From positions 1-45,529 of the forward strand of contig NZ_FOTS01000042.1 of assembly GCF_900114615.1 (NCBI RefSeq): a stretch of DNA of 45,529 nucleotides. Direction: 5' to 3'. Under the pieces are notes generated by a model that saw only the letters and a program-made list of their open reading frames with translations, was not told the DNA's origin and searched no databases. The stretch is from Pelosinus propionicus DSM 13327. Its GTDB lineage: Bacteria > Bacillota > Negativicutes > DSM-13327. The translations under genes were made by a program, and so were the position numbers. Of the stretch, positions 1-45,529 are shown piece after piece. Positions within the stretch are counted from its first letter, which is position 1. Every line of letters begins with the position of its first letter.

Positions 1-1
1 G

Positions 2-178
2 GGAGCTTTTGGGGTTCTTAAAGAGGACATGGGCTTTCGGCGATTTTTGATGCGTAGTCAAGTTAAAGTGCATACTGAATTTCTATTGCTGTGCATGGCA
101 TACAACCTAAAGAAACTCCACAACAAAATCCAAAACGGTCGTTGTGGAAGTTATTTGCATATTCCCAAAGCGTCCTGA
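2..178 (+). CDS. IS1182-type transposase, C-terminal fragment (5' end outside window)
   Basis: The frame is open from base 2 and ends at TGA 176-178, giving 58 residues. It begins GAFGVLKEDMGFRRFLMR and continues with a stretch ending YNLKKLHNKIQ. This matches the C-terminal end of IS1182-family DDE transposases as I remember them (GSFGVLKxDMGFRRFL, then YNxxKLHxKI). The catalytic part lies before the window. I cannot tell whether the whole copy is intact. The terminal inverted repeat is not obvious downstream. An overlapping frame at 91-294 looks like a shadow of this one. Confidence 0.75.
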   Translation, partial: GAFGVLKEDMGFRRFLMRSQVKVHTEFLLLCMAYNLKKLHNKIQNGRCGSYLHIPKAS

Positions 179-300
179 TAACGGTATATAATTTTTTTGA
201 AGGGAAGTCGATTCCTCTGTTTTGTTATGCCCATAATCTAGCTACGACTTCTTTTTTTCTTCCGATCAACAAGAGATTTCTGCTTTTTTATTAAAAAAGA

Positions 301-343
301 GGCGTACCGCAAAACGATTTCAATAAACGTTTTGCGACACGCC
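301..343 (-). terminator. Intrinsic terminator of the aminotransferase gene
   Basis: Inverted repeat GGCGTaccGCAAAACG / CGTTTTGCgacACGCC with an 11-nt loop. On the minus strand it is followed by a T-rich run. It lies 24 bases beyond the stop codon of the minus-strand aminotransferase. It could also stop transcription from the transposase side. Confidence 0.75.
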
Positions 344-366
344 CTTTTAGCATCATATAATATGAG

Positions 367-1656
367 TTACAATCCTCTAGCAGCCAATTCATGTTCTGTG
401 CTAACTAGCTTCACGCAAAGTACAACCAATTCCATTGCCAGCCTTAACTCTGACAATGGAGGGAAGGTAGGTGAAAGGCGGATATTTTTATCCTCAGGAT
501 CTCTGCCATAAGGGTAGGTAGCACCAGCAGGAGTGAGTAAAACGCCAGCAGCTTCAGCTTTTGCTACAATTTCTTTTGCACATCCTGGAAGAGTATCTAG
601 ACTAATAAAGTAGCCACCTTGGGGCTTACTCCAGGAAGCAATGTATTTACCTCCTAGTTCGGATTCCAAAATATCCAAGACTAAATTAAATTTCGGCTTA
701 ATAATTGCTGCATGCTGTTTCATAAGTGCTTTTATACCAGCCTCATTTTTAAAGAAACGGACATGACGCAACTGGTTTAATTTATCAGGTCCAATCGTTT
801 GTATATTGAGTTGTTTTTTTAGCCAATTAATATTTTTGGGACTACTGGCTAGCATGGCAATTCCAGCACCTGGGAATGTGATTTTGGACGTTGAGGCAAA
901 TTCGAATACGCGATCAGGATGACCCGCAGCATCGCAAGTTGGCAGAATATTGAGCAAGGTGTCTGGAGTATCTGTAAGGTGATGGACGGAATAGGCATTA
1001 TCCCAAAAAATACGAAAATCAGGTGCCTTAGTCGGCATTGCCGCCAAACGTTTTACTACTGCGTCTGAGTAGATAATTCCAGTTGGGTTGCTATATTTAG
1101 GTACGCACCAGATTCCTTTAATTGCGGAATCGGCAGCTACGAGACTTTCAACTTGATCCATATCAGGACCATCATCCTGATAGTTGACTCTAATCATTTC
1201 AATCCCTAAGTGTTGACAGATCGCAAAGTGGCGATCGTAACCAGGACTTGGGCAGAGAAATTTTACCTTTGGCAGTTTACACCAGGGCATTTCACTTTCT
1301 GGCAGACCGTGCAGCATAGCTCGAGAAAGTAAATCATGCATCAAGTTTAAGCTGGAATTACCTCCAATAATGATTTCCTCAGGCTTTGCATCTAAAATCC
1401 AGGAAAGAAGTTTCTTTGCTTCGGGGATACCGTCGATTCCTCCATAGTTTCGGCAATCTGTTCCATTTGAGGCTTTATAATCACTTTTACTGAGACAATC
1501 TAAAAGATCAGCAGAAAGATCTAATTGCTCAGTGCAAGGTTTTCCCCTAGACATATCTAATTTAAGGTTTTGAGCCTGAAAATCTTGATAGCTCTTAGAT
1601 AATTCAGCATAATACTCCTGTAATGCTGTGTTACTCATGTCTTTTAATTTACTCAT
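367..1656 (-). CDS. Aspartate-type aminotransferase, class I PLP enzyme (AspT-like subgroup)
   Basis: A cytoplasmic PLP enzyme of 429 residues that probably moves an amino group between aspartate or another amino acid and 2-oxoglutarate. The N-terminal LDMSRGKP (33-40) is typical of the AspT-like subgroup related to the Corynebacterium aspartate aminotransferase (family knowledge). Visible motifs are SNPTG at 189-193, WDNAY at 218-222 with the aspartate that holds the PLP ring nitrogen, and STSK with the Schiff-base lysine at K258. The length fits the subgroup. The start is set by AAGGAG nine bases upstream. It appears monocistronic, with its own terminator. Substrate specificity cannot be read from sequence alone. 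Confidence 0.88.
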   Translation of the reverse strand: MSKLKDMSNTALQEYYAELSKSYQDFQAQNLKLDMSRGKPCTEQLDLSADLLDCLSKSDYKASNGTDCRNYGGIDGIPEAKKLLSWILDAKPEEIIIGGNSSLNLMHDLLSRAMLHGLPESEMPWCKLPKVKFLCPSPGYDRHFAICQHLGIEMIRVNYQDDGPDMDQVESLVAADSAIKGIWCVPKYSNPTGIIYSDAVVKRLAAMPTKAPDFRIFWDNAYSVHHLTDTPDTLLNILPTCDAAGHPDRVFEFASTSKITFPGAGIAMLASSPKNINWLKKQLNIQTIGPDKLNQLRHVRFFKNEAGIKALMKQHAAIIKPKFNLVLDILESELGGKYIASWSKPQGGYFISLDTLPGCAKEIVAKAEAAGVLLTPAGATYPYGRDPEDKNIRLSPTFPPLSELRLAMELVVLCVKLVSTEHELAARGL

Positions 1657-1794
1657 TTTTACATCGCTCCTTCACATTCTTTCATTATATTGGAATTAGT
1701 AAGTCAAAGGCAATAGGTTTTCACAAAACGAGAGAATGTATTCTGAATACGTTAGGAGGGGAAATTTTATTCCTGGTATTAAAAGCAAAAAAAA

Positions 1795-1810
1795 ACTTAC
1801 TAGTGTAAGT
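1795..1810 (-). terminator. Short terminator of the class-V aminotransferase gene
   Basis: A 6-bp stem, ACTTAC / GTAAGT, with a 4-nt loop. On the minus strand it is followed by nine T residues, just past the stop codon of the minus-strand gene. The stem is short, so termination may be weak. Confidence 0.55.
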
Positions 1811-1817
1811 AAGCAGT

Positions 1818-3143
1818 CTAACATTCAGTTTGATATTTTTCTTTATATACCTGTTTATTTTGGGCAATTTCACTTAATAAATCAATGAAGAGATCAATTT
1901 CATTGCTATTATTATATAAACCTAGGCTTAGCCGTACTAATCCAGGGAAAGGAAGCTCAGGTTTCTGGTGATAATAGGCTAACTTTTGAGGGGTTAACCC
2001 CAAAAGCTTTTCTACATAAGGATGAGCACAGAATAAGCCGCTTCTCACTGCGATACCCCCTTCATAGGAGAGTATCTTTGCTAATAATTCATGATGGAGA
2101 CCTGGAAGATCAAATGAAATGATGCCTAGTCTATCTTCATTCTTTGCAGCGCAGCAATATAATTTTAGATCCGGAACGGAGGTTAGTTTATGAATGGTGT
2201 AGTGGATCAGCTCTTGTTCGTATTGATCAATGACATTCATGCCGATCGACATTAAGGTTTTGATTGCCGCTGTTAATGCGACTACACCCATAACATTTGG
2301 AGTGCCTGCCTCCTCTTTATGGGGAGAAAGAGACCATTCAATAAATTGGTGGGAAACTAATTCTACTGCGCCCCCGCCTTTACAGAAAGGCTCTTGCTTT
2401 TGGAAGGTTTCCTGTGGGCCAATGAGGACTCCAATACCAAAAGGGGCGTACATTTTATGAGCAGAAAATACTAAATAGTCAATGTGCTCTGGAGATTCAT
2501 GGCCTTTCATATCAATAGGGCAATGAGGTGCTAATTGTGCTCCATCTACAAGAATTTTTGCACCATGTTGATGCGATAATCGGGCAATTTGATGAATTGG
2601 ATTTTTATAGCCAGTTACATTGGAGGCTCCAGCAACGGCTACCGTTTTTACCCTTCCATTATAATGTTTTAACTTCATTTCTAAATCTTCTAAAGAAAAC
2701 ATGCCGTATTTATCGATAGTTACATAATCAATAGCAAATTTATCTCTCCAGGGCAGATCATTCGCTAAATGTTCCATATCGGAAGCGAGAATGACCTGCT
2801 TATCGTCTTTTTCTGCTAAAACATAAGACAGCAAATTGATAGATTCAGTAGTATTCTTTGTATAAATAACAACATCTTTCTGCTCATCTGCATTCACGAA
2901 TTTTTTAATTATGTCTCTTCCTTCTTCATAGATATCAGATGAAAGCAGAGATTTGTATCCTGTACCGCGGTGAATGGATGAATACCAGGGAGAAAAATTT
3001 ATGATTTCATCCATGACTGCATGCATAGGAGGAGTAGTTGCTGCATTATCAAGATTAATATAAGTAACACTGTTGCCGTTACTCAAGGGGACTTTTTCTT
3101 GTACTCCGACTATCAAATTTCTAAAAGCTGAGTGTAGTATCAT
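1818..3143 (-). CDS. Cysteine desulfurase-like class-V aminotransferase
   Basis: A PLP enzyme of about 441 residues, related to SufS/CsdA cysteine desulfurases and selenocysteine lyases. These take sulfur from cysteine for Fe-S clusters or other uses. Numbered from the chosen start, the PLP lysine is K230 in SAHKMYAPFGIG, and the active-site cysteine is C372 in RSGLFCAHP, the group-II RxGxxCAH context. An N-terminal LDNAATTP is also typical. I chose the ATG at 3143 because GGAGG precedes it by 7 bases. A frame extension to 3179 has no such site. No suf or isc scaffold genes lie nearby, so its sulfur acceptor is unknown. Confidence 0.85.
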   Translation of the reverse strand: MILHSAFRNLIVGVQEKVPLSNGNSVTYINLDNAATTPPMHAVMDEIINFSPWYSSIHRGTGYKSLLSSDIYEEGRDIIKKFVNADEQKDVVIYTKNTTESINLLSYVLAEKDDKQVILASDMEHLANDLPWRDKFAIDYVTIDKYGMFSLEDLEMKLKHYNGRVKTVAVAGASNVTGYKNPIHQIARLSHQHGAKILVDGAQLAPHCPIDMKGHESPEHIDYLVFSAHKMYAPFGIGVLIGPQETFQKQEPFCKGGGAVELVSHQFIEWSLSPHKEEAGTPNVMGVVALTAAIKTLMSIGMNVIDQYEQELIHYTIHKLTSVPDLKLYCCAAKNEDRLGIISFDLPGLHHELLAKILSYEGGIAVRSGLFCAHPYVEKLLGLTPQKLAYYHQKPELPFPGLVRLSLGLYNNSNEIDLFIDLLSEIAQNKQVYKEKYQTEC

Positions 3144-3354
3144 CTTGTGTCCTCCAATCTGATATTGGATATTCTTCATAAAGTATTTACACTATATTTT
3201 ATTCTATGCATAATCCAAAAGGTTTTACACAAGAGAGTAGACAAAAAACTAAAAAAAGTGATAAATTTTTCTGGAGAATAGAGGAAAATGATTGAAAAGA
3301 AAGAATAGTGTCTTTACGTAAAATGATTAGAATGTAAAGGGGGCTGTTACGGTC

Positions 3355-3744
3355 ATGGTAAAATGGGAAGACAAATATAGTCTGGGAGTGGAATCAATTG
3401 ATGCACAGCATCAAGAACTATTTCATATAGCAAATCGAATATATGAGCTTTTAAAAAATGAAATGATCTTGGATAAATTTGATCATATTATGGAAATTAT
3501 TGATGAGTTAAAAAACTATACAGTCGATCACTTTAAAGATGAAGAAGAGTATATGAAAAGTATCGGCTATAAAAAGTTTCTGTCCCACAAGGTTGCTCAT
3601 ACTGACTTTTTAGATAAAATGGAAAGTATCGACGTTAATAAAATTGATAATGGACATAATGAATATTTGCTAGGCATATTAGATTTTGTTTGTGTTTGGC
3701 TTGTAGAGCACATTATGAAAGAAGACAAATTAATCGTAGCCTAG
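3355..3744 (+). CDS. Bacteriohemerythrin (hemerythrin-like O2-binding protein)
   Basis: A 129-residue four-helix protein that binds oxygen at a di-iron centre, used for O2 sensing, storage or delivery. All seven ligands of the family are visible: H19 (DAQHQEL), H59 and E63 (VDHFKDEE), H78 and H82, H119 (EHIMKED) and D124. There is no fused signalling domain, so it is a stand-alone cytoplasmic form. It is monocistronic and ends in an unusually long perfect hairpin. In an anaerobe it fits oxygen protection (inference). Confidence 0.93.
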   Translation: MVKWEDKYSLGVESIDAQHQELFHIANRIYELLKNEMILDKFDHIMEIIDELKNYTVDHFKDEEEYMKSIGYKKFLSHKVAHTDFLDKMESIDVNKIDNGHNEYLLGILDFVCVWLVEHIMKEDKLIVA

Positions 3745-3745
3745 T

Positions 3746-3798
3746 TAATTTAAAAAATTCCTAGAAGAACAGCGTTCTTCTAGGAATTTTTTAAATTA
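3746..3798. terminator. Bidirectional terminator: 25-bp perfect inverted repeat
   Basis: Bases 3746-3770 and 3774-3798 are exact reverse complements with the loop AGC. The hairpin starts two bases after the hemerythrin stop. Six-base A and T runs inside the stem make it work in both directions. It also faces the 3' end of the minus-strand nitroreductase gene. Confidence 0.9.
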
Positions 3799-3839
3799 TG
3801 GATTATGTAAAAGCCGCATATTAGTCTTCTCATTTCAAG

Positions 3840-4430
3840 CTATTTTACGATTGTAATTACACCCGATTTTCTTGGTGAGGGTTTAGGATTGCTTCTTCCC
3901 GGGAAGCCTAAAGCTGCAGAACCATAGATCTTATGATCGAGGGGAACACCTAGTGCAGTCAAATGATCTTTAATTTCCGGTAAATCCGAAATGAGTACTA
4001 GTAAATGAATCCAGCAGGAGCCAATACCTAAAGAGTGAGCTGCTAAAAATATATTTTGCAAAGCTGCTGTACAATCTGATTGTGGGGCAGCAGAAGCAGA
4101 ATTGATGGAGTTAGTAGCGATAACAAGAGTCGGAGCATGGTAAAAAAAATTAAAGTTTGGTGCCTCAGCCATATTCTTCAAGAAATCGATATAGGGCATG
4201 CCCGGATCAGCACCCGGATGTGTTACCAGCACTTTTTGTACAAGCGAATTGAGTTCTGCTAATTTTTCTTTACTATGTATTGCAGTAAAGTGCCAAGATT
4301 GTGCATTCATACCTGTAGGAGCAAAGGTTGCCGCTTCTAAGATTATGTTTAAATCAGATTCAGGGATTTGTTCCTCCTTAAAGACTCTGATACTTCTTCT
4401 GGTCAAGATGTTGTTGATGATCTCATTCAT
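3840..4430 (-). CDS. Nitroreductase family FMN oxidoreductase
   Basis: A 196-residue flavin enzyme of the nitroreductase superfamily, which reduces nitro compounds, quinones or flavins with NAD(P)H. The N-terminal TRRSIRVF (10-17) forms the FMN phosphate site. APTGMNAQSWHF (37-48) and GIGSCW (135-140) are conserved family stretches. GGAGGA precedes the ATG by about 7 bases. The physiological substrate is not predictable. It converges on the hemerythrin gene but shares no promoter with it. Confidence 0.87.
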   Translation of the reverse strand: MNEIINNILTRRSIRVFKEEQIPESDLNIILEAATFAPTGMNAQSWHFTAIHSKEKLAELNSLVQKVLVTHPGADPGMPYIDFLKNMAEAPNFNFFYHAPTLVIATNSINSASAAPQSDCTAALQNIFLAAHSLGIGSCWIHLLVLISDLPEIKDHLTALGVPLDHKIYGSAALGFPGRSNPKPSPRKSGVITIVK

Positions 4431-4700
4431 TCAGCATTCCTCCTAATAATCGAGCAGTAATCTTTCAAAAATAAGTATATCTAGTCATAAGCACTAAGCG
4501 TTCCATTTCACGCATCTCTTAACGTCATCATATACCATTAATTAACATTATAATAGGCAATCGGTTTTTCGCAAACCCTAAATCATAAGATTGCTGCCAT
4601 GACCACAAAAGTTTTTGCAGGATTTCTGCTTTTTAGTGGTAAATACGATATAAATAACGAGGATTGTCTGTTCATTCAATTTTAAATGAAATGAGAGGTT

Positions 4701-6008
4701 ATGGAAATGATAGAAAAACTAGAGTTTGCACAGGAACTTATTGAATTTATTTATGAAAGTCCAACGGCTTTTCATGCTGTGGAAACAGTAAAAAAACGAC
4801 TGCTCCAATGTGGTTTCATAGAAATTCAGGAAGAGGAAACGTGGAACCTTAAAAAAGGCGGAAAGTATTTTGTAACTAAAAATGATTCAGCAATAGCTGC
4901 TTTTGTTCTTGGAATGGGAAATCCAGAGGAGTGGGGCTTTAAAATTATAGGAGCGCATACAGATTCGCCAACGTTTAGAATTAAACCAGCACCGGAAATG
5001 ATTAGCGAAGGAAACTATGTTAGGCTTAATACAGAAGTATATGGCGGTCCTATATTAAGTACCTGGCTTGATCGGCCGTTAAGCGCAGCAGGTAGAATTA
5101 CGGTAAGAAGTGAAAATATCCTATATCCAGAAACTAAGTTTGTAAATATAAAAAGACCGATTCTTATCATTCCCAATCTTGCAATACATATGAACAGAGA
5201 AGTAAATAAAGGGATTGAATTAAACCCGCAAAAAGACACATTACCGCTTTTATCTCATATAAATGAAAGCTTAGAAGCGGGAAATTATCTGCTGAATGAG
5301 ATCGCAAAGGAGTTAGAGGTAGATCTATCTAGTATTATTGACTTTGATTTATACCTTTATGAATACGAAAAGGGAAGTATTATAGGTCTTGCTAGTGAGT
5401 TTATATCTTCAGGAAGATTAGATGATTTAGCTATGGTTCATGCAGGTATGGAGGCACTCTTAAGAGTTGATGCAGTACAAGCAACAAATATACTGATTGC
5501 CTTTGATAATGAAGAGATCGGCAGCAGAACCAAGCAAGGAGGGGATTCTCCATTTCTTGCTAGTGTGTTAGAAAGGATTCTAATTTCTCAGGAAAAAGGA
5601 CGAGAAGAGTTTTTCCGTTCCCTGGCAAAATCCTTCATGATTTCAGCAGACCTTGCCCATGCTGTACATCCCAATATAGGAGAGAAGCATGATCCGGTAA
5701 ATAGACCGATATTGAATAAAGGACCTGTGATTAAGATTAGCGCTAAGCAAAGCTACACCACGGATAGTAATTCTGATGCAGTATATGAGGAAATATGCAA
5801 ACAAGCAGGTGTACCTGTGCAAAAGTTTGTGAACCGATCTGACTTAGCAGGCGGATCTACTATTGGACCTATTTCATCGTCTCATTTAGCGATACGCTCT
5901 GTAGATATGGGAACCCCTATACTTGCGATGCATTCAATACGAGAATTAGGCGGGGTCTTAGATCATACGTATGTAACAGCATCATTTGAAGAGTTTTATA
6001 AATTGTAA
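4701..6008 (+). CDS. M18 family zinc aminopeptidase
   Basis: A 435-residue metallopeptidase of the aspartyl-aminopeptidase family that removes N-terminal residues from peptides in the cytoplasm. Probable zinc and catalytic residues are H86 (GAHTDSP), D241 (SGRLDDL), E271 and E272 (DNEEIGS), D317 (SADLAHA) and H411 (AMHSIREL). Length and motif order match the bacterial M18 group. GAGAGG sits just upstream of the first ATG; a second in-frame ATG two codons later is possible. The gene is followed directly by a strong terminator. Confidence 0.92.
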   Translation: MEMIEKLEFAQELIEFIYESPTAFHAVETVKKRLLQCGFIEIQEEETWNLKKGGKYFVTKNDSAIAAFVLGMGNPEEWGFKIIGAHTDSPTFRIKPAPEMISEGNYVRLNTEVYGGPILSTWLDRPLSAAGRITVRSENILYPETKFVNIKRPILIIPNLAIHMNREVNKGIELNPQKDTLPLLSHINESLEAGNYLLNEIAKELEVDLSSIIDFDLYLYEYEKGSIIGLASEFISSGRLDDLAMVHAGMEALLRVDAVQATNILIAFDNEEIGSRTKQGGDSPFLASVLERILISQEKGREEFFRSLAKSFMISADLAHAVHPNIGEKHDPVNRPILNKGPVIKISAKQSYTTDSNSDAVYEEICKQAGVPVQKFVNRSDLAGGSTIGPISSSHLAIRSVDMGTPILAMHSIRELGGVLDHTYVTASFEEFYKL

Positions 6009-6063
6009 GAATCAAAAGAAGGATGCTATTGTGTTCTGATAACAATAAAATCTTCTAAATCAT

Positions 6064-6106
6064 AAAGCAGCCTATCACTTACATATGAGAAGTGATAGGC
6101 TGCTTT
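6064..6106 (+). terminator. Terminator of the M18 aminopeptidase gene
   Basis: A perfect 17-bp stem (6064-6080 with 6090-6106), AAAGCAGCCTATCACTT and its complement, with a 9-nt loop. T-rich sequence follows (TTTGGTTATTTTATTT). Confidence 0.85.
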
Positions 6107-6107
6107 G

Positions 6108-6671
6108 GTTATTTTATTTAAATCGAGCTGTAAATAAGTAAAAGAAAAAGCAGCTATAGTTCGAAGAAAAATTGACATAATAAAAGCCTTTGATATCTGC
6201 ATAATTTTTGATTTATTATGGATATTGTCAAAGTAGCAATTGGCAATATCCTTTTCCTTGATTATTACCTTGCAAAGAGCAACTGTTTTAGGAATATCGG
6301 AAGATCATATTATCTATGAGGAAGCTAGTATTAAGGCACAAGCGGATCAATTGGCTTTATGTAGGATGGCTAGCTGAAGGAGTGAAGAGGTTTGGGTTAT
6401 GAGACATCTAGTAGCGGGCCTTTTTTGCGAGAAGAGGTAATTTACTGCATCACTAAATTGTGGCTCTTATAACTTATAATTTAATACCTACACATAATTC
6501 AGCTTGTATGTACGGATAAAGAATGAGAAATAAATTCACATTTGGTAGTTTAATTTATAAGTTGCTACGGAATGTAAGTTAGTGAAAACCGATATACAGG
6601 ATACACGCATTGGAAATAAGAGGTTCTTGGCTATGTCGATTTTAAAATATTATTAATTGGAGGAGTATAAC
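6108..6671. other. Gene-poor stretch, possible decayed coding remnant
   Basis: No convincing gene. A short open plus-strand frame near 6273-6377 has no start and ends at TGA. Its peptide (TVLGISEDHIIYEEASIK and onward) could be a degraded gene tail, family not recognised. The stretch also holds one copy of an approximately 80-bp repeat (6508-6588). Its last part, with GGAGGAG, serves as leader for the next gene. Confidence 0.4.
6508..6588. repeat. Dispersed intergenic repeat, copy A
   Basis: From ATGTACGGAT to AGTGAAAA, this stretch closely matches 18995-19073. Shared blocks are TAGTTTAATTTATA, GTTGCTACGGAATGTAA and TTAGTGAAA. It lies upstream of the fibronectin-III protein gene. Its function is unknown. 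Confidence 0.75.
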
Positions 6672-7607
6672 ATGGCAACTATAGGAAATCAATTATTGCA
6701 GCCCGAGAATGGCTGGAAAAGGTACAGTAATATGGATTCCAATATACTCTATATTGGAAGTTGGATCACGTTAGCAGATGATGCTAATTTCTGGTCCAGG
6801 GAACATCATGATTTAGAATCTTCAAGTGGTGGTCAGATACAGTTTAAATTTAAAGGAACTAAAATAAGGTTAATCGATCATCGGCATCCTAATCGTTGCT
6901 CAACATTAAAGGCGATAATTGATGGAGAATTATTTGATTTTTCGGAGTATGGAACCTCACAACATCGAACAATTGTATTTGAAAAGATAGGATTGGAAAA
7001 TACAATTCATACAGTTGAATTGATTCAACTGCCGAATTCCACAGGGATCTTTGTTCTTGATGCAATCGATATTGATGATACCGGTGAACTCCTTCCATAC
7101 GCACCGACAGCACCTATCAATCTAATAGCAATCGCAGGTGATTCTCAAGTTGCTCTTTCATGGACTGCAATTACCGGAGCAACCGGCTACAATGTAAAAC
7201 GTTCTACAGCTGCGGGTGGTCCATATACAGCTATTGCTACCAATATAACTGGCACAAGTTATGTTGATACTACAGTAACCAATAGAACTACTTATTATTA
7301 CGTTGTAACTGCAGTAGATAGTAATGGTAACGAAAGTTCAAATTCAAATGAAGCTTCTGCAACTCCAAAGGCTACAAGTGGGCATGGGTTGTTACGAGTT
7401 ACCATGAACGATTCAAGCGAACGCGAATATGAATTATCAGATGATGCAATTAACCAATTTATAGAATGGTGCAACCGTACTGTTGGTACTGGCAGTTCTC
7501 TGTATACTTTCAATAAAACATATAACGTTGGTGAGTTCAAAAGCAGAAAAGAATATTTACTGTTTGAGAAGATTATTAGCTTCGAGGTTATGGAACTTAC
7601 GAAGTAG
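6672..7607 (+). CDS. Fibronectin type III domain protein, phage- or surface-like
   Basis: A 311-residue protein with no signal peptide. Residues about 1-125 form a beta-rich region of unknown type. Residues about 128-215 are a fibronectin III domain: APTAPINLIA, then ALSWTAITGATGYNVKRS, TYYYVVTAVDSNGNES and ASATP. Residues about 220-311 form a small alpha/beta tail. I chose the ATG at 6672 because GGAGGAG lies eight bases upstream. Such proteins often bind carbohydrate or act in phage tails or at cell surfaces (general knowledge). The gene lies just outside the left edge of the integrated element, so it may be chromosomal or a remnant of another element. Confidence 0.7.
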   Translation: MATIGNQLLQPENGWKRYSNMDSNILYIGSWITLADDANFWSREHHDLESSSGGQIQFKFKGTKIRLIDHRHPNRCSTLKAIIDGELFDFSEYGTSQHRTIVFEKIGLENTIHTVELIQLPNSTGIFVLDAIDIDDTGELLPYAPTAPINLIAIAGDSQVALSWTAITGATGYNVKRSTAAGGPYTAIATNITGTSYVDTTVTNRTTYYYVVTAVDSNGNESSNSNEASATPKATSGHGLLRVTMNDSSEREYELSDDAINQFIEWCNRTVGTGSSLYTFNKTYNVGEFKSRKEYLLFEKIISFEVMELTK

Positions 7608-7637
7608 AACTGCAACCGTCTTACCTTAAATAGATTG

Positions 7638-7658
7638 AGGCAGGTTTAATACCTGCCT
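7638..7658 (+). terminator. Terminator of the fibronectin-III protein gene
   Basis: AGGCAGGT / ACCTGCCT with loop TTAAT, followed by a T-rich run, 31 bases after the stop codon. Confidence 0.88.
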
Positions 7659-7728
7659 TTTTTATATGTTGATGTGCAATTATTAGTATTGGTTTTTAAC
7701 TATTTGAAAACAAGTGTCACTAAATTGG

Positions 7729-7816
7729 CATAAGAAAAGCCTTTGCATAGTTGCAAAGGCTTAATTTACATGGTGACCCCGGAGGGATTCGAACCCCCGA
7801 CTATTGATTCGAAGTC
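7729..7816. repeat. attL-side repeat: tRNA-Arg 3' half and hairpin (remnant)
   Basis: 88 bp matching 20343-20431. Bases 7771-7816 are the 3' part of tRNA-Arg from CCA back into the anticodon loop. Bases 7735-7762 are the hairpin after the tRNA. One C is missing compared with the intact copy (GACTATTG against GACCTATTG). The sequence diverges from the tRNA at 7817, so this copy cannot make a tRNA. Confidence 0.9.
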
Positions 7817-7910
7817 TGGATTTATGAGTTTGTTAACATTTTATTATGTTTGCAAAGCATTGTATTTAAAGGATTTATAAGTTTTAGCCTTGGTAGTCGT
7901 TGGTGAATAA

Positions 7911-8025
7911 TAAGGGACATTTGCAAGTGATAAGGGACAATTTAAGGGACAACTTTTAAACGTCAAAGTATTGGTTTTCCTATAATTATTAAACCTATAA
8001 GGGACAAAATATAATTGTCCCTTAT
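7911..8025. promoter_or_regulatory. Cluster of five TAAGGGACA repeats, probable integrase arm sites (left)
   Basis: TAAGGGACA occurs at 7911, 7931, 7943 and 7998, and inverted at 8016-8024. The last two form an 11-bp inverted repeat (7997-8007 / 8015-8025). Two more copies lie beside the right att repeat. Short direct repeats on both sides of an att core, next to int, are the usual layout of tyrosine integrase arm-type sites. The inverted pair could also act as a terminator. Confidence 0.6.
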
Positions 8026-8184
8026 TTCTTCGATATTATGTATCTAAATGGCAGTGCGTCATATCATTATATACCTTCATATTAACCATGTACGCTTCTT
8101 TAATTTATTCTTGAAGGTAATCATTACCATAACTATTAAGATGCTTTAAAATGCGAATATAGAGGTAATATAAAGAAGCAGGTG

Positions 8185-9426
8185 CTAATTCGCCTGCTTC
8201 TTTTGTTTCTGTTTTGCTTTTTCTTTACTGGTTTGAATAAATGTTTCCATCATATCAGCCGTTTCATTTTCAGCAGATTTCACAAGATGGCTATATATTA
8301 ATTGGGTAGTAGTCGAATTAGCATGACCTAATTTTCCTGCTACAGTACGTAGATCGACACCACCAACGATTAAATAAGTTGCAGCCATGTGTCTAAAGCT
8401 GTGTGGCGTAATATGTGGTAGATCATTCTTTATAGTGAATTTTCGTAACCATGTATAAAAACTGTCGGGGTGTGCTGGTTTTCCGTCCCATGTAGTAAAA
8501 AGTCTATTGCTATCTTGCCACTTACTACCCAGTTTGAGCCGTTCTTCATTCTGTTGAATTTTGTATTGCCTTAATAATTCTATTACCGACAATGGGATTG
8601 TGATAGTCCTATTACTATCTTCTGTTTTAGTTGATGTTGTGAATATGCCGACTTTAGGTAGATATTGACTTGATTGACAAATATGAACGGTATTAGCTGT
8701 AAAGTCAACATGTGACCATTCTAGACCGTATAATTCGCCTTTCCTCATGCCAGTGGATAGTGCCAGCATAGCTAATAAACGATATTTTAATTCTTCATTT
8801 TGTAGGAGTAGAAGAAATTTACCTGTGGTTTCTTCATCATATATTTTCTTATGGGTCTTTTGTGCTTTAGGCGGTTCTACTTTGTCAGCAGGGTTATAGG
8901 CTATTAATTGCCACTGTGTAGCCTTCTCTAAGAGTGTATGTAGTAATACGTGATATTTGCGAACAGTGTTAGGTGAAAGAGTGCTTTTTAATGGTTTATT
9001 TTCGGTAGTGGTGATTATTTTACGTCTGGTAGCATTGGGGTCTTGACGAATACCAACTTCCGCAAGGTTAGCGTAAAAGCTTAGTAGGTGTTTAGGAAGA
9101 ATTTTATCAAGCCTCATATGTCCCATCGTTTCACTTATTCTCTTGAATAGGTTTTTATTATATACAAGAGTCTTTTCTTTATGTTGCCCTTTGGCATAAT
9201 TGTCTTCCCAGTATTCGAAAAATTGTTTCAAGGTCATTTTGCCAGAAGTGGAAATTTGACCTTTTTCTATTTCTGCTAAGAATAAGCCATATTGTTTTTC
9301 AGCTTCGCGGGGGCTATTGGCGGTGACTGTCTTAGTATGACAAATTTGCTTACCTTGTCCATCATAACCAGAGGCAACGGTTAATAAGTAGGAATTTTCT
9401 CCACGTTTCTTAATCTTTGATGGCAT
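8185..9426 (-). CDS. int: Tyrosine site-specific integrase
   Basis: A 413-residue phage-type integrase that would carry out integration and excision at the tRNA-Arg att sites. The N-terminal about 60 residues form the arm-binding domain (YLLTVASGYDGQGKQ). Residues about 64-170 form the core-binding SAM-like domain. The catalytic domain has R228 (TGMRKGEL), K267, H342 and R345 (HSFRHMA), H368 (LGHANS) and the nucleophile Y378 (LIYSHL). All are present, so it looks functional. GGAGG precedes the ATG. It starts one base after the stop of the upstream unknown gene, so the two are cotranscribed and translationally coupled. Confidence 0.95.
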   Translation of the reverse strand: MPSKIKKRGENSYLLTVASGYDGQGKQICHTKTVTANSPREAEKQYGLFLAEIEKGQISTSGKMTLKQFFEYWEDNYAKGQHKEKTLVYNKNLFKRISETMGHMRLDKILPKHLLSFYANLAEVGIRQDPNATRRKIITTTENKPLKSTLSPNTVRKYHVLLHTLLEKATQWQLIAYNPADKVEPPKAQKTHKKIYDEETTGKFLLLLQNEELKYRLLAMLALSTGMRKGELYGLEWSHVDFTANTVHICQSSQYLPKVGIFTTSTKTEDSNRTITIPLSVIELLRQYKIQQNEERLKLGSKWQDSNRLFTTWDGKPAHPDSFYTWLRKFTIKNDLPHITPHSFRHMAATYLIVGGVDLRTVAGKLGHANSTTTQLIYSHLVKSAENETADMMETFIQTSKEKAKQKQKKQAN

Positions 9427-9427
9427 G

Positions 9428-10513
9428 TTATTTTCCTCCTATTTCTTGTAGGATGTATTTCTTTATTGATTCATATTTTGGATATGAATTTGTTTTTTTA
9501 GCATCATTACATTCGACTTTGGCTAATTCAAGTGCTTTTTCGTACTGCTCCTTAGAAATTTTTTGGTTGTAATACTTACTCCTAAAGTATGACGATAACT
9601 TCGGATATGTTTTTTTGCAATATTCTCTTTGATATTCTTTTTTATCGTACTTACTAGTGTTTGGTTTCAAGCATAAAAGCTGATATGCTGTGGGTGAATT
9701 AATAATTCCAATAAAATGTATTTTTGCTCCATCAGTAACAGTTTTTAGTTTAATTTTACGTTCAATGTTTCTGACTATGCTTTGTACGGCAGATATCCTT
9801 AAATCGTCTATAAACATATCATAAGGTTCATGGGTATCTTCTGCTTCTTCATATTCTTCTCTAATGTATTTAAGCATTTGCATTGTTACTGGGAATGTAA
9901 AGTATAATCCCAGTTTCTCAATGTCTAATTCTTTAGTCCCTGCGACAACCATGCGATTGTTTTGAAATAAACAATAGTAGGTTGAATCTTTTTTACATGA
10001 AGTATAGTTTTTTACTGCATTAACAAGGTTGTTGTATATGCTAGGGAAAGTAACCTTATCTTTTATATTTTTTGACATTATATCACTGATGATCATTGCA
10101 GTATTAATGTGGTCTATTAGCAAGTTAAGTGAAGAGCAATTTTTAGCGTCATGATTAATCCATTTCTCTGCAATCATTCCGTATGTACTAGCGAAATCAA
10201 ACAATGGTTCTAAATTAACGTTTTTACCTATTGTAAGATTATTGCCTAACTTGTAATAATTAATTAAATCAGCTATAGCTTTTTGTATTTCGGAATCTGT
10301 GACTTTGCAGTTTTCTTCCCCTGTGTATTCCCAAGAAATATTTACAAATTCGGCAGCTATATTGCTTGGCAAGTCAGATAAATTTTCCTTATCTGAAAGA
10401 TATATTGCTGGTGCCCCTAATAGTGTTTTGCTATTAGTATAATCATAATAGTAAACTTTAAAATTTGTACAAGGTTTAGCTATAAATTGAATGTTTAAAT
10501 CTGAATGAATCAT
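9428..10513 (-). CDS. Unknown 361-residue protein coupled to the integrase
   Basis: I do not recognise the family. The protein is soluble, without signal peptide or membrane segment. The C-terminal third is rich in lysine and tyrosine (YDKKEYQREYCKKTYPKLSSY) and may bind nucleic acid. It may belong to one of the uncharacterised DUF families found beside Firmicute integrases, but I cannot confirm that. It is first in a two-gene minus-strand operon with int, only one base apart, so a role in controlling integration, excision or immunity is possible (inference). Its promoter region contains a 10-bp direct repeat. Confidence 0.75.
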   Translation of the reverse strand: MIHSDLNIQFIAKPCTNFKVYYYDYTNSKTLLGAPAIYLSDKENLSDLPSNIAAEFVNISWEYTGEENCKVTDSEIQKAIADLINYYKLGNNLTIGKNVNLEPLFDFASTYGMIAEKWINHDAKNCSSLNLLIDHINTAMIISDIMSKNIKDKVTFPSIYNNLVNAVKNYTSCKKDSTYYCLFQNNRMVVAGTKELDIEKLGLYFTFPVTMQMLKYIREEYEEAEDTHEPYDMFIDDLRISAVQSIVRNIERKIKLKTVTDGAKIHFIGIINSPTAYQLLCLKPNTSKYDKKEYQREYCKKTYPKLSSYFRSKYYNQKISKEQYEKALELAKVECNDAKKTNSYPKYESIKKYILQEIGGK

Positions 10514-10527
10514 TTTTTTGCCTCTTT

Positions 10528-10551
10528 TATACTCGTTTAAATATACTCGTT
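10528..10551. promoter_or_regulatory. Tandem TATACTCGTT repeats, possible operator
   Basis: TATACTCGTT occurs at 10528-10537 and 10542-10551, 14 bp apart, just upstream of the minus-strand operon. The spacing and position between divergent units suit a phage-type regulator binding site. The regulator is unknown. Confidence 0.4.
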
Positions 10552-10699
10552 AATTTATTTTAGCATTACAATAACGATAGATCAAGAAGAACAATAATGC
10601 AAATAAATTTTATTCCTATTAGATTGCTCTTTGAAAATTTAATATTCTGCTGTCGAGCGTTAAAACGTTGTGTGGTATTAAAGGACACGTAAAGGCTGG

Positions 10700-10763
10700 G
10701 GCAAGAGCGAATCATAGAATTTGCGAAGAGGGCAGTCCTGGCGCGGGGAAACCGCCACGCAGG
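10700..10763 (+). other. Structured leader upstream of the early regulator genes
   Basis: The 100 bases before the small HTH gene are more GC-rich than the neighbourhood. They can fold: CCT-G-GCG (10737-10743) pairs with CGCAGG (10758-10763), and inside it CGG pairs with CCG. An alternative GGCG/CGCC pairing and an upstream GCGAAT/ATTTGC stem are also possible. It could be a regulatory RNA or a protein-binding leader. I do not recognise a known class. Confidence 0.35.
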
Positions 10764-10792
10764 TAATCAAAAATGAAAGAAGGAAAAATAAA

Positions 10793-10981
10793 ATGGCTAA
10801 TTCAGATATTCGAGAAAGAATACAGAAGTATAAAGGTACGGTCAAGAATTGGCAAATTGCTGATCATTTAGGAATAGCTGATACTACTTTCTCAAGGTGG
10901 CTTCGTAAGGAACTAACGATGGAAAAGAAAGAATTAATCATGTCAGCTATTGAAAGGTTGGCGAAAGGCGAGTGCCGATAA
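10793..10981 (+). CDS. Small helix-turn-helix phage regulator
   Basis: 62 residues, almost entirely one helix-turn-helix: NWQIADHLGIADTTFSRWLRK, then a helix ending MSAIERL. It resembles small Cro-like or CI-like regulators of Firmicute phages. I chose the ATG at 10793 with AAGGA upstream. An in-frame extension would run through the GC-rich leader. The stop overlaps the next start as TAATG, so it is coupled to the Bro-N gene. It probably controls the early promoter region shared with the divergent int operon (inference). Confidence 0.75.
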   Translation: MANSDIRERIQKYKGTVKNWQIADHLGIADTTFSRWLRKELTMEKKELIMSAIERLAKGECR

Positions 10982-11619
10982 TGAACAAACAACGAATTGA
11001 AAATTGGAATGGTTTTAATATAAGGTTTATAGAAAAAGAAATTGGCGACTGGTGGGCGGTAGCTAATGATATTGCTCATGCTTTGGGATATAGAGATTCT
11101 TTTAATATGACAAGAATTTTAGAACATAGTGAAAAGGATACTCTTAATGTGAGTACCCTTGGCGGCGTTCAAACTATGGCAATTGTATCAGAAATTGGGA
11201 TATATGATGCTGTTTTTAATAGTCGTAAATCAGAAGCCAAGAATTTTAAAAGATGGGTATATGAAATTATTAAGAATATACGTACTGCATCAGGGTTAGA
11301 AGGCTTTCAGATATTCACTATGTTAGATAAAACACATCAACGTGAAGCAATGACAAAATTAAGAGACGGATTAACAATACCTACTCGTATAAATTTTATT
11401 AAGGCTAATACTATCGCAAATAAAGCTGTTTCTACAATAAATGGTTACGGTAAAATGCTTAAAAAAGGCGATATGTACCCTGAAATGCTAATACAACGCC
11501 AAGCGATACTGGATAAAACAGTTGAACTAATGACTGTTAAAGAAGAATTTGGGTTAGAGGTTTCTGTTTCAAAATTGATCAATAATAAATTTGTGAACAG
11601 GGGTGTAGAACATGGCTGA
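10981..11619 (+). CDS. Bro-N domain phage regulator (antirepressor-like)
   Basis: 212 residues. The N-terminal about 95 residues match the Bro-N domain: DWWAVANDIAHALGY, then SEIGIYDAVFNSRKSEAKNFKRWV. The C-terminal half is helical and charged. Bro-N proteins bind DNA and occur in phage antirepressors and regulators. The start at 10981 shares its A with the previous stop codon. It probably acts in lysogeny or excision control with its upstream HTH neighbour (inference). Confidence 0.88.
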   Translation: MNKQRIENWNGFNIRFIEKEIGDWWAVANDIAHALGYRDSFNMTRILEHSEKDTLNVSTLGGVQTMAIVSEIGIYDAVFNSRKSEAKNFKRWVYEIIKNIRTASGLEGFQIFTMLDKTHQREAMTKLRDGLTIPTRINFIKANTIANKAVSTINGYGKMLKKGDMYPEMLIQRQAILDKTVELMTVKEEFGLEVSVSKLINNKFVNRGVEHG

Positions 11620-11881
11620 TGCACAGACACAAAGACAGCTTGAAAAGCAAAATACGGTTTTAAATGATAAAGAACTTGCAAAAGTATTAGATCCAACAGG
11701 GAAGATTGTTACACCTTGGAGCATACGAAATTGGCGTTTGCAGGGCGGGTTACCAAGTTTCAGAGTAGGTAATAGAATATTTTTTCGATTGGAATCAGTT
11801 CTTACTTGGATGGATAACAAGGAAACAGGCATACAAAAAACAGAGACCATGCAATATGGCACGTTAAGAAAAATTGATTGA
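11612..11881 (+). CDS. Excisionase-like helix-turn-helix protein
   Basis: 89 residues that overlap the Bro-N gene by 8 bases. The middle is a winged-helix pattern as in MerR/excisionase-type proteins: LNDKELAKVLDP, WSIRNWRLQGGLPSFRVGN, RIFFRLESVLTWM. It may assist excision or regulate transcription. No recognition of a specific family member. Confidence 0.75.
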   Translation: MADAQTQRQLEKQNTVLNDKELAKVLDPTGKIVTPWSIRNWRLQGGLPSFRVGNRIFFRLESVLTWMDNKETGIQKTETMQYGTLRKID

Positions 11882-11919
11882 AAATTCAAAGATAACATTA
11901 ATAGGGGGTGCTAACTTAT

Positions 11920-11958
11920 ATGTCGCAGGGTAAAAATATAACGGTTTGTAGCAGGTGA
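11920..11958 (+). CDS. Possible 12-codon leader peptide
   Basis: ATG at 11920 to TGA 11956-11958 encodes MSQGKNITVCSR. GGGGG lies about 10 bases upstream and the stop is four bases before the next ATG. This could couple translation into the replication gene. It may be chance. Confidence 0.2.
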   Translation: MSQGKNITVCSR

Positions 11959-11962
11959 AATA

Positions 11963-12628
11963 ATGGGATATTGTACAGATATATGGTGTATTGAAGGGAT
12001 TAGCTTCCATGCAAAAGGAATTTATTGTTTACTTGCAAAGTTCGTCAACAAAGAAGGTACTTGTTGGCCGACTATAGATACAATGCAAAAAATATCAGGT
12101 TTATCAAGACCGACAATAATAAAATCAATTAAAGAGTTAGAAACAAATGGAGATATAAAGGTAACAAAAAGATTCATTAATGGGATGAAATTTAAAAGTT
12201 TGTACTATCTTGTAAATCTAGATAAAAGAGAAGTAAAAGAGATTTACAACGTAGTAAATGACGTTGACCATGGTAGTAAAGGGGATTTACCTACCGTAGT
12301 AAATGACGTTTACTCTAACTTATCCAATAATAACTTATCCATTAATAATGAGGAACAAGTAATAATTGATTTCTTACAAGAGGTTCAAGGATATCCTTTC
12401 AAAATAGAAACGGACTTAAATTTTATTAGAGAACTTAAGAAAGACTTTCCTATGATAAGCATCATTGAAAAACTTAAAGATTGGAAAGTGTGGCTAATAA
12501 AAAAACCATTGACTAAGAAATCAAATGCACGTTCTCAAATTAGAAACTGGATGAAGCCTAAAAAGTGGGAAGGAACACAGGTTAAAAATGCGCATTCAGC
12601 ATTTAAGAAGGAGGAATGGGGTTATTAA
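11963..12628 (+). CDS. Phage replication initiator-like protein (winged helix, DnaD-like)
   Basis: 221 residues. The N-terminal about 90 residues hold a winged helix of the phage replication-protein type: AKGIYCLLAKFVNKEGTCWP, MQKISGLSRPTIIKSIKELE. The C-terminal part (LKDWKVWLIKKPLTKK, ARSQIRNWMKP) resembles the tail of Firmicute replisome organisers. It would bind the element's origin and recruit the helicase encoded next. Its stop overlaps the helicase start as TAATG. Confidence 0.78.
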   Translation: MGYCTDIWCIEGISFHAKGIYCLLAKFVNKEGTCWPTIDTMQKISGLSRPTIIKSIKELETNGDIKVTKRFINGMKFKSLYYLVNLDKREVKEIYNVVNDVDHGSKGDLPTVVNDVYSNLSNNNLSINNEEQVIIDFLQEVQGYPFKIETDLNFIRELKKDFPMISIIEKLKDWKVWLIKKPLTKKSNARSQIRNWMKPKKWEGTQVKNAHSAFKKEEWGY

Positions 12629-13881
12629 TGATAGATTTAGAACTCGAAAAGAATCTTTTAGGTAGCATGTGTCAGAAAGAAGAATGCTTAATTGCTGGCA
12701 TGGCACGAATTAAAGAGGAATATTTTAGTGATTCATTTAATAAAAAGGTCTTTAATTTGATTAGTGATATGTATAACAACGATCAGCATGTAAGCGTGGT
12801 GACAGTAGCACAGGAAGGCAAGGCAATGTTCACTCATAATAGCTTTTCATGGTTAGCGATTAAAGATAGTTATATGCCAATTGCTGCCTTTGAACATTTA
12901 GTAGATAGATTGATTTCTACGTATCAGTCAAGAAAGTTGCATAGTATTGCTAGTAAAATTGTTTCTATGATTAATGAGAAAGATGATCCAGAAGAAGTAA
13001 TCAAGCGAGTTGAGCAGGACTTATATACTGTGCTCGGTGATTCAAAATTAAATGTAATAACTCCAAAAGATCATGCCTCTAGAATGTTGGATACTATGTA
13101 TAAGCGTATAGAGAATAAACATAATGGCGGTATAAGAACAGCATATGGAGAGTTAAATAAGGCGTTAAATGGAGGATTTGAAGCGGGACAGTTAATTATA
13201 GCTGCTGCTAAGACTGGTAAGGGTAAAACGGCTTTTGCTATGAATTTAATGAGAGATATAACGATTGCTCAAAAGATACCAGGACTATACATAAATACTG
13301 AAATGAATGAAGAACAAATGGATATTCGATGGATGACTATGTTGAGTCAAATAGATCATTATTTAATAGCAATCGGCACAACTACAGAAGAACAGCAAAA
13401 TAAAATAGTCAGTAACATGAATAACATGCACACAGGCGGGTTTTATTCTGTGACTGAGCCTAGTCTAACAATGAATAAATTAATAAGCATTTGCCGAAGG
13501 TTCACAGCGCAAAAGAAATGTAAATTTATAGTAGTTGATTATATTGGTAGGATGGATACACTGGATCCTAAATTGCAAGAATGGCAAGTACTTAAAGTAG
13601 CAGCTAAAAAACTTAAGACGTTAGCGCAGCAATTAGGCGTAACAATACTGATGCTTGCGCAAGTGAATGATGAAGATAAACTAGAAGGCTCTAAGGGAAT
13701 GAAAAATGAGTGTGATATGTATGCATATCTTAGACCTTTAAATGATACAGAAAGAACAGAAATAATAGGATTTAATTATTGTTTAGATGTTGAAAAAAAT
13801 AGATCAGGGCCAACAAAAAAAATCCCATTAAGTTTTCATGGTGAGATATTGACCTTTAAAGGGCGGGACATTAATGGATAA
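12628..13881 (+). CDS. DnaB-like replicative helicase
   Basis: A 417-residue hexameric helicase of the phage DnaB family that unwinds DNA at the element's replication fork. The N-terminal domain (LEKNLLGSMCQKEECLI) matches DnaB. Walker A is AKTGKGKT at 194-201. Walker B is FIVVDYIGRM with D304. I prefer the ATG at 12628. The upstream ATG at 12616 sits only one base after AAGGAGG, although spacing to 12628 is long at 13 bases. Together with the preceding initiator it forms an autonomous replication module, as in phages and some satellites. Confidence 0.9.
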   Translation: MIDLELEKNLLGSMCQKEECLIAGMARIKEEYFSDSFNKKVFNLISDMYNNDQHVSVVTVAQEGKAMFTHNSFSWLAIKDSYMPIAAFEHLVDRLISTYQSRKLHSIASKIVSMINEKDDPEEVIKRVEQDLYTVLGDSKLNVITPKDHASRMLDTMYKRIENKHNGGIRTAYGELNKALNGGFEAGQLIIAAAKTGKGKTAFAMNLMRDITIAQKIPGLYINTEMNEEQMDIRWMTMLSQIDHYLIAIGTTTEEQQNKIVSNMNNMHTGGFYSVTEPSLTMNKLISICRRFTAQKKCKFIVVDYIGRMDTLDPKLQEWQVLKVAAKKLKTLAQQLGVTILMLAQVNDEDKLEGSKGMKNECDMYAYLRPLNDTERTEIIGFNYCLDVEKNRSGPTKKIPLSFHGEILTFKGRDING

Positions 13882-14071
13882 TATTGAATGTAAAGTGTAT
13901 ATGGGATGGCTTGACAGTAATAAAAATAGAGCTGCGATAACTAGAATACACAAACTTCGCTTTAGGATGGTGGTAGATGCTTTAGAAGGAAAAAGAGATA
14001 GGCAGTTATGTGGTCATATCATTGCAAGGTCTAATAAGCTAATTACAAAGCTCTACCATAAAGGGGTGTAA
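13874..14071 (+). CDS. Small basic unknown protein
   Basis: 65 residues, strongly basic, starting inside the last codons of the helicase gene (8-base overlap), with AAAGGG upstream. No family recognised. The overlap implies coexpression with replication genes, and the charge suggests nucleic acid binding (inference). Confidence 0.6.
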   Translation: MDNIECKVYMGWLDSNKNRAAITRIHKLRFRMVVDALEGKRDRQLCGHIIARSNKLITKLYHKGV

Positions 14072-14079
14072 GGGGAGTT

Positions 14080-14230
14080 TATGCGATCGGTAATACTGAA
14101 ACGTAAAAGCAACAATCAATTTGTAATTATCATTGAAGCTGATGGTTATAGGAGGGAATATGTTGAAGGTAATTTTGAAACAGCTAAAGCTAGGGCGATA
14201 CGATTAAAGCTGATATTAGGTATTAAGTAA
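14080..14230 (+). pseudogene. Small phage gene broken by one extra base
   Basis: GGGGAG precedes ATG 14080, which reads MRSVILKT and stops at 14104-14106. From 14099 the +1 frame is open to TAA 14228-14230 (KRKSNNQFVIIIEADGY and on to LKLILGIK), but has no start codon. Removing one A from the AAAA run at 14098-14101 gives one 49-residue gene with good spacing to its neighbours. The cause could be a real insertion, a sequencing error, or +1 frameshifting. Confidence 0.5.
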
Positions 14231-14250
14231 AATGTAAAGGAGATTAATAC

Positions 14251-14499
14251 ATGGGTAAGACTATAAATTTTCCATCAACCAATATAGCAGAGGAAGAGGC
14301 TACGATAGAAACTCAACGTTCAGAAAAATTTCACGCATCGACTAGGATTATTAGTGACTTTATCTGCAATCTTTCTTTGAGTGTGGATGATAATAATCAT
14401 TTGATTGCCTTATTAGTTGAGCAATTACAAGAAGCGGAAAGGACAGCATTTTTACAAGGCTTTGATATGGGATGCAAGACAACAAAGGCCTATCTTTAA
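14251..14499 (+). CDS. Small phage-type protein, unknown function
   Basis: 82 residues, acidic and helical, with AAAGGAG before the start. The C-terminal pattern (LQGFDMGCKTTKA) resembles that of the gene at 16352 (YNKGFLDGIKFA). A helical bundle with an xxGFxxGxK tail is seen in many small phage proteins of unknown role. It lies in the replication-side gene row. Confidence 0.65.
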   Translation: MGKTINFPSTNIAEEEATIETQRSEKFHASTRIISDFICNLSLSVDDNNHLIALLVEQLQEAERTAFLQGFDMGCKTTKAYL

Positions 14500-14510
14500 A
14501 GGGGTGGCAT

Positions 14511-14705
14511 ATGGAATTACTAAATCAGCAAGTTATTAAATGGTTAAGAGAAGTAAAAGAGAACGGTGAAAAACCTGAGATATTAACGGAGGAAATAGTT
14601 CGAAAATTGATGGAACAATTACAAGCCAATAATTCTCGAATAAAAGAACTTAGCAACAAGCAGCGAGAAACTGATAAACGACTTGAAGAATTTATTGAAC
14701 ATTGA
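14511..14705 (+). CDS. Small coiled-coil protein
   Basis: 64 residues from ATG 14511, chosen because AAAGGGG lies just upstream; an earlier in-frame ATG at 14472 lies inside the previous gene. The second half is a charged heptad-like helix (IRKLMEQLQANNSRIKEL, TDKRLEEFIEH in outline). Function unknown. Last gene of this plus-strand row. Confidence 0.6.
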   Translation: MELLNQQVIKWLREVKENGEKPEILTEEIVRKLMEQLQANNSRIKELSNKQRETDKRLEEFIEH

Positions 14706-15023
14706 CATGGTAATTATTGAAAAAAATAATGTGTTGGCTATCTCTTTAATTAGACATTACTATCGATATATATTTTTTGTATTTGCCCCACTAGTGTTGG
14801 TTATTCAGTTTTGGCAACTAACATTTTTTGTTGTATGGCTTTAAAAATAAGGGGGTGGGGGTGGGGCGTACCCCAAAATTTTGAGTCTGGAGATTTTATG
14901 TATACCCACACACAAATTTTTTCATAAAACGCGAGGTTGTTTCCAAATTATAACATTCTAATATTCTATCTAACAATGAGAAGAAGACCAAAGAAAAAGA
15001 GAGACGCTTAACAGTCTCTCTTT
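14706..15023. other. Non-coding stretch with G-rich tract; possible cos-like packaging site
   Basis: No gene seen. At 14851-14866 the plus strand reads GGGGGTGGGGGTGGGG, then CGTACCCC. TGGGGCGTACCCCA (14862-14875) is an inverted repeat, followed by AAAATTTT and a GTCTGGAG stretch. G-rich tracts of this type followed by a GTACCCC box occur near cos/terminase starts of Firmicute phages (recalled pattern, not verified). In an element without structural genes such a site would let a helper phage package it. Confidence 0.35.
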
Positions 15024-15025
15024 TT
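14994..15025. terminator. Bidirectional terminator
   Basis: A 12-bp stem, AAAAAGAGAGAC / GTCTCTCTTTTT, with an 8-nt loop. It ends at the last base of the minus-strand membrane protein gene and also faces the plus-strand row. Confidence 0.85.
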
Positions 15026-15329
15026 ACCAGTTTTCTCGGTTCGCCCCACATAATAATACAATTACCAAGCATGAAAAATATATCCATGTACTAATTTCCC
15101 ACGTACGAGGATCATAGTAATATTTTGCTTGTAAATAAAAATATCGTAATCTTTCTTTAATTGATACTTCCGCTCCACTTATAGTATCTTTATATTTAAT
15201 TCCATAACGATGTAATGTTATAACATCATCACTGGTGAATTCCGTTCTTAATATAAATAAAATAAGACCAATGTTAAAGACAATAAATATAGAAAAGATG
15301 CTTTCGAATAAAAACAATACTCTATCCAA
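15024..15329 (-). CDS. Small two-segment membrane protein
   Basis: 101 residues with two hydrophobic segments: about 5-28 (FLFESIFSIFIVFNIGLILF) and about 80-96 (WIYFSCLVIVLLCG). A charged middle of about 50 residues lies between. No family recognised. GGGAGG lies about 13 bases before the ATG, rather far. Opposite strand to the replication genes and with its own terminator, it may be a lysogenic accessory gene, for example for superinfection exclusion (inference). Confidence 0.55.
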   Translation of the reverse strand: MDRVLFLFESIFSIFIVFNIGLILFILRTEFTSDDVITLHRYGIKYKDTISGAEVSIKERLRYFYLQAKYYYDPRTWEISTWIYFSCLVIVLLCGANRENW

Positions 15330-15641
15330 AATACAACACCTCCCGACTTTTAACTATATTATACCAGAATCTAACAACATTATTAACAAGAGAATACATT
15401 TGTACAGTTTCTATTTTATTTAAGAAGGCATTCACATAGGTAAATTAGATGTAAATTATATTGAACTTATAGAGGAATATATTACCCGATCAATAAAGCA
15501 CAGGCATTTAATATAAAGGCCATGCTCAATTCAATCAAGAGAAAGAATCAAGCATGGCTATTTTTATAAGATTATATCAGTAAGAATCCTAATAAATCTA
15601 TGAGAGAACGTCATGTACAGTTATAGTTTGCCAAGGTGAAG
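15330..15641. other. Gap of 312 bases with one hairpin
   Basis: No convincing gene. A short plus-strand frame (about 15424-15514, no ATG) ends before the hairpin at 15519-15558. The hairpin has an 8-bp stem GCCATGCT / AGCATGGC followed by TATTTTTAT, a plausible plus-strand terminator. It suggests a small unrecognised transcript. Confidence 0.4.
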
Positions 15642-15932
15642 TTAAGAATACGTAGCTAGAGCCGATTGTACTTTCTCTATTAGAGCATCAAATTTGTTTA
15701 TCTGTTTTTCTTGCTTAGTCAATTCTTCTTTATGTTTATTTATTTCAGCACTCAAAGTATCTATTTTAGCATCAGTTCTTTTTCCGATTTTTTCCACCGT
15801 TAAAATTCGGATAATTTCTTTCTTGGCATCATCTAGCTGTTTCTTTTCCTGATATACAAGCATTAGATATATTTGTTTAGCTTGCCTAAGAGAATCTTCT
15901 ATTAAGGTTAGTTCTTCTTTTGATAATTGCAT
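15642..15932 (-). CDS. Small coiled-coil protein next to the repressor
   Basis: 96 residues, almost wholly helical and charged, with a long coiled coil from about residue 45 on. I chose the ATG at 15932 because GGAGGG lies 8 bases upstream. A GTG three codons earlier is too close to it. It follows the XRE repressor gene by 21 bases on the same strand, so the two form an operon. Function unknown; a repressor partner or anti-repressor is conceivable. Confidence 0.6.
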   Translation of the reverse strand: MQLSKEELTLIEDSLRQAKQIYLMLVYQEKKQLDDAKKEIIRILTVEKIGKRTDAKIDTLSAEINKHKEELTKQEKQINKFDALIEKVQSALATYS

Positions 15933-15953
15933 AATATTCACCCTCCAATACAG

Positions 15954-16184
15954 CTACTCTAACAGATCGTCTTCCTGGGCGGGTACATATTCGATCATAT
16001 CCGACAACTTACACCTAAAAGTATCACATAATTTAAATAATGTTTCTAATTTTAGTGTTTCGATATCGGTTTCCCTGTAGAGCTTATTAATTGAATTACG
16101 GCTAATACCAGACAGTTTCATGAGCTCTGTAATATCATCGATTTTATGATCTGCCATTAATCTACGTAGATTACAACGTATCAA
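15954..16184 (-). CDS. XRE-family repressor-like HTH protein
   Basis: 76 residues of a single HTH: MIRCNLRRLMADHKI, ITELMKLSGISRNSINKLYR, LETLFKLCDTFRCKLSDMIEY. This is the compact YozG/Cro-like XRE type. I chose a TTG start at 16184 because AAGGAG lies 10 bases upstream and the protein then begins exactly like its relatives. The frame stays open further upstream without a ribosome site. It faces a strong divergent promoter flanked by 9-bp repeats and probably controls it. Confidence 0.75.
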   Translation of the reverse strand: MIRCNLRRLMADHKIDDITELMKLSGISRNSINKLYRETDIETLKLETLFKLCDTFRCKLSDMIEYVPAQEDDLLE

Positions 16185-16262
16185 ACTAATCACACTCCTT
16201 ATAGTTAATATGTTATCATGCAAGGTTATTTGTTTCAATAATAATAGCAAAAAATAATTTTA

Positions 16263-16324
16263 TAGAGTTAAAGAATACTTGACCAATACAATTGTAAAGT
16301 AATATAATGACCTTGTAGAGTTAA
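16263..16324 (+). promoter_or_regulatory. Strong sigma-A promoter with flanking repeat operators
   Basis: TTGACC (16279-16284) and TATAAT (16303-16308) are 18 bases apart. TAGAGTTAA occurs at 16263-16271 and 16316-16324, one copy on each side. The adjacent divergent XRE protein is the likely ligand. The promoter drives the row starting at 16352. Confidence 0.75.
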
Positions 16325-16351
16325 TTTGTAACTTTTAAGGAGGTCGATGTC

Positions 16352-16657
16352 ATGCTTAAATCAACAACAACGCCTATCAAAAGCATTATTTCAGGTCAGA
16401 CAATTCCAGCAGGTGATTTTGAAGAAGGATGGCAAGAGCTTGTTTTAAAACGACAGGTTATGATTAATGAAAAGTTAGATGCTGTAGGCTTGTCTACTGA
16501 CTGCTTAGTGGAAATGTTAGAGAAATCAGCAAGTAAAGAATTAGCGGAAGATATCAAGGATACTATATTCCATCTGCAAACTAGCGTTACTTATACGCAC
16601 TACAATAAAGGCTTTCTTGATGGCATAAAGTTTGCAATGATGGCGGGACAGTTATAA
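16352..16657 (+). CDS. Small helical phage-type protein
   Basis: 101 residues, acidic and mostly helical, first gene after the strong promoter, with AAGGAGG before the ATG. The C-terminal YNKGFLDGIKFA resembles the tail of the protein at 14251. Family not recognised with confidence. Confidence 0.68.
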   Translation: MLKSTTTPIKSIISGQTIPAGDFEEGWQELVLKRQVMINEKLDAVGLSTDCLVEMLEKSASKELAEDIKDTIFHLQTSVTYTHYNKGFLDGIKFAMMAGQL

Positions 16658-16709
16658 GTTTAATCGTTCTATGTATTATGTGAAGAAATAGTTAAAGGGG
16701 TGTATTTTA

Positions 16710-16874
16710 ATGACAATCCATGATCAAATAAAAGAGCAGCGAAGTAGTGAATGTTTTACGCTTATGGATTCGATTAATAATTTAACTGCTAGCCAAGCTG
16801 ATAATATAGTACTGAAAATAGTTTCTTTCATAAACAAGCAAGCTGAACCTGATGATCTCTTAAGTGGTGAATAA
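16710..16874 (+). CDS. 54-residue unknown protein
   Basis: ATG 16710 to TAA 16872-16874, with AAAGGGG about 8 bases upstream. The peptide starts MTIHDQIKEQRSSE and includes a helix (ASQADNIVLKIVSFINK). Spacing to both neighbours fits an operon. Function unknown. Confidence 0.6.
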   Translation: MTIHDQIKEQRSSECFTLMDSINNLTASQADNIVLKIVSFINKQAEPDDLLSGE

Positions 16875-16928
16875 TATTTTATTGTAAGAGGTAAATTATA
16901 GAAAATAATATTATAGGAGTTGTTATAT

Positions 16929-17354
16929 ATGAAAGGCTATGAAAGACTTCAAACAATAATTGGTCGTGAAATTAATGGTGATGAATTATCTATGGTGGCT
17001 ACAATTTTTAAGACAAGTATGGAATTCTTCTGCCAGGAAGAGTCTATAAGTCCTTGGATAGTTGAACCAGAACCGATTGGTGATGCTGAACATTTTAGCC
17101 CCATTGAAATGATCAATTGCGCGATTAAAAAGTATGTGGATTTAGTACCTCTATTTATAACAAGTGATGAGCAGCAAATATTTGATATGCCTAATAGTGG
17201 AGAAACAAGAGAATATCAGATTGTAGATTTTAAAGGATATGTTGAATGGGCTAGACGTGATGATGGTAAATATGCCGTTGATCCAGAATTTATAGATAAG
17301 TTTTTAAAACTTTATCCTGATGCTATGAAGATGAAGCTCATTGAGATATCCTGA
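16929..17354 (+). CDS. Unknown 141-residue phage-type protein
   Basis: An acidic soluble protein with no recognised domain. GGAG lies 9 bases before ATG 16929; a TTG three codons earlier is less likely. It sits in the same plus-strand row as its neighbours. No catalytic motif seen. Confidence 0.62.
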   Translation: MKGYERLQTIIGREINGDELSMVATIFKTSMEFFCQEESISPWIVEPEPIGDAEHFSPIEMINCAIKKYVDLVPLFITSDEQQIFDMPNSGETREYQIVDFKGYVEWARRDDGKYAVDPEFIDKFLKLYPDAMKMKLIEIS

Positions 17355-17415
17355 GAAGGTACAGGATAATTGTAGGTGAATTAATATTCCATAGTAAATT
17401 CTAAGGGGGATAACT

Positions 17416-17805
17416 ATGGACGAATATTTAACACCAGACGAAGTAGGCAAGATACTAAAGGTAAATGAAAAGGTTATAGGAGATTTATTGAACTCGGGTG
17501 ATATTCCAGGAATTAAGATCGGACATTTATGGCGAATACCTAAAGCTAAATTTGAAAAATGTTTCGAATCAAATATAAAGCCTATTAAGGCTATAAATAA
17601 TAATTTATTTGTGCAATCAGAAAAGTTTGATATAGAAAAGACTTATGATTGTGATGAAGTTGCCGAAAGATACAGAGTCAAGAAGCTTACTGTATGGCAA
17701 TGGATTCGAGACAAAAAACTGAATGCGGTTCAGACAGGCAAAAATTATCGTATTCGACAAGAAGATTTGAAAGAGTTTGAAGATGCAAGGAGTACTAAGT
17801 GGTAA
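17416..17805 (+). CDS. Tandem excisionase-type HTH protein
   Basis: 129 residues with two HTH_17/excisionase-family winged-helix domains: residues 4-52 (YLTPDEVGKILKVNEKVIGD, IKIGHLWRIPK) and 73-126 (YDCDEVAERYRVKKLTVWQW, TGKNYRIRQEDLKEFE). Proteins of this type act as recombination directionality factors or regulators. With the integrase present it is a good candidate for the excision factor. AAGGGGG precedes the start. Confidence 0.8.
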   Translation: MDEYLTPDEVGKILKVNEKVIGDLLNSGDIPGIKIGHLWRIPKAKFEKCFESNIKPIKAINNNLFVQSEKFDIEKTYDCDEVAERYRVKKLTVWQWIRDKKLNAVQTGKNYRIRQEDLKEFEDARSTKW

Positions 17806-17862
17806 TCCCCTGTCATTAAATTAATGGCAGGAGGAAGAAGTTTTAAAAAATTATGAGTTAAA

Positions 17863-17886
17863 AAGCAGGGGTTAATACTCCTGCTT
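17863..17886 (+). terminator. Probable terminator of the plus-strand row
   Basis: AAGCAGG / CCTGCTT with two inner pairs and loop TTAATA, then CCTTATTT. An additional hairpin, CCTGTCATT / AATGGCAGG, lies just after the stop codon near 17809-17831. Confidence 0.5.
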
Positions 17887-18018
17887 CCTTATTTGTTGAA
17901 GTTATGGTATAGATTTGCTGTTATATTATTGTGACTTATATGTAGAATGGTGAGCAGGAAATGCAGGCGGCGGTGGAGAAGTTAAGTTTTACATAGTTAT
18001 CAGAGGAGATACAATTTT

Positions 18019-18927
18019 ATGGCATCTGTTGTTTTAGAGTTACAGGCTGAATTGATTAAATCTGATTCTCGGCTTAGCGATTTATTGCGTAAGGGTTTGC
18101 TTATTTCTAAGAAACTTCACTTGAAAGATTTTGAAACATGGATTTTGAATGAGTTGGAAGGCTATAATGTTTCGACACCTCTTCCCGAATATAGGATTCT
18201 TTATGGAAAGTTATATACATTTAACGCATTAGTAGGAAAACGAATAATGTCAATTTCTGATAAATCCTTTGAAGAACTACTTTCAAAACGACCAATGCAT
18301 TATCCTATGCCCGAATTAGAAAAAATGATTGAAGATAGCACTAATCAAAATACTTTAGAGTTTGTCTTTTCTGGTGAATTTCAATCTAAGTTGCAAAATC
18401 TCTGGGGGCGTGAATATCGATTTTCTTTGCACCTTGAACAATATCAATTAGAAGGAATTGTTGGTGCGGTTAAAACTGCTCTTCTTAAATGGGTACTTCA
18501 ACTAGAATCTGATGGTATTTTAGGAGATGGTATAGTGTTCTCAGATAAAGAAAAAGAATCTGCAGCCTTGCGGCACCACACTGTTAATAATTTCTATGCA
18601 CCTGTCCAAAACTCTCAGATCCAGCAGCACACGCAAGGATCTACACAGTCATTGACTGTAGAACAGGTGGATTTCGGAAAAATTAAAGAGACGGTTCAAG
18701 ATATACTGACTAAACTCGATACTATAGATGTAGTGGACAATCAGAGAGAAGATTTAGGGGTTGAACTGCAAACGATGATTTCTCAACTTAAGTCTTCTAA
18801 TCCCAAAATTGGTGTTTTGAAGGAATGTTGGGCGAGTGCAAGAAATATATTAGAAGGAACAACCGGAAGTTTAATAGCAAGTGGACTTGCAGCTAAGATT
18901 CAATTTTTATCTGAATTACTTAAATAA
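18019..18927 (+). CDS. AbiTii-domain abortive infection protein
   Basis: 302 residues. The N-terminal about 190 residues match the AbiTii pattern as I know it: SRLSDLLRKGLLISKKLHLKD, WILNELEGYN, PLPEYRILYGKL. A linker with NNFYAPVQNSQIQQHTQGST follows, then a helical C-terminal domain. AbiTii proteins are linked to abortive phage infection; their mechanism is poorly known. The gene sits in the accessory position near the right att site with its own leader, typical of defence cargo in satellites and prophages. Not part of the phage operons. Confidence 0.8.
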   Translation: MASVVLELQAELIKSDSRLSDLLRKGLLISKKLHLKDFETWILNELEGYNVSTPLPEYRILYGKLYTFNALVGKRIMSISDKSFEELLSKRPMHYPMPELEKMIEDSTNQNTLEFVFSGEFQSKLQNLWGREYRFSLHLEQYQLEGIVGAVKTALLKWVLQLESDGILGDGIVFSDKEKESAALRHHTVNNFYAPVQNSQIQQHTQGSTQSLTVEQVDFGKIKETVQDILTKLDTIDVVDNQREDLGVELQTMISQLKSSNPKIGVLKECWASARNILEGTTGSLIASGLAAKIQFLSELLK

Positions 18928-19323
18928 TTTAGAGCCGTAAGTCTCTTATCTTTTTCACCTTTATTTTATTTATACTATCTAAATTTTCTCTTTTATGTAC
19001 GGATAGAGAATAAGAAATATATTACGCTCAGTAGTTTAATTTATAGTTGCTACGGAATGTAAATTAGTGAAAGCAAAATTCTTAAATGGTAATTTTAAAA
19101 TATTTATACAATGCAAATATATAACTTATGAGTATTCCGATTTATAAAAAAACTAAATAATTAGCTAGTTCTTAGCAGGAATTTATTAATTTTAATAGAA
19201 GAAATTAGTAAAGAAAAAAGTATGCTTTTCGGAATAGAATGGAAAAATTTGTTGACAATTATTTATAATGTGATATTGTTAGTTAAGATCATTCCTGATT
19301 TTAGAGGAAGGGGAGTTGGGTTT
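18928..19323. other. 396-base non-coding stretch
   Basis: Contains the second copy of the approximately 80-bp repeat (18995-19073), then AT-rich DNA. TTGACA (19253-19258) with TGATATTGT 17 bases later could be the promoter for the toxin-antitoxin-like pair that follows. No gene seen. Confidence 0.4.
18995..19073. repeat. Dispersed intergenic repeat, copy B
   Basis: Matches 6508-6588, with blocks TAGTTTAATTTATA, GTTGCTACGGAATGTAA and TTAGTGAAA. Copy B lies inside the element between the AbiTii gene and the GNAT pair. Copy A lies outside the element. Confidence 0.75.
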
Positions 19324-19467
19324 ATGGCAGCTAGTTTACGTGAGTATCCCACAATCAGCGGGAAGGATGCTAAGAAGTTTATGATAAAAGTAGAGAAAAA
19401 TCAATATAATATGCAGAGGGTAGTATCACTAAAATCTCCTAACCCTATAAAGCATGGTAGAAGTTAA
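19324..19467 (+). CDS. 47-residue antitoxin-like protein, REYPxIxGKDAKxF type
   Basis: ATG 19324 with AAGGGGAG upstream. The peptide MAASLREYPTISGKDAKKF continues to a basic tail. It overlaps the downstream GNAT gene by 14 bases. A second gene of the same family (MPVKFREYPIIRGKDAKRF) lies at 20059. The small-protein-before-GNAT order resembles a GNAT toxin-antitoxin pair such as TacA-TacT, but this protein is shorter than usual RHH antitoxins and shows no clear RHH. An antitoxin role is inference. Confidence 0.6.
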   Translation: MAASLREYPTISGKDAKKFMIKVEKNQYNMQRVVSLKSPNPIKHGRS

Positions 19468-19984
19468 CTTTAACCCTTCAAAATTAAGTTTGAGGGGTAT
19501 TTCTTTTTCTGATTTTAATTGTACTAAGCAATTTAGGTGTAGCAATACTACAATGGATGATTTTCTAATATATGAAGCATATGTTGCTCATCTGCAAAGA
19601 GATGCAAGTACTACACTTGTTTTTTATGATAATAATTTAGCGGCGTATTTTACTTTACAAAGAAATGATATAACAATATTAACTGAGAATTCCGAAGCTA
19701 TAAAAGTCCAAGCATTGGCGTTAGCTAGGCTGGCTGTTTCTAAACAATATCAATGTAAAGGTATTGGTACTTTTATAATTGAACGAATTAAAGAAATTGC
19801 TTACATGACGAATGAACGATTTATAAAGACTGATGCAGTATTTGAGAAATGGAAATGGTATGAAAAGAGAGGATTTCAATATGCTATTGAGGACGAAATT
19901 AACCCTGAGACAACCGAAGGGTTAGTATATATGATAATGGACTTGTATGATGAAGAGCTAATTAGTCAATATTTTGAAGAGTAA
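19454..19984 (+). CDS. GNAT acetyltransferase, toxin-like
   Basis: 176 residues of GNAT fold. The acetyl-CoA loop is QCKGIG at 100-105, preceded by ALARLAVSKQY, and the acid-base tyrosine is probably Y136 in WKWYEKRGF. This layout (ARLAV, QxxGxG, WYExxGF) is shared with TacT/AtaT-type tRNA-acetylating toxins and their housekeeping relatives. It starts inside the upstream 47-residue gene with no clear ribosome site of its own, so translation is coupled. A toxin role fits the accessory location but is not shown by sequence alone. Confidence 0.75.
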   Translation: MVEVNFNPSKLSLRGISFSDFNCTKQFRCSNTTMDDFLIYEAYVAHLQRDASTTLVFYDNNLAAYFTLQRNDITILTENSEAIKVQALALARLAVSKQYQCKGIGTFIIERIKEIAYMTNERFIKTDAVFEKWKWYEKRGFQYAIEDEINPETTEGLVYMIMDLYDEELISQYFEE

Positions 19985-20058
19985 TAAAAAAATAGTTATT
20001 TATAAGTCTAAGCAAAAATGGGCATGAATATAATAGACTACAGTGAGGTGATATTTTT

Positions 20059-20208
20059 ATGCCTGTGAAGTTTCGTGAATATCCAATTATTAGAGGCAAG
20101 GATGCAAAACGATTTATTAAACGGCGGGAAAAAACTGACCGACATATTGAATTTAGGAAAAGCAAATTCTTAGAAAAAATGATTATTACGATTAATGTAA
20201 AAAAATAA
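20059..20208 (+). CDS. Orphan paralog of the antitoxin-like protein
   Basis: 49 residues from ATG 20059 (GAGGTG upstream) to TAA 20206-20208. MPVKFREYPIIRGKDAKRF aligns with the protein at 19324; the rest is lysine- and arginine-rich. It has no toxin gene after it. It could protect against, or cross-regulate with, the neighbouring pair (inference). Confidence 0.6.
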   Translation: MPVKFREYPIIRGKDAKRFIKRREKTDRHIEFRKSKFLEKMIITINVKK

Positions 20209-20253
20209 TTATAGTTTAACACTTTTATTACGTGTTGAATATAATAAAGGGTC

Positions 20254-20290
20254 AACAAAAGTACAAGCTACTAACGCCTGTACTTTTGTT
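20254..20290 (+). terminator. Terminator after the orphan antitoxin-like gene
   Basis: A perfect 12-bp stem AACAAAAGTACA / TGTACTTTTGTT with a 13-nt loop, then GTTTATT. It marks the right end of element transcription. Confidence 0.75.
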
Positions 20291-20316
20291 GTTTATTGGC
20301 GTTGGTTTCTAAGTCT

Positions 20317-20337
20317 TAAGGGACAAAATAAGGGACA
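20317..20337. promoter_or_regulatory. Two TAAGGGACA repeats, probable integrase arm sites (right)
   Basis: TAAGGGACA at 20317-20325 and 20329-20337, 12 bases apart, immediately left of the att repeat. Same motif as the five copies at 7911-8025. Confidence 0.6.
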
Positions 20338-20342
20338 GTTGA

Positions 20343-20431
20343 CATAAGAAAAGCCTTCGCATACCTGCGAAGGCTTAATTTACATGGTGACCCCGGAGGG
20401 ATTCGAACCCCCGACCTATTGATTCGAAGTC
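20343..20431. repeat. attR-side repeat with restored tRNA 3' half and hairpin
   Basis: 89 bp matching 7729-7816. It restores the tRNA-Arg 3' half and also the downstream hairpin, whose stem here reads AAGCCTTCGCA / TGCGAAGGCTT against AAGCCTTTGCA / TGCAAAGGCTT on the left. The change is compensatory. Confidence 0.9.
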
Positions 20432-20461
20432 AAGTGCTCTATCCAGCTGAGCTACGGAGCC
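20385..20461 (-). tRNA. tRNA-Arg (anticodon UCG)
   Basis: 77 nt including an encoded CCA. The acceptor stem is GGCTCCG with CGGGGTC (two G-U pairs). The D arm is GCTCAGCTGGATAGAGC, the anticodon loop CTTCGAA (anticodon at plus-strand 20425-20427), and the T arm GGGGGTTCGAATCCC-type. The part from the anticodon loop to the 3' end was supplied by the integrated element. It is the only complete tRNA I see. Confidence 0.95.
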
Positions 20462-20763
20462 ACTTAAGTCACATATTCTATTGTAGCGAATGATAGGTGA
20501 AATGTCAAATCTTTATAAGTATATGAGAAGTATCTGATGATTAACTATTTTAATAAGTCCCATATGAAAAGTAGTACTGCAAAGAAATGAACTAAGACTG
20601 ATAATGAATTTAAAACTCGATTTGAATCGTAGTCGTCTTTTAGGATTTTTTTAGCGAATCAAAGAAATAATAATAATGTTGCATCTGATTACTAAGAGAT
20701 TCATTATAGTATGTTTCTTTCGAGGATGAAGTACCAGATGATATCAGAAAGCGAGGCGATATA
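20462..20763. other. 302-base non-coding gap
   Basis: AT-rich DNA between tRNA-Arg and the YIEGIA gene. It must hold the promoters of both. I see no clear -35/-10 pair, hairpin or short gene. Confidence 0.4.
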
Positions 20764-21687
20764 ATGGATGGACGCGGACCGATGATTATATCTACTGAAG
20801 ATTTATGGTTAATCATTATTGCAATCGCAATGGGAACAATGGCAAGGCTGCTTGTATTAAAAGTCGATTATAAACAATATCCTTCTTACCCCAATGGAGT
20901 TCTTATCCATATAGTGCTGGCGTTTGTAGCAGCATCAATCGGAGCTGTTGCCATTCCAGCTATTAAGTCCAATAATTATACCGCTGTAACTTTTCTTGCA
21001 TTGGCTGTGCAAAATTTTCGTGATGTGAGAAAGACGGAGCGCGAGAGCTTAAAAGATTTGGAAGAGACCGAATATACCCCTCGTGGAAATGCGTACATAG
21101 ATGGAATCGCCAAGACTTTTGAAGCAAGAAATTATTTTGCATTAGTTGTTTCTCTAGCGTCGGCGGCTTCGATGGAGATTGTTGCAGCATTGCACATCGG
21201 TATCATGTTCCAAGTGGTGGCAGGGGTGATTGCCGGATCTATTGTTTATCAGGTAATTAGCAGATTTTCCAAGGGGAAAAGTGTTGGGGATGTTGCAGAG
21301 GTTCGTCTTGCCGAAATAAAAGTAGAAGGTTGTGAAGTTTTTGTTGAAGGTACCTTCGTAACCAATCTTGCAGGAACCGAGAACGCTCAGAAGATGATTG
21401 AGAAGGAAGGCGTAGCGGTTATTATTGAGCCCAGCCAGAAGCATTCTGCTATTGCACTTCATAATTTTGGGCAGCGAAAGGCAATTCTTTTTGAAGCGAC
21501 TCGGACACTTGGGGCTAAGCGGTATAATTTCACACGCAAAGACTATGAAACTGGAAGAATCATCATATTATTTGTACCTATCGTTAGAGATCTTGAGAAA
21601 CTGATTGATGTTGTTAAAAATACACCACTATTAGAATCTGTTAAAAAGAGTCATGCTGTACTACGGTCAAAAGCAGTGGAGGATTAA
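20764..21687 (+). CDS. YIEGIA family membrane protein
   Basis: 307 residues. About four hydrophobic segments fill residues 10-165. Between them lies RGNAYIDGIAKTFEARNY (about 107-124), a close form of the YIEGIA signature. The soluble C-terminal domain covers about 170-307. The family is found in spore-forming Firmicutes and its function is not established. It is followed two bases later by its small partner gene. GAGGCG precedes the ATG. Confidence 0.8.
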   Translation: MDGRGPMIISTEDLWLIIIAIAMGTMARLLVLKVDYKQYPSYPNGVLIHIVLAFVAASIGAVAIPAIKSNNYTAVTFLALAVQNFRDVRKTERESLKDLEETEYTPRGNAYIDGIAKTFEARNYFALVVSLASAASMEIVAALHIGIMFQVVAGVIAGSIVYQVISRFSKGKSVGDVAEVRLAEIKVEGCEVFVEGTFVTNLAGTENAQKMIEKEGVAVIIEPSQKHSAIALHNFGQRKAILFEATRTLGAKRYNFTRKDYETGRIIILFVPIVRDLEKLIDVVKNTPLLESVKKSHAVLRSKAVED

Positions 21688-21689
21688 TT

Positions 21690-21899
21690 ATGGGAAATGA
21701 AAGGTCACAAAGGCAGACCGCAGCAATCATTGCTGTTGTCACTCTCTCAAATCATAAAATAGTAAGTGCAGGTGAAGCATTCGTCCTAGAGGCTAAGAAT
21801 GAAGAAGAACAGCAAAAACTAACACTTGAGATCGCAAAGACGGTTAAAGGTGATGTAACACAATTAAGCAATGGGATCTATTTAATTCTTAGAAGTTAA
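21690..21899 (+). CDS. Small partner of YIEGIA protein (capping-complex subunit type)
   Basis: 69 residues, soluble alpha/beta (TAAIIAVVTLSNHKIVSAGE, LSNGIYLILRS). It lies two bases after the YIEGIA gene. In databases I remember a small protein named capping complex subunit for YIEGIA in the same position, which fits. No independent function is known to me. Ends in a shared terminator. Confidence 0.7.
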   Translation: MGNERSQRQTAAIIAVVTLSNHKIVSAGEAFVLEAKNEEEQQKLTLEIAKTVKGDVTQLSNGIYLILRS

Positions 21900-21940
21900 A
21901 AATAGTACAGCATAAAATGGGTTTATGCTGTACTATTTTT
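21898..21940. terminator. Bidirectional terminator between YIEGIA pair and DUF421 gene
   Basis: A 19-bp stem (21898-21916 / 21922-21940), AAAAATAGTACAGCATAAA and its complement, loop ATGGG-type. The right arm contains the stop codon and last codons of the minus-strand DUF421 gene. Confidence 0.9.
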
Positions 21941-22573
21941 TTTATCATTAGCAACTAATTTTTTAAAAACGTCATCTTCTGAGCGGGAATCTTCAACTTT
22001 GTTTTCAATCGGTACTGGAGGGGGTTCAGCGGGAGACTCATTTGAATGACCGTTTATAGACTTTTCGATGCTTGCCAAGCGATCCAGCAGGCGTTCAAAT
22101 TCCCAGCGGTCAACAGGCTGTAGTTCATCCTTGAGTATAAATCCAAATCGGCCGTTAGGTTCAATGGTTCCCCATTTTACATCCGATACTTTCGATATAC
22201 TTGCTTGACGAAGTTCCATTTCTAGTTGTTGAATTGTCATTCGAACTTGTTTGAGCCTTTCGCGCTTCATTTCTCCATTTTCAATGAGCACTACAGGATG
22301 TCCAGTGAAAATTTTCTTTAAAAATGGAAATCTGATTTCAGAGTATTCAATTGCGATAAGAGTAAATACTGCAACTGCAACTAACACAAAGGTATCGATT
22401 AGCTCAGATCCTACAAGCGGCTCAATTAAAACAGTGCCTACTGCTAACATGACTACTGTTTGCGCCACTGTCATTTGTGCCAGAGATTTACGTCCTGCAA
22501 TGCGTAAGATAAGTGTACCGTAAAGTATGGTAAGCAAGGTTTTCCAAATAAGGGAAAAATCAAGAGAACCCAC
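21923..22573 (-). CDS. DUF421 (YetF-type) membrane protein
   Basis: 216 residues. The N-terminal about 75 residues carry three hydrophobic segments with RIAGRKSLAQMT, the conserved start of the DUF421/YetF family. A cytoplasmic domain follows (HPVVLIENGEMKRERLKQVRMT), then a proline-rich, charged tail of about 50 residues not usual for short relatives. YetF-type proteins are spore- and membrane-associated in Bacillus, role unclear. It follows the aquaporin gene by 13 bases, so the two probably form an operon. Confidence 0.82.
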   Translation of the reverse strand: MGSLDFSLIWKTLLTILYGTLILRIAGRKSLAQMTVAQTVVMLAVGTVLIEPLVGSELIDTFVLVAVAVFTLIAIEYSEIRFPFLKKIFTGHPVVLIENGEMKRERLKQVRMTIQQLEMELRQASISKVSDVKWGTIEPNGRFGFILKDELQPVDRWEFERLLDRLASIEKSINGHSNESPAEPPPVPIENKVEDSRSEDDVFKKLVANDKKNSTA

Positions 22574-22586
22574 TAGTAAAAGGGCC

Positions 22587-23321
22587 TTACACTAAATTTG
22601 TAGCTCTGCAAAATAGAAATGCTAAGCTGGCGCCAAGCATAGGACCTACGATGGGAATCCAGGCATATCCCCAGTTGGAGCTGCCCTTACTGGCGATAGG
22701 CAATATCGCATGAGCAATCCGGGGACCTAGGTCGCGGGCAGGATTGATGGCATAGCCCGTGGTTCCGCCCATGCTCAGACCAATACCCCATATTATCATC
22801 GCAATGATATAGATATTAAGGCCAGTACCGAAACCTGGATTACCTTGTACGGCTTTACTCGCAGTTGTGAAAAATGCGATTAGTAAGAAAGCAGTCGCTA
22901 AAAGCTCAGAAAGGAGGTTTGCCATAGGACTATTGATAGCAGGACCCGTGGCGAATACGCTTAGTTTCCCTTCTTTGCTATCTGTAGCTCCCCAATGAGG
23001 AAGAAACATCAGCCAAGTGACAGTTGCACCTGCAATACCGCCAAGTATTTGAACAAGCATAGTAGGAATGGCTTGTGCAAAGGTGTATGTACCTGCAAAG
23101 GTCTTGAAAAGAGTAACAGCTGGATTGAGATCTGCTTGAGGAGCACCTAAGGAAATGGCAGTAAATGCACCAATCATAACACCGAAAGCCCAGCCAGCAC
23201 TTGTGCAGATCCAGCCAGCTCCATTGGCGTAAGATTTTGCTAAGGTTAGATTTGCATTTACGCCGCAGCCAAAAGAAATTAGAACTAAAGTACCAAAAAA
23301 CTCGCCAAATAAATTTGTCAT
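22587..23321 (-). CDS. glpF: Aquaglyceroporin / glycerol facilitator (MIP family)
   Basis: 244 residues, six hydrophobic segments and two half-helices bearing the NPA motifs N66-P-A and N193-P-A. The aspartate in NPARD (D197) is typical of glycerol-conducting members rather than pure water channels. It would allow passive entry of glycerol or other small solutes. GGAGG lies 5 bases before the ATG. No glpK or glpD gene is adjacent, so the symbol rests on homology only. Confidence 0.85.
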   Translation of the reverse strand: MTNLFGEFFGTLVLISFGCGVNANLTLAKSYANGAGWICTSAGWAFGVMIGAFTAISLGAPQADLNPAVTLFKTFAGTYTFAQAIPTMLVQILGGIAGATVTWLMFLPHWGATDSKEGKLSVFATGPAINSPMANLLSELLATAFLLIAFFTTASKAVQGNPGFGTGLNIYIIAMIIWGIGLSMGGTTGYAINPARDLGPRIAHAILPIASKGSSNWGYAWIPIVGPMLGASLAFLFCRATNLV

Positions 23322-23513
23322 AATGTCCTCCTTAAGATAATGTGATGATTTTTTTAGTAATCTGCAAAAATACGCATTAATATACGCATTACTTTATTTG
23401 CTATACAGATTAACTCGTAATGTGTGTCAAGGAAGGGCAAACTGTTTAGCAGAGCTTTGGTAGACAAGTAGTTTAAAGTGTATATAATGAATAATAAGGG
23501 AGGTGTTTTTTTT

Positions 23514-23936
23514 GTGAGGCAAAAATTGAACTTAATTACCTTAGGTGTTAAAGATCTAGCCGTATCCCTTGCGTTTTATCGGGATGGACTAGGCTGGAAA
23601 CCTTCCAATGCGAGTCAAAATGATATTGTTTTTTTTGATTTAGGCGGGGTAGGATTAGCCTTGTTTCCTCGAAAATTACTTGCAGAAGATGTAACGGTAA
23701 ATGCTGAAGGAACAGGGTTTTCTGGTATTACGTTAGCACATAATGCGAAGAGTGTGGAAGAGGTTGATGCAGTTTTATCGAAAGCCGAAAAAGCAGGTGC
23801 AACGATTGTCAAAGAAGCCCAGAATGTTTTCTGGGGTGGTTATAGCGGTTACTTCTCTGATCCGGATGGTCATTTATGGGAAGTAGCTTGGAATCCTATG
23901 ATCGGCTTTGATGAGAAAGATGCCTTACTCTTGTAG
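23514..23936 (+). CDS. VOC / glyoxalase-type protein
   Basis: 140 residues, two beta-alpha-beta-beta-beta units typical of the vicinal oxygen chelate fold: LNLITLGVKDLAVSLAFYRD, then GYSGYFSDPDGHLWEVAWNP. I chose the GTG at 23514, which has GGGAGGTG 8 bases upstream, over an ATG at 23478. Such proteins act as lyases, dioxygenases or resistance binding proteins. Substrate unknown. Confidence 0.83.
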   Translation: MRQKLNLITLGVKDLAVSLAFYRDGLGWKPSNASQNDIVFFDLGGVGLALFPRKLLAEDVTVNAEGTGFSGITLAHNAKSVEEVDAVLSKAEKAGATIVKEAQNVFWGGYSGYFSDPDGHLWEVAWNPMIGFDEKDALLL

Positions 23937-24087
23937 CATACCTTGGAAACTGTGCTAATACAGTTTAACTTATTGTAATTGAGAAATAGGATGCATTACG
24001 ATATAATGATAAAAAGATTTTACTATCAAAAAAATTGATGGGGAAGAGTACATGTGCTTCTAACTCATTTCTAGTAGGTGATAATTT

Positions 24088-24942
24088 GTGAAACTAATTG
24101 TATCTGATTTAGATGGCACATTTCTGGATTCAAATCATGAGGTGATTGAAGAAAATGTTGCAGCCCTTAAGATGGCTCAAAGTAAGGGGATAGAAATTGC
24201 GATTGCAACAGGCAGGAATTATGGAAATGTCTTGGCACTATGTAAGCGGGCGAATCTTAAGCCTCATGTAATTTCAAATAATGGTGCGTTTGTATATGAT
24301 AACAATGGAAAACAGATCAAAGCGATTGGTTTGGATAAAGATCATGTAAGAGAAGCACTTGAGTGGCTTAACTATCGTAATTATTTTTATACGTTATGTA
24401 CGGATCACTCTGCATACATGCCGGCTAATGCACATACGATCTTAACCCGTGATTATGAAAATGCAGTTAACCATGTTAGAAAAATGACACCTGAGAAGCT
24501 TAAGGAAGGCATTGATGTGTTCTTAACCTTAGATAGTGCAGTATTTGTTAGTAATTTTAATGAAGTTTTAGAGCAGGATTTTGTTTTTGGTAATATTTCA
24601 GCGATTACTTTAGATGATGATAAGTTACGTCATGGGCGAGAATATTTTAGTAATTATGCAGGGATGTCAATGACCATAGCGGGGAAGGATATTTTTGAAA
24701 TGATTCATCCCTTGGCATCAAAAGGTAATGCATTAGAGGCTTTGACAGCACATTTAGATATTTCATTAGATCAGGTAATGGCATTCGGTGATAACTATAA
24801 TGATATTTCTATGCTGCAAAGAGTTGGTGTGAGTGTAGCAGTAGAAAATGCAGAAGATGACGTTAAAGAAATTTGTAAGCATGTATCTCTTTCAAATGAT
24901 GATAAGGGTGTTGCTTATATGATTCACAAGCTTTTGGGCTAA
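24088..24942 (+). CDS. Cof-type HAD phosphatase
   Basis: 284 residues. HAD motif I is SDLDGT with D7 and D9. Motif II region: IATGRNYGN, then SNNGAFV. Motif IV is FGDNYNDISML near the C-terminus. The cap between is the large Cof/IIB type. It would dephosphorylate sugar phosphates or flavin precursors in the cytoplasm. The start is GTG 24088 after TAGGTG. Single gene with its own downstream hairpin. Confidence 0.9.
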   Translation: MKLIVSDLDGTFLDSNHEVIEENVAALKMAQSKGIEIAIATGRNYGNVLALCKRANLKPHVISNNGAFVYDNNGKQIKAIGLDKDHVREALEWLNYRNYFYTLCTDHSAYMPANAHTILTRDYENAVNHVRKMTPEKLKEGIDVFLTLDSAVFVSNFNEVLEQDFVFGNISAITLDDDKLRHGREYFSNYAGMSMTIAGKDIFEMIHPLASKGNALEALTAHLDISLDQVMAFGDNYNDISMLQRVGVSVAVENAEDDVKEICKHVSLSNDDKGVAYMIHKLLG

Positions 24943-24959
24943 CGATTATTTTGCTGCTG

Positions 24960-24997
24960 CAAAGACGCAATGCCGTTATAGCAGCATTGCGTCTTTG
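24960..24997. terminator. Hairpin after the HAD phosphatase gene
   Basis: A perfect 14-bp stem CAAAGACGCAATGC / GCATTGCGTCTTTG with a 10-nt loop, 17 bases after the stop. There is no clear T run, so it may be a stability hairpin or a weak terminator. Confidence 0.6.
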
Positions 24998-25051
24998 TAG
25001 TTCAAATTTTAAGGTTTTATTGTAATCGTATATGGTTCTAATCATAAAATA

Positions 25052-25091
25052 AAAGCCTTGCACAATTCTAACAAAGAATTAGCGAGGCTTT
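25052..25091 (-). terminator. Terminator of the small membrane protein gene
   Basis: AAAGCCTTGC / GCGAGGCTTT with an inner AATTCT/AGAATT pairing. The minus strand continues with a TTTTATTTTA run. Confidence 0.78.
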
Positions 25092-25122
25092 ATAAGAGAA
25101 GCAACCATACTACAGTCCCCAT

Positions 25123-25341
25123 TTAGTGATGTCGATTTTTTAAAAACAGATTATGAGCGGCTTCGATTACTGCACAAAGTAAGAAAAAGATACAGACAAT
25201 AGTTCCCGAAAATTTGAGGACATCCACTGCAATGGAGCAAAACAGATGCCATGAGCCAATAATTGGTGCAATAAGATAAATACCTAAGAAGATTGTTGAG
25301 GATAATAGTAATAAATAAGCTGATGGATAGTTATTAAACAT
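25123..25341 (-). CDS. Small two-segment membrane protein
   Basis: 72 residues with hydrophobic segments at about 9-26 and 40-62 and a short basic end. AAGGAG lies 6 bases before the ATG and a terminator follows, so I consider it real. Family not recognised. Confidence 0.65.
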   Translation of the reverse strand: MFNNYPSAYLLLLSSTIFLGIYLIAPIIGSWHLFCSIAVDVLKFSGTIVCIFFLLCAVIEAAHNLFLKNRHH

Positions 25342-25498
25342 ATTATCATCTCCTTGGTTTTATTATATCACTCGGAATTGCCAGAGTCTACATATTAAGC
25401 TGAATATTTAGAAAATTTGGAGAAAAATAGTTAAGCTTTCGTTACAGTATAGTATGACTTAGAATCTAAAAAAGGTAGGAAAGAAGAAAGTATACATG

Positions 25499-25550
25499 AA
25501 AAATAGAGGGCACTAAAGGATATTGAGAAACCTTAGTGTCCTCTATTTTT
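25499..25550 (-). terminator. Terminator of the tolC-exbB-exbD-tonB operon
   Basis: A stem of about 20 bp (25499-25519 / 25531-25550) with one bulge; the core is AATAGAGG..CACTA..AGG. A and T runs on both sides allow both directions. It lies 36 bases after the tonB stop. Confidence 0.85.
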
Positions 25551-25586
25551 TTTTATGGACTAAGATCCTATGATTTTATGAAGAAT

Positions 25587-26288
25587 TTACCTTAGTCGAA
25601 AGGAAACTGGCAATGATGTATAGCATGAGACTGTTTTGCCACTATCGCGATCTTTCGCAGGTATAAATCTCCATTTTGCAACTGCAGCTACGGCCGCATC
25701 ATCTAAGGAGGAATGCCCAGTTGATTTGCTTACAGAAATTTCTCCGGGACGGCCATTTGCTAGAATTTGTACTCTTAGCTCGGCAGTGCCTTCCAAGCCA
25801 GCCTGTCGGGCCTCTGCCGGGTAAGATGGATCTACTCTTGATAAGATACCTGGTGCCGCGATACCGCCGCGTGAACCGCCGCCACTTACCGCAGCGGGCG
25901 CTGCAGAACTACTGGAACTGCTAGCTTCACTGGAGGAAGATGAGGCGGAGGAGCTTGGGGCTTCCGCTTCTGTCATGGTCAAATCACTGGTTGTAACAAC
26001 AGCCTCTGAGTTGACAACAGGAGTACTTGTTTTTATTTGTTCTAGTGGCGTTGTTTGCGTGGGAATTGGTTTGGGTACATCAGGGAAATGTTGAGGATCA
26101 GGTAAAGAGGGACTATTGCCAGCCCGATCTGCCGGGTCACTCATTAAATCCATTTCCAGAATGACCTCTTCTTGTATTGGCAATTTAGCTGTAAATCCTG
26201 AAGCGATATAACCTGCTGTCACTAATAGGATCATATGAAGAAAAAAGGATACAGCCATGGCTTTACGCCAATGAAATGCATAGGACAT
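25587..26288 (-). CDS. tonB: TonB energy-transducing protein
   Basis: 233 residues. An N-terminal inner-membrane anchor (about 9-30) is followed by a periplasmic spacer rich in proline (about 60-90) and then serine (about 108-130), in place of the usual long Pro-Lys repeat. The C-terminal TonB domain covers about 148-233: SRVDPSYPAEARQAGLEGT, LDDAAVAAVAKWRFIPA. It would carry proton-motive energy from ExbB-ExbD to the outer-membrane receptors at 36019 and 38929. The poly-serine spacer is a peculiarity. It is last in the operon, 7 bases after exbD. Confidence 0.92.
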   Translation of the reverse strand: MSYAFHWRKAMAVSFFLHMILLVTAGYIASGFTAKLPIQEEVILEMDLMSDPADRAGNSPSLPDPQHFPDVPKPIPTQTTPLEQIKTSTPVVNSEAVVTTSDLTMTEAEAPSSSASSSSSEASSSSSSAAPAAVSGGGSRGGIAAPGILSRVDPSYPAEARQAGLEGTAELRVQILANGRPGEISVSKSTGHSSLDDAAVAAVAKWRFIPAKDRDSGKTVSCYTSLPVSFRLR

Positions 26289-26295
26289 AGCCGAT

Positions 26296-26703
26296 TTACC
26301 TCGCTTTCTCTGCCGCTACCGATACTCGGTGAGCTCCGGCTAACTTAAGTTCATCCAAAACAGCGATTACTTGACCGTATGGTACTTGTTTATCGCCTCT
26401 CAAGACAAAAATATTATCCGGCTGTTTCCCCAATTCTAGACTGACTCGCTTAGCCAGTAAGTTCAGCGGTATTTCTTCCTGATTAAACATTACACTGCCA
26501 TTATCCATAACTGTAATGTTTATACTGCTAGGTTTATCCTGCTGAACAGATGCTGCCTGAGGCAGATTTACAGGAATGGTGTGCTGCTCTACCATATACA
26601 AAGTGCTCATCATAAAAAATACTAATAAAAAAAACATAATATCAATTAGAGGGATAACCATCAATTGTGGCTGATTCGCTACTCGTAAACTACGCAATCT
26701 CAT
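26296..26703 (-). CDS. exbD: ExbD biopolymer transport protein
   Basis: 135 residues. One membrane segment (about 15-36) includes the conserved proton-path aspartate in LIDIMFFLLVFF, D21 in my count. The periplasmic domain follows (INITVMDNGSVMFNQEEIP, VLRGDKQVPYGQVIAVLDEL). It forms the TonB motor with ExbB, whose gene it overlaps by 14 bases. Confidence 0.92.
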   Translation of the reverse strand: MRLRSLRVANQPQLMVIPLIDIMFFLLVFFMMSTLYMVEQHTIPVNLPQAASVQQDKPSSINITVMDNGSVMFNQEEIPLNLLAKRVSLELGKQPDNIFVLRGDKQVPYGQVIAVLDELKLAGAHRVSVAAEKAR

Positions 26704-27337
26704 GTGTTTCTCTCCGTGCTGCTTTTTTTAATGGCATATAGCTGATAATTAATGCAGCTGTTTGCTCAATATCACTGATCATACGATTAACTCTTCGAGA
26801 AAAGTAACTGTGAGAGACAAGAGCCAAAGTTGCAACACTAAGACCGGTTGCAGTCGCAACAAGTGCTTCTCCAACACCGCCTGTAATAGCCATAGGCTGT
26901 CCGGATTGTACATTAAATACGCTAAACGAATCGATCATGCCAATAACAGTTCCTAATAATCCAAGCAGTGGGGCTAGCGTAACAATTGTGCTCAAATCAT
27001 CAAGGCGTTCTCGCAATCGATCTGCTGCCAAAGTGGCACTGCTTTCTAAAGCATTTTCTACTTGACCATTTCTTTGAGAAGCCAATAGACCAGCTAAGGC
27101 TACTTGTGAAAGAGTATGGGGTTTCTGCTCACATAATTGAATGGCATCATTTAAACGCTGCTTTTCCAATAAAGGCTGTAATGCTTGATGAAAAGCTTGT
27201 GTGTTGGCAAATGCATTTTTGTAATATAAAACGCGCTCAACGGCAATTGCTACCACGGATAGAGAGCAAATTGCTAAAAGATACATAACAGGTCCACCCT
27301 TGTGAAACAAGTCAATTGAATGATTTAAAAATTCCAT
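26690..27337 (-). CDS. exbB: ExbB / TolQ-type proton channel protein
   Basis: 215 residues with three membrane segments: about 13-33, 118-140 and 155-178. The conserved MotA/TolQ/ExbB core reads LAPLLGLLGTVIGMIDSF and ITGGVGEALVATATGLSVA. It forms the pentameric channel around ExbD. The order tolC-like, exbB, exbD, tonB on one strand under a Fur-like box ties it to iron or heme uptake. Confidence 0.93.
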   Translation of the reverse strand: MEFLNHSIDLFHKGGPVMYLLAICSLSVVAIAVERVLYYKNAFANTQAFHQALQPLLEKQRLNDAIQLCEQKPHTLSQVALAGLLASQRNGQVENALESSATLAADRLRERLDDLSTIVTLAPLLGLLGTVIGMIDSFSVFNVQSGQPMAITGGVGEALVATATGLSVATLALVSHSYFSRRVNRMISDIEQTAALIISYMPLKKAARRETHEIA

Positions 27338-27423
27338 AGTTATATTAGCTCCTTATAAATAATTTTGATAAGTTTTTTACATTTAAAATTTATTGCAATA
27401 GTAAAGCAGTGGTGTAAGACTGC

Positions 27424-28674
27424 TTACCATGTAACAGGAAGCATACCAGTAACTCGCAGCAGATGTACCCGGCATTTGTGGTAATCATAGAGAGTATTGA
27501 TATGATTTGTTTTAGCTTCCGTTAGTGTGCTATAGGAATTTAGCAAATCTTCGTTGGTGGTTTTGCCAGATTGAAATTCCAAAACAGCCACTTCATAGTC
27601 CTCTGTAGATTTAGCGAGGAATTGAGCAGCTTCTTTCATTACAATATCAGCTTGTTGAAAGTAATAAAAGGCTTCTCTGGTTTCTTGAGTAATCTTCTCA
27701 ATTTTCTGTTCTAAGTATTCTTGTGATCTCGCTTCTTCTAAACTGGCCTGGCGGACTTGTATGTTAGACCGGCCAGCATCAAACAAATTGGTGGATACAC
27801 TAACAGTGGTGTACCAATACTGCTCTGGCAGCCAGAGGTCGCTGGCAACAAAAAGTAAATAAATATTAGGACGCTTATTGCTGGCTGCGACTTTTATACC
27901 CCATTGAGCCACGGCTTGTTCCTTACGGGCTTGCTTTAAATCATTACGCTGCTGTAGAGCAGTCTGAATAGCAAGATCTAATGTTTCAGGGGTAGACTGT
28001 CCAGGTATTTCCGACAAAATCAATTCCTGATCTGGCTGAATCTGCAAGAGACTTGTTAGCTGGCTTGTGACCAGTTGGCGCTCATTATGTATGCGAATGT
28101 AATTTTGCCGGGCTTGCGCCAATTTGCTTTCGATTCTCAGCACATTTTTCTTAGAATCTGCCTTGGCAGGATCTTGAAGTTTAGCTTGTGCTAAATGCTG
28201 ATTTAGGTTTTCTACAATTTGGTTTGCTAGATCCTCACGACTTTTAGCTTGCAATACATTATAATAAGCCAGCATCGTATTGGCAGTTACCTGCTGTTTG
28301 GTGTGTTCCAGATTATCAGCGGCTCCCTCATAGAACTCTTGTGACTGCATCACCAAGCTTTTAGTCCGGCCTCCATCAGACAAGGGAAGTTTAGCCGTCA
28401 AATAGTTGCCATACTCCGGTTTGGGTGATTTTTCAATTTGAGTATGCTCATGTGTCATACTGACGGTAGGCCAATAAGTAGCCTTATTTCTCTTAATTTC
28501 CAAGGAGGCTTTGGCCGCATCTAGCTCCGCTATTTTTACTGCATGACTGCGGGTTAGCGCCAAATGTATGCTCTCAGGAAGGGTGAGGGCAAGAGGAGCA
28601 GCATAGCCCCAATTTGGTGCGCCCCAGCAAAGAAGAGTGATGCCGGCACAAAAAAAAGTCCGACGAAAGTTCAT
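27424..28674 (-). CDS. TolC family outer-membrane channel
   Basis: 416 residues. A signal peptide (1-25, ending WGYAA) precedes two repeats of the outer membrane efflux protein domain with long coiled-coil helices, for example LAYYNVLQAKSREDLANQIV and TREAFYYFQQADIVMKEAA. It forms the exit duct for secretion or drug efflux. Here it is first gene of the exbB-exbD-tonB operon without a periplasmic adaptor or pump gene, so its partner is elsewhere. Siderophore or porphyrin export is possible (inference). AAGGAG precedes the ATG. Confidence 0.9.
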   Translation of the reverse strand: MNFRRTFFCAGITLLCWGAPNWGYAAPLALTLPESIHLALTRSHAVKIAELDAAKASLEIKRNKATYWPTVSMTHEHTQIEKSPKPEYGNYLTAKLPLSDGGRTKSLVMQSQEFYEGAADNLEHTKQQVTANTMLAYYNVLQAKSREDLANQIVENLNQHLAQAKLQDPAKADSKKNVLRIESKLAQARQNYIRIHNERQLVTSQLTSLLQIQPDQELILSEIPGQSTPETLDLAIQTALQQRNDLKQARKEQAVAQWGIKVAASNKRPNIYLLFVASDLWLPEQYWYTTVSVSTNLFDAGRSNIQVRQASLEEARSQEYLEQKIEKITQETREAFYYFQQADIVMKEAAQFLAKSTEDYEVAVLEFQSGKTTNEDLLNSYSTLTEAKTNHINTLYDYHKCRVHLLRVTGMLPVTW

Positions 28675-28894
28675 ACATTGCTGTCTCCTTACATTTTAAT
28701 ATGCCACCAGTACCAGATGCACCCACTGGATGGCATAGATAGCAGGGGAGCAAACATGCCAAATGGTGATCAAGTTTAAAATACCTACATCTGACCAAAT
28801 GACTGATGATCTGCTTAATATTGCGGTATATGACTAACCACAGTGGGCGCATCTGCACTTGTCTATGGTGCAGATGCCGATACAACCGTCTCAT
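28574..28894 (-). CDS. Questionable 106-codon frame in the tolC leader
   Basis: ATG 28894 has AAAGGAG four bases upstream and the frame stays open across the leader and 100 bases into the tolC-like gene. The peptide is rich in His, Cys and Arg and looks unlike a folded protein. The same leader holds a perfect 10-bp hairpin, GCATCTGCAC / GTGCAGATGC (28849-28877). It could be a leader peptide or just chance. Confidence 0.25.
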   Translation of the reverse strand: MRRLYRHLHHRQVQMRPLWLVIYRNIKQIISHLVRCRYFKLDHHLACLLPCYLCHPVGASGTGGILKCKETAMYELSSDFFLCRHHSSLLGRTKLGLCCSSCPHPS

Positions 28895-28934
28895 TCAACT
28901 CCTTTATGTTTTTTAAAAATTGTTAGATGTGAGA

Positions 28935-28957
28935 AGAATGATATAAATAATCATTCT
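28935..28957 (-). promoter_or_regulatory. Fur-like box of the tolC-exbB-exbD-tonB operon
   Basis: AGAATGAT-ATAAATA-ATCATTCT is symmetric and close to the Fur consensus GATAATGATAATCATTATC. It lies about 260 bases before the tolC-like start, suggesting iron repression. Confidence 0.65.
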
Positions 28958-29314
28958 CGATACAGCTAAATGGCAAATCGTAAGCACGAGTTAAGCGATG
29001 CTTTCTAAAATGATATTAACTTGTGTTGAAAACCATTATAGCAAGAAATTTTAATAGATGTCAATCATTATAGAACGTAATTATGAGAGGTCTGAAAAAA
29101 ATTTAGATTGTCATAGCGTGAGAACGAATCTCACGTTTTAAGGTATTTAAGTAGTATTTTCTTTGCTAAAAAGGAGCATTTTTAAATCAATTTGGGTTAG
29201 TATACAAATTACAAAATGTAGACGGAGCATTATATAGAAGGATTTTGCAATTTTAAGCTTCTATAACTATTTTTGTTTGCAATAGGTTCGTACAAGAGAT
29301 TCTGTCTATTATAG
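28958..29314. other. Non-coding gap of about 357 bases
   Basis: Contains CGTGAGA-ACGAA-TCTCACG (29117-29135), a 7-bp perfect inverted repeat followed by TTTTAAGG, a possible operator or weak terminator. No gene seen. It lies between the 3' end of the minus-strand fusion gene and the promoter of the minus-strand tolC operon. Confidence 0.4.
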
Positions 29315-30256
29315 TTATTGATAAAATAAATTGGACAGATAGTCAATGGCTTCATCTACCCGGCTGCCGGGATTAACAGCAAACAGGCAGTATGGCAGCT
29401 GGTAGACCCGATTTTCTTGTACGGCTTTTAGCTTTCTCCAGCTAGGGTGAAGTGCCAATTCATTGCGAATTTGATCACCGACCGTAGTGTCGTAGCTATG
29501 AGTAATTAGCAAGATCAAGTCGGGGCTGGTCTGAAGCGCAATGTTGAGGCTAAGGGGGGCATATCCCATGGCATTGCCGCCTGCGTCTTGAACAATATTT
29601 TTTGCATTAAGGCGATGGAGCAGGTCACCAATAAAACTGTTTGGCAGTGCCATATGAAAACTTTCAGCAGATCCCCAGACAACGAGAACCTTTGGTGAGG
29701 GCTTATTCTTGCTTTTTGCTTGAACCTGCTGCAATTTGCTGTCCAAACGATGAATCACCTGAGAAGCTTGCTGAGAATGATCTGTCAATTCACCATAAAA
29801 GCGCAGGGTTTGGCTAATCTGCTGGTAATTATTTAATCTTTGAAGGTATACTAAGATCCCTGCTTTTTCTAGTGAGGTGAGGATTGGCTGACGCAAATGA
29901 ATATCAGTAGTTAATACTAAGTCGGGTTTCAAAGCTATAATCTGATCAATGTTGGGAGCTGGTGTTTCGCCTATAGATGGTACGTCTTTAATTCGCTCCA
30001 TCAGATCCGACGATAGTGCCATAGTACTGGGGCGGCCGATTAATTCTCCGCCAACGGCATAATATAAATCAACATTAGAAGCATTGAGAGCAATAAGCCG
30101 CAGCGCTCGCCCCTTTTTAATTGTTTGTATTAAACTGCATTTTGGACACTGAATTTCAATATACTTTACCTGTCCTTTGAATAGTAGTCTGTTGCATTTT
30201 GAGCAGCGACATTCATTTGAACTAGTGTTGTTTATCATCGTATGACATGCTTTCAT
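29315..30256 (-). CDS. Com-type zinc ribbon fused to a heme-type substrate-binding domain
   Basis: 313 residues in two parts. Residues about 14-46 are a zinc ribbon, CRCSKCNRLLFKG with C16/C18/C21 and QCPKC with C37/C40, matching Com-family proteins. The phage Mu Com protein is an RNA-binding translational activator. Residues about 51-313 are an ABC substrate-binding domain (ALRLIALNASNVDLYYAVGG, IALKPDLVL) closely similar to the exported protein at 31057. There is no signal peptide, so it should stay in the cytoplasm. GGAGG six bases upstream fixes the start. It is divergent from the stand-alone Com-like gene, with Fur-like boxes between. I infer a ligand-sensing regulator; a non-functional hybrid is the alternative. 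Confidence 0.85.
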   Translation of the reverse strand: MKACHTMINNTSSNECRCSKCNRLLFKGQVKYIEIQCPKCSLIQTIKKGRALRLIALNASNVDLYYAVGGELIGRPSTMALSSDLMERIKDVPSIGETPAPNIDQIIALKPDLVLTTDIHLRQPILTSLEKAGILVYLQRLNNYQQISQTLRFYGELTDHSQQASQVIHRLDSKLQQVQAKSKNKPSPKVLVVWGSAESFHMALPNSFIGDLLHRLNAKNIVQDAGGNAMGYAPLSLNIALQTSPDLILLITHSYDTTVGDQIRNELALHPSWRKLKAVQENRVYQLPYCLFAVNPGSRVDEAIDYLSNLFYQ

Positions 30257-30291
30257 GATATTCCTCCATTAACAGGAATTTAAGATATAAA

Positions 30292-30343
30292 TAAAAAACT
30301 CCGTGCGAAATTATGATTTCATCACGGAGCTCTAGGCCCTCTA
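30292..30343 (-). promoter_or_regulatory. Conserved leader element, copy 1 (before the Com-PBP fusion)
   Basis: Minus strand: TAGAGGGCCTAGAGCTCC, then hairpin CTCCGTG / CACGGAG (30299-30305 / 30323-30329) and TTTTTTATTTAT. It looks like a terminator or attenuator with an extra conserved 5' block shared with copies 2 and 3. It lies 36 bases before the fusion gene. Confidence 0.7.
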
Positions 30344-30351
30344 GTATATAG

Positions 30352-30384
30352 TTCTTATAATGATAACTATTATCATTATAAGAA
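30352..30384. promoter_or_regulatory. Perfect palindromic Fur-like box
   Basis: Arms TTCTTATAATGATAA and TTATCATTATAAGAA are 15-bp perfect complements around CTA. It contains the Fur-type core ATAATGATA..TATCATTAT and lies upstream of the minus-strand fusion gene. Confidence 0.78.
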
Positions 30385-30462
30385 TGAGATGCAATCTTGT
30401 CAAGAAGAACTCATGCAAGAGTAAGGGGCAGATGACTATCGATACCATTTTATAAAATTAAA

Positions 30463-30491
30463 TTGACTTTGATAATGATTATCAATATACT
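30463..30491 (+). promoter_or_regulatory. Sigma-A promoter with Fur box filling the spacer (1)
   Basis: TTGACT (30463-30468), 17-base spacer TTGATAATGATTATCAA, TATACT (30486-30491). The spacer is a perfect palindrome of Fur type, so repressor and RNA polymerase would compete. It drives the stand-alone Com-like gene. Confidence 0.85.
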
Positions 30492-30590
30492 AAGTAGTAA
30501 AAGTTAATCCTTCCTTATTTTACTATGGGGAAAAAATCATGCGCCACTATGGCAGTTGATGTTTAAGATCGATAATTTGGAGTGATGCAC

Positions 30591-30779
30591 ATGGAAATAA
30601 GGGATAAAGAATTGCGGCATGCAAGACCAAAATGGCCGGAAGTACGCTGTATTCAATGTAATCGTTTATTATTTCGTGGAATTGTTGAAGATATGGAGAT
30701 TAAATGCTCGCGGTGCGGCACAATTCAGCATATCGGTGAGTGCAAACAAGAAGAAAAAATGAACGTTTGTAATCGATAA
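30591..30779 (+). CDS. Com-family zinc ribbon protein
   Basis: 62 residues. The zinc ribbon has C20, C23, C39 and C42 (RCIQCNRLLFRG, IKCSRCGTIQHI), nearly the same as the N-terminus of the fusion protein on the other strand. Com of phage Mu binds mRNA and opens a translation-blocking stem. Relatives in bacterial chromosomes are mostly unstudied. I chose ATG 30591 because GGAG lies 8 bases upstream; ATG 30585 is too close to it. It sits between two near-identical Fur promoters, upstream of the heme importer genes. Confidence 0.8.
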   Translation: MEIRDKELRHARPKWPEVRCIQCNRLLFRGIVEDMEIKCSRCGTIQHIGECKQEEKMNVCNR

Positions 30780-30799
30780 GCTGGTTTACAAAAAAGGTG

Positions 30800-30828
30800 T
30801 TGACTTTGAGAATTGTTATCAATATACT
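30800..30828 (+). promoter_or_regulatory. Sigma-A promoter with Fur box filling the spacer (2)
   Basis: TTGACT (30800-30805), spacer TTGAGAATTGTTATCAA, TATACT (30823-30828). About 30 bases are near-identical to the promoter at 30463, implying a duplicated regulatory unit. It drives the heme importer operon at 31057. Confidence 0.85.
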
Positions 30829-30905
30829 AAGGATCAATACTAGTATTTGTAAGCCGATGCTGGCTTTGCGCTAAATTGAATAGAATGGTTAGCAAAATAA
30901 CCGAT

Positions 30906-30955
30906 TAGAGAGCCTAGAGCTCCGTGCCAATAGTATTATGCACGGAGTTTTTATT
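30906..30955 (+). promoter_or_regulatory. Conserved leader element, copy 2 (before the heme importer)
   Basis: TAGAGAGCCTAGAGCTCC, hairpin CTCCGTGC / GCACGGAG (30920-30927 / 30940-30947), then TTTTTATTTATTTT. Two small hairpins precede it in the same leader (AAGCC/GGCTT and GGTTA/TAACC). About 100 bases before the binding-protein gene. Confidence 0.75.
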
Positions 30956-31056
30956 TATTTTAAGAAAATTGCAGCTACGCGCAGCTGCTTTATTACTGGC
31001 TTAAGTAGTCTTGATGTAAGAGCCGTACGTGTGAAAATAAGAAGTGAGGTGTAAAT

Positions 31057-32019
31057 ATGAATAGAGTAACAAGTATACTAATCGTTTTATTATTGGCTGT
31101 CAGTAGTATTTTCTTGTTTAGAGGGCAGTCAGAACCGGTAGTAAATCAGTCAAATCGCTATAGTGTAACTGACAGTGCCGGCAGACAAGTGGAAATCCCA
31201 CGGCAGCCTCAACGGGTGATTGTGTTAAATGCTTCGAATCTGGAATTATTCTATGCAGTCGGTGGAAAGGTAATTGGACGTCCTACTACAGAGGCTTTGC
31301 CACAGGCTGTTAAGGATGCTGTTCAGCAAGTGCCGACTGTTGGCATTACACCTAACCCTAACATTGAACAGATAATAGGACTAAAACCTGACTTGATTTT
31401 AGGAGTTAACATGCCGTTTCATCATAATTTGATTCCAGTGTTAGACAAAGCGGGCGTTCCCATTTTGCTGCAATCCCTTGAAAACTATCAACAAATTATT
31501 GATACGCTGCATTTTTATGGCGAATTAACTGGAAAACCGGATCAGGCAGATGCGCAAATCAAGCAGATTCAGTCCTGCTACGAAGAGATAATGAGTCAGA
31601 ATAAAGATCGTATGGCTCCTAAAGTGGTAATTGTATGGGGATCATCGGAGAGCTTCCATATGGCAACATCCCGCAGCTTTAGCGGCGACTTGCTGAAACG
31701 CCTAGGGGCAGTTAATATTGCTGACCAGGGAGATGACGGTGGTGGGCAAATGGGCTATGTACCATTAAGCATGGAATATGTTGCGAAGCAAAATCCGGAT
31801 ATGATTTTTTTGATTACCCATAGTTCTGATGAGAAAATTAATGAGAAGTTTCGCAATGAATTGGCTAATCATCCTGCATGGCAGGGACTAAAAGCTGTCA
31901 AATCCAATCAAGTTCATCAGTTGCCTTATCGTTTATTTGCTGTCAACCCTGGTACACAGGTAGGAGAGGCCTTGACCGTTTTAGCTGGTTTTTTATATCC
32001 GGAGGTGGCAAAGCAATGA
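31057..32019 (+). CDS. Heme-type ABC transporter substrate-binding protein
   Basis: 320 residues with a hydrophobic N-terminal export signal (about 5-22), no lipobox cysteine visible. The FecB/HmuT-type binding domain starts RYSVTDSAGRQVEIPRQPQR and contains LNASNLELFYAVGG and IIGLKPDLIL. It would carry heme or a related tetrapyrrole or ferric chelate in the periplasm to the permease. First gene of importer operon (31057-35844); its stop overlaps the permease start as ATGA. Heme as ligand comes from the HutW, ChaN and receptor neighbours. Confidence 0.88.
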   Translation: MNRVTSILIVLLLAVSSIFLFRGQSEPVVNQSNRYSVTDSAGRQVEIPRQPQRVIVLNASNLELFYAVGGKVIGRPTTEALPQAVKDAVQQVPTVGITPNPNIEQIIGLKPDLILGVNMPFHHNLIPVLDKAGVPILLQSLENYQQIIDTLHFYGELTGKPDQADAQIKQIQSCYEEIMSQNKDRMAPKVVIVWGSSESFHMATSRSFSGDLLKRLGAVNIADQGDDGGGQMGYVPLSMEYVAKQNPDMIFLITHSSDEKINEKFRNELANHPAWQGLKAVKSNQVHQLPYRLFAVNPGTQVGEALTVLAGFLYPEVAKQ

Positions 32020-33020
32020 GAGAAATTGTAATTGATCCTCGCGGGGCTTGGCGAACGGGAATCAGTATAACCGGACTAGTTGCACTGGTGGCGGCCTTAT
32101 TTTGGGGGATCAGAGTGGGAGCTGTACCCTTTAGTACTTATGATATATGGAATGTTTTTATTGCTCCGTCCGCCAATGAAGCCTATCAAATTATCTATAA
32201 TATCAGGGTGCCCAGGGTATTGGTTGGTGCGTTAACCGGGATCAATTTAGCCTTAGCCGGCTGCATCCTGCAAGGGGTGTTGCGCAATCCTTTAGCCGAT
32301 CCTGGAATTATTGGAGTCTCAGCGGGAGCTGGTCTGGCAGCTATGTCCGTAATGATTTTGTGGCCTGGGCCTATGGCATTAGTACCGGCCGCTGCTTTCC
32401 TTGGAGCTCTGCTGGCTGCTGGAATTGTATTTTTATTGTCCTGGGATCGGGGAATTCAGCCTCTGAGACTGATCTTGGCTGGTGTAGCTCTGGCTGCCTT
32501 CTTTGGCGGCGGCATGAGTGCTCTTATGGTCTTTCATTCCGATAAAGTACAGGGGACGGTCAACTGGATGGCTGGAGGATTTCAGGGGCGCAGCTGGAAT
32601 CATGTGCAGATGATTCTGCCTTACAGCTTGATCGGAGTTTTAGGGGCTATGCTTTCTTACCGTCAGTTAAATGCATTGCAGCTGGGTGATGAAGTTGCCA
32701 AAGGTTTGGGGATAAGAGTGGAAAAAGCACGTTTTTTCCTGGTTATTTTGGCAGCCTTGCTGGCAGCTTCGGCAGTCAGTGTGGCGGGTCTCCTAGGTTT
32801 TGTTGGACTTATTATCCCCCATATTGCCCGCATGCTGGTCGGTTCGGATTTTGAATATCTGATGCCCTGTGCAGCCGTACTGGGAGCTACGATTGTAGTG
32901 GCCGCAGACACCGTCTCACGTACTATATTCAGTCCGGTGGAAGTACCAGTAGGAATTTTTATGGCCTTTTTAGGAGCTCCGTTCTTTCTTTATTTACTGC
33001 GAAAGGGGATGCAGCGATGA
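32016..33020 (+). CDS. FecCD-type ABC permease, heme importer
   Basis: 334 residues, about ten membrane segments. Typical FecCD/BtuC features: IRVPRVLVGALTGINLALAG, GVLRNPLADPGIIGVSAGA, and the ATPase-coupling part GLLGFVGLIIPHIAR. ATG 32016 overlaps the previous stop by ATGA; a longer upstream frame lies inside the binding-protein gene and is not used. The inner-membrane channel of the importer. Confidence 0.94.
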   Translation: MREIVIDPRGAWRTGISITGLVALVAALFWGIRVGAVPFSTYDIWNVFIAPSANEAYQIIYNIRVPRVLVGALTGINLALAGCILQGVLRNPLADPGIIGVSAGAGLAAMSVMILWPGPMALVPAAAFLGALLAAGIVFLLSWDRGIQPLRLILAGVALAAFFGGGMSALMVFHSDKVQGTVNWMAGGFQGRSWNHVQMILPYSLIGVLGAMLSYRQLNALQLGDEVAKGLGIRVEKARFFLVILAALLAASAVSVAGLLGFVGLIIPHIARMLVGSDFEYLMPCAAVLGATIVVAADTVSRTIFSPVEVPVGIFMAFLGAPFFLYLLRKGMQR

Positions 33021-33844
33021 ATCATACCATTAAAGCCCAATCCATTACACTTGGCTATGGCGGTAAAGTGATCATTCCTAAAATGGATATTGTAATCGAC
33101 AAACCGGAAATCATCTCCATTATTGGACCCAACGGGTCAGGAAAATCCACCTTATTGAAAGCATTAAGCCGTTTATTGGTTCCTTTGGCTGGCTGCGCTT
33201 TACTGGATGGAAAGGATATTTATCAATTACAGCCAGGGCAAGTAGCTAAAATCATGGCAATCTTGCCTCAGACCGTACATGCGCCGGGAGACATGACAGT
33301 TTGTGATTTGGTGGCTTACGGGCGTATGCCTTATAAAAAAATCTTTGAGAAATTGGCTAGTGATGATCAAGAGTGTATAACAGCAGCAATGGAAGCCACT
33401 GGTATTCAGCAAATGCTGCACCGACGTCTAGACAGCTTGTCAGGAGGGGAAAGACAGCGGGCTTGGCTGGCTATGGCCTTGGCCCAGGAGCCTCGTATCC
33501 TTTTATTAGATGAACCGACAACCTATCTGGATATTCATCACCAGCTGGAATTAATGAAGCTGGTTCGCAAACTGCATCAGGATATGCAGATTACTATTAT
33601 TATGGTTCTGCATGATTTAAACCATGCAGCGCGCTTTAGCCACCGTGTGATTGCGGTCAAAGATGGTCTGTTATTTGCGGATGGGCCAGTGGAAGAAGTA
33701 TTTACGGTAGAAAACTTACGGGCTTTATACGGAGTCGAAACAACGATTATGACCATTGACCAAGGAGGAAGTTCACATCTTGTCTGTTTTCCTCACGACA
33801 GCTGCCTGAAAAAGGAGGATGGCTGTGCACCGGCTGTACGATGA
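33017..33844 (+). CDS. ABC transporter ATP-binding protein, heme importer
   Basis: 275 residues. Walker A GPNGSGKST (37-45), signature LSGGERQ (141-147), Walker B ILLLDEP (161-167), switch histidine in VLHDLNHA. Typical FecE/BtuD/HmuV family. It starts inside the permease stop (ATGA). It powers import with two copies per complex. Confidence 0.95.
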   Translation: MNHTIKAQSITLGYGGKVIIPKMDIVIDKPEIISIIGPNGSGKSTLLKALSRLLVPLAGCALLDGKDIYQLQPGQVAKIMAILPQTVHAPGDMTVCDLVAYGRMPYKKIFEKLASDDQECITAAMEATGIQQMLHRRLDSLSGGERQRAWLAMALAQEPRILLLDEPTTYLDIHHQLELMKLVRKLHQDMQITIIMVLHDLNHAARFSHRVIAVKDGLLFADGPVEEVFTVENLRALYGVETTIMTIDQGGSSHLVCFPHDSCLKKEDGCAPAVR

Positions 33845-33892
33845 ATAATAGCAGAGTGGTAAAATTAGATTTTTTAAATAGGAGGTATTTCA

Positions 33893-34441
33893 ATGCAAAC
33901 GCTAATTGTTTATTCCAGTCTTACGGGCAATACCAAGAAGGTGGCGGAGGCGATCTATAAAGTCTTTGGTGAAAAGGCTGACTTGTTACCAGTTGAGATG
34001 GCACCGGCACCGACAGACTATGATTTTATAATAGTCGGCTTTTGGGTTGACAAAGGAACAGCTGATAAAAAGACCCAGGAGTATCTCAAAATCATTCAGG
34101 ATAAACCTGTTGCTTTATTTGCTACATTAGGAGCCTATCCTGATTCAGAACATGCTGCCAGCAGTCTCAAAAATGCAGCTGCATTTCTGAATAGTAGCAA
34201 TCAATTGGCGGGAACTTTTATATGTCAGGGGAAAATAGATCCGAAGCTAATTGAACAATTTAGAAACATGCCGGGAAATCATCCTCATGCTGCTACCCCA
34301 GAAAGGATGGAACGCTATAAGAAAGCTGCCAGCCATCCTGATGCCAGCGATCTAAATGCAGCTCAGGCTGTTTTTACCGATATAAAAAATAACTTCGATC
34401 AAATTGCGAGGCAAGGGAAAGGTAAGGTGACGACCTCTTGA
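33893..34441 (+). CDS. Flavodoxin family protein
   Basis: 182 residues. The FMN phosphate loop is SSLTGNTKKVA at 8-18. Further on FIIVGFWVDKGTADKKTQEY and FATLGAYPDS line the flavin site. It lies between the heme importer and the HutW-like enzyme and overlaps the latter by four bases, so it probably supplies electrons to that radical SAM enzyme, as flavodoxins do for ChuW (known of the pathway; inferred here). It is longer than a minimal flavodoxin and has a charged C-terminal tail. GGAGG precedes the ATG. Confidence 0.88.
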   Translation: MQTLIVYSSLTGNTKKVAEAIYKVFGEKADLLPVEMAPAPTDYDFIIVGFWVDKGTADKKTQEYLKIIQDKPVALFATLGAYPDSEHAASSLKNAAAFLNSSNQLAGTFICQGKIDPKLIEQFRNMPGNHPHAATPERMERYKKAASHPDASDLNAAQAVFTDIKNNFDQIARQGKGKVTTS

Positions 34442-35844
34442 AGGGAAGTAGATTAAAACAAATTCTGACCAACATGAGTCCAGAGCAATATGCCTTGACC
34501 GTCGGCACGGCAGCTGAAGAGTCACTGGTAGAAGCCTTTGTAAAACGCCGAGTTGTTCATGCCGGAGTTAGAGGAAAACCGATCATGCCGGGAGATTGGC
34601 AAGTGACATGGCAGTCTTTACAGGGACAAAGCCAAGAAAATGAACAACGTGTGGCATATATCCATATTCCCTTTTGCCGGCATCGTTGTCTATATTGCGG
34701 CTTTTTTCAAAACTACTCAGAAGAAGAGTCAGAAGCGGTTTACATTGATCATTTAATTAAAGAACTGCAGATGAGCAGAGATAGTCCTTATTTATCCAGT
34801 GGACCGGTTAATGCCGTATTTATCGGCGGCGGGACTCCCAGTACTCTGGCACCTCAGCAGGTTGCCAGGCTGCTTGATGCCATCCGGGACTGTTTGCCCC
34901 TAGCCAATGATTATGAATTAACGTTAGAAGGGAGGGTTAATGACTTAGTTCCATCTAAAATAGAAGCTTGGCTGGATCATGGGGTAAACCGTGTATCGAT
35001 TGGTGTGCAGTCCTTCAATCCTGAAGTACGGCGAGGGGTTGGCCGGCTGGATGATACACAGACCATTCTTAAAAGGCTGGAATTATTGACAAGTTATAAC
35101 CAGGCTGCCGTTATTATTGATTTGATTTATGGTCTGCCGAACCAGACGAATCAAATTTGGGCCAATGATATCAGCCTATTGAAAACGGCAGCCATTGATG
35201 GAATGGATTTGTATCAGTTAAACATTTTTGAAAACAGTGCCTTGCAGCAGGCGATCCATGCCGGTAAGCTGTCGCCAGCTGCTACAACGGCCCAGCAAGC
35301 TCGAATGTTTGCTGCAGCCGAAGCGGAACTGTCCGCTCCTATATTTTCTCGGCTCAGTATTTGCCATTGGAGGAAGACCAACCGTGAGAGAAGTATATAC
35401 AATACCCTAACGAAAGCAGGTCACAGTGTAATTCCCTTTGGTGCCGGTGCCGGCGGTAGTATTGGCGGTGTGGCTATGTTTTTAAATCGGGATGTCGATA
35501 ACTATATGAAAAGTGTTGAGCAAGGTCAGAAACCATTGGCTGGCATGATGATGCAGCCAGCTGACAGCGGATTGCACAATATGGTTATTGGGCAACTCGA
35601 ACGGGGTTATTTACAACTTAGTGTCTTGGCAGCCTGCTATGGACCTGCTGCTTTGGAATTAGAATCATTGCTAGAAATTTGGCAAGGACGTGGTCTTCTT
35701 GAAATTGGTCCGGCAGCTGCTCGCCTGACAGTAGCTGGTCAGTTTTGGTATATGAATATCGCCCAATCAATATTAGAATGCTTGCATGCTCTGCTAGATG
35801 GTGAACATTCAGTGGAAGTGCAGCCTATAGCGGCCCAAGGCTAA
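34438..35844 (+). CDS. hutW: HutW/ChuW-type radical SAM heme-degrading enzyme
   Basis: 468 residues. The radical SAM cluster motif CxxxCxxC is C80-RHR-C84-LY-C87 in HIPFCRHRCLYCGFF. HemW-family core follows: VFIGGGTPSTL, VNRVSIGVQSFNPEVRRGVGR, DLIYGLPNQT. The N-terminal 70-residue extension and location with heme import genes favour ChuW/HutW, which opens the porphyrin ring without oxygen, over the HemW heme chaperone. The start is TTG 34438, overlapping the flavodoxin stop (TTGA), with AAGGTG upstream. Heme degradation is by family and context, not proven. Confidence 0.83.
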   Translation: MKGSRLKQILTNMSPEQYALTVGTAAEESLVEAFVKRRVVHAGVRGKPIMPGDWQVTWQSLQGQSQENEQRVAYIHIPFCRHRCLYCGFFQNYSEEESEAVYIDHLIKELQMSRDSPYLSSGPVNAVFIGGGTPSTLAPQQVARLLDAIRDCLPLANDYELTLEGRVNDLVPSKIEAWLDHGVNRVSIGVQSFNPEVRRGVGRLDDTQTILKRLELLTSYNQAAVIIDLIYGLPNQTNQIWANDISLLKTAAIDGMDLYQLNIFENSALQQAIHAGKLSPAATTAQQARMFAAAEAELSAPIFSRLSICHWRKTNRERSIYNTLTKAGHSVIPFGAGAGGSIGGVAMFLNRDVDNYMKSVEQGQKPLAGMMMQPADSGLHNMVIGQLERGYLQLSVLAACYGPAALELESLLEIWQGRGLLEIGPAAARLTVAGQFWYMNIAQSILECLHALLDGEHSVEVQPIAAQG

Positions 35845-35858
35845 TTGCCGGGCCATTT

Positions 35859-35906
35859 TAGAGAGCCTGTGAGCTCCATGACGGTCTATTGCCGCATGGA
35901 GTTTTG
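35859..35906 (+). promoter_or_regulatory. Conserved leader element, copy 3 (before the TonB-dependent receptor)
   Basis: TAGAGAGCCTGTGAGCTCC, hairpin CTCCATG / CATGGAG (35874-35880 / 35895-35901) with an inner CGG/CCG pair, then TTTTGTTATTTT. It starts 15 bases after the hutW stop and lies 113 bases before the receptor gene, so it could limit read-through into the receptor. Confidence 0.72.
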
Positions 35907-36018
35907 TTATTTTCTGTTTCTAATCACGCAAGGTAGTGAAAGGCGTCGATTATGAACCCCAGTTAGCTCTTAGATCAAGGTATCGATTTTACTACAATAT
36001 AAGAAAGGAAGATCGTAT

Positions 36019-37962
36019 ATGAAAATAAGACAATATCGGACGAAAAGCAAAGTCGCGTTATTAAGTCTTGGTATTATGGCGGCATCGATTCTGCCAGCTT
36101 ACGCCGAGGAGGAACCTTACCAGTTTAGTGAGGTAGTGGTTACGGCCACCCGGACCAAACAGAATATAAAAGATATACCAGCTAGTGTTGAGGTTATCAC
36201 TCGGCAAGATATCGAAACCATGGGGGCTGACAGTGTAGTAGCAGCATTGAAGCTGGCCATGAATTTAAATCTTTCTGAAGCGGGAATGACAGGTAATCAG
36301 GTTAGTTTGCGTGGTATGAATACGAATCAGTCCCTAATTTTGATTGATGGTCGGCGTATGGCAGGGGAAGATACAGGATCAACCATGAATTATTACGAGT
36401 TAAACCGGATTAATATTAATAATGTGGAACGGATCGAAATCGTACGGGGGCCAGTTAGTTCTCTTTATGGATCAGATGCTTTAGGCGGCGTCATCAATAT
36501 TATTATGCGTAAATCGGAAAAACCACAGACTACCGTGGGCTTGTCGAGCGGCAGCAAGCAGCAAAACGCTTCATTCCGCTTTGACTTAGGTAAAGAAGGA
36601 AAATGGGCATGGGTAGTGGATTCACTATTTACCGAGATTAAAGAGAGGTCACGAACTGATAGTACCAATATGTATGGTCCGCGCCAGTTCTATAATATCA
36701 GTGGAACATATGATATATCGCCCGATAAGAATCTCGATGTTTTTTATGAAAGAATGAGTGAACATTTGAAATCAGGATTTACGGATGGCAGCAGAGATTA
36801 TTATACCAATGCGAGAAGTTCCTACGGCATTAATTATCGTGGTATCAGTTCACGAGGTAATTATGAATTGCGGACTTATTTTAATCAGCTGGAAAAAAAT
36901 AATGATACATTGCTTGAAAGTGGAACATATAGTGACTTTGACAGAGCAAAGTATAAAACCTGGGTAGTTGATGGAAAAAATACAGTAAAATTGGATGATG
37001 AGCATGTATTGACATTTGGTGGTGAATATCGGTCGTCTTATTATCGGGGGACCCGGCTGGAAGACAATGGCGATCACGCTTCGACGATCATTGAGCATGG
37101 AATAAGCAAACCCATATCAGAAAAAGAAATAAAATATCAGGCCGCCTATATACAAGATGAGTGGGCTGTTAATGGCAAACTTTTAATTATTCCATCCTTG
37201 CGCTATGATAACAGTAATAAATTTGGCGATGATTTTAGTCCTAAAATCGGTATGACTTATAAAATGGATAACAACTATCGTTTTAAAGCAAATTTTGGAA
37301 AAGGGTTTAAAGCACCCACTGTCAGTGAGTTATATATGAAAATGACTCATCGCCCGATACCCAACATGACTGTTATTGTTGCTGGGAATCCAGATTTAAA
37401 ACCGGAAAAATCGACTAATTATGATGTAAGTTTTGAAGGCGAAAGAGGAAATGATTTTGGAAAAGTAACCTACTTTTATAACGATGTTACCGACCTGATT
37501 GGAACAGATGATACAATGAGTTACATTCCAGGGACTGGGATGGTTTATAACTCAAAATATGTTAATATTGATAAAGCTAAGATAAGAGGCATTGAACTTG
37601 AAGCTGGAAGGCATCTGAACGATAAGTTTACTCTAAAATCCGCTTATAATTATCTGGACGCTGAAAATTCCAAAACTCATGAACGTCTGAGCAGCAGGGC
37701 AAAAAACAGGTATTCGCTGCAGCTGCATTATGATGATATTCAAAATACAGGAATCAGTGGTATTCTATGGCATGAATGGGTGCGTGATTATCGCTATGTT
37801 GAGACTGATTATAACTATAATACATTAAACTTTGTGATCAACAAAAAATGGAATGATAAGTATGACTCTTACTTTGGTATTGATAATATTCTCGATAAAA
37901 AAATCGATGCTTTGATCCTCGAAGGCCGTTTGTGGAGATTTGGCATGAGTATCACAATATGA
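36019..37962 (+). CDS. TonB-dependent outer-membrane receptor, probably for heme
   Basis: 647 residues. Signal peptide 1-29 (ILPAYA). TonB box SEVVVTAT (37-44). Plug domain about 45-165 (DIPASVEVITRQDIE, RIEIVRGPVSSLYGSDALGG). 22-strand barrel to the C-terminus, ending RLWRFGMSITI. FKAP (430-433), H444 and NPDL (457-460) resemble the FRAP-His-NPNL region of heme receptors. It would pass heme across the outer membrane with TonB energy. ATGA overlap couples it to the ChaN-like gene. Confidence 0.9.
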   Translation: MKIRQYRTKSKVALLSLGIMAASILPAYAEEEPYQFSEVVVTATRTKQNIKDIPASVEVITRQDIETMGADSVVAALKLAMNLNLSEAGMTGNQVSLRGMNTNQSLILIDGRRMAGEDTGSTMNYYELNRININNVERIEIVRGPVSSLYGSDALGGVINIIMRKSEKPQTTVGLSSGSKQQNASFRFDLGKEGKWAWVVDSLFTEIKERSRTDSTNMYGPRQFYNISGTYDISPDKNLDVFYERMSEHLKSGFTDGSRDYYTNARSSYGINYRGISSRGNYELRTYFNQLEKNNDTLLESGTYSDFDRAKYKTWVVDGKNTVKLDDEHVLTFGGEYRSSYYRGTRLEDNGDHASTIIEHGISKPISEKEIKYQAAYIQDEWAVNGKLLIIPSLRYDNSNKFGDDFSPKIGMTYKMDNNYRFKANFGKGFKAPTVSELYMKMTHRPIPNMTVIVAGNPDLKPEKSTNYDVSFEGERGNDFGKVTYFYNDVTDLIGTDDTMSYIPGTGMVYNSKYVNIDKAKIRGIELEAGRHLNDKFTLKSAYNYLDAENSKTHERLSSRAKNRYSLQLHYDDIQNTGISGILWHEWVRDYRYVETDYNYNTLNFVINKKWNDKYDSYFGIDNILDKKIDALILEGRLWRFGMSITI

Positions 37963-38846
37963 AGTTAATGATGAGATCAATTACATTGTTAATTGCCATA
38001 TGGATGACTTTTTTCTCTCTTATGGCAGAGGCGAATGCAGCTGCTTATCAGTGCTATGAGACCCGTTCTGGGAAAGCTATGTCAATAGATGATATAAGTC
38101 ATCTAGCCAGGGATTACAATGTCGTGATATTCGGCGAATATCACGATAATCAGGCCCTTCACCGCTTGGAAGAAGAGCTGCTGCGAGTTGTTTATGCCCA
38201 ACATTCCAAGCTGACCATCTCTTTGGAAATGTTTGAACGCGATGTACAGCAGCCGTTGAATAACTACTTGACCGGTGACATCAATGAAACCACTTTCTTA
38301 GCCCAGTCCCGTCCCTGGGCAAGCTACCAAAGCGATTACCGGCCCTTAGTTGAGTTTGCTAAAAAGAAAAGACTGCAAGTGCTTGCCGCAAATATTCCCC
38401 GACCGATGGCCGCTCACTATGCGAAACAGGGTTCAATGGAAGAGGCTGATGAAGAGATGCGACAGTATCTGCCTGCGGTTCACCTAACTCCTGACGGCGA
38501 ATACAAGCAGCGTTTTTTTGCCCAGATGCAGTCCATAAAGGCTATGCCCAAAGAGCAAATGGAGGCTTTTTACCGAGCCCAGTGCCTGAAGGATGATACG
38601 ATGGCCGAAAGCATAGTAGAATATCACCGCCTCTATCCCGATAGAAAAATTATCCACTACCAGGGAGATTTCCATAGTCGCTATCGGCTGGGTGTCATCG
38701 AAAAAGTCCAGGCACTGGAGCCGGGCTTGAAGATTCTAGTTATCACACCTGTCCTTGTGGATGACTTTGGGGACGAGGCGGCCAAAGCCAGGAATCTGCA
38801 GGCCGATGGTGACATCGTGGTATTTGTTAAAAAGACAGCACTTTAA
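37959..38846 (+). CDS. ChaN-like heme-binding uptake protein
   Basis: 295 residues from ATG 37959, which overlaps the receptor stop. The export signal is about 5-30 (LLIAIWMTFFSLMAEANAA). The ChaN/Tiki-type domain has FGEYHDNQALHRLEEELL, SLEMFERDVQQPL, LAANIPRPMAAHYA and IHYQGDFHSRYRLGV. ChaN proteins bind stacked heme and help pass it inward. No clear lipobox. The context confirms a heme role. Confidence 0.88.
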   Translation: MKLMMRSITLLIAIWMTFFSLMAEANAAAYQCYETRSGKAMSIDDISHLARDYNVVIFGEYHDNQALHRLEEELLRVVYAQHSKLTISLEMFERDVQQPLNNYLTGDINETTFLAQSRPWASYQSDYRPLVEFAKKKRLQVLAANIPRPMAAHYAKQGSMEEADEEMRQYLPAVHLTPDGEYKQRFFAQMQSIKAMPKEQMEAFYRAQCLKDDTMAESIVEYHRLYPDRKIIHYQGDFHSRYRLGVIEKVQALEPGLKILVITPVLVDDFGDEAAKARNLQADGDIVVFVKKTAL

Positions 38847-38861
38847 GAAGGGAATTAAAAT

Positions 38862-38902
38862 AAAAAACCAGGGATACCGCAAGTGGTAGTCCCTGGTTTT
38901 TT
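38862..38902. terminator. Bidirectional terminator between the heme operon and second receptor gene
   Basis: A 13-bp stem AAAAAACCAGGGA / TCCCTGGTTTTTT with ACC/GGT inside. A and T runs on both sides. Confidence 0.9.
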
Positions 38903-38928
38903 GGGTTACGATTGTCTAAGGACTTTTC

Positions 38929-41115
38929 CTACCAGCGATGGGTGGCAGTCAGCGTTACTTTGCGCCCGTTGTCGACATAGTCATAATAGGCCCAATAATC
39001 ATTAGATGAGACGACATAGTGCTTATCAAAGACATTCGTTACATTAAGAGCATAGCGCCAGCCATTGGTGTCGTAGCGGACCATGGCGTCAGTTAAGACC
39101 GAACCGCCGAATTTGCGGGTGTTATAGTAGTTGTAGCGGGAACCGATATAACGCAGACCGCCGCCGAAGCTCCAGCCTTCTGCTGTATCACCGGGTTTGA
39201 CCGTATCCAGCCATAAAGAGGCACTATGCCGGGGGACGCCTTCGGTGTGACGGCCTACTTTAGCGGAATCGTTGTCTTTGGTGGTCTTATTGTCTAGTAA
39301 AGTATAGGCCAGAGTTAGGTTGACTCCTTTGAAGGCCTGCATATTGGCTTCCAGTTCCAGGCCTTTAGAAGCTACTTCTCCAGTTTGAATTTGAAAAAGG
39401 GTATCTACAGGGTCAGTAGTGAGGACATTTTGCTTGCGCAGGTCAAAGATCGCTGCAGTAAAGCGGGCATTCATCTTCTTTGGCTCATACTGTATACCTA
39501 GTTCATATTGTTGACCAGTAGTTGGCTTGAAAGCCTTGCCAAGTCGGTCAGATCCAGGCTGGCCCTGAAATGATTCATTATAGCTGACATAGGGCATTAC
39601 GCCATTACCGGCATCATAGACGATACCAGCGCGTCCGGTAAAGGCATTTTGGTCAGTAATAGTAGTGGTACTACCGGAAATATTTCTAAAAATATTGTCA
39701 TAGCGATCATAGCGTCCGCCCAGTACAGCGGTCCATTTTCCGCCAAATTTAAGCTGATCCTGCAGATAATAGCCATTTTGTTTAGTTTTACCGGCAGTAA
39801 TGTAGGAATAAGCCGGCGCGGTGATGGTCTGTCCGTAATTCATAGTAGATAAATCTAAGGACGGAGCCGACCCGCCTCCCCAGCGCCAGTTGTAATCGCC
39901 TTTCTGATAATCAAAGCCCAGCAAGGTGGTGTGGGTGACTGCACCGCTGGACCATTTGGCCTGAAAGTTAGTGTCGATGGAATCGGAACTGCCGTATCTG
40001 CCGGTTGCCTTAGTGGAGCGGCTGATTGTTTGGGTAGTAGAATCCAGAGAATCTGCCTTTACTCCTCGCTGAGTCATTGAGGTATGAAAATGACTGGCGG
40101 TTTGGGTCACAGACCAGATATCATTGATTTTATGTTCTAAGATATAGCCGACTTGGCTTTGATTTCGAATGGCGCGGTCAAAATCCCGCTCACCAAAATA
40201 GGTTTTGCTGGAAATACCGGAGCCGTAAAAAGAATTGCCAGGCAAATAGACTTTTTGGTAGGATTCTTCAGTAGTTCCTTTTAAATCATCTTTTTGAAAA
40301 TAGGTTAATAAGGTCAGGCTGGTGCTTTCGGTAGGTTTCCAGGTCAAGGCCGGGGCGATAAAGGAATGTTCCATGGTGCTGGAATCGGTATATAAGTCTT
40401 CTTTGGATTTCAGCGCGGTCAGACGAAACAGCAGTTTGCCATCTTCGGTGACCGGACCGCCAAGATCCAGCGCACCGCTGAACTTGTCACTGCTGCCAGC
40501 CTGCAATTGAATCTCTCGCAGCGGCTCAGTTGTAGGCCGTTTGGAAACATTGTTGATGATGCCCCCAGGGCTGCCCGCGCCGTAGAGTATTGAGGCCGGA
40601 CCTCGCAGTACTTCAACCCGCTCCAGGCTGTACATGTCAAAATTACTGCCATAGTAACTGCCTAGCCGGCTGGAGCCATTGTTATAAGCGCCGTCATAAC
40701 TAAAACCCCGGATGTTCAATCCATAAGTTTGCCCCTCTCCGGAATAAACTAAAGAAGTCACTCCTGGGGTATACCCCAGAGCTTCGGCAAAATTAGTAAC
40801 GCCGCGATGATCCATTTGCTCTCGGGTGATTACGCTGATGGACTGGGCAGTTTCGCTTAACGCGGTTTCGGTCTTCGTGCCAATCGAAGTTCGTGTGGCG
40901 ATGTATCCTTCCTACAGCCGCTCATCAGTAACTTCGATGCCTTCCAGGATAAATTCACGTTGACTGCTGTCTGCCTCTATTGCAGCCTGTTCTGGAGGTG
41001 AGACTATGTCATCCGCTGCATGAACGGCCATCGGCAAGTGCCAAAGCAGGCTGCTGCTTAGCAAGGCAGAGAGCAGACTTTTCCGAGTACGGGAGATTGT
41101 TTTCATACCATCCAT
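38929..41115 (-). pseudogene. TonB-dependent siderophore receptor interrupted by one amber codon
   Basis: The frame runs from ATG 41115 to 38929 with a single in-frame TAG at plus-strand 40912-40914. Before it: signal peptide (LLWHLPMAVHA) and TonB-box region REFILEGIEVTDERL. After it: [20 protein letters not shown], plug ([27 protein letters not shown]) and barrel to a C-terminal HRW, typical of siderophore receptors. The 3' part from ATG 40815 (628 residues) would lack signal and plug start. Without suppression no exported receptor can be made. No other lesions seen, so the mutation is recent or conditional, or a sequencing error. Confidence 0.85.
40912..40914 (-). other. In-frame TAG stop in the receptor gene
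   Basis: The codon reads TAG on the minus strand between GAGCGGCTG and GAAGGATAC. A single base change from CAG, AAG or GAG would restore the frame. It lies between the TonB box and the plug domain. Confidence 0.85.
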
Positions 41116-41150
41116 CCTTTACTATTTTATGATATAGTGAATGCTTCCGA

Positions 41151-41183
41151 AAGTGAAATTGATAAAAAGAATCAATTTCACTT
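41151..41183. promoter_or_regulatory. 13-bp inverted repeat in the receptor promoter
   Basis: AAGTGAAATTGAT / ATCAATTTCACTT around AAAAAGA, 36-68 bases before the receptor start. It is too long for a plain Fur box, though ATTGATAAAAAGAATCAAT resembles one. The AraC-type regulator encoded divergently is another candidate ligand. Confidence 0.6.
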
Positions 41184-41514
41184 AAAAGCAACAAGTTAGT
41201 CATAGCAACGAATTCTTGATGACTAGCCTGGGCACATTATAGCAAGGTGATTTCAGTGGAGTCAACGCCTGTTCATGGTAGAAGAGAGAGGTTTAAAGAA
41301 TAGGCTATTATGTTGTCAATAGAGAAATATTATCAATTATTAAGGGATAAAAAGAGGAAAAATTGCGATAGCAATGTGCAGCCTTATGTCAATTTAGGGC
41401 AGGAATATAGAGTCTGGACTGGTTCTGTTTCGATAAGATTCGTGCTATCATAAGTAATAACAGCAAAATCGCCGGGAGTGGTAATTGCAGAAGACTGAAA
41501 GAAGGGGGCGGGCA
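41184..41514. other. Intergenic region between receptor gene and AraC gene
   Basis: About 330 bases without a gene. I see no clear second operator or hairpin. AAGGGGG near its right end is the ribosome site for the regulator. Confidence 0.4.
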
Positions 41515-42474
41515 GTGAATACTGATGAATATTTGACAGGAAATGCTGGGTTGGCCGGGCAGCTAAACTGCAGCAAAAAAGACTTTGGCAATGGTGTAAT
41601 TTATTGGCTGCCGCCGCAGAATGGCAATAGCTGGCTGGTTGATATTCATCCGGCAGCAGGGCTGTTTTTTACGGATGTTTACTTCACACTGCTGGAGCCG
41701 CTCGTTAGGGAATACCAAATGGAGCATCCTGGTTTATGGCTGTGGTCAGTAACTGGGGGTGACCTAACGATTATCGAAAATGGTAAAAAAGCACATAAAC
41801 TGAAGCCCGGCATTCATGTATTGGTTAATCAGGGGAAGCCATTCAAAATTATTTACGGAACCGAACCGATACGCTATACCAGTGTGCTGGTGTTTGATGA
41901 CTGCCTTACTCGTTATCTAAAGGCTGAAGCGGCCTGCTGGAAGCCGTTTCAATACAATACTCCCGATGTTGTCATGGTGTTCGAACAGCTGAAATATGCT
42001 ATCCGCAATGGAATTGCTCCACCACCGTTTATGTATTATGAAAGTAAGCTGGGTGAACTGTTGTCGCTCATTGTGCGTAATATGCAATACCCGCATTTAT
42101 GGGAAGACTATTTGAAGAAAAACCGTAATCAGAAACATCTGACGTATCAAAACAGAAAATATATCTGGAGGGTTAAGGAAGAGATCGATAAAAATATTCT
42201 CCAGCCGCCTTCCATGGAGCAGCTTATTGCCCTTGCTGAAATGGGGGCAACCAAGCTGCGGCAAAGCTTTAAGCTATGGTATGGAATCACCATTGCCGAA
42301 TATATTAGGCAGGAAAAATTAAAGCATGCGCTGCGGCTGTTGTCCGTTGACGAGTTAAGCATCAGTAATATTGCTGCAACTGTTGGCTATGAGAGTGCCA
42401 GCAAATTTGCGCTGGCATTTAAGAAAGTCTACCATGTTACTCCGAGTGAGGTCAGAAAATCATTTTTAATTTAG
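41515..42474 (+). CDS. AraC family regulator, PchR-like
   Basis: 319 residues. The N-terminal about 200 residues form a ligand domain of unknown ligand. The C-terminal two HTH motifs are ATKLRQSFKLWYGITIAEYIR and ISNIAATVGYESASKFALAFKKVY. The layout and partner gene match PchR-type activators of siderophore receptors. I chose GTG 41515 with AAGGGGG upstream; a TTG at 41485 lacks one. Divergent from the broken receptor gene, which it probably activates in the presence of the siderophore (family knowledge). Confidence 0.85.
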   Translation: MNTDEYLTGNAGLAGQLNCSKKDFGNGVIYWLPPQNGNSWLVDIHPAAGLFFTDVYFTLLEPLVREYQMEHPGLWLWSVTGGDLTIIENGKKAHKLKPGIHVLVNQGKPFKIIYGTEPIRYTSVLVFDDCLTRYLKAEAACWKPFQYNTPDVVMVFEQLKYAIRNGIAPPPFMYYESKLGELLSLIVRNMQYPHLWEDYLKKNRNQKHLTYQNRKYIWRVKEEIDKNILQPPSMEQLIALAEMGATKLRQSFKLWYGITIAEYIRQEKLKHALRLLSVDELSISNIAATVGYESASKFALAFKKVYHVTPSEVRKSFLI

Positions 42475-42478
42475 TAGT

Positions 42479-42658
42479 TTTGACTATGTGCGGCGGGAGA
42501 AGATGAACTATGCCCTGCGCCTGTTATGGAATGATGAAATGAGTATCAAAAATATCAGTTCATTTCTTGGTTATGCAAGGTCGAGCAAGTTTACCGCAGC
42601 ATTTAAAAAGGTGCACGGTATGACCCCCAGAGAGGTGAGGAAGTCGTTTAATTTGTAA
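42479..42658 (+). pseudogene. Duplicated C-terminal fragment of an AraC regulator
   Basis: After the AraC stop, a frame encodes FDYVRREKMNYALRLLWND, then ISSFLGYARSSKFTAAFKKV and TPREVRKSFNL, ending TAA 42656-42658. It aligns with the last 59 residues of the gene just before it, and keeps the second HTH. It has no start codon and no ligand domain. It is a partial duplication or the tail of a deleted second AraC gene. Confidence 0.75.
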
Positions 42659-42675
42659 CAATACCTCATAAGCAT

Positions 42676-42712
42676 AAAAAGGCGCAAAGGCTTTAGCTTC
42701 CTTTGCGTCTTT
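42676..42712. terminator. Bidirectional terminator beyond ahpF
   Basis: AAAAAGGCGCAAAGG / CCTTTGCGTCTTT with one mismatch and loop CTTTAGCTT. It follows the AraC fragment and faces the end of ahpF. Confidence 0.85.
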
Positions 42713-42717
42713 AAAAT

Positions 42718-44247
42718 TTAATTTCGTATTAAGTAGTCGAATGCACCTAGTGCCGCATTCGCACCGGACCCCATGGAAATAATAATCTGCTTATAAGGAG
42801 AATTTGTGCAGTCTCCCGCTGCAAATACTCCCGGTACATTGGTCGCACCGCGGCTATCTACAATGATCTCACCGCAGCGGTTGCGTTCTACGGTTCCATT
42901 CAGCCAATCGGTATTGGGAATAAGACCGATTAGTATAAATACCCCGTCAAGTTTCAGATGATGTACGTCTCCTGTACTGCGATCAACATAAGAAAGACCA
43001 TTGACCTTATCCGTACCAGTAATTTCTTTCGTTTGAACATTTTTTAAAACTGTCACATTCGGCAAACTAAAAAGTCGTTGCTGCAATACAACATCAGCTT
43101 TTAGTTCCGGTAAAAATTCCAGTACCGTCACATGCTCAACAATACCAGCCAGATCAATTGCCGCCTCAATGCCAGAGTTGCCTCCGCCAATAACGGCTAC
43201 AGGTTTTCCTTTAAATACAGGACCATCGCAATGAGGGCAGTAAGCTACACCTTTATTTTTAAACTCCGCTTCTCCTGGTACACCAATATTGCGCCAGCGG
43301 GCTCCTGTAGAAAGAATGACTGCTTTGCTCTTTAAGACAGCGCCACTTTCCAATTCAACTTCGATCAGCTCTTTTTTCTCCAAGCGTTTGCCGCGCTGCA
43401 GCTTCATCACATCAATCGGGTATTCTTTCACGTGTTCCTCGAGACTTGCTGCCAGTTTAGGACCTTCAGTATATCGTACCGTTATAAAGTTTTCAATTCC
43501 AAGTGTGTCCTTAACCTGACCGCCAAATCGTTCCGCAGCAATCCCGGTACGAAGACCTTTTCTTGCTGCATAAATAGCTGCACTAGCTCCAGCCGGACCG
43601 CCTCCCACAATAAGAATATCGAAAGGCTCTTTTTCTTCCCATTGGGATACCGTAGAACCATCATTGAGTTTGGCAAGTATTTCTTCTGCCTCCATACGAC
43701 CGCTGCTAAAAAATTCACCATTCAGATAAACCGAAGGTACCGACATAATTTCTTTGGTCTGCACTTCTTCTTGAAAAGCAGCACCATCAACCATGGTATG
43801 GGTAATATTCGGATGAAGGACACTCATCAGATTGAGCGCTTGAACAACCTCGGGGCAATTATGGCAGCTCAAGTTGATATAAGTTTCAAAATGATACGTA
43901 CCCTTAATTGCTTGAACCTGATCGATTATTTTTTGCTCAACCTTTGGTGCTCTGCCGCTGACCTGCAGCAAGGCCAGCACTAAAGAGTTAAACTCATGTC
44001 CCAAAGGGATACCGGCAAAGGTGATTCCACTATCTTCTCCTGCACGATGCAGACTAAAACTTGGTGTTCTTGGCAACTTGGTTTTCTCAACTGTGATTCT
44101 GGGAGACATAGAGGCGATTTCATCTACTAGAGCAATCATGTCACTAGATATAGTATCGCTGCCTGCGCTGATCTTAATCAGCACATCGCCTTCCATCAAC
44201 TGAAGATATTGAGATAATTGATCTTTGATATCCTGATCTAGTAACAT
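42718..44247 (-). CDS. ahpF: AhpF, NADH-dependent peroxiredoxin reductase
   Basis: 509 residues. The N-terminal double thioredoxin-like domain has redox pair C128-HN-C131 (SCHNCPE). The flavoprotein part has FAD site [10 protein letters not shown], thioredoxin-reductase-type pair C337-PH-C340 (YCPHCDG) and NADH site [12 protein letters not shown]. It passes electrons from NADH to AhpC. GAGGTGG before ATG 44247 favours this start; a GTG 3 codons earlier is less likely. It follows ahpC by 12 bases. Confidence 0.96.
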
Positions 44248-44259
44248 TAACCCCACCTC

Positions 44260-44823
44260 TTAAATCTTTCCTACAAGATCCAGGCTTGGTTTCAGTGTGG
44301 CAGAACCTTCCTGCCATTTCGCCGGGCAAACCTCGTTAGGATTTTTCCGTATATATTGTGCAGCTTTAATTTTATTAACCAGTGTGCTTGCGTCACGACC
44401 GATGCCGCCGGCATTGATTTCCACTGCCTGCACGGTGCCATCCGGATCGATGATGAACGTTCCGCGATCAGCAAGGCCATTTTCTTCAATCAGCACATCA
44501 AAGTTTCTTGATAATGTATGAGAAGGATCGCCAATCATTATGTAGGTAATCTTCTTGATGGTTTCTGAACTGTCATGCCATGCTTTATGAGTAAAATGAG
44601 TGTCTGTGGAGACCGAATATACTTCTACGCCCAATTCTTTTAAAGTAGCATATTGATTTTGCAAATCTTCAAGCTCTGTCGGGCACACAAAGGTAAAATC
44701 TGCAGGATAGAATAAGACTATGCTCCATTTGCCTTTAAAAGCCTCTTCTGTAACTTCAATAAACTTTCCATTGTGATAAGCCTGTGCTTTGAATGGTTTT
44801 ACTTCAGTACCGATTAATGACAT
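44260..44823 (-). CDS. ahpC: AhpC, alkyl hydroperoxide reductase peroxiredoxin
   Basis: 187 residues, typical 2-Cys peroxiredoxin. Peroxidatic cysteine C47 in DFTFVCPTE, resolving cysteine C165 in NEVCPAKW. Reduces H2O2 and organic peroxides with AhpF. GGAGG 8 bases upstream. A Fur/PerR-like box lies about 70 bases before the start, as in other Firmicutes. Confidence 0.97.
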
Positions 44824-44890
44824 AATAAAATTACCTCCAGATGTTAATTTTTATTAACAATTAGTGTTTTGATGATAGAATCAACTAAAC

Positions 44891-44903
44891 GATAATTATT
44901 ATC
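44891..44903 (-). promoter_or_regulatory. PerR/Fur-like box upstream of ahpCF
   Basis: GATAATTATTATC is symmetric and fits the inner part of the PerR consensus TTATAATNATTATAA. Peroxide control of ahpCF is the usual Firmicute arrangement. Confidence 0.65.
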
Positions 44904-45340
44904 TCTTGATTGATATTATCCTACCTATTTCCTAAAATGTCAATAGCAATATTAAAATTTTATAAATGAAATTACAAAGGCTAAAGAGCGAAGATAAGAT
45001 GGGGCTGCATCCTTTTTACTATTTCACAGAACCTACTTTTTTATCCGTTATCTGTCATTTAATTTTTCCAAGCAGGTCTTGTGGAGCAGGGGGATGAATA
45101 TGTTGCTTCTGCGCTTGTTCCTGTTGGTACTTGCGATCAACCCAGGAAGGGTTTCATTAGCAACAGGAAAAACAGAGAAAGGTTAGGGAGATCGAGGTAT
45201 AGATAAGTTCTTAGGTATAAATAAAACCTGCTGATATTCTCTGAACTGAGCCCCTTGTATTGGACATTTTAGAAAAAGTCCAATACAAGGGGTATTTTTG
45301 AGTTTATAATCAATAGTATTAAATCTTTCGGAGGATAATA
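44904..45340. other. Gap with a long hairpin, possible IS end
   Basis: No convincing gene. A 30-codon frame at 45094 and an open frame without start nearby look like decayed sequence. At 45251-45292 a perfect 15-bp stem, CCCCTTGTATTGGAC and its complement around 12 bases, is followed by TATTTTT. It may be a terminator or the end of an insertion sequence whose first gene starts at 45341. Confidence 0.45.
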
Positions 45341-45529
45341 ATGAGCAAGATCTTGTACAACAATTTAGAGCAAAGCCTATTACTGAAAAATTCGAATGTG
45401 ATTAAAGTATCTGACCGTTCCATATCCTATCATACTGATTTTAAAGTTAAAGCTGTTCGAGAGTATTTAACCGGAAAAACACCTAATCAAATTTTTATCG
45501 AAAATGGATTTAATCTTGAACTTATAGGA
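45341..45529 (+). CDS. Transposase-associated HTH protein, N-terminal part (runs off window)
   Basis: 63 codons from ATG 45341 with GGAGG upstream, open to the window edge. The peptide has YHTDFKVKAVREYLTGKTPN, the pattern of HTH orfA proteins of IS3-type elements (xxFKxxAVxxYLxGxS). The nearby hairpin could be the IS end. The rest of the gene is outside, so the family call is tentative. Confidence 0.55.
   Translation, partial: MSKILYNNLEQSLLLKNSNVIKVSDRSISYHTDFKVKAVREYLTGKTPNQIFIENGFNLELIG

Follow-up and report, generated by a model that had tools for sequence, protein, structure and literature searches.

A Com-type zinc ribbon fused to an IsdE-like binding domain, and a family of candidate Com-type leader RNAs at anaerobic heme-use loci

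We report a protein of Pelosinus propionicus DSM 13327 in which a zinc ribbon of the Com family is joined to an IsdE-like binding domain, and an RNA element that lies in the leaders of this gene and of neighboring heme-uptake genes. The fusion is probably a cytoplasmic, ligand-gated RNA-binding regulator that acts as a Com antiterminator of a heme regulon; of this reading, we infer RNA binding, antitermination, the identity of the ligand and the direction of the response from sequence. The window, i.e., the whole stretch of DNA analyzed, comprises 45,529 nucleotides, and its relevant features are the following.

29315..30256, minus strand: fusion gene, Com zinc ribbon plus IsdE-like class III binding domain (313 aa)
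30119..30217, minus strand: zinc-ribbon coding segment of the fusion (CxxC...CxxC)
30287..30346, minus strand: leader RNA of the fusion gene, candidate Com-type site AGAGGGCCTAGAGCTCC overlapping an intrinsic-terminator hairpin (65.1 bits)
30352..30403, minus strand: promoter-like hexamers (12/12) with an overlapping perfect 15-bp inverted repeat, for the fusion
30463..30491, plus strand: promoter-like site with a Fur-box-like repeat, upstream of free Com
30591..30779, plus strand: free Com-type zinc-ribbon protein (62 aa; PF10122, 40.1 bits, E 2.4e-10)
30800..30828, plus strand: promoter-like site with a Fur-box-like repeat, for the importer operon
30903..30959, plus strand: leader RNA of the importer operon, candidate Com-type site AGAGAGCCTAGAGCTCC overlapping a terminator (67.3 bits)
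31057..32019, plus strand: exported IsdE-like heme-type binding protein
32019..33020, plus strand: FhuB/BtuC/FecD-type ABC permease (under the cut-offs of single equivalogs)
33017..33844, plus strand: ABC ATPase, iron/heme/B12 type (under the cut-offs of single equivalogs)
33893..34441, plus strand: flavodoxin-type protein (top NCBIfam model BilS, 136.3 of 155 bits, below cut-off)
34438..35844, plus strand: ChuW/HutW, heme anaerobic degradation radical SAM methyltransferase (TIGR04107, 500 bits, cut-off 400)
35856..35913, plus strand: leader RNA before the TonB receptor, AGAGAGCCTGTGAGCTCC overlapping a terminator (41.5 bits)
36019..37962, plus strand: TonB-dependent receptor (hemin-type best match, below cut-off)

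The repeats at 30352..30403, 30463..30491 and 30800..30828 resemble the Fur box consensus. The three leaders go beyond what the first-pass annotation of this DNA, made from the sequence alone, had described.

That annotation had proposed a ribbon at residues 14-46 joined to a substrate-binding domain, and Pfam searches bear this out. In the ORF at 29315-30256, Zn_ribbon_Com matches residues 14-46 (E 2.5e-5) with 24.1 bits, which barely exceeds the PF10122 cut-off of 22.9 bits, and Peripla_BP_2 matches residues 55-288 (E 4e-29) of an IsdE-like domain that spans approximately residues 49-313. Four Cys residues together with an above-cutoff PF10122 score were found in both the window fusion and free Com (40.1 bits), which places both in the Com zinc-ribbon family, and CxxC...CxxC is present in 20/20 fusions detected in this study. 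According to the same annotation, the ribbon takes the place of the signal peptide and first strand. In the window fusion it indeed directly adjoins the RLIALNASN strand, where the exported protein has its signal peptide and first segment; two other fusion classes retain the segment that the ribbon replaces here. Peak 15-residue hydropathy before the LNxS strand was 0.25-1.44 in the 20 fusions versus 2.25-3.15 in 18 exported relatives; by this measure, a hydrophobic export signal was seen in 18/18 relatives and in none of the 20 fusions. The predicted lack of a signal peptide thus holds, and location of the fusion in the cytoplasm is supported by sequence.

The window fusion shares 48% identity with the exported relative at 31057, and the solved relatives nearest to the fusion by sequence are Staphylococcus aureus IsdE and Listeria Lmo2184. 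Structure 2q8p was matched in a sequence search with E 1.2e-23, and a fold search with the AlphaFold model of the fusion (mean pLDDT 72.6, pTM 0.66) gave 5joq and 2q8p as top hits (target TM 0.87-0.88). Pfam, sequence and fold searches agree on a class III binding-protein fold. The fusion (150.9 bits) and the exported relative (155.9 bits) both score below the IsdE equivalog cut-off of 298.65 bits. A His aligned with His229, the heme ligand of IsdE, occurs in 20/20 fusions and 14/16 exported proteins, and the Met ligand of IsdE is absent from both the fusion and the exported protein. The ligand site implied by the first-pass annotation is therefore retained in its His position and not in its Met. 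Since this Met is not kept, heme, the likely ligand of the fusion's binding domain, is suggested mainly by the neighboring genes.

Glu72 and Glu202 of BtuF (precursor numbering) presumably dock the protein to its importer. Glu is found at both corresponding positions in 16/16 exported proteins versus 4/20 fusions (7/20 at the first position and 9/20 at the second), and 16/20 fusions lack Glu at one or both of these positions; in the window fusion they are taken by Asp and Asn. The loss of docking is a tendency rather than a rule, because 10/20 fusions have Asp or Glu at both sites. These patterns fit a binding domain that has been freed from its importer and may still hold the candidate ligand.

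When PF10122 was sought across 380 genomes of the class, 38 matched at E up to 0.01 and 25 scored above the cut-off. The architecture, i.e., a Com ribbon plus an IsdE-like domain without an export signal, is kept as 20 fusions in 15 of these genomes, in two separate clades and beside heme loci, the association that the first-pass annotation had envisaged. Nine fusions are of the window type (class A). The six class B fusions lie beside TonB, receptor, flavodoxin or HutW genes; among the five of class C, four directly precede a permease gene and one a receptor gene. The P. propionicus genome itself has a second, longer fusion of class B elsewhere (G000:C79, L014:2750-9725), in a heme locus with the order TonB receptor, TonB, class B Com fusion, flavodoxin, HutW, DUF454 and with two leaders, one ahead of the receptor and one ahead of the fusion. 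Three other genomes of the genus have the divergent fusion/free Com pair beside the same heme operon (fusion 91-93% identity). The dN/dS of the window fusion was 0.09 against two of these three, and values of 0.09-0.13 in five pairs indicate evolution under constraint. A chance ORF or assembly artefact was rejected on account of conservation and the dN/dS of 0.09. In a tree of 42 binding domains, class A stands apart from classes B and C. A single origin of the fusion was likewise rejected, as the tree demands two label changes forced by well-supported branches; two gains would account for them, as would a single gain followed by a loss.

Both ribbon forms occur in 9 of the 15 fusion-bearing genomes, as a divergent pair in 8 of the 9, and the other six have only the fused ribbon. 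Free Com was not found at E up to 0.01 in these six genomes, five of which are at least 97% complete and one 85%. The best start of the free Com gene in the window is the ATG at 30591, and no leader was found upstream of this gene itself in Pelosinus. Among the phage proteins found, those nearest to its product were phage B3 Com from Pseudomonas (45% over 66% of the protein) and similar proteins of Pseudomonas phages. A prophage remnant was considered and rejected, because no phage genes were present among the identified neighbors.

Genes 31057-35844 are very likely an anaerobic heme-use locus, as judged from HutW, which closes this run and scores well above its curated cut-off. Other genes in the window included TolC-, ExbB-, ExbD- and TonB-like genes at 25587-28674 (minus strand), which follow the fusion on its strand and have a perfect promoter-like site of their own at 29064-29035 and no leader match. 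There was also a second TonB-receptor-like gene at 38929-40815 (minus strand), 29% identical to the first and with no leader match.

Inspection of the regions upstream of the 20 fusions and of 15 free Com genes revealed a repeated element, AGAGAGCC-NA-GAGCTCCG, with a variable loop, CGGAG and a T run; its core is GAGAGCC-NN-GAGCUCC. A leader model was built from 40 copies and run on all 380 genomes under stricter filters, at the cost of some weak matches. Conservation within the pattern is partly by construction, because most of the 40 model rows were chosen by the pattern of the element. Not by construction are the upstream regions, which were first read without the pattern, the genome-wide search, and the match to the motif given in PMC6483171. 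The model had 61 matches with E below 5e-6, all in 21 genomes, and the next match had E 1.6e-5. In P. propionicus, five strong matches all fell at the two heme loci, followed by one at E 0.017. Together with one weaker match (G080, E about 1e-4, or 9e-4 in the 380-genome run), there are 62 distinct leader places.

Each leader was assigned to the first ORF within 700 nt that either had 150 or more residues or contained a ribbon. Recognized heme-uptake genes follow 61/62 leaders; BLAST identified 56 of these genes and inspection by eye 5, and the remaining leader precedes a DUF454 gene. The 56 comprise 29 fusion or exported binding-protein genes (19 + 10), 14 TonB receptors, 6 free Com, 4 ExbB and 3 TonB. 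The six assigned by eye are three TonB-like genes, one ExbB-like gene, one binding protein then receptor, and the DUF454 gene, which in its genome is on the opposite strand to HutW, at a distance of some 5.6 kb; in P. propionicus a DUF454 homologue comes after HutW. Leaders sit between a promoter-like site and the start codon of the same few genes, at a distance from the start codon that varies up to 285 nt. They precede 19/20 fusion genes; no leader was found at the class A fusion of L048 (G079:C1), where a Fur-like promoter site was seen upstream. Model matches in Com-negative genomes (best E 1.6e-5) did not contain the exact Com motif in the nine loci inspected (L092-L100). Inspection of G136 revealed a diverged leader missed by the model (L070:5036, plus strand), located before ExbB, with GAGU/ACUC for GAGC/GCUC and a long loop. 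Candidate sites are thus mapped in 22 genomes, 21 by the model and one by inspection. Rfam 15 had no match at the leaders, either in the window at the gathering threshold or in six loci at E up to 1, and a known riboswitch was rejected on this basis.

In a published selection study, RNAs selected in vitro by Mu-type Com are reported to carry the bipartite motif NGAGNNCC(N)2-3GAGNNCCNN, and Com binds them in the form of a short hairpin with a C-G pair closing the loop (PMC6483171). The leader element was defined before it was compared with this motif. The motif GAGNNCC-N2-3-GAGNNCC from that study occurs exactly in 52/62 leaders and in 0/31,000 letter shuffles. The ten inexact leaders have a spacing of 4-5 (three), one C-to-U change (four), paired C-to-U and G-to-A changes (L049) or the G080 variant (two). 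At the level of sequence, the leader qualifies as a Com-type RNA target, a GAGNNCC(N)2-3GAGNNCC hairpin.

In this hairpin GAGC pairs with GCUC, and the same GCUC is part of the 5' arm of the terminator stem. Because they share bases, the mini-hairpin and the terminator are predicted to be mutually exclusive; they have four columns in common, an overlap that in the studied class is by construction of the leader model. Mini-hairpin pairing is kept in 236/236 cells (59 distinct rows), with two-sided changes in 2 pairs, 3 cells and 2 genomes. The terminator stem pairs in 94.3% of cells and has 24 two-sided changes versus a shuffled mean of 5.3. For 61 distinct leaders the median energy is -16.3 kcal/mol for the terminator and -3.2 kcal/mol for the mini-hairpin, which is weak alone; 59/61 have at least six T in the 10 bases at and after the stem end. 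Folding was used here, as the built-in terminator scan (loop limit 8) omits the leader hairpins. The 5' leader is thus predicted to have two exclusive folds, one of them an intrinsic terminator. Since the mini-hairpin is transcribed before the terminator, a bound protein could hold it, and this order, together with the exclusive folds, is why we propose antitermination.

Among the 380 genomes, 21 had both the leader and an above-cutoff Com, 4 Com only, none the leader only, and 355 neither (Fisher p 7.6e-31); in the 113 genomes with HutW, the numbers were 21, 1, 0 and 91 (p 6.3e-22). These p-values are optimistic, because the genomes are related and the model, trained on Com-positive loci, measures co-occurrence in a one-sided manner. 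All 21 strong-leader genomes have an above-cutoff Com and the heme-degrading HutW, and the lone genome with HutW and Com and no model match is G136, the one with the diverged leader. Three genomes counted as Com only (G077, G096, G310) have Com-like matches, no HutW and no leader. In G135, which has HutW and a Com just below the cut-off and was counted among the 91, no leader was found; its locus, L037, is short. The leader genomes include nine with free and fused ribbons, six with the fused form only and six with the free form only; therefore, the leader follows the ribbon in either form.

We propose the following model. RNA polymerase would start at iron-controlled (Fur-like) promoters, and the Com ribbon would recognize the hairpin AGA-NNNN-Y(N)2-3GA-NNNN-C in the leaders of the fusion's own gene, of the binding-protein/permease/ATPase/flavodoxin/HutW operon and of the TonB-receptor gene. 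As the 3' strand of this hairpin also contributes to the 5' strand of the terminator, a ribbon holding the early hairpin would keep the terminator from forming, and transcription would enter the heme genes. The fused binding domain may read cytoplasmic heme or a breakdown product and gate the ribbon, and free Com may be an ungated version that acts on the same leaders. The first-pass annotation's heme-type binding domain and action on RNA are in keeping with the sequence data. As for the kind of action, translational activation of the Mu type is less likely than terminator control, because the Com site overlaps the terminator and can be as far as 285 nt from the start codon.

If the same protein and sites acted on translation or mRNA stability instead, the terminator-shaped hairpin would be a stable 5' end or a second layer of control. 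Such action has a precedent in Mu Com, which activates mom translation by altering the RNA fold (PMC6483171), and several Com-type hairpins near TonB-receptor starts (L125, L126, L130 and L135) have no obvious terminator. However, the site overlaps the terminator stem (by model construction), with a T-rich end in 59/61 distinct leaders, and a distance of up to 285 nt is too far for masking a ribosome site. In addition, the overlap of a Com-type site and a strong terminator is found independently at two loci of deltaproteobacteria. We regard this explanation as unlikely. A chaperone or sink that passes heme from the importer to HutW, with the ribbon as a docking part or incidental, would account for the four genomes in which the fusion gene directly precedes a permease gene (L046, L047, L051, L052) and for the half of fusions that are acidic at both docking sites; a flavodoxin-type protein is reported to traffic heme to HmuW (PMC10404700). 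It would not explain why the same leader precedes 19/20 fusion genes, nor why leaders persist in the six genomes with a fusion and no detected free Com, where something must therefore read them; we consider it very unlikely.

The fusion might also be a decoy that competes with free Com for the leaders or titrates heme, with no activating role of its own. The first-pass annotation had raised competition with free Com, and the two forms do coexist in nine genomes, eight times as a divergent pair, but the 6/15 fusion genomes without a free Com match (five of them at least 97% complete) do not allow competition as a general rule, and the decoy appears highly improbable. Finally, the leaders could be ordinary terminators or repeats with a coincidental Com match, since terminators share G+C stems and U tails and the region was searched on account of Com. 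With no match in 31,000 shuffles, strong matches confined to genomes with above-cutoff Com, and placement between a promoter-like site and the start codon of the same few genes, this is barely credible. Our preferred interpretation remains Com-mediated antitermination.

Several known systems resemble the proposed one in part. Binding-protein folds are known to gate DNA-binding domains in the cytoplasm. Btr, an AraC-type activator of iron uptake, has a cytoplasmic Peripla_BP_2 sensor fused to a nucleic-acid-binding part and binds DNA by helix-turn-helix, whereas the Com ribbon family binds RNA; the NCBIfam Btr model matches the window fusion weakly (E 0.022). Antiterminators of the BglG/LicT type are signal-responsive RNA-binding proteins that use small hairpins with conserved loops. 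They and ANTAR/EutV respond by phosphorylation, whereas the sensor proposed here is a binding-protein fold, and the protein domains of EutV and LicT are unrelated to those of the fusion. EutV is likewise signal-responsive and RNA-binding, and its small conserved-loop hairpins oppose a terminator; EutV uses two hairpins (PMC3369931), in contrast to the single hairpin with a YNNGA-type loop here. With IsdE and class III heme-binding proteins, the fusion has in common the fold, sequence and the IsdE His position, but it differs from IsdE-type importer proteins in having no hydrophobic export signal and no conservation of docking glutamates.

Phage Mu Com belongs to the same zinc-ribbon family (PF10122) as the fusion and free Com, and the leader matches the published selection motif and hairpin of Com (PMC6483171). 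Mu Com is known to activate translation and is not known as an antiterminator (PMC6483171). Here, in contrast, the ribbon is fused to a binding domain of ~260 residues or lies beside heme genes, not mom, and the expected output is transcription read-through, because the site overlaps a terminator. As 61/62 leaders precede heme-uptake genes and one DUF454, the protein is not a mom regulator, though RNA-level action like that of Com is possible. As the first-pass annotation had supposed, a precedent did not come to light: the open-licence literature searched yielded no description of the fusion, of a binding-protein fold that gates a zinc ribbon with RNA-binding activity, of a role for Com in controlling heme or iron genes, or of the leader. 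If the model is correct, the Com family would gain a chromosomal job and a defined RNA code (AGA-stem-YNNGA-stem-C), with a testable switch between two RNA folds, and this would explain how heme sensing is layered on Fur control of heme uptake in anaerobes. The putative protein-RNA pair is compact, and its candidate sites are already mapped in the 22 genomes.

A generalized hairpin, AGA-N4-Y(N2-3)GA-N4-C with a paired stem, was found 21 times in 20 loci (17 plus L037, L066 and L070) versus 1.4 expected from shuffles. Within the window it occurs three times, exactly at the three leaders. Thirteen of the 21 hairpins are no more than 250 nt away from a Com match, and some fall in the 3' part of the Com ORF; the Com-adjacent hairpins belong to Nitrospirota, Nitrospinota, Deferribacteres, Desulfobacterales, and gamma- and alphaproteobacteria. 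The hairpins of L133 and L070 belong to leaders of the studied class, and two or more look like chance. A broader scenario can be offered tentatively, at somewhat less than an even chance: a periplasmic-type binding fold, moved into the cytoplasm and joined to a Com ribbon on apparently two occasions, would constitute a new class of metabolite-gated RNA-binding regulator and provide heme- or anaerobilin-responsive antitermination. Bacteria of several phyla would then use Com ribbons as antiterminators or leader-RNA switches in iron and heme uptake, this being the general role of the family, and the phage mom regulator would be one specialized branch.

Additional loci with Com-type hairpins were inspected. 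In L125, L126, L130 and L135 (Nitrospira, Nitrospiraceae, Nitrospinae and Deferribacteraceae), Com-type genes with LLMKG ribbons occur just before TonB-receptor genes, with one or two hairpins (loop YNNGA) between Com and the receptor and no leader-model match; in L126 the hairpin is within the called receptor ORF, just ahead of a later likely start. These loci point to a broader use of Com in iron uptake. At L134:7197 (Desulfobacterales) and L131:4793 (Deltaproteobacteria), the 3' strand of a Com-type hairpin opens a very strong terminator, and the downstream genes look phage-like by eye; the former hairpin directly follows a Com gene and the latter is 1.6 kb from the Com match. The overlap of site and terminator in this unrelated setting suggests Com antitermination in prophages too. 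In L137:7092, L138:7141 and L140:7095, the hairpin is inside the 3' part of phage-type Com ORFs, and in L138 it precedes part of an ORF that looks, by eye, like a DNA methylase. Finally, at L132:2693 (plus strand), a TonB-receptor gene begins with a Com-type hairpin; the Com gene of this locus is 4 kb away and comes after a binding-protein gene.
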